IMG/VR virus record: IMGVR_UViG_3300030331_000212
Span: 1 to 24,321 of that record
Length of the DNA: 24,321 nt
Reading direction: 5' to 3' (one strand)
DNA from: a virus
Position 1 is the stretch's first letter. Each line of letters starts with the position of its first letter. The notes beneath the pieces were generated by a model. It worked only from the letters and a program-made list of their open reading frames with translations. It was not told where the DNA came from and did not search any database. Positions 1-24,321 of the stretch are shown here, piece by piece. A program made the translations under genes and the position numbers.

Positions 1-157
1 TTATGCAGGTACGTTTGATACAAACAATTTAACTATTGGGAGAAACTCACACAACATACAGGGTTCTGCAGCAGATTTAACAGTGTCAACCGAGAGAGCA
101 GGTTTTACATTGGTTTACGTAGACTCTACTCAAGGTTGGCTATTAAAGGATAAATAA
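1..157 (+). CDS. 3' end of a virion/tail-fibre-like protein (partial)
   Basis: The frame that starts at base 2 is open from the window edge to a TAA at 155-157, giving 51 residues that end in TQGWLLKDK. The visible part is rich in Thr, Asn, Gly and aromatic residues (AGTFDTNNLTIGRN, ERAGFTLVYV), as is common at the C-termini of beta-rich phage fibre or structural proteins. The next gene starts 5 nt after this stop on the same strand, so the two were probably co-transcribed. The start and most of the protein lie outside the window, so no closer function can be given. The family assignment rests on composition and position beside the propeller genes. Confidence 0.7.
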   Translation, partial: YAGTFDTNNLTIGRNSHNIQGSAADLTVSTERAGFTLVYVDSTQGWLLKDK

Positions 158-162
158 TAGCT

Positions 163-1164
163 ATGTCTGAATATAAAGGTATAAAGGGGTTTCAAGTTCA
201 AACCCGTGCAGAAGATCCAAGCGAACCAATCGTTGGAGACTTTTACTACAACTCTTCAACGGGACAATTTAAAACTGTGAACTCAGGCACTGGAAGCTGG
301 GCTAGCGGTGGAAATTTTCCAGGTCCTTATTATTTAAATGGTGGTTCAGGAGGAACCACAACAGCTGGTTGGACTGCAGCGGGAGCTTTATCTGGTAGTT
401 ACATTAATGAGTCCTACGAGTATGACGGAACTTCTTGGGGATCAGCCGTTAATATGAATAGAAATACTGGTGGTTATCTTGGTGGTTGTGGACCGCAGAT
501 TGCAGGTATAGCGGTATCAGGTTATTCAAATGCACCTCCTGCAGGAGACGTAACAGATTGTGAAACTTACAATGGCTCCTCTTGGACCAGCATCGCAGGT
601 TTACCAGCAGCTAGAAAAGAAAATACAACGGGTGGAACTGCTACAGCAGCGTTAGCCGCAGGAGGTGCTCATCCAGGGGGCACTGGAAACCAAGAGTATT
701 TTGTTTGGAATGGATCTTCTTGGACGGACAGTGGAAATATTAACACAGCAAGATCTAATGCTAACGCAGGTAATGGAATATCCACTTCTATGTTAGTTAT
801 AAGTGGAACTGACCCAACAACTACAGTTACAGAATCATGGAATGGTTCATCGTGGACTGAAATTGCAGAGGTAAATACAGGCAGGTATAGGGCACAAGCG
901 GCAGGCGTTAACAACTCAGATACTTTATTTTATTCAGGATCTTTAACTCCAGGAACTGCTCAAGCTAAAACAGAACAATGGAATGGATCAACTTGGACAG
1001 AGGTAGGAGATTTAGCACAAGCAAGAAAATGGCCCGGTGGAAATGGCACATCTTCAGCTGCTTGGGCAATGGGAGGAGACACTGGTCCAGGAAGTAGTGA
1101 AATAGCTACGACAGAAATATGGAATTTACCAGATTTTGAAACTAAAACAGTGACAACAACTTAA
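163..1164 (+). CDS. Kelch-repeat protein, one six-bladed beta-propeller (putative tail fibre / receptor-binding component)
   Basis: 333 aa. It has a short head (MSEYKGIKG, then GDFYYNSSTGQFK at about 25-37) followed by a kelch propeller. There are five internal W-motifs of the form [YW]NG(S/T)xWT with 'AALAxGG' turns between them. The strand GSWASGG near residue 44-50 and a closing TEIW near residue 317-320 would together make the sixth blade, the usual 'velcro' closure of a propeller. The C-terminus is a short Thr-rich tail (KTVTTT). No signal peptide or membrane segment is visible. Kelch propellers are binding scaffolds. The position among fibre-like and virion genes suggests a virion decoration or host-binding role, which is an inference. 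A similar head, blade pattern and tail recur in the two larger genes downstream, so the three are paralogues. Confidence 0.85.
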   Translation: MSEYKGIKGFQVQTRAEDPSEPIVGDFYYNSSTGQFKTVNSGTGSWASGGNFPGPYYLNGGSGGTTTAGWTAAGALSGSYINESYEYDGTSWGSAVNMNRNTGGYLGGCGPQIAGIAVSGYSNAPPAGDVTDCETYNGSSWTSIAGLPAARKENTTGGTATAALAAGGAHPGGTGNQEYFVWNGSSWTDSGNINTARSNANAGNGISTSMLVISGTDPTTTVTESWNGSSWTEIAEVNTGRYRAQAAGVNNSDTLFYSGSLTPGTAQAKTEQWNGSTWTEVGDLAQARKWPGGNGTSSAAWAMGGDTGPGSSEIATTEIWNLPDFETKTVTTT

Positions 1165-1166
1165 TT

Positions 1167-1211
1167 ATGATTTATAAACAAGTAAAAGGAGGAAGAAACT
1201 ATGGCATATAA
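1167..1211 (+). pseudogene. 15-codon remnant resembling the start of a lost propeller gene
   Basis: Directly after the first kelch gene the junction reads TTAATTATG (1161-1169), identical to the junction TTAATTATG (3303-3311) between the second and third kelch genes. The ATG at 1167 opens a 14-residue frame, MIYKQVKGGRNYGI, then TAA. Its beginning (M-I-Y-K-Q-V-K-G) matches the head of the other propeller proteins (M-A-T-Y-K-E-I-K-G). The frame runs through the ribosome binding site and first codons of the 94-aa gene. It may be the stump left when a propeller gene was deleted or replaced, or simply a chance mini-ORF. It is probably not functional as a protein. Confidence 0.45.
1184..1195 (+). 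promoter_or_regulatory. Strong Shine-Dalgarno site for the 94-aa gene
   Basis: The stretch AAAAGGAGGAAG contains a full AAGGAGG match to the anti-Shine-Dalgarno end of 16S rRNA, 8 nt before the ATG at 1201. Most other genes in the window have only weak purine runs or rely on overlap with the preceding stop. This fixes the start at 1201 and suggests high translation of the small protein. Confidence 0.85.
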
Positions 1212-1485
1212 ATACTGTACAGCGACTAACTGGGGTAAAAATTTTTTCACTCACGAAGAGAGAAAACATTTCCACCTTTCAGGTCATCCTGGTGAAGTAT
1301 GGGTTGTAGGCGATAATCTTTATGGTGATCAATGGATCGGTAAAGTAGCTGGTGCGATTAAAACAAAAGAAGAAGCACAAGCTATCGTTACTGGTAAAAT
1401 CGAAGAGGCGCAAGCTGCTTGGGATTCAGAGTCAGATGATTACAAAGCTAATCACCCAAGACCAGTAGTATATAATCTTCCATAG
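1201..1485 (+). CDS. Small conserved-looking protein of unknown function between propeller genes
   Basis: 94 aa, acidic to neutral and soluble, with no membrane segment. The N-terminal half is aromatic and His-rich (FFTHEERKHFHLSGHPGEVW, about 15-34), followed by VVGDNLYGDQWIGK. The C-terminal half is predicted helical (KTKEEAQAIV, then KIEEAQAAWDSE) and ends HPRPVVYNLP. I do not recognise the family. It has the best ribosome binding site in the window and sits inside the kelch gene cluster, so it could be a fibre chaperone, an adaptor between propeller proteins and the virion, or an abundant minor virion protein. These are inferences from position only. Its TAG stop is 9 nt before the next kelch gene, and both the stop and the next ATG lie in a small inverted repeat. 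Confidence 0.8.
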   Translation: MAYKYCTATNWGKNFFTHEERKHFHLSGHPGEVWVVGDNLYGDQWIGKVAGAIKTKEEAQAIVTGKIEEAQAAWDSESDDYKANHPRPVVYNLP

Positions 1486-1498
1486 TCTTAACCTATGG
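1480..1498 (+). promoter_or_regulatory. Inverted repeat spanning a stop codon and the next start codon
   Basis: CCATAG (1480-1485) and CTATGG (1493-1498) are perfect reverse complements separated by 7 nt. The left arm carries the TAG stop of the 94-aa gene and the right arm carries the ATG (1495) of the next propeller gene. In mRNA this 6-bp hairpin would cover the start codon unless a ribosome finishing the upstream gene opens it. No clear Shine-Dalgarno precedes the ATG, which fits translational coupling. The stem is short, so the effect may be modest. Confidence 0.4.
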
Positions 1499-3306
1499 CT
1501 AAGTATTCGGATATAAAAGGATTTACAGTCCAGACATTGTCATCAGACACTGTTGACAACGCTGTCCCTGTGGGAACATGGGCTAGTGGAGGTGCTTTAG
1601 GAACTGCAAGAGTTGCCAAAGGAAGTTCTGCAGGAACTCAAAATGCTTCGTCTGTTTTTGGTGGTCAAACTGCACCTGGCTTTACTGATATTCATGAACA
1701 GTACAACGGAAGTTCATGGACAACAGCTACAGAAATGACTACAGCAAGACTCACTAACGCTGGAGCAGGAACTTATAATTCCTCTTTTGCTCCAATGGGA
1801 AAAAATCCTAGCACTACAAGAGTTAATAATAATGAGGCTTGGAATGGTTCTTCATGGGCTGAATCTGCTGATGTAAACACTTCAAGAAGAGATGGCGGTG
1901 GAACAGGTGCTTCTCACACAAACGCAATAATTTTTGGAGGTTTTGAAGCTGATTCTCCTCCTGGCTCACAATCAGCTAAAACAGAAATTTATAATGGGTC
2001 AAGTTGGACAGAAACAGGAGATTTAGGCACAGCTAGATCTACGTCTGGTTCTGCCGGAGTAACAAGCACAGCTGCTTTATTTTTTGGACCACCTTCTAAA
2101 AATGAACAGTGGAATGGAGTGGCTTGGACGGAGCAAGCAGAATTAAATACAGGCAGACAATACGCAGGTGGAGCTGGGACATCCGTAGCTGCATTAGCGA
2201 TTGGTGGGGATGTAGATCCACCAATAACTGCAGCAACAGAATCTTGGAATGGAACTTCTTGGACAGAAGTAGCTGATCTTGCAACTGCAAGAAGACAAAA
2301 TTTTGGTTCAGGTGTTGATCTATTAGCTTTAGCATCAGGTGGATACACAACAACACAAGTTGCTAACACAGAAGAATTCACATCACCTGCAGTAGTTAAT
2401 CAAAAAAAAGAAGGACAAATATTTTTTAATTCAACAACAAATACTTATAAAGAAACGGTTCTTGATATTACAACAGGGACATGGTCATCAGGTCCTAAAA
2501 TGGTTAATAACAGAGGTACTAATCAGGGCAGTCACAGTGGAACACAAACTGATACTTTAGCAGCCGGTGGGTATCTTTCAAGTGCGTATACTGGTAAAAC
2601 AGAAAAATTTGATGGCACAACTTGGACAGAAACTGGAGATTTAGGCACCGGTAGAATTTACTCTGGCGCTTCAGTTAAAGGATCTACAACTGCTACATTA
2701 GTAGCGGGAGGAGAATCTCCAACAAAATCGAACACTGAACAATTTAATGGAGCTTCTTGGACAGAGGTTAATAATTTAAATCAATCAAAATGGGGACTTG
2801 CTGGTGGTGGAACCGAAAATGCTGCGCTAGTTTGGGCAGGATACACCACAGGGCCCGTGTCTTCTACAGAATCTTGGAACGGAGGAGCTTGGACAGAGGT
2901 TAATAATACAAATAGTGCAGGCTATGGTTCTGGTAATATTGGAACACAAACAGCAGCGTTATGCACGGGTCGCGCACCTAACCCTGTTAAAGATAAAATT
3001 GAAGAATGGAACGGAACTTCTTGGACTGAAGTAGCAGAGGCTAATTCAGCAAGATTTGGAGTTGCTGGTTTTGGTTTAAGTAGTTTGGCTGGAATAGCTG
3101 GAGGAAATCAAAACCCGCCTAGTTCTAGTGCTCTTACTGAAATATGGAATGGTAGTTCATGGACAGAAGTTTCAGATCTGGTAACAGGATCTACTCGATA
3201 TAATGCAGGAGCAGGTAGCTCATCAGCGGGTATATCTACAGTAAATGATGACACAGAGTTTTGGGATGTGATACAATTAAGTAATAAAACAATTACAGCG
3301 AGTTAA
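1495..3306 (+). CDS. Kelch-repeat protein with two tandem six-bladed propellers
   Basis: 603 aa built as two similar halves. The first half has the head MAKYSDIKGF, the opening strand TWASGG (28-33), five [YWF]NGxxWT motifs and the closing TEEF near residue 295. A hinge NQKKEGQIFFNSTTN begins near residue 302. The second half repeats the plan: TWSSGP near 329, five W-motifs (FDGTTW, FNGASW, WNGGAW, WNGTSW, WNGSSW), then the closing TEFW and the tail NKTITAS. Each half predicts a six-bladed propeller. The likely role is tail-fibre decoration or ligand binding, inferred from neighbours. The hinge is encoded by an A8 run (2402-2409) where a -1 slip would stop translation after propeller one. The gene ends 2 nt before the next kelch gene. 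Confidence 0.85.
   Translation: MAKYSDIKGFTVQTLSSDTVDNAVPVGTWASGGALGTARVAKGSSAGTQNASSVFGGQTAPGFTDIHEQYNGSSWTTATEMTTARLTNAGAGTYNSSFAPMGKNPSTTRVNNNEAWNGSSWAESADVNTSRRDGGGTGASHTNAIIFGGFEADSPPGSQSAKTEIYNGSSWTETGDLGTARSTSGSAGVTSTAALFFGPPSKNEQWNGVAWTEQAELNTGRQYAGGAGTSVAALAIGGDVDPPITAATESWNGTSWTEVADLATARRQNFGSGVDLLALASGGYTTTQVANTEEFTSPAVVNQKKEGQIFFNSTTNTYKETVLDITTGTWSSGPKMVNNRGTNQGSHSGTQTDTLAAGGYLSSAYTGKTEKFDGTTWTETGDLGTGRIYSGASVKGSTTATLVAGGESPTKSNTEQFNGASWTEVNNLNQSKWGLAGGGTENAALVWAGYTTGPVSSTESWNGGAWTEVNNTNSAGYGSGNIGTQTAALCTGRAPNPVKDKIEEWNGTSWTEVAEANSARFGVAGFGLSSLAGIAGGNQNPPSSSALTEIWNGSSWTEVSDLVTGSTRYNAGAGSSSAGISTVNDDTEFWDVIQLSNKTITAS
2402..2429 (+). other. A8 slippery run at the inter-propeller hinge with a nearby -1 frame stop
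   Basis: Bases 2402-2409 are eight A residues, read in the zero frame as CAA AAA AAA GAA. A -1 slip here reads AGA AGG ACA AAT ATT TTT and then TAA at 2427-2429. The product would be propeller one plus a six-codon tail, analogous to the dnaX-type frameshift that yields a shorter protein. No stimulatory stem or upstream Shine-Dalgarno was identified, and A8 runs occur elsewhere in this AT-rich sequence (5938-5945), so this is a candidate only. Confidence 0.35.
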
Positions 3307-3308
3307 TT

Positions 3309-5123
3309 ATGGCAACATACAAGGAAATAAAAGGCGTAACAATACAAACATATGACGAGGATCCAGTTCAAAATGTTGGAAGCTGGGCATCTGGTGTAGG
3401 TATTGGAACAGCCAGAGATTCTTTAGCTGGCGCTGGTATTCAAACTGCAACTATTGCAATGGGTGGACGAAATCCAGGAACTTCTTATATAGATCTTGTT
3501 GAAAAATATGATGGCACTTCTTGGTCAGAAGTAAGTGAAATAAACACTGCAAGAAAATTATTAGGGGGAGCAGGAACCTCAACACAAGCTTTAGCTTTTG
3601 CAGGCAGAAAATCTCCGGGTGATACTAACGTAACAGACACAGAGTCTTGGGATGGTTCAAGTTGGTCAGAAGTAAATGAGATGAACACTGCAAGAGGTCA
3701 ATTGGGAGGCGCTGGAGCAACTTACCAATCAGCGTTAGCTGCTGGTGGTGGAACTCCATCTGCATCAAACGCCACAGAACAATGGACAGGGACATCTTGG
3801 GCAAATCAACCTAATATGAACAGTAGTAGAAGAAATGTTCCACTTAGTGGAACGGTGACTGCAGCTTTATTAGCAGGTGGAGAGGACGGACCTCAAGAGA
3901 GAATAGAAACTTGGAATGGCACAGGTTGGACTGAAGTAACAGAGGCTAATAATACAAGATACGCTGGATCATTATCTTGTAATGGTACAAGTTCAAGCAC
4001 ACTTTATTTTGGTGGAACTTCACCACCCGGTTCAGCAATTGCAAACACAGAAGATTGGAATGGAGCGGCCTGGACAGAAGTGAACGATCTTGCTTCTGTA
4101 AAAGAATACGCTGCAGGAACTGGTACAGCTACTGTTGCTTTTTCTTTTGGAGGAAGTCCGGACGCATCTGGAGCAGCGACAGAGGAATGGTCTTTCCCGC
4201 CAATAACATCTCCTTTTTTAAAAGAAGGTATGTTGTTTACAGATTCAACTAATACAACGTTAAAAGCTTTTGGAAAAGCGGCTGGAATACCAACAGCAAC
4301 ATGGTCCTCTGGTGGAAGTTTAAATACTGCAAGAAGAGGTTGTAGAGGAGCAGGTAGTAATACCTCCGGATTATGTTTTGGTGGACCAGGCGCATCGCAA
4401 GGAAAATTAACTGAAAAATATGATGGATCTTCGTGGACTGTAGCAAATGAGTTAAATGCAATAAAAAATAATTCTGGTGCGTTTGGAACGCAAGGAAATG
4501 CACTTTGTATAGATGAAAGTGCTGTTGAACAATGGAATGGTAGCACTTGGGCTGAAACTACTGAAATCAACACTGATAGAACAAGTCTTTGTGGGGCTAC
4601 AGGTCCGTACACTGCTGGAATAATATTTGGTGGGTACACTTCAACGTACGCAGCAAACACAGAAACTTGGAATGGAACTGGGTGGACTACACAAGAAAAT
4701 TTAAATAATGCAAGATCAACTGGAGGTGGTGCTGGTTTAAGTTCATCAGATGCCATAGCTATTATGGGAGATAGTAACCCATACACTAGTTCATATGTGG
4801 AAGAGTGGAACGGAACAAATTGGACTGAGGTTTCACAAGCTAACACGGGTAGGTATTATATTGGTGCTAGTGGAGCAAGTTCTAAAGGTGCATTAGCTTT
4901 TGGTGGTCTTACCACAACAGCTGTTAATAACACAGAATCTTGGAATGGGGCGGCCTGGACAGAAGTTAATAATTTATCAGCTGCCAGATTTACAGGTGCA
5001 TCCGGAAATGTAGGGTCTCAAAATTTATCAGCATTTCTTGCTGGTGGTGGAACTCCCGATGTTGCAAGCACTGAAGAATGGCAAATTGATGATTCTGTGC
5101 TATCTACGGTAACTCTATCGTAG
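3309..5123 (+). CDS. Kelch-repeat protein with two tandem six-bladed propellers (second copy)
   Basis: 604 aa, paralogous along its whole length to the preceding gene. It has the head MATYKEIKGVTIQT and the opening strand SWASGV (27-32). The five W-motifs of half one are YDGTSW, WDGSSW, WTGTSW, WNGTGW and WNGAAW, closed by TEEW. A hinge FLKEGMLFTDSTN lies near 302-315. Half two has ATWSSGG near 330, five further W-motifs and a closing TEEW, then the tail LSTVTLS. Both halves predict six blades. The gene follows the previous stop by 2 nt, so translation is probably coupled. It is the last gene before the promoter at 5126. The role in host binding or fibre decoration is inferred from position. 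The hinge here is preceded by a T6 run rather than A8, so the slippery site is not conserved between the two paralogues. Confidence 0.85.
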   Translation: MATYKEIKGVTIQTYDEDPVQNVGSWASGVGIGTARDSLAGAGIQTATIAMGGRNPGTSYIDLVEKYDGTSWSEVSEINTARKLLGGAGTSTQALAFAGRKSPGDTNVTDTESWDGSSWSEVNEMNTARGQLGGAGATYQSALAAGGGTPSASNATEQWTGTSWANQPNMNSSRRNVPLSGTVTAALLAGGEDGPQERIETWNGTGWTEVTEANNTRYAGSLSCNGTSSSTLYFGGTSPPGSAIANTEDWNGAAWTEVNDLASVKEYAAGTGTATVAFSFGGSPDASGAATEEWSFPPITSPFLKEGMLFTDSTNTTLKAFGKAAGIPTATWSSGGSLNTARRGCRGAGSNTSGLCFGGPGASQGKLTEKYDGSSWTVANELNAIKNNSGAFGTQGNALCIDESAVEQWNGSTWAETTEINTDRTSLCGATGPYTAGIIFGGYTSTYAANTETWNGTGWTTQENLNNARSTGGGAGLSSSDAIAIMGDSNPYTSSYVEEWNGTNWTEVSQANTGRYYIGASGASSKGALAFGGLTTTAVNNTESWNGAAWTEVNNLSAARFTGASGNVGSQNLSAFLAGGGTPDVASTEEWQIDDSVLSTVTLS

Positions 5124-5125
5124 AC

Positions 5126-5153
5126 TTGACCTTTATATAGAAAGATATATAAA
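5126..5153 (+). promoter_or_regulatory. Sigma70-like promoter for the oxygenase/ParB operon
   Basis: TTGACC (5126-5131), a 16-nt spacer, then TATAAA (5148-5153), all just after the stop of the last propeller gene. Transcription would begin near 5160. That leaves room for the AAAGGAG ribosome binding site at 5169-5175 before the ATG at 5181, but not for initiation with a leader at the upstream ATG (5163). The element splits the fibre genes from the six-gene cassette that follows. Confidence 0.6.
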
Positions 5154-5180
5154 GAGATTAGAATGAATAAAGGAGATAGA

Positions 5181-5846
5181 ATGTCAAAAGAAAAACGTAA
5201 TATAGCTACTAAGCTAGAAACAGAGTCAAAGTATTTAACAAACATTTTAGACAAAGACGATGTTAAAAATTTTAAAAAATTAATACCAGAACTACAAGAT
5301 ACATGGATGAAAAAACAAATGTTTCGTACAGAAACAGAAATGAGATTCTCTGTGTTATCAGATAATAAATATCCAACCAAAGCTGCAAAGTATTGGCAAT
5401 CTGTAAGAGAACAGAATACACACTTTGAAAACTTAGTTCACTTATCATTTGATGCTAGAAAGAATGATGTTGAGATAAAAAAATTACAAAGAGATATTAA
5501 AAAAGAAAAAGATTCATTAGAGAAAGAAATGAAACAAGTTGAGCTAGAGGAAAAATTATATCATAAAGCACAAATGGAGTTGGTCGCTAAACATAGGATG
5601 AGAGAAGTTTCTCTTTGGTCTAAACTTAAAAAAGAATTTGATGATGGCAACTTTGATAAAGAAGATGTAAACACGCATCAAGCTAAATCATATTTATTAA
5701 GATTTCAAAAATCAAAAGAAACAATAACTCCTGGCACATCACAACCAGAAGTGTTTAATATCATGGGTCAATTAGAAGCTTTAGAAAAAGGATTAAGAGA
5801 AAATACTTTATCTTTAAATGATAAAAAAACTAAAAAATTAAAATGA
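5181..5846 (+). CDS. Coiled-coil protein heading the oxygenase operon
   Basis: 221 aa, highly charged and helical. I chose the ATG at 5181 because AAAGGAG lies 5 nt upstream. The alternative ATG at 5163 lacks a good site and sits almost at the predicted transcription start. A core reads YPTKAAKYWQSVREQNTHFE and is followed by a long Lys/Glu heptad-like stretch (about residues 98-155), then LVAKHRMREVSLWSKLKKEF. I recall similar proteins from cyanophages and other marine phages as hypotheticals near 2OG-Fe(II) oxygenases, but I know of no assigned function. The TGA stop overlaps the next ATG (ATGA). It may be a scaffold or adaptor for the enzymes downstream, which is inference only. Confidence 0.75.
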   Translation: MSKEKRNIATKLETESKYLTNILDKDDVKNFKKLIPELQDTWMKKQMFRTETEMRFSVLSDNKYPTKAAKYWQSVREQNTHFENLVHLSFDARKNDVEIKKLQRDIKKEKDSLEKEMKQVELEEKLYHKAQMELVAKHRMREVSLWSKLKKEFDDGNFDKEDVNTHQAKSYLLRFQKSKETITPGTSQPEVFNIMGQLEALEKGLRENTLSLNDKKTKKLK

Positions 5847-6505
5847 AGTTTGACTTTGTCTATTTAGGGCAAACTGTTTTAAAATATGAAGTGCCCCTGG
5901 ATATATTCGTAGGTCTTAATGAAATCTATGAAAAACAAAAAAAACAGTTACCAAAAGCAAATAAACAATTAGTAGGTAAAATACAAGATGAAGTGTCTTT
6001 GTATTATTCTGGTCCTAACAACGATAAAATGCATCAACATTGTTTTGTGCCAAGTGATATACTTGGATGGTTTCACTCTGTATTTGATCACTATACAAAT
6101 TGGAATAAAATAGGACAAAACCAAAAATCAATAAATTCTATTTGGGTTAATGAAATGAAAGCACATGAATATAATCCTGTGCACATACACCAAGGTAAAC
6201 TTTATACAGGACTATCGTCTGTAATGATTTTAAAATTACCCAAAGACACAGGTGTTGAATACTCTGCTCCAAGTAAACCTATGAATGGTAGACTTCAAAT
6301 TATTGGTTCATCTAACGGACAATTTTCTAAAACAGATTATTCACCGAACATGAAGATAGGGGATTTTTATGTTTTCCCTTATGACATGAGACACTGCGTT
6401 TATCCATTTAACGGAACTAAAGAAGTTAGGAGAACATTAGTTTGTAATGTAGATGTAGATTATAACCCAATAGCTTCAAGAACTGGATCGGGGCAAAAAG
6501 AATGA
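5843..6505 (+). CDS. 2OG-Fe(II) oxygenase-like protein, HxH type (first of four)
   Basis: 220 aa. The C-terminal half has the double-stranded beta-helix signature of 2-oxoglutarate/Fe(II) dioxygenases. It shows NPVHIHQG with H114 and H116, then the strand LSSVMILKLP, a later strand GDFYVFPYDMRHCVYPF with distal H184, and Arg196/197 (EVRRTLVCNVDV) positioned to bind the 2-oxoglutarate carboxylate. The proximal metal motif is H-x-H rather than the canonical H-x-D/E, as I recall for the phage family related to Pfam 2OG-FeII_Oxy_5. The N-terminal half (1-100) is helical and charged. Both ends overlap neighbours by ATGA. Such enzymes couple 2OG decarboxylation to hydroxylation of a protein or base; the substrate here is unknown. 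Confidence 0.75.
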   Translation: MKFDFVYLGQTVLKYEVPLDIFVGLNEIYEKQKKQLPKANKQLVGKIQDEVSLYYSGPNNDKMHQHCFVPSDILGWFHSVFDHYTNWNKIGQNQKSINSIWVNEMKAHEYNPVHIHQGKLYTGLSSVMILKLPKDTGVEYSAPSKPMNGRLQIIGSSNGQFSKTDYSPNMKIGDFYVFPYDMRHCVYPFNGTKEVRRTLVCNVDVDYNPIASRTGSGQKE

Positions 6506-7089
6506 TACCAAAAATGCCACGATGGCAATCTTATGTTGCCACAACTACACAACCCATGTTTACACCTGAACAATGTAAAATGATTATAGATGCTGGTCAT
6601 CAATGTGCACCTGAGCAAGCTAAAGTGGGTGGTGGAGATAAAGGACAATATGATACGAAGAAACGAGTCACAACAATTTCTTGGATACCTTTTAATAAAT
6701 TACCACAAATGTACAAAGTTATTGAAAATCAATTATCTATTGTAAACTTAAATCATTTTTATTTTGATGGTGTCAAAATTACAGAACCTGCACAGTTTAC
6801 GGTGTACCCTAAAAAAGGCTTTTATGATTGGCATATGGATCTTAATGCGTTTGGTCAAGATGGAGGAAACCCAATACGTAAAATATCTATGACATTATTA
6901 TTGTCAGATCCATCAGAGTTTACAGGTGGGGATCTTTTATTTTCAGAGATGGGGGAACATAAACCATTATCTTTAAAACAAGGACAAGCTATATTTTTTG
7001 CATCATTCTTAAGACACAAAGTTGCACCTGTTAAAAAAGGCGTGAGAAAATCTTTAGTCATGTGGTTTGGAGGGCCACCATTTAAATGA
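6502..7089 (+). CDS. 2OG-Fe(II) oxygenase, PKHD/prolyl-hydroxylase-like (second of four)
   Basis: 195 aa with the clearest catalytic set of the cassette: FTVYPKKGFYDWHMD with H111 and D113, the strand RKISMTLLLSDPSEFTGGDL (GGDL at 142-145), the distal His in FLRHKVAPV (H172) and Arg182 (VRKSLVMWFGG) for 2-oxoglutarate. The order and spacing match the PiuC/YbiX and prolyl-4-hydroxylase-like class. The protein is about the length of a single catalytic domain, with no substrate-binding extension. The ATG overlaps the preceding stop (ATGA), as does its own stop with the next gene, so translation is coupled. The likely activity is hydroxylation of a protein side chain, but a nucleic acid substrate cannot be excluded. 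Confidence 0.85.
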   Translation: MIPKMPRWQSYVATTTQPMFTPEQCKMIIDAGHQCAPEQAKVGGGDKGQYDTKKRVTTISWIPFNKLPQMYKVIENQLSIVNLNHFYFDGVKITEPAQFTVYPKKGFYDWHMDLNAFGQDGGNPIRKISMTLLLSDPSEFTGGDLLFSEMGEHKPLSLKQGQAIFFASFLRHKVAPVKKGVRKSLVMWFGGPPFK

Positions 7090-7700
7090 GTAAGTTACAA
7101 AGAAAAATATTATTTCCAACTGCTGTTTATTTTAAAGATATACCTAACGCTAAAGAACTTAATAAATATTTATTTAAAGAAATAAAAAAGTGGCGCAAAA
7201 AATTTCCAGAAGGTGAAAAGAAGACTAACTCTGGCTATGGTTGGCACAGCCCAACAGACATGAATGAAAAAAAAGAATATCAACCTCTTATTAATGAATT
7301 ATTTCAAATGGCATACGAGTGTAACAAAGATTATGGTATATCAGGTAAATTAGGCCTTGGTAATATGTGGGCTAATATTAACCCAACATACAGTTATAAT
7401 AAAACACATACACATCCTAACTCTATGTGGTCAGGTGTATATTATATTAAAGTGCCTAAGAATTCAGGCAAGTTGTTTTTAGAAGATCCTAGACCAGGAC
7501 CTAATATGCATATGCCTAGAAGAGTAGATAATTTACCAGAACAACTGTGGAGAGTGTGTGCTTATGAACCGTTAGAAGGACGTATGATCTTTTTTCCATC
7601 TTGGCTCCCTCATGGTGTTGACATAAATATGAATACAGACAAAGGTGAAAAAAATTGGAGAATATCTGTGTCTTATAACTTTATACAAGTACCAGAATGA
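7086..7700 (+). CDS. 2OG-Fe(II) oxygenase, 2OG-FeII_Oxy_5-like (third of four)
   Basis: 204 aa that match the phage oxygenase family well. It begins with LFPTAVYFKDIP, has the conserved NxxxxYNKTHTHPNSMWSGVYY core (H108 and H110), KLFLEDPRPG, then GRMIFFPSWLPHGVDIN with distal H176, and Arg192 (NWRISVSYNFI). The metal motif is again H-x-H. This family is common in marine and cyanophage genomes and is thought to hydroxylate proteins; I know of no proven substrate. It overlaps both neighbours by ATGA. The first gene of the set shares the HxH feature but is otherwise quite different in sequence, so a recent duplication is unlikely. Confidence 0.85.
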   Translation: MSKLQRKILFPTAVYFKDIPNAKELNKYLFKEIKKWRKKFPEGEKKTNSGYGWHSPTDMNEKKEYQPLINELFQMAYECNKDYGISGKLGLGNMWANINPTYSYNKTHTHPNSMWSGVYYIKVPKNSGKLFLEDPRPGPNMHMPRRVDNLPEQLWRVCAYEPLEGRMIFFPSWLPHGVDINMNTDKGEKNWRISVSYNFIQVPE

Positions 7701-8122
7701 CAACTTTAGTTTACGCTAAATTACCTTTTTCACAAATACATTATCTAGAGCGACCAGAGTTTCACAATGAAGAAAAAGTTTTTAAAAGTAGACTACTTAA
7801 GTCATTAAAAGAACACGGTATTGTAGATCCTTTATATGCAGAAGTAGGAAATGATTATGGTAGATATATAAAAATAATTGTAGGCAATAATAGAATGGCT
7901 GTGGCTAAAATTTTAGGGATAAAAATAATACCTGTCATTGTTAATATTTATGATCCTACTTTTAAATTAGAGGGCACTCAATGTCGTGAGTTAAAAACCG
8001 ATGATGAAATTAGAAAATTGTTTACACATAAAACTGTAAACATTAGACGTAATAAAGATGGTAACATTGACACTATCATGCCCCCTCGTTATGATTTAGT
8101 ATATAAAGATTATGAGTTTTAA
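7697..8122 (+). CDS. Stand-alone ParB/sulfiredoxin-fold protein
   Basis: 141 aa. The N-terminal 85 residues resemble a ParB N-terminal domain: LPFSQIHYLERPEF, then LLKSLKEHGIVDPLYAEV, then the nucleotide-binding box IVGNNRMAVAKILGIKIIPVIV (GxxR at G63-R66). There is no helix-turn-helix DNA-binding domain, so it is not a partition protein. The tail (86-141) is charged, with NIRRNKDGNID and PPRYDLVY. ParB-fold domains bind or hydrolyse nucleotides; known members include CTPases, sulfiredoxin and a free-serine kinase (SerK), and some are called nucleases. Here it lies between two 2OG oxygenases and overlaps the third by 4 nt and the fourth by 11 nt, which suggests a shared pathway. Acting on hydroxylated products is a hypothesis. 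Confidence 0.75.
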   Translation: MTTLVYAKLPFSQIHYLERPEFHNEEKVFKSRLLKSLKEHGIVDPLYAEVGNDYGRYIKIIVGNNRMAVAKILGIKIIPVIVNIYDPTFKLEGTQCRELKTDDEIRKLFTHKTVNIRRNKDGNIDTIMPPRYDLVYKDYEF

Positions 8123-8765
8123 AAAAAATAAATATCAAGTTATACGTGGTGCTATATCTAAAGAAATAGCAAATGTAGCGTATAGATATTTACAAATATC
8201 AGCAGAGGCAGATCACTGGATGTTAGAAAATGGTTTGACTCACACAGCCAATAAACTTGCAGGTGTTTTTAACGATCCTCAAGTTCCAGGCTCTTACGCT
8301 AAGTATGCAGATCGTTTAATGGAAACTTTACTTATTAAAACAATTCCTATTATGCAGAAAAAAACAGGATTAAAGTTAGTGCCTACCTATTCTTACACAA
8401 GACTATATAGAAAAGGTAATGTATTAAATAGACATAAAGATAGGCCTAGCTGTGAGATATCTACTACACTAAACCTAGGTGGAGATAACTGGCCTATATT
8501 TATCGATCCTACGGGGTCTGACAACGTTATAGACGAGCGTAAAGGTATGAATAAGCATGGAGCACCCAATGGTATAAAAGTAGATTTAAAACCAGGAGAT
8601 ATGCTTATTTACTCTGGTTGTGATTTAGAGCATTGGAGAGAACCTTTTCAAGGCCGTCTATGTGGTCAAGTATTTTTGCACTATAATCATGCAGATGGAC
8701 AGTTTGCAAAGTCTAATTTGTATGATAAAAGACCTATATTGGGTGTACCCAAAACTCGTTGGTAA
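8112..8765 (+). CDS. 2OG-Fe(II) oxygenase (fourth of four)
   Basis: 217 aa. Catalytic residues: YSYTRLYRKGNVLNRHKDRP gives H108 and D110, followed by CEISTTLNLGGDNWPIFID; GDMLIYSGCDLEHWREPF gives distal H174; GRLCGQVFLHYNH gives Arg182. This is the canonical HxD...H...R arrangement. The N-terminal 90 residues are helical, with a KYQVIRGAISKEIANVAYRY opening of the kind seen in phage oxygenases that act after a small helical lid. It starts inside the end of the ParB-fold gene (11-nt overlap) and is the last gene of the cassette; 41 nt with an inverted repeat follow. Substrate unknown. Confidence 0.8.
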   Translation: MSFKKNKYQVIRGAISKEIANVAYRYLQISAEADHWMLENGLTHTANKLAGVFNDPQVPGSYAKYADRLMETLLIKTIPIMQKKTGLKLVPTYSYTRLYRKGNVLNRHKDRPSCEISTTLNLGGDNWPIFIDPTGSDNVIDERKGMNKHGAPNGIKVDLKPGDMLIYSGCDLEHWREPFQGRLCGQVFLHYNHADGQFAKSNLYDKRPILGVPKTRW

Positions 8766-8767
8766 AA

Positions 8768-8782
8768 CGTTGAATATCAACG
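8768..8782 (+). promoter_or_regulatory. Perfect inverted repeat between the oxygenase operon and the nozzle gene
   Basis: CGTTGA (8768-8773), a 3-nt centre, then TCAACG (8777-8782). The repeat begins 2 nt after the TAA of the last oxygenase gene (stop ending at 8765). It could be an operator or a small mRNA hairpin. A perfect TATAAT follows at 8791-8796, but a transcript from it would start at about 8803 and lose the GGAGG ribosome binding site (8799-8803), so a promoter here is doubtful. Confidence 0.4.
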
Positions 8783-8806
8783 CAATCTATTATAATCTGG
8801 AGGTCT

Positions 8807-10942
8807 ATGGCGTTACAAAAAGTACAATTTTTACCTGGATTCAATAAACAACTAACTGCAACCCAAGCTGAGGGTCAATGGGTGGATGGTGATAACGTTA
8901 GGTTTAGATACTCTACACCAGAAAAAATAGGTGGCTGGTCACAATTAGGTGAGAATAAATTAACTGGTGCAGCTAGAGCAATGCATCACATTGTTAATAA
9001 ATCAGGTAACAAGTTTTCTATTATAGGAACCAACAGAATTTTATACGCGTACTCAGGTGGTGTGTTTTATGATATACACCCTATTCGAGCAACTACAACT
9101 TTATCTAATGCTTTTTCAACCACAAATAATTCAGCGGTAGTTACAATAACATTTTCATCAGATCATAATCTCCAAGCCAATGATATTATATTATTAGATA
9201 ACTTTTCTACGATCACTAACTCTAATTTTGGTGCTTCTGATTTTAATGATAAAACATTTATGGTTACTTCTATAGTATCCTCAACAGCTATTACCATCAC
9301 TATGCCAACAACTGATGGTGGCTCTGGAGCTACCACTTCTGGTGGCATAAGAGTTCAATCTTATTATAGTGTTGGACCTGCAGGGCAACTTCCTGGATTT
9401 GGTTGGAGTTTAGGTCAGTGGGGCGGAACTGTATCAGGTGAGGCTACAACAAGTTTAAATGGTGGTATCAATGCTTCAACGACAACAATTGTTTTATCTG
9501 ATGCTTCTTTGTTTCCTTCATCAGGAACAAGTTTTATTCAAATAGGAAATGAAGAAATTTCTTACACAGGTATTTCTGGTAACACTTTAACAGGTGTAAC
9601 AAGAGGAGTCAGAAACACCACGGCTGCATCTCACTCGAACGCAGATACCGTAATTAACTCTACAGACTATGTAGCGTGGGGCGAGGCTGCATCTGGTGAC
9701 TTAGTTGTTGATCCAGGTATGTGGTCAATAGATAACTTTGGTGATAAAATTATAGCCTTAATACATAATGGACAAGTATTTGAGTGGGATTCAAATGCAT
9801 CTAATGCTACGTCAACAAGAGCCACAATTATTTCAGGTGCTCCGACAGCGTCGAGAGACATGATCGTGTCTACACCAGATAGACACTTAGTATTTTTTGG
9901 AACAGAAACAACAATAGGGGATCAGTCTACACAAGATCAAATGTTTATTAGATTTTCTAACCAAGAGGATATTAATACTTACACACCTACAGCAACCAAC
10001 ACAGCAGGCACACAGAGACTTGCGGATGGTTCTAGAATTGTAGGAGCTGTTAGAGGTAGAGATGCAATCTATGTTTGGACTGACACCGCATTATTTACAA
10101 TGCGTTTTATTGGTCCACCTTTTACTTTTGGTTTTACACAAGTAGGTACTAACTGTGGATTGATAGGACAGAATGCAGCTGTTGAAGTTGATGGTGCTGC
10201 GTACTGGATGTCAGAAAATGGTTTCTTTAAATATGCTGGTGCTCTTCAAACGTTACCATGTTTAGTAGAAGACTTTGTTTATAACAATTTAAACACAACA
10301 GCTTCACAATTAATCAATGCAGGATTAAATAATTTGTTTGGTGAAATTAATTGGTTTTATTGCACAGAGAACTCTACGGTTGTAGATAGGTGTGTGACTT
10401 ATAATTATCAAGAGTCCTCTCCAGAAAGACCAATATGGACAACTGGTACGTTAGATAGAACAACGTGGCAAGACTCTTCTGTATTTGGTAAACCGCATGC
10501 AACAGACTATGACGCTGATTCAAACACATCTTATGATGTTGTTGGTAATACTGATGGTTGCACTATATACTATGAGCATGAAACTGGCACGGATCAAGTT
10601 ACATCAACTGCGGTAACTGCGGTAACTGCAAATATACAATCTGGAGACTTTGATATAAGTCAAGGTGGAGACGGTGAGTTCTTTGCAAAAATAAGAAGAT
10701 TTATACCTGACTTTTTATCTCAAACAGGAAATACGCAGGTAACATTAAATTTAAGAAACTTTTCTAATAGCACTCAAGCAAGCTCACCACTTGGTCCATT
10801 TACAGTTACGTCATCTACAACTAAAGTGGATACACGAGCTAGAGCAAGAGCTGTGTCATTAAAGATAGCAAATACAGGATCATCACAGAACTGGAAACTT
10901 GGTGGATTTAGATTAGACATACAACCAGACGGAAGAAGATAA
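8807..10942 (+). CDS. Large virion protein, probable tail nozzle/tubular protein with two inserted beta domains
   Basis: 711 aa. The opening MALQKVQFLPGFNKQ, then WVDGDNVRFRYSTPEKIGGW (25-44) is the typical start of a large structural protein of marine podoviruses that I compare to P22 gp10 and T7 gp12 nozzle proteins; the rest is beta-rich with no membrane segment. Two segments look like insertions: about 95-183 (Ser/Thr-rich, HNLQANDIILLDNF) and about 214-285 (SLFPSSGTSFIQIGNEEISY, then GNTLTGVTRG), the latter a module I recall from other phage proteins. GGAGG at 8799-8803 supports the start. The gene overlaps the next by 1 nt (TAATG). Known nozzle proteins form the hexameric end of the short tail; this role is inferred here. 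Confidence 0.65.
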   Translation: MALQKVQFLPGFNKQLTATQAEGQWVDGDNVRFRYSTPEKIGGWSQLGENKLTGAARAMHHIVNKSGNKFSIIGTNRILYAYSGGVFYDIHPIRATTTLSNAFSTTNNSAVVTITFSSDHNLQANDIILLDNFSTITNSNFGASDFNDKTFMVTSIVSSTAITITMPTTDGGSGATTSGGIRVQSYYSVGPAGQLPGFGWSLGQWGGTVSGEATTSLNGGINASTTTIVLSDASLFPSSGTSFIQIGNEEISYTGISGNTLTGVTRGVRNTTAASHSNADTVINSTDYVAWGEAASGDLVVDPGMWSIDNFGDKIIALIHNGQVFEWDSNASNATSTRATIISGAPTASRDMIVSTPDRHLVFFGTETTIGDQSTQDQMFIRFSNQEDINTYTPTATNTAGTQRLADGSRIVGAVRGRDAIYVWTDTALFTMRFIGPPFTFGFTQVGTNCGLIGQNAAVEVDGAAYWMSENGFFKYAGALQTLPCLVEDFVYNNLNTTASQLINAGLNNLFGEINWFYCTENSTVVDRCVTYNYQESSPERPIWTTGTLDRTTWQDSSVFGKPHATDYDADSNTSYDVVGNTDGCTIYYEHETGTDQVTSTAVTAVTANIQSGDFDISQGGDGEFFAKIRRFIPDFLSQTGNTQVTLNLRNFSNSTQASSPLGPFTVTSSTTKVDTRARARAVSLKIANTGSSQNWKLGGFRLDIQPDGRR
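10607..10629 (+). repeat. Short in-frame tandem repeat in the nozzle-like gene
   Basis: The 9-mer ACTGCGGTA occurs twice in tandem (10607-10624), followed by a partial third copy (ACTGC). It is in frame and encodes TAVTAVTA in a Thr-rich loop. It may expand or contract by slippage without breaking the gene. Confidence 0.85.
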
Positions 10943-11106
10943 TGGCAAAGATAGTACAGATATTAACAAGACCATCACCTACATACAGACAAGATGTGGC
11001 TGATGCACAGGTAAGAGATCTTGATGCAATAGTGCAAAAATTAAACACAACGTATCAACAAGAATTAAAGGATGAAGTAGATGCACAAAACTTCTTTTTA
11101 AATTAA
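10942..11106 (+). CDS. Small virion-module protein, 54 aa
   Basis: Begins MAKIVQILTRPSPTYRQDVAD and ends AQNFFLN; the middle is a predicted amphipathic helix (VRDLDAIVQKLNTTYQQELK). The ATG overlaps the stop of the nozzle-like gene by one base (TAATG) and its own stop overlaps the next ATG the same way. The two flanking overlaps, the strand and the charged helical composition support a real gene despite its size. It has no recognised domain; a small tail or head-completion subunit is possible from position. Confidence 0.8.
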   Translation: MAKIVQILTRPSPTYRQDVADAQVRDLDAIVQKLNTTYQQELKDEVDAQNFFLN

Positions 11107-11447
11107 TGGCTAATAGTTTTAAAAATAAAAAAGTAGACTTAACTACGACAGATCTTACAACGTTGTACACAGTGCCAACTGCAACAACAACTGTTGTAAA
11201 ATCAATACTAGTTTCTGAAGATGCTGGATCAGGAGCCAATATAACAGTGACGTTGGTAGACTCATCGTCAAACATATTTAGTTTATTTAAAACAAAAGCT
11301 ATATCTTCTAATACAACAGTAGAACTTTTGACTCAGCCTTTGGTTATGGAAGAGAGTGAGGTGTTAAAAGTGCAGGCTAGCGACGCTAACGAACTACATG
11401 TCATAGCCTCTATATTAGAGATACAGCCAAGAGAGGTAACATCATAA
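11106..11447 (+). CDS. Small beta-rich structural protein
   Basis: 113 aa, with alternating hydrophobic and Thr/Ser strands (LTTLYTVPTATTTVVKSILV, then ANITVTLVDSSSNIFSLF, then VLKVQASDANELHVIASILE). No charged coil or membrane segment. I recall similar short proteins starting with a 'L(Y)TVP' strand pattern in marine phage virion modules, where they may decorate the capsid or tail. The strand-turn pattern suggests a jelly-roll or Ig-like sandwich. TAATG overlaps link it to both neighbours. Function is inferred from location. Confidence 0.7.
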   Translation: MANSFKNKKVDLTTTDLTTLYTVPTATTTVVKSILVSEDAGSGANITVTLVDSSSNIFSLFKTKAISSNTTVELLTQPLVMEESEVLKVQASDANELHVIASILEIQPREVTS

Positions 11448-11617
11448 TGGAAGTAATAAAACCAAAAGAGATAATAGAGACTATATCTAACTTAAAAACA
11501 GGTGAGATATATAAAAATGATGAGGATTGGAAGGCAAAAGGAGTGCCTGAAGCTGATATACGAAGAGATATTAAAGTAATCATGCCAAGCCTTGATTTAT
11601 TTGGTAAAACCAAGTAG
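11447..11617 (+). CDS. Small helical virion-module protein, probably truncated by a frameshift
   Basis: 56 aa as read: MEVIKPKEIIETISNLKTGE at the start, then IYKNDEDWKAKGVPEADIRR, ending SLDLFGKTK. It starts with a TAATG overlap. The sequence after the TAG encodes, in another frame, WKLQDFKPAYNNLAKL and a TGA that overlaps the next ATG (11667) as ATGA. One extra A in the AAAA run at 11606-11609 would fuse the two into a 74-aa protein ending NQVDWKLQDFKPAYNNLAKL. The 49-nt gap left by the present stop is out of character for this module, where most junctions overlap. So the short form may be a sequencing error, a real truncation, or use of slippage. No domain recognised. Confidence 0.75.
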   Translation: MEVIKPKEIIETISNLKTGEIYKNDEDWKAKGVPEADIRRDIKVIMPSLDLFGKTK

Positions 11618-11666
11618 ATTGGAAGTTACAGGATTTTAAGCCTGCCTATAACAATTTAGCTAAACT

Positions 11667-13040
11667 ATGACAATATCAAGAGGACAAATGAACAGACAAT
11701 TACGTGAAGGTGGTGGTATCATGAGCCTTTCAAAAGAAGGTATTGGTGGTGGTGACTACAGAGGTATTGATATGGGTAGCCGAACAGGTTTTGGTATACT
11801 TAAAAAAATATCTAGAGGCGTTAAGAAAGTTGCTAAAGGTGTAAAGAAGATAGCAAAGTCTGACGTTGGTAAAGCTGCGTTATTAGCTGCAGGAACTTAT
11901 TATTTAGGAGGTGGTTTTGGTAGAATACCTGGAGGATTTAAATTTACGAATATACCAGGTGTTAAAGGTGGTTTAGATTTTCTTGGAGGAGTAAAAGGTG
12001 GATCTGATCTTATGTTTAATTATGCACCAAATCAATTATCCAGTGCTTTTAAATTAGGACAAAAAGTTTCGGGTGGTGGTATTACCGGTCTATTAGGAAA
12101 GGGAGCTGCACTAGCAGGACTATCTACTTTTCTAACATCTCAATACGGTTTATCACCAGAAGAACAAGAACAAGAATTAGCAGATCCAGAAAAATTAAAA
12201 TCTTATTTAAGAGTATATTATACAAACTTAAATCCAAACGCAGGATCTGAAGAGATAGAAGAGTTTGTAAGACAAAACTCGGCTGATGGTGGTAGAATAG
12301 GTTTTGCTGAAGGTCCAGTATTACCACCAGACCCAACACAACCTGTAAATCCTTTTGGGCCAAAACCAGGGGACTTTGGTATTGAAGAAGACATTCCAAT
12401 AAAAATGGCATCTAATATAGAGAACGATAAAATACTAGAAGCTTTATTTGAAAAATATTTAGACTTAGGCTTTTCTCCTAAAGAAGCAGCAGATAAAGCT
12501 AAAGAAGAATTTGATAGAATGAGCATGATGAAAAAAGAAGGAAGAGGTGTAGCAGCTCTAGGTGGTAGAATGGGTTTTGATGAAGGCACAAAGGAAAAAG
12601 GATTACAAGGACTAGGTTCAATTATGGATGAAGAAATGGTTGTGATTATAGAAATGGGGCCAGATGGTGAACCTATTTTAAAACAAGTTCCAAAATCTGA
12701 AGTAATGCCGGACATGGCAGGATCTAAAGACATTAAAAGAATGGAAAAAGCTAAAGGCGATACTGCAAGCATGAACGCTATGCAAGCGGCGGGCGTCGAG
12801 GGACTACCTGTTAGACAAAATCCAAAAGGTGTTAAGGAGCTAGATCTTAGAAAAACTGGTGGATTTATACCACCTGTTGGTATAAAAGAAAAAGCAGACG
12901 ACATCCCAGCTATGTTATCTAATAATGAGTTTGTATTTACAGCAGACGCTGTAAGAGGTGCTGGCGGTGGCGATGTAAATGTAGGCGCACAAAGGATGTA
13001 TGATACTATGAAAAGATTAGAAGCAGGAGGAAAAGCATAA
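11667..13040 (+). CDS. Internal/virion-associated protein with GG-motif repeats
   Basis: 457 aa. The N-terminal part has MNRQLREGGGIMSL, then a very basic helix (about 46-64, KKISRGVKKVAKGVKKIAKS) and a small hydrophobic Gly-rich stretch (KAALLAAGTYYLGGGFG), which suits DNA or membrane contact. Two copies of a GGR(I/M)GF(A/D)EG motif follow (about 208-216 and 300-308). The C-terminus has DDIPAMLSNNEFVFTADAVR, a motif I know from marine phage virion proteins. The ATG at 11667 overlaps the TGA of the reconstructed upstream frame. An alternative start at 11688 (MNRQLREG) is preceded by AGAGGA, so the true start may be 21 nt later. Role as an internal or tail-associated protein is inferred from position and composition. 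Confidence 0.7.
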   Translation: MTISRGQMNRQLREGGGIMSLSKEGIGGGDYRGIDMGSRTGFGILKKISRGVKKVAKGVKKIAKSDVGKAALLAAGTYYLGGGFGRIPGGFKFTNIPGVKGGLDFLGGVKGGSDLMFNYAPNQLSSAFKLGQKVSGGGITGLLGKGAALAGLSTFLTSQYGLSPEEQEQELADPEKLKSYLRVYYTNLNPNAGSEEIEEFVRQNSADGGRIGFAEGPVLPPDPTQPVNPFGPKPGDFGIEEDIPIKMASNIENDKILEALFEKYLDLGFSPKEAADKAKEEFDRMSMMKKEGRGVAALGGRMGFDEGTKEKGLQGLGSIMDEEMVVIIEMGPDGEPILKQVPKSEVMPDMAGSKDIKRMEKAKGDTASMNAMQAAGVEGLPVRQNPKGVKELDLRKTGGFIPPVGIKEKADDIPAMLSNNEFVFTADAVRGAGGGDVNVGAQRMYDTMKRLEAGGKA

Positions 13041-13909
13041 TGGCAGAAGTAGTAAGAACAGCGCCGGCAGAGTTTATAGAAGCGGGTGCAAAAACATTTT
13101 TAGACGATCTTACAAAAGCCATTGGCACGTTTAAAACTACAGATCTTTCTAAAATTATGGGTCCACAGTTTGTTGCTGGACCTGGTGCATTAACAACACA
13201 AGCAGAACAATTAGCGACCGGTCTTGGTGGCTTTCAACCTTTCTTAACAGAGGCAGCTGCAGCAGAGGCAGCAGCAAAAGGATTAGTAAGTCCAACAGCT
13301 TATCAAGCTTATACATCTCCTTTTCAACAAGATGTTATTGACACAACACTAGCAGAATTTGATAGACAAACACAAAGAGGTTTACCTGCATTATCTGCAA
13401 GAGCAGTTGCTGCAGGAGCATTTGGTGGTGGACGAGAGGGTATTGAAAGAGCAGAGTTTCAAGCAGCATCTGATAGAAACAGAGCAGCATTACAAGCGCA
13501 ATTATTACAACAAGGTTTCGGTCAAGCACAAAATCTAGCTGCACAGGCTTTCAATCAACAAAGAGCTTTATCAGCAGGTCAATTAGGTTTAGCACAACAA
13601 ACACCTGCATTATTAGGTCAACAGATCTCAGCACTAACAGGTTTAGGCGCGCAGCAAGCAGCAAGAGCTCAACAACAATTAACAGCTCAACAACAACTTG
13701 CATCAAGACAAGCCTTACAACCATTAGAAGCAGCACAACAATTTGGTTCTGGTGTTACACAATTAATCGCAGGATATCCAGGTAGAACTCAAATAGCTCC
13801 GCCTGCACCTACACCATCACCATTAGCTACAGGTTTAGGAACTGCATCAACACTAGCTGGTATTTACAGATTAATTAATCCAAGTCAGCCAACTATAACT
13901 ATAAAATAA
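13040..13909 (+). CDS. Ala/Gln-rich internal virion (ejection-type) protein
   Basis: 289 aa, strongly biased to Ala and Gln, predicted almost entirely helical. The core has YQAYTSPFQQDVIDTTLAEF, then AFGGGREGIERAEFQAASDR, and long runs such as QQLTAQQQLASRQALQPLEA. This pattern of 'Y-Q-x-Y-x-(N/S)P(F/Y)-x-Q-x-V-(V/I)-D' followed by 'AFGG(G/S)R' is widespread among podovirus proteins thought to be ejected with the DNA. No signal peptide; a mild hydrophobic stretch is near the end (LATGLGTASTLAGIYRL). It overlaps the preceding gene by 1 nt (TAATG). P22 gp7-like ejection is the best comparison, by composition rather than sequence. Confidence 0.7.
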   Translation: MAEVVRTAPAEFIEAGAKTFLDDLTKAIGTFKTTDLSKIMGPQFVAGPGALTTQAEQLATGLGGFQPFLTEAAAAEAAAKGLVSPTAYQAYTSPFQQDVIDTTLAEFDRQTQRGLPALSARAVAAGAFGGGREGIERAEFQAASDRNRAALQAQLLQQGFGQAQNLAAQAFNQQRALSAGQLGLAQQTPALLGQQISALTGLGAQQAARAQQQLTAQQQLASRQALQPLEAAQQFGSGVTQLIAGYPGRTQIAPPAPTPSPLATGLGTASTLAGIYRLINPSQPTITIK

Positions 13910-13911
13910 TA

Positions 13912-14790
13912 ATGAGTATAACTTTAAAAAGACCAATGTTTAGAAAAGGCGGAGAAGTCATGGAAGGTGTCATGACTGGTATTAAACCTAGAGAGATGTT
14001 TCAAGATAAAGGTATGTCAAATGAAATGGCAGACCAATTAAAAAATATTCAAAGCAGAGTTAATTTAGTTGATGCTGTTGCTGGAGCAGGGGCTAGTCCG
14101 TTAGCAAATCCATTAACACAATTTTTATTACAAACAGGTGCTAATCTTATAGGTGGTACTGCAGCTGGTGGCACAAAACTACAAGAAATTGTAGGTGCAG
14201 CCAAAGGGCCATTAGATAAAGCTGTTAAAGCTCAACAATTAAGAGATGCAAGTAGAAGAAAAATAGCTGCATCTTTAATAGGAAAAATGGGCACGGGTGG
14301 TTTACAAAAATATATTTTACAAGCACGAGATGCATTTAAATTTGATCCTAAATTAAAAGCTCAATATGGTGGTAACGTGCAAAAGTATGCCTTAGAATTA
14401 TTTAACCAAGATAGATTTAGACAAGGTAAATCATCAGAAACTATTTTAAGAGAAACTTTAAATACTGAAGCTGAAGGCATAATGAAAAGAGAGAGAAATA
14501 GAGCAACTAAACAATCTTATTTCATACCATCAGCAGCTAAAGATATAGCTGAAGCAAAAGACGCTTTAGTAAAAAACAAAACATTTCAAGAGGGTACATT
14601 TAATATAGATACTAATCTATATTACCTACCACCGGAGAGTGATTATAAACCGGGTGAGAAAAAAGGAACATTAATTCCAGAAGACACAGATAGATTATCA
14701 ATTAATAATCTCTACTATAATTATAATGATAAAACATGGTATCTTTATGACGGTGTAACACTGACGCCCAAGTTTAAAACAAAGAGGTAA
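13912..14790 (+). CDS. Conserved virion-module protein of unknown function
   Basis: 292 aa. It begins MSITLKRPMFRKGGEVMEGV, an opening that I recognise from many marine phage genomes as 'KRPMFR(K/R)GGE(V)xxGIMTG'. Next comes a helical region with a Gly/Ala stretch (LANPLTQFLLQTGANLIGGT), then a basic helical middle and a C-terminal part rich in Tyr and Asn (NNLYYNYNDKTWYLYDGVTL). It starts 2 nt after the previous stop. The neighbours on both sides are internal-type proteins, so it probably belongs to the same ejected or core complex. No catalytic motif is visible. Confidence 0.7.
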   Translation: MSITLKRPMFRKGGEVMEGVMTGIKPREMFQDKGMSNEMADQLKNIQSRVNLVDAVAGAGASPLANPLTQFLLQTGANLIGGTAAGGTKLQEIVGAAKGPLDKAVKAQQLRDASRRKIAASLIGKMGTGGLQKYILQARDAFKFDPKLKAQYGGNVQKYALELFNQDRFRQGKSSETILRETLNTEAEGIMKRERNRATKQSYFIPSAAKDIAEAKDALVKNKTFQEGTFNIDTNLYYLPPESDYKPGEKKGTLIPEDTDRLSINNLYYNYNDKTWYLYDGVTLTPKFKTKR

Positions 14791-14796
14791 TTTCAT

Positions 14797-17700
14797 ATGA
14801 TTGATGAAAGAGAATTTATCCTCATTGAAGAAGATGAATTACTAGAAGAAGATAAAGTAGAAGATATTCCAAAAGACGCTGAGTTTAATTTAGAAACAGT
14901 AGAAGAAGAAACAGAAGAGCCTATTGGCCTTGATGCATTAAAAGAAAAAGGCATTATATCAAAAGATAGTGTTACTGGAACTTTTATTGAAGAACAAGTT
15001 AGAGGTATCAGTAAAATTGTAGATAAAGTTCAAGGTAAAGAAGTAGAAGAAGATGTATCTCTTGTAGAATCTTTGGTGGGCGCAGGCATCAGTGCTGGTA
15101 TAAAAATACCAAAAGGACTTATAACGTTTGGAACTTTACTTACTGATATATTTAGAGATGAAAATTTACCAGTAGATGAAACGTTAACAGCAAAATTTAA
15201 CGAAGCTTTTGATCAAACAACGTTAGGTAAAATAGAACAAGCATCCTCAGAAGTTGCAAGAGAAACAGCGGCTGGTAAAATTACAGAGGCTGTCGGTCAA
15301 TTATATGGTGCAGGAAAAATTGCACAAAAGACAGCTATACCTGTAATAGAAAAAGGATCTCAAAAAGTTAGACAATTGGTAAGTGCTATTAAAGGCGGTA
15401 GATATGTTAAAACTACAAACAATGTAAACGCAGCAAGAGCTGTAAAAAAAGCAAATGATTTAAATAGAATAACAGGAAAAGATAAATTTATAGCTATCGC
15501 TGTAGGTGGAGGAGTTGGAGGTGGTTTTATTGTATCAGATGTAGAAGACATAGGCACATTTGGTGATTGGGACTTTTTAGATTTTTTACCTACAGGATTA
15601 GATAGAGAACAAAAAAATTTAGGTGCAGAAGACGCGCAAAGACAGTTATTAAATAGATTAAAGTTTGGAGCTGAACTTGGTTTTCCTATTATACCAGCTG
15701 TGGTGGGCACAGGTAAAATTGGTAAACTTCTCGTGCAAAAAGGTAAAGATCTTGCGTATAGTGATAGTATGCTAGAAAGGTGGATAGATAGGTTTGTTGG
15801 TAAACCATTTAGATCTAGAAGTAATAAGACACAAGAATTATTTGACGGTATACAAAAATTAGAAGGTAAAAAGTCTGCTATAAAATCATTAGCAAAAGAT
15901 GCTGCTAGAGACTTTGATGATAGATTAAGAGAGATATCAAAAGAAACGAGTGGCGCGGCGCTAGCAATTAAAGATCCGGATAGTTTTTCTAAAATTGTAT
16001 CTGAATTTATGTTTAAAAGCACTGACGATGTTGTAACAAAAAACAAAATAATTTTTCCTGGATTTTCAAAAAAAGGCACAAAAAAGTTTACAGAGTCTTT
16101 AGATAAATTAGGTGTATCAAAAGGTTCTATTAACAAAATAGTATCTGATGCTACATCTTTTAGAGAAACTGCAGCTGGATTAAAAGATTTAATTGCAGCT
16201 AGTAAAAGTGTAACAGTGGGAAAAGAAAAATTAAATAAAATATTAAACCAAAGAGTTAAAGATATTTTATCTGTAGATTATAAAATTATTGATGACAACA
16301 GAGGCTTGTTTAATGGTTTTAGACCTGCAGCTGAGGATATTAAAAGAGTCGCTAATATTTTAAAAAGATATGCAAGAGACAACGGAAAAACATTAGATGA
16401 CGCTACAGCTAATAAATTAGTTAATGATATAACTAAAAATGCATATAGAGATAGAACAACAAAAGAATTATTGTTTGATATTGGAGAGCAAAGTGCGTTA
16501 GCTGACTCTGCTGTGCAGAGAGTTAATATGGGTAAGTATATAACCACGGGTAAATTTAAACCTGATGGAAAAGGTGGACTAATACAAACAGAATCTGATC
16601 TTAATGCATTTAAAAAACTATTTGGTGAGTATAGAGATGCACAAAAAGGTATTTATAATGTAGCATCTGAACTTGCAGAAACAGTTGCAAGAGACAACTT
16701 TTATCAAACATTATTAGATGATAGCAAAAGAATTGCAGCAGCTTTGAAACAAGGTAATCCTGATATTCTTAGAGGTCAAATAGGAAGACCTATATTTTTT
16801 AGAAACTATAATGATGCTGTAGTAAATTTACCAAATCAAGAAATATCTAAAGTACCTTTAAGTTTAAAATCAGGTCTACCAGAAACAATTTATAAAAGTC
16901 CGTTGGATGGATACTTTACAACAGTGCCATATGCTGAAGCTATTAGAGTGGGGGACGCTGTAATAGGTAGTGGAATTACAAGAAGTTTAGCTTATAGAAT
17001 GATAAACTTAATACCAAAAGGTTTTTCACAGGCTGCAAAAACCATTTTGGGTCCTTTTACACACGCTAGAAACTTTTTCTCTTCTATGTTTACAACAATA
17101 CACAGAGGAAACATTTTTATACCACCATCAAAGATTGCAGAATTTTTAAATAGATCTAGAAAAACTGTGCAGCCACAGTTGTTATATAGAATGACAGGTA
17201 ATCCAAAATTTAGAAATATGCCTGAAGATCAATCTCTTTACAGATTTTTATTAGAGGAAGGTGTTACTAATCAAAACATCGTGGCTAGAGAACTAGAGGG
17301 TATCTTCTCTGACATAACACAAGTTAGAACAGCTAACATGTCAGCTGATCAGTTTTTTAATAAAATATTAAATACAGGCACACGTAAATTTAAAAAATTG
17401 TATGGTGTAGCACAAGATTTATACACGGCAGAAGATGACTTTTTTAGAGTATATAATTTTTTAGCTGAGTTTTATAAATTAGATAATGCATTTAATGTTG
17501 CAATTAAAAAAGGTATTAAAGATATAAATGGTAAAGTTGTAACACAAGCTAGTAAACCAACAGATCTTGAGTTGATGAAAGAGGCGGCACAGATTGTAAG
17601 AGAGACTGTGCCTAATTATGCATACGTATCTGATTTTGTAAAAAGCGTTAGACGTTCACCACTTGGAAGTTTCGCAGCTTTCCCTGCAGAAATATATAGA

Positions 17701-19002
17701 ACAGGTGTAAACACGACTGCAAGGGGATTAAAAGAAATAAAAGATCCTATAAGAAAACAAATTGGTTATAATAGTTTAATAGGTCAAGCAACTACTTACA
17801 CTGCAATACCTGTAATAGCTACAGAAGGATTTAGATATTTATATGGAATAACTAGAGAACAAGTTAGTGCTTTAAGAGAAGTATTACCTACGTGGTCAGA
17901 GGATAACACTATTTTACCCGTATATGAAAATGGTAAATACAAATATATAGATTTTAGTCATGGCTTTTTCTATGACACAATGATTCAACCTGTGCAAACT
18001 ACAGTGGCTCAAGTGCAAAGAGATCCTAATGCACCTTTAGTTCCACAACTTTTAGATGGTATGATAAAAGCCACAGGAAAAGTATTTGAACCTTTCATAT
18101 CAGAGTCCATTTGGACAGAAACAGTGGCTGATATTTTTATTAGAAAAGGTAGAACAAAAGAGGGAAGACAGCTTTGGAATGATAGAATGTCACCAGGTGA
18201 TAAATTTGCAGCAGCCGTGCAATATGCAGCTAAAGCATTGTCACCAGGATCTGCAGAACAGGTAAGACGATTATATAAAGCTGCAACAGATCAAACTTTA
18301 AAAGGTACGAAATATGAAATACCTGATGAACTTATGGGGCTATTTGGATTTAGAAAAGTGCCTGTTAATCTTGAAAAAACCCTTAACTTTAGAATACAAG
18401 AATTTAAAAGAGATGAACGAGCAGAACGTAATTTAATATATAGAGGTACAAGAACAGGAGATCCTGTCAAAGATGTAAATCAAATTATTAGACAATACAT
18501 AGAGGCTAATAAACAAAGATTAGAAACATACAACAAAATGCGTAGGTTGTATGATGCTGTAAAAGTTTTAGGTATGAGAGATAAAAAAATAGCTGAAGAA
18601 TTTGATGATCGAAATGCTTTAGATCTGTATGGTTTCATAGAAAATAACAAATTTAAACCGTTCTCTATAAGTGACAACGTAATTGCAGCATATGAAAAAG
18701 AATCAAAAGAAAAAAATATACCCAATCCTTTAAATAACCAAGTATTAAAACAACTTGGTAAAATAGAAAACAAGCTTTACAAACAAAAATTAAACCAACC
18801 TTTTATAATAAATGAAGAAGAGTATTTATTACCAGAACCAGATACTAGCATGGTGCCACCATTACCAGAGCAACCTATGCCAAACGCTGCAGTAGTACAG
18901 ACTCCACCACCAGTAAATCAAACTGGGTTGACTATGACAGAGCAAGCGTTATTATCAGAAGAAGAAAAAATGATGAAACTAAGAGATAGAGGATTAGTAT
19001 AA
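14797..19002 (+). CDS. Giant internal virion (ejection-type) protein, 1401 aa
   Basis: The largest gene in the window. The N-terminus (1-45) is very acidic (EREFILIEEDELLEEDKVED). A hydrophobic Gly-rich segment (AIAVGGGVGGGFIVSDVEDI, near 232-251) is followed by GTFGDWDFLDFLPTGLD. The middle is long, basic and helical, with the landmarks LGPFTHARNFFSSMFTT and YTAEDDFFRVYNFLAEFYKL, then VPNYAYVSDFVKSVRRSPLG. The C-terminal 65 residues are Pro-rich (MVPPLPEQPMPNAAVVQTPP) and end ALLSEEEKMMKLRDRGLV. I recall this arrangement from marine podoviruses, where it fits the position of T7 gp16 or P22 gp16-like ejection proteins. I cannot see a lytic transglycosylase catalytic motif. Start at 14797 has AGAGG about 9 nt upstream. 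Confidence 0.75.
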   Translation: MIDEREFILIEEDELLEEDKVEDIPKDAEFNLETVEEETEEPIGLDALKEKGIISKDSVTGTFIEEQVRGISKIVDKVQGKEVEEDVSLVESLVGAGISAGIKIPKGLITFGTLLTDIFRDENLPVDETLTAKFNEAFDQTTLGKIEQASSEVARETAAGKITEAVGQLYGAGKIAQKTAIPVIEKGSQKVRQLVSAIKGGRYVKTTNNVNAARAVKKANDLNRITGKDKFIAIAVGGGVGGGFIVSDVEDIGTFGDWDFLDFLPTGLDREQKNLGAEDAQRQLLNRLKFGAELGFPIIPAVVGTGKIGKLLVQKGKDLAYSDSMLERWIDRFVGKPFRSRSNKTQELFDGIQKLEGKKSAIKSLAKDAARDFDDRLREISKETSGAALAIKDPDSFSKIVSEFMFKSTDDVVTKNKIIFPGFSKKGTKKFTESLDKLGVSKGSINKIVSDATSFRETAAGLKDLIAASKSVTVGKEKLNKILNQRVKDILSVDYKIIDDNRGLFNGFRPAAEDIKRVANILKRYARDNGKTLDDATANKLVNDITKNAYRDRTTKELLFDIGEQSALADSAVQRVNMGKYITTGKFKPDGKGGLIQTESDLNAFKKLFGEYRDAQKGIYNVASELAETVARDNFYQTLLDDSKRIAAALKQGNPDILRGQIGRPIFFRNYNDAVVNLPNQEISKVPLSLKSGLPETIYKSPLDGYFTTVPYAEAIRVGDAVIGSGITRSLAYRMINLIPKGFSQAAKTILGPFTHARNFFSSMFTTIHRGNIFIPPSKIAEFLNRSRKTVQPQLLYRMTGNPKFRNMPEDQSLYRFLLEEGVTNQNIVARELEGIFSDITQVRTANMSADQFFNKILNTGTRKFKKLYGVAQDLYTAEDDFFRVYNFLAEFYKLDNAFNVAIKKGIKDINGKVVTQASKPTDLELMKEAAQIVRETVPNYAYVSDFVKSVRRSPLGSFAAFPAEIYRTGVNTTARGLKEIKDPIRKQIGYNSLIGQATTYTAIPVIATEGFRYLYGITREQVSALREVLPTWSEDNTILPVYENGKYKYIDFSHGFFYDTMIQPVQTTVAQVQRDPNAPLVPQLLDGMIKATGKVFEPFISESIWTETVADIFIRKGRTKEGRQLWNDRMSPGDKFAAAVQYAAKALSPGSAEQVRRLYKAATDQTLKGTKYEIPDELMGLFGFRKVPVNLEKTLNFRIQEFKRDERAERNLIYRGTRTGDPVKDVNQIIRQYIEANKQRLETYNKMRRLYDAVKVLGMRDKKIAEEFDDRNALDLYGFIENNKFKPFSISDNVIAAYEKESKEKNIPNPLNNQVLKQLGKIENKLYKQKLNQPFIINEEEYLLPEPDTSMVPPLPEQPMPNAAVVQTPPPVNQTGLTMTEQALLSEEEKMMKLRDRGLV

Positions 19003-19679
19003 TGGTAGCATTTTCAGATAGTAGTAGAGGACAAACGATGGAGGACACGTTCAGTGCAGCTGCGTCTGGAGGAGCCACAAATCCTGGTGGATTTGGAAAC
19101 AATGGCGGAGGTAATGATAACAATGATCCTTATCAAGGTTTTGTACAAGCATCACAACCAAGAGGCTTGTCAGCAATAGAACGTGCAGTTGAAAATACCG
19201 TTCAAAAAACAAAAGATTATCTTTCAAATCCTGTTAATCAAAGAGGTATAATAGGTGGTTTATTAGGTGGACTTTTATTAGGACCGTTTGGAGCTTTTCT
19301 TGGTGGATCACTTGGACAAAGGTATGGCGGAAACGTATCAAGTTTTTTTCAAGGTCCAGAAACAAATACTGATGACACAGAAATAGATATGTTAAAAAGA
19401 GCTGGGTTGTTACCAAATCAATTTACAATGCCAATGAATAAACCCAATATACCTTTTTTAACAGAGGGTGGTATTACAACTTTGAGAGATTTTCCTAACA
19501 TATCAAATCAAGTGGCTGAAATAACTAAAATGCAACAAAAAGCTTTAGATAAACAAAAAATGGGACTTAATACAGGACTTTTTACTATTGAGGATATTCA
19601 AAAAAATATTGAACCTTTAGGAAATCCTAAAAGTCCAGCTACGATTGAAGAAATTAAAGAATATTACGGAATAGTATAA
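19002..19679 (+). CDS. Glycine-zipper protein, membrane-active virion or lysis-associated candidate
   Basis: 225 aa. The N-terminus is disordered and Gly/Asn-rich (NPGGFGNNGGGNDNND). A glycine-zipper hydrophobic segment covers about 82-110 (GIIGGLLGGLLLGPFGAFLG), the type that can insert into membranes as a helical pair. The C-terminal part includes FLTEGGITTL, a GG motif similar to those in the 457-aa and 292-aa proteins. Its ATG overlaps the stop of the 1401-aa gene by one base and its stop overlaps the next ATG in the same way. It could be an ejected protein that helps DNA cross the inner membrane, or an accessory to lysis; its place between an ejection protein and a holin-like gene fits either. 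Confidence 0.65.
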   Translation: MVAFSDSSRGQTMEDTFSAAASGGATNPGGFGNNGGGNDNNDPYQGFVQASQPRGLSAIERAVENTVQKTKDYLSNPVNQRGIIGGLLGGLLLGPFGAFLGGSLGQRYGGNVSSFFQGPETNTDDTEIDMLKRAGLLPNQFTMPMNKPNIPFLTEGGITTLRDFPNISNQVAEITKMQQKALDKQKMGLNTGLFTIEDIQKNIEPLGNPKSPATIEEIKEYYGIV

Positions 19680-19888
19680 TGCCAAACGGAAAACCACCAA
19701 AGACAACTGGCGAACATTTAGTATCTCTCTACGGATACGTGCAAGGTTTTAAGAGACAAATAGATCACTTACATCAAGACATAGGAAAGTTAGAAAAGAA
19801 AACAGATACAGTTATCTATTGGATTATTGGTGGTGCGTTTACAACTATACTAACGCTTGTAGGTTTATTTAATCTATTTATACATTAG
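19679..19888 (+). CDS. Single-span holin-like protein
   Basis: 69 aa with an N-terminal amphipathic/coil part (HLVSLYGYVQGFKRQIDHLH, then KLEKKTD) and one C-terminal transmembrane helix at about 45-67 (VIYWIIGGAFTTILTLVGLF). The order, coil then a C-terminal membrane helix, resembles XhlA-type haemolysin/holin proteins. No endolysin gene is visible next to it, so the lysis partner is outside the window or unrecognised. It overlaps the preceding gene by 1 nt and its last 4 bases overlap the end of the minus-strand helicase. The holin call is a family-level inference. Confidence 0.6.
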   Translation: MPNGKPPKTTGEHLVSLYGYVQGFKRQIDHLHQDIGKLEKKTDTVIYWIIGGAFTTILTLVGLFNLFIH

Positions 19889-21309
19889 ATCCAAGCTTTC
19901 AACTCTTCACCCATAATCTCTGTAGCAATATTAACTTTGTTACGAAGCGATTTTACAATCTTGTCATCAATGGTATCTTCAGCCATAATATCAATGTACG
20001 TCATAGGTTTTTCTTGGCCGATACGATCTATTCTAGCTTCTGATTGTTGTCTCTTCTCTAAATCATAACCGTTAGAATAATAAATCATTGTTGATGCACC
20101 TGTAAGTGTAATACCATAACCACCTGTTTGCGGTGTACCAATTATAAATCTAACAGATGAATCTTTGTCTTGTATTTTTTTAATTGCTTTTTGTCTATCA
20201 TCCGTAGTCGTATCACCGTAGTAAGTTACCACCGTATTTTCGCCATATTTTTTTGATATAGCCTCTACAATTTTTTCTATGTCATGTCTGTAATGAGCCC
20301 ATATTACAGCTTTACCCTCTACTTCCTCTAGTATGTCCATTAATTCTGAAATACGATTGTTTTTAAGATCCTGCACCGTGCCATCATTTGACTTAAAATG
20401 ACCACAAGTTATTTGATGTAATCTCATAAGCTGTGTAATTACAGTTGCAGATGTAACCATTTTACCATTTAAGAATGCAATAGCTTCTTGTTTCATTTGT
20501 TTATACACTTTCTTTTGTTCATCTGTGAGTTCTACTGTTCTTTTCATAAATGTTTTTTTAGGTAGATCTAGACAATCATCTTTTAATACACGATATGAAA
20601 AAGGTTTTAATTTTTCTGATAGCTCTGCTAGATTTCTATATCCAACTACAATTTCAACTTGTCTACCAGATACATTTATCTTTCTACACACTGCGTATCT
20701 AGTTTTAAATACATAATATGATGATTGATCTAATAAATAAGGGTCTAAAAAATAACATTGTGTAAATAAATCTAAAGGTGATTTTGTAACTGGAGAACCT
20801 GTGAGTATTCTTCTGTATTTAGTAAATTGTTTTAAATAAATTATATTTTTAGTTCTTTTTGCTGCAGGGTTTTTTATAGTCGTAGACTCGTCTATGCCCA
20901 TTAATGCATTGTGACTAGATAAAAACTTCTCTGCAAACTGCATACCTTTTTTAGTAGAGAATGCTTCTACGTTCATAATTAATATATGAAGTTCTGCGCC
21001 TGTGGCAAACAAAGGTTTTAAGTCTAGTGCATCAGGTTTAGTTTTCCATAAACCCACCTTTTTCTGTATGTAATCAGGCATATGGTTTGGTATTTCTTGA
21101 TCAAACCAGTTTTTATACACACCTTTCGGTGCAACAATCAAAGCTCCATTTATTTTGCCAGCGTTGTAAAGCATGGCAATGTTATCAATCAATACTTTAG
21201 ATTTACCGGTACCCATTTCCATAAAATACGCAAAGACTTCTTTATTCCAAGACATCTCAAGCGCTTTCTTTTGATGAGCAAAAGGCTTGCTTTTATATTT
21301 ATAGTGCAT
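19885..21309 (-). CDS. SNF2-family helicase/ATPase
   Basis: 474 aa, the only gene I support on the minus strand. The superfamily 2 motifs are in order: a Q-like KPFAHQKKALE, Walker A EMGTGKS (31-37), VAPKGVYKNW (motif Ia), a motif II of GIDEST (D140, E141, replacing the DEAH box), RILTGSPV (motif III), VIWAHY (motif IV), then GYGITLTGAS (398-406, motif V) and QQSEARIDRIGQ (motif VI). This is a minimal SNF2 core without extra DNA-binding domains. Such proteins are common in phages, where they may help recombination, replication or remodelling of protein-DNA complexes. Divergent promoters lie upstream of its ATG (21309). It converges on the holin-like gene with a 4-nt overlap. Confidence 0.9.
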   Translation of the reverse strand: MHYKYKSKPFAHQKKALEMSWNKEVFAYFMEMGTGKSKVLIDNIAMLYNAGKINGALIVAPKGVYKNWFDQEIPNHMPDYIQKKVGLWKTKPDALDLKPLFATGAELHILIMNVEAFSTKKGMQFAEKFLSSHNALMGIDESTTIKNPAAKRTKNIIYLKQFTKYRRILTGSPVTKSPLDLFTQCYFLDPYLLDQSSYYVFKTRYAVCRKINVSGRQVEIVVGYRNLAELSEKLKPFSYRVLKDDCLDLPKKTFMKRTVELTDEQKKVYKQMKQEAIAFLNGKMVTSATVITQLMRLHQITCGHFKSNDGTVQDLKNNRISELMDILEEVEGKAVIWAHYRHDIEKIVEAISKKYGENTVVTYYGDTTTDDRQKAIKKIQDKDSSVRFIIGTPQTGGYGITLTGASTMIYYSNGYDLEKRQQSEARIDRIGQEKPMTYIDIMAEDTIDDKIVKSLRNKVNIATEIMGEELKAWI

Positions 21310-21317
21310 ATTATAAT

Positions 21318-21347
21318 TTTACTTTCTATTGCAAGCGTATATATTAT
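21318..21347 (+). promoter_or_regulatory. Candidate plus-strand promoter upstream of the 124-aa gene
   Basis: TTTACT (21318-21323), an 18-nt spacer, then TATTAT (21342-21347). Transcription would start near 21354 and leave AAGAAAG (21363-21369) just before the ATG at 21375. It overlaps the opposing minus-strand promoter. A weaker alternative is TTGCAA (21329) with TAAAAA (21352). Confidence 0.4.
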
Positions 21348-21364
21348 GTGATAAAAAATGTCAA
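21336..21364 (-). promoter_or_regulatory. Sigma70-like promoter for the SNF2 helicase
   Basis: Read on the minus strand: TTGACA (21364-21359), a 17-nt spacer and TATACG (21341-21336), so the -35 element is a perfect consensus match and the -10 is a 4/6 match. The start of transcription would fall near 21329, about 20 nt before the ATG ending at 21309. It overlaps the plus-strand promoter, so the two directions could interfere. Confidence 0.5.
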
Positions 21365-21374
21365 GAAAGTATTT

Positions 21375-21749
21375 ATGGTAGATTACGAAAAAATAAAACA
21401 TACAGATAAACAATCTATAGTATATGTCATACAAGATATACCTGGGACTAAAGCTGGTGCACCTAAAATCAATATCATAGGAGCAACACAATTTGGTAAC
21501 TTACGAGTATTACTACCAGAAAACTCACAGATTATATTGAGTCCAAATTATGTCATCACTACACTTAGACAAAAATTAAAAGAATATACTATTAGGGATT
21601 ATTTACTACTTACAGGCGATCCTGCCATAATTGGTGTGGCCTGTTCAATAGTGTCAGATATTACGAACGGAAAATACAACTTATTGAAATGGGATAAACA
21701 AGAAAGACGTTATTATCCTGTAGAAATAAATTTATATTCTAAGGGTTGA
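21375..21749 (+). CDS. Small conserved phage early protein of unknown function
   Basis: 124 aa from the ATG at 21375; a longer reading from GTG at 21348 would begin upstream of the predicted transcript start, so I prefer the shorter form. A beta-strand pattern opens the protein (QSIVYVIQDIPGTK, then FGNLRVLLPENSQIILSPNY), followed by a helix and the signature YLLLTGDPAIIGVACSIVSD, then LLKWDKQERRYYPVEIN. I recall similar proteins from marine phages as hypotheticals with 'DYLLLxGDPxxIGxA'. It may be a regulator or accessory of replication by position next to the replication genes, but nothing more can be said. Its TGA stop is inside the -35 box of the next promoter. Confidence 0.7.
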   Translation: MVDYEKIKHTDKQSIVYVIQDIPGTKAGAPKINIIGATQFGNLRVLLPENSQIILSPNYVITTLRQKLKEYTIRDYLLLTGDPAIIGVACSIVSDITNGKYNLLKWDKQERRYYPVEINLYSKG

Positions 21750-21774
21750 CATATATATTATTAACCTATATATA
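21746..21774 (+). promoter_or_regulatory. Strong sigma70-type promoter for the replication genes
   Basis: TTGACA (21746-21751), a 17-nt spacer, then TATATA (21769-21774). The -35 box is a perfect match and overlaps the TGA of the upstream gene (21747-21749). Transcription should start near 21781, just before the AAGAAAG ribosome binding site (21782-21788) and the ATG at 21791. This is the best promoter in the window and suggests early expression by the host polymerase. Confidence 0.7.
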
Positions 21775-21790
21775 AGAAAACAAGAAAGTT

Positions 21791-22342
21791 ATGACAATTG
21801 ATTTTGAAAAAGATAGGATGCAATCTGTTGAGCAGATAGATTCTGCTAAACGATTATCAGATAAGTGTATAGAACTTAAAAGTTTAGAAGATGAGATTGC
21901 TAACGCAGAAGAAAGCGTTAAAAAATTAAAAGAAAAAGCAAAACAAATTTCTACTGTAGAAATTCCAGCTATGATGGATGATATGCAGATAACAAAATTA
22001 AAGCTGAAAGATGGTGAGTCCGTAGAGATTAAAAAAATATACGGCGCATACATACCTCCAGATCAACAAGAGGCAGCTTTTACATGGCTTCGTAACAATA
22101 ACTTAGGTGATATTATCAAAAATGATATTACTGTTACCTTTGGTAAGGGCGAAGATAACAAGGCGGCAGAATATGCTGTCCTTGCAAAAGGTCAGGGGTA
22201 TGAACCAGTCCAAAAGATTGGTGTTCATCCCCAGACTTTAAAAGCAATGGTCAGAGAGCGTTTAGAGGCAAATCAAGATGTTCCATCTGATCTATTTAAA
22301 CCGTTTGAGGGTAACCAAACGAAAATAATAAGGAGAAACTAG
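21791..22342 (+). CDS. Coiled-coil early protein, replication-associated by position
   Basis: 183 aa. The N-terminal 55 residues form an acidic coiled coil (IELKSLEDEIANAEESVKKL). A small globular part follows, with KLKLKDGESVEIKKIYGAYI and FTWLRNNNLGDIIKNDITVT, and a C-terminal helix beginning VHPQTLKAMVRERLEANQDV (about 143-162) and ending DLFKPFEGNQTKIIRR. I know the pattern 'HxxTLxxxVxExLExGxxxPxDLF' from phage early genes, often beside a DNA-binding protein gene, but not a proven activity. It is the first gene after the strong promoter, and the next gene starts 2 nt after its stop. Confidence 0.7.
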   Translation: MTIDFEKDRMQSVEQIDSAKRLSDKCIELKSLEDEIANAEESVKKLKEKAKQISTVEIPAMMDDMQITKLKLKDGESVEIKKIYGAYIPPDQQEAAFTWLRNNNLGDIIKNDITVTFGKGEDNKAAEYAVLAKGQGYEPVQKIGVHPQTLKAMVRERLEANQDVPSDLFKPFEGNQTKIIRRN

Positions 22343-22344
22343 AA

Positions 22345-23067
22345 ATGAGTAGCGAGAAACAAGTAACTACTAAAAAGACAAACCTACCATCTGCAGGTTT
22401 ATTTGAAGCAGATGCACAAGCTGGTTTTGAGAATGTGAAGACAGAAAGTCTGGCTCCACCTATCTTAAAACTTTTACAGAACGGATCAGCAGAGGCACAG
22501 AAACGTAATCAAAATTACGTAGAGGGTGCAGAACCTGGTATGTTCTTAAATACTGTTACGAAAGAGCTATATGATGCTGACAAGGGAATTGAAGTAATTC
22601 CATGTTATTATAGATTAGAATACCAAGAGTGGGCAGATTATGGAACTGGTTCAGGTAGACCGGAAAACATATATCCAGACTCATCTGATATTCTAGATAA
22701 AACTACCAAAGGACCTGATGGCAAGGACAGATTACAAAATGGTAATTACATTTTGACTGTTGGCCAACACTTTGTAATTATTAAAGGTGAAAAAGGTTCA
22801 AGCACTGCGATGATATCAATGAGCTCATCACAAGGTAAGGTTAGCAGAAAATGGAACTCCATGATGAAGTCTATTAGTTTAGACGGTAAAAATGGTCCAT
22901 ATACTCCACCATCGTTTAGCCACATCTATAGATTATCTTCTGTCCTAAATACAGGAAAAGGTAATCAATGGTACGGTTACAACGTTGAAAAAGTTGGAAT
23001 GTTGGAAGATGCTACGATGTACGAACGAGCAAAGAAGTTCTACTCTAGCATGGCTAACAAAAGCTAA
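22345..23067 (+). CDS. Probable DNA-metabolism protein of marine phages (ssDNA-binding-like)
   Basis: 240 aa, with an AAGGAGA site about 10 nt upstream of the ATG. Landmarks: ESLAPPILKLLQNGSAEAQK, VEGAEPGMFLNTVTKELYDA, KGIEVIPCYYRLEYQEWADY, then SSTAMISMSSSQGKVSRKWN and a C-terminal helix (ATMYERAKKFYSSMANK). I recall this family from many marine phages, where it is called a DNA-binding or gp2.5-like protein on weak grounds. Its place after a coiled-coil gene and before a primase supports a replication or recombination role. No catalytic motif is visible. I would not go further than a putative nucleic-acid-binding protein. Confidence 0.6.
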   Translation: MSSEKQVTTKKTNLPSAGLFEADAQAGFENVKTESLAPPILKLLQNGSAEAQKRNQNYVEGAEPGMFLNTVTKELYDADKGIEVIPCYYRLEYQEWADYGTGSGRPENIYPDSSDILDKTTKGPDGKDRLQNGNYILTVGQHFVIIKGEKGSSTAMISMSSSQGKVSRKWNSMMKSISLDGKNGPYTPPSFSHIYRLSSVLNTGKGNQWYGYNVEKVGMLEDATMYERAKKFYSSMANKS

Positions 23068-23072
23068 TAAAA

Positions 23073-23110
23073 TTTTGGGGGCGGTTCGTTGCTTCGTCCC
23101 GCCTCCAAAA
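23073..23110. other. GC-rich hairpin between the DNA-binding-like gene and the primase
   Basis: TTTTGGGGGCGG (23073-23084) pairs with CCGCCTCCAAAA (23099-23110): 12 bp including one G-U wobble, with a 14-nt loop that contains TTCGT twice. It stands out in an AT-rich sequence. There is no U-tract after it on the plus strand, so it is not a standard terminator for the upstream genes; read on the minus strand it is followed by TTTTATT. The primase ATG is 11 nt downstream, so it could be an attenuator, an mRNA stability element, a translational operator or part of an origin. Confidence 0.7.
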
Positions 23111-23121
23111 GCATAGTGGTG

Positions 23122-24321
23122 ATGACAGACGTAGAAAAATTTATAAATATATTTGAAGGTTCTTATAGTGCCTACGGTCAGACTAGAAAAACAAATGAGT
23201 TTGACGAGAGAGGTAAACACAAGACAAGATCTTTTATAATTAAAAAAAGACCTAGCAAACAAATGTTTATGGATCATTTGATGGGTAAAGATCCTGCTCT
23301 TGGTATTATTCCTATTAATGAGGAAAATAAATGTAAGTGGTCTTGTATAGATATTGATGTATACAACGGCTTTAACCATAAAGAATTAATTAGAAAGATA
23401 AGAGAATATAAGTTTCCATTATTAGTGTGTAGATCTAAATCTGGAGGTGCGCATGTATTTTTATTTACAGATAACTTTGTTCCTGCAGCATTAATTAGGA
23501 GCAAACTAAAAGATATGGCAGCCAAACTTGGTTATGCTAACGCAGAAATTTTTCCTAAACAAAATAAAGTAGACATGAACAAAGGCGGTACAGGTAGTTT
23601 TTTAAATTTGCCTTATCACAATGCGTTGTTGTCTTTAAGATATGGGGTTAAAGATGATGGGTCGGCTATGGATTTAATTTATTTTTTTGAAGCGCATAGT
23701 AAAGTAAAACTAACAGAAGATCAACTCTCTAAATTGTCTATTCAAGAAGAAAAAACAGTTGACAACCTACTCACTGGTGCGCCACCATGTTTGGTTACAA
23801 TCGCAAAACAAGGAATACCCAACGGACAAAGAAACAATGCCATGTATAACTTTGGTGTTTATACAAAGAAAAGATTTCCTGATAAATGGCAAATAGAAAT
23901 ATTTAAATACAACGACGCATATTGCCAACCACCATTAGATAAAAAAGAAATAGATACACTTATTAAATCAATAGATGGTAAAGACTACAATTACAAATGT
24001 AAAGATGAACCCATTGCATCTTTTTGTAATTCTAAAAAATGTGTCATGCAAGAGTTTGGTGTGGGTGATGGTGTGCCAGAGACAGAGATAAAAGAAATAC
24101 AGAAGTATGATTCTGATCCTCCTTTGTATTATGTAACTATCGGTGATGAACAGGTAGAAGTAGAATCACAAGACTTACATGAACCAGATAGATTTTCACT
24201 CAAATGTTTAGAACAAATTAACCAAGCTATGCCACCAGTTGGCAAACTGATTTGGAGAAAGGCAATAAATAAATTATTAAAAGACACAATACCGATTGAA
24301 GCACCGGCATCTACAAAGATA
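23122..24321 (+). CDS. AEP-type DNA primase (partial, runs off the window)
   Basis: 400 codons visible, open to the edge. Archaeo-eukaryotic primase motifs: WSCIDIDVY with D77 and D79 (metal binding), KSGGAHVFLF (S107-H111), EIFPKQ (142-147) and GGTGSFLNLPYHN (155-167). This matches the phage and TOTE-conflict-type AEP family. A PriCT-like part follows (PNGQRNNAMYNFGVYTKKRF, then PPLDKKEIDTLIKSI, about 233-284), then a cysteine cluster (C293, C302, C307) of the kind that precedes the helicase domain in phage primase-helicases. A C-terminal helicase is therefore expected beyond the window. The ATG at 23122 is preceded by a weak AGTGGTG. It likely primes phage DNA replication. Confidence 0.85.
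   Translation, partial: MTDVEKFINIFEGSYSAYGQTRKTNEFDERGKHKTRSFIIKKRPSKQMFMDHLMGKDPALGIIPINEENKCKWSCIDIDVYNGFNHKELIRKIREYKFPLLVCRSKSGGAHVFLFTDNFVPAALIRSKLKDMAAKLGYANAEIFPKQNKVDMNKGGTGSFLNLPYHNALLSLRYGVKDDGSAMDLIYFFEAHSKVKLTEDQLSKLSIQEEKTVDNLLTGAPPCLVTIAKQGIPNGQRNNAMYNFGVYTKKRFPDKWQIEIFKYNDAYCQPPLDKKEIDTLIKSIDGKDYNYKCKDEPIASFCNSKKCVMQEFGVGDGVPETEIKEIQKYDSDPPLYYVTIGDEQVEVESQDLHEPDRFSLKCLEQINQAMPPVGKLIWRKAINKLLKDTIPIEAPASTKI

What the first reader, a model, noticed from the sequence alone, without database searches (positions are those of the whole stretch)
5126..8765. Six-gene accessory operon: coiled-coil protein, four distinct 2OG-Fe(II) oxygenases and a lone ParB-fold protein
Seen: six genes, each overlapping the next (four ATGA junctions, one 11-nt overlap), with their own promoter (TTGACC-N16-TATAAA), inserted between propeller genes and the nozzle gene. 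Known: marine phages often carry one or two 2OG oxygenases; four unlike ones in one coupled unit with a ParB-fold protein is more than I expect. Inference: the products act on one substrate in sequence, either DNA bases (hydroxylation, then further modification) or proteins such as the propellers or a host target.
Basis: partly seen in the sequence, partly recalled or inferred. Interest (0 to 1): 0.75.

Follow-up and report, generated by a model that had tools for sequence, protein, structure and literature searches.

The report
Phage tail-propeller gene cassette with oxygenases
Uncultured marine phages carry four oxygen-using enzymes in a fixed gene set directly behind genes for propeller-shaped proteins, and the set moves as a unit between unrelated phage types, which suggests that the enzymes chemically finish those propellers rather than alter DNA.

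Summary
In detail: six overlapping ORFs (5163-8765) encode a helical protein (A), four 2OG-Fe(II)-type oxygenases (B, C, D, F) and a lone ParB-fold protein (E). F belongs to a PHROG named "ferrochelatase"; its model has the prolyl-hydroxylase fold and an invariant HxD...H. Two published ecological readings rest on that misleading name.

In uncultured marine viruses A-B-C-D-F form a fixed cassette behind the Kelch-type double propellers. Starting from propellers alone, 32 of 33 contigs with at least 4 kb downstream carry A, B, C, D and F. A follows a propeller in 63 of 64. Propellers plus A-F recur in four phage backbones, including T4-like ones. ParB is optional (16/56, 33/139 and 3/33 contigs). 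Some relatives add sulfotransferases, a kinase or further oxygenases. A sister lineage with a different fibre at the same slot has other oxygenases, tryptophan halogenases and carbamoyltransferases.

Best reading (about 50%): a late cassette that modifies the phage's own propeller/fibre proteins after translation. Shown: gene content, folds, linkage, purifying selection. Inferred: substrate, chemistry, effect. DNA modification is unlikely. Oxygenase clusters in pelagiphages are already published; the fixed coupling to a propeller adhesin is what is new.

The parts
163..1164 (+). single (half-length) Kelch-type propeller protein
   Evidence: phrog_27227 C-terminal half, 5.1e-51
1201..1485 (+). 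94-aa protein kept between propeller genes in relatives (x94)
   Evidence: present in most propeller loci
1495..3306 (+). double propeller 1
   Evidence: phrog_27227 7e-139; alignment A8
3309..5123 (+). double propeller 2, proposed substrate
   Evidence: phrog_27227 2.8e-137; AF2 pLDDT 83, all-beta; top PDB folds are mostly Kelch propellers
5126..5153 (+). probable promoter TTGACC-N16-TATAAA
   Evidence: similar site in 55/60 distinct upstream sequences of relatives; consensus sites alone are at chance level
5163..5846 (+). A: conserved 227-aa K/E-rich helical (coiled-coil) protein, unknown family
   Evidence: many invariant columns in 16 relatives; pN/pS 0.145; no match in cultured phages
5843..6505 (+). 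B: PF13759 oxygenase, HxH...H...R (H114, H116, H184, R196)
6502..7089 (+). C: PF13640 PKHD/prolyl-hydroxylase-type oxygenase, HxD...H...R (H111, D113, H172, R182)
7086..7700 (+). D: PF13759/TIGR02466 oxygenase, HxH...H...R (H108, H110, H176, R192)
7697..8122 (+). E: lone ParB N-terminal-fold protein, optional gene
   Evidence: present in 33/139 contigs with both D and F
8112..8765 (+). F: phrog_2954 'ferrochelatase', in fact a 2OG-oxygenase fold, HxD...H (H108, D110, H174)
8807..10942 (+). virion structural (nozzle/stabilisation) gene, right border in this backbone
   Evidence: phrog_3287 1.4e-111

Best explanation
The operon is the enzyme half of an adhesin cassette. The propeller genes make Kelch-type double propellers, probably receptor-binding tail parts. 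A-B-C-D-F, transcribed from their own promoter just behind them, modify these propellers after translation. B, C, D and F would each use Fe(II), O2 and 2-oxoglutarate to hydroxylate side chains in the repeated blades, and A would hold the enzymes or the nascent propellers. E (ParB fold) and, in relatives, sulfotransferases, a kinase and extra oxygenases are optional decorations. SHOWN: gene content, order, folds, metal-site residues, coupling to propellers, spread through four backbones, purifying selection. INFERRED: catalytic activity, substrate, role of A and E, that propellers are receptor-binding, benefit (stability, or altered binding or escape).
For: Propeller-seeded scan, blind to the enzymes: A is the next gene in 54/56; A, B, C, D and F all present in 32/33 contigs with at least 4 kb downstream. 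A has a propeller directly upstream in 63/64. Propellers plus A-F occur in four backbones: nozzle podovirus, T4-like (L362: F then gp13/gp14), M15/phosphoesterase type (L105, L107, L108), L301/L304. In nozzle phages without a detected propeller the same slot holds Gly-rich fibre proteins with other oxygenases, Trp halogenases or carbamoyltransferases, so enzymes appear to change with the adhesin. Inserts inside the cassette are tailoring-type enzymes: Sulfotransfer_3 with an APS-kinase-like P-loop kinase and a nucleotidyltransferase, Sulfotransfer_2, more 2OG enzymes. F and C resemble protein prolyl hydroxylases most. Enzymes are conserved (pN/pS 0.13-0.22 for A, B, C, D, F) while propellers differ (about 40% identity).
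Against: No modified propeller residue is known. Fold resemblance to prolyl hydroxylases does not set the substrate; antibiotic-tailoring enzymes (HygX, SnoN) rank nearly as high. L112 has the cassette beside early genes with no propeller in its 23-kb record, and L388 has propellers without A in its 11-kb record. Linkage could reflect joint transfer rather than joint function. Virion location of the propellers is inferred from neighbours and fold.
Confidence: 0.5

Rival explanations
1. Auxiliary metabolic genes: the oxygenases change host metabolism (2-oxoglutarate level, nutrient use) and sit behind tail genes because that is a tolerated cargo slot.
For: This is the published view for marine phage 2OG genes (PMC9602691, PMC9599517, PMC11561400). 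Sister phages carry varied oxygenases in the same slot.
Against: Cargo in a slot should reassort; here five genes keep order and propeller linkage through four backbones. The 'ferrochelatase' partner that supported an iron/haem story is another oxygenase.
Confidence: 0.2
2. The enzymes modify host surface or regulatory proteins, or a host glycan, for example to block superinfection, and are only co-inherited with the receptor-binding proteins.
For: Superinfection-exclusion genes often sit beside adhesin genes (general knowledge). Sulfotransferases and carbamoyltransferases also act on glycans (general knowledge).
Against: No signal for a membrane or secreted role was looked for or seen; a host target would not require that five genes stay behind propellers in four phage types.
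Confidence: 0.17
3. DNA modification: the oxygenases hydroxylate bases and the ParB-fold protein handles or further modifies DNA.
For: 2OG enzymes of the TET/JBP class oxidise thymine or 5-methylcytosine, ParB folds are often DNA-associated, and some HTVC023P-type clades have thymine hypermodification genes (PMC9599517).
Against: No thymidylate synthase or ThyX in nine long records that carry module genes or propellers (the HMUDK_hel search rang nowhere and is not informative). ParB is absent from most cassettes. B, C and D match PF13759/PF13640, not Tet_JBP. The published hypermodification genes lie near PolA, not here.
Confidence: 0.07
4. The cassette is a selfish or chance block of genes without joint function.
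For: High mobility between backbones.
Against: Strong purifying selection on A, B, C, D and F (pN/pS 0.13-0.22), invariant metal-site residues, tight overlapping ORFs.
Confidence: 0.04

Closest known systems
2OG-Fe(II) oxygenase clusters of HTVC023P-type pelagiphages (PMC9599517)
   Same: several non-orthologous oxygenases plus phrog_2954 'ferrochelatase' in the same phage group
   Different: the paper calls the oxygenases nearby though not adjacent, treats F-type genes as ferrochelatases and, in the passages read here, gives no link to an adhesin; propeller and A have no match in the phage records searched
Oxygenase row beside tail-fibre and neck genes of HTVC008M and Mosig (T4-like pelagiphages)
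   Same: 4-5 oxygenases in a row including an F homologue (43-48% identical), beside tail genes
   Different: no A and no propeller; Mosig has a phrog_2295 protein there; other oxygenase set; Mosig adds haem oxygenase and bilin reductase genes
Bacterial prolyl 4-hydroxylase (P. putida P4H that binds EF-Tu; 4iw3, 4j25) and PKHD-type hydroxylases (PiuC, 3dkq)
   Same: fold of F and sequence profile of C
   Different: 12-14% identity for F; substrate unknown
TIGR02466/PF13759 proteins 3bvc and 2rg4
   Same: D belongs to this family, including HxH in place of HxD
   Different: those are uncharacterised bacterial proteins
Marine viral halogenase (Gkotsi 2019, cited in PMC10452541)
   Same: flavin-dependent halogenases (PF04820) sit in the same slot of sister phages
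   Different: native substrate unknown; not in this cassette

Membership tests
2OG-Fe(II) oxygenase superfamily: C and F | HxD...H metal triad conserved | tested here: met
   C H111/D113/H172 invariant in 29 sequences; F H108/D110/H174 invariant in 35
2OG-Fe(II) oxygenase superfamily: C and F | double-stranded beta-helix fold | tested here: met
   F model pLDDT 92.7, top PDB hits P4H, HygX, PHD2; C by profile to P4H/PKHD structures
2OG-Fe(II) oxygenase superfamily: B and D | 2-His-1-carboxylate triad (HxD/E...H) | tested here: not met
   HxH...H in B and D; also in PDB relatives of D. Filed by sequence as PF13759, so metal site and 2OG use need a bench test
2OG-Fe(II) oxygenase superfamily | 2OG-dependent oxygen transfer | not testable with these tools
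   needs enzyme assay
Ferrochelatase (PHROG name of F) | PF00762 similarity or chelatase fold | tested here: not met
   F and seven other members have no PF00762 hit; none of the 50 best folds is a ferrochelatase
ParB CTP-clamp partition protein (E) | ParB N-terminal fold | tested here: met
   profile E 8e-12 to ParB family structures
ParB CTP-clamp partition protein (E) | GERR nucleotide motif, helix-turn-helix and C-terminal dimer domain, parA partner | tested here: not met
   GNNR instead of GERR; the match covers only about residues 8-90 of 141 aa; no parA-like family reported in the window
Thymine hypermodification system | thymidylate-synthase homologue with aGPT-PPlase or hmU kinase | tested here: not met
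   no PF00303 or PF02511 in nine long records, which may be fragments; PF18723 search uninformative; aGPT-PPlase not searched
Adhesin-modification cassette (proposed) | near-obligate linkage to adhesin genes across backbones | tested here: met
   32/33, 63/64 and four backbones; two exceptions, L112 and L388
Adhesin-modification cassette (proposed) | adhesin carries enzyme-dependent modification | not testable with these tools
   needs virion or recombinant mass spectrometry

The most novel reading that the evidence does not exclude
Abundant marine phages encode dedicated, swappable post-translational tailoring systems for their own receptor-binding proteins. Each adhesin type travels with its own enzyme set (multiple hydroxylases for propellers; hydroxylases plus halogenase, sulfotransferase or carbamoyltransferase for Gly-rich fibres), giving virion surfaces a chemistry not written in the genome sequence.
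Probability: 0.4. Interest if true: 0.87.

Novelty: new variant of a known kind. Interest (0 to 1): 0.62.

Why it matters
2OG oxygenases are among the commonest accessory genes of marine phages, yet their substrate has not been shown in the papers read here; they are usually filed as metabolic genes. The fixed cassette names a concrete substrate candidate (the propellers) that can be tested by co-expression and mass spectrometry. It also shows that the "ferrochelatase" reported as a seasonal or iron-related marker of pelagiphages (phrog_2954) is an oxygenase fold, which removes a haem/iron interpretation from the literature.

Tried and rejected
Ferrochelatase reading of F: rejected. UPF0489/peptide-arginase idea for the 202-aa ORF in L031: no Pfam or NCBIfam hit, dropped. 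PAPS-making trio (nucleotidyltransferase, kinase, sulfotransferase): kept only as a suggestion, because kinase and nucleotidyltransferase hits are under NCBIfam cut-offs and the nucleotidyltransferase looks closest to NMN adenylyltransferases. Homology of A to the small gene upstream of oxygenases in HTVC023P and 023Pt_psg01: none. Phage-scaffold hit of A (0.041): not significant. ParB as an essential partner: rejected, optional. HMUDK_hel search rang nowhere, controls included, so it was not used.
Full report
OBSERVATION. The six ORFs exist at the given place: A 5163-5846, B 5843-6505, C 6502-7089, D 7086-7700, E 7697-8122, F 8112-8765. Four junctions are ATGA overlaps and one overlap is 11 nt. 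B and D match PF13759, C matches PF13640, E gives a ParB_N hit just under cut-off. F has no significant Pfam match; PHROGs calls its family (phrog_2954) ferrochelatase. Promoter-like consensus sites in the first 20 kb are no commoner than in shuffled sequence (65 vs 65.6), but a site of this kind is kept in 55 of 60 distinct upstream sequences of relatives. In L031, L077 and L255 a terminator-like hairpin sits in the same gap instead.

WHAT THE PROTEINS ARE. Alignments give the metal-site residues: C HxD 111/113, H172, R182; F HxD 108/110, H174 invariant in 35 relatives, including phage proteins annotated as ferrochelatase; B HxH 114/116, H184, R196; D HxH 108/110, H176, R192. HxH is also present in the solved relatives of D, 3bvc and 2rg4, so it is a property of that family; whether these use a three-histidine iron site is open. 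C is closest to PKHD-type and prolyl hydroxylases. The AlphaFold model of F (pLDDT 92.7) matches prolyl 4-hydroxylase, HygX and PHD2; none of the 50 best folds is a ferrochelatase, and no tested member matches the ferrochelatase Pfam model. F is therefore a fourth oxygenase. E has only the ParB N-terminal fold (8e-12 to a ParB structure), with GNNR where ParB has GERR and no sign of a DNA-binding part. A is a conserved K/E-rich protein with heptad periodicity in residues 71-140, without family.

GENE ORDER IN RELATIVES. Scans of viral contigs with E, F, the nozzle protein, A, B, D and a propeller profile gave about 400 loci. After grouping loci of the first six scans that share an exact 250-base stretch (217 groups), all 56 contigs that span last propeller to nozzle have A-B-C-D-(E)-F in that order; E is present in 16, and in 33 of 139 contigs with D and F. 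The propeller scan is the fairest test because it did not use the enzymes. A is the next gene in 54 of 56, and all of A, B, C, D and F follow in 32 of 33 contigs with at least 4 kb downstream, E in 3. The one failure, L370, has B, C, D and F but no recognisable A there. Conversely A has a propeller directly upstream in 63 of 64. The exception is L112, where the cassette lies among early genes and no propeller is found in its 23-kb record. L388 has propellers without A in its 11-kb record.

MOBILITY. Propellers with A-F occur in at least four settings: before the nozzle gene; before T4-like neck genes gp13/gp14 (L362, with partial views L028, L070, L093); before an M15 peptidase and phosphoesterase (L105, L107, L108); and before a different set of structural genes (L301, L304). 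The T4-like and other gene names here were read from the sequences by eye and used as search queries; they were not run against a family library. Neither A nor the propeller has a match in 50,697 phage records, so this form is known here only from uncultured phages. The nearest cultured or sequenced phages (HTVC023P, 023Pt_psg01, HTVC033P, Mosig) have another fibre-like protein, phrog_2295, beside their oxygenase rows.

OPTIONAL PARTS. Inside the cassette relatives insert Sulfotransfer_3 usually with a P-loop kinase and sometimes a nucleotidyltransferase, a second sulfotransferase, other ParB-fold proteins, or further 2OG enzymes. In the loci examined, E and the second ParB type were not seen together. 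In nozzle phages in which no propeller was detected, the slot holds Gly-rich fibre proteins with different oxygenases, and Trp halogenase or NodU-type carbamoyltransferase genes.

SELECTION. Median pN/pS against the window genes is 0.13-0.15 for A, B, C and D, 0.22 for F, 0.34 for E, 0.27 for the nozzle protein and 0.70 for propeller 2. The propeller value mixes paralogues, pS is close to saturation, and these are uncorrected proportions; only the ranking is used.

MECHANISM. The evidence is best explained if the enzymes serve the propellers: linkage to one adhesin, independence from backbone, and tailoring-type optional enzymes. The propeller is modelled as an all-beta protein that matches Kelch propellers over about half its length, in keeping with two propellers of repeated blades, which would offer many equivalent sites. 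This is inference; no modification is known. DNA modification is weakly supported: nine long records carrying module genes or propellers lack thymidylate synthase and ThyX, and ParB is optional. A metabolic role remains the main rival because it is the published reading of such genes.

PRIOR KNOWLEDGE. Clusters of unlike 2OG oxygenases with "ferrochelatase" were reported in HTVC023P-type phages (PMC9599517); phrog61 and phrog2954 are enriched in seasonal viruses (PMC11561400); a cyanophage has 24 such genes, whose function in viruses the authors say has not been specifically investigated (PMC9602691); structural similarity of phage 2OG enzymes to prolyl hydroxylases is known (PMC12774648). In the searches made here I found no report of the propeller link, of the cassette in several backbones, or of F being misnamed; the library holds only part of the literature.

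LIMITS. Contigs are fragments; seeds other than the propeller scan favour contigs that hold the module; counts are of non-identical groups (first six scans) or of loci (propeller scan), not of independent events; AlphaFold models rest on 30 sequences each; the window record is 25 kb. The host is inferred as SAR11 only by kinship with pelagiphages.

Noticed in passing
L161:3327-4862; also L116, L160, L165, L175, L180, L181, L191: Trp halogenase (PF04820) genes lie beside oxygenases in the slot upstream of the nozzle gene in phages where no propeller was detected; possible natural context for viral halogenases.
   Followed up: partly
L143:4489-6002, L094:4719-6260, L191: Sulfotransferase, APS-kinase/PSTK-like P-loop kinase and small nucleotidyltransferase travel together and occur both with and without propellers; suggests sulfation.
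   Followed up: partly
L171:1868-3481; L161: NodU/CmcH-type carbamoyltransferase gene near Gly-rich fibre and oxygenase genes.
   Followed up: no
L031:9374-9982: 202-aa ORF between D and ParB without any family match.
   Followed up: partly
L112 (record G002): A-F cassette among early/replication-type genes with no propeller in a 23-kb record.
   Followed up: partly
L370: One contig with B, C, D and F behind a propeller at one end and a second propeller-A unit at the other.
   Followed up: no
L031, L077, L255, gap before A: Terminator-like hairpin (AAGAGATTATCTCTT) in place of the conserved promoter-like element.
   Followed up: no
window 1201-1485: Small 94-aa protein kept between propeller genes in most relatives, no PHROG match; probably part of the adhesin cassette.
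   Followed up: no
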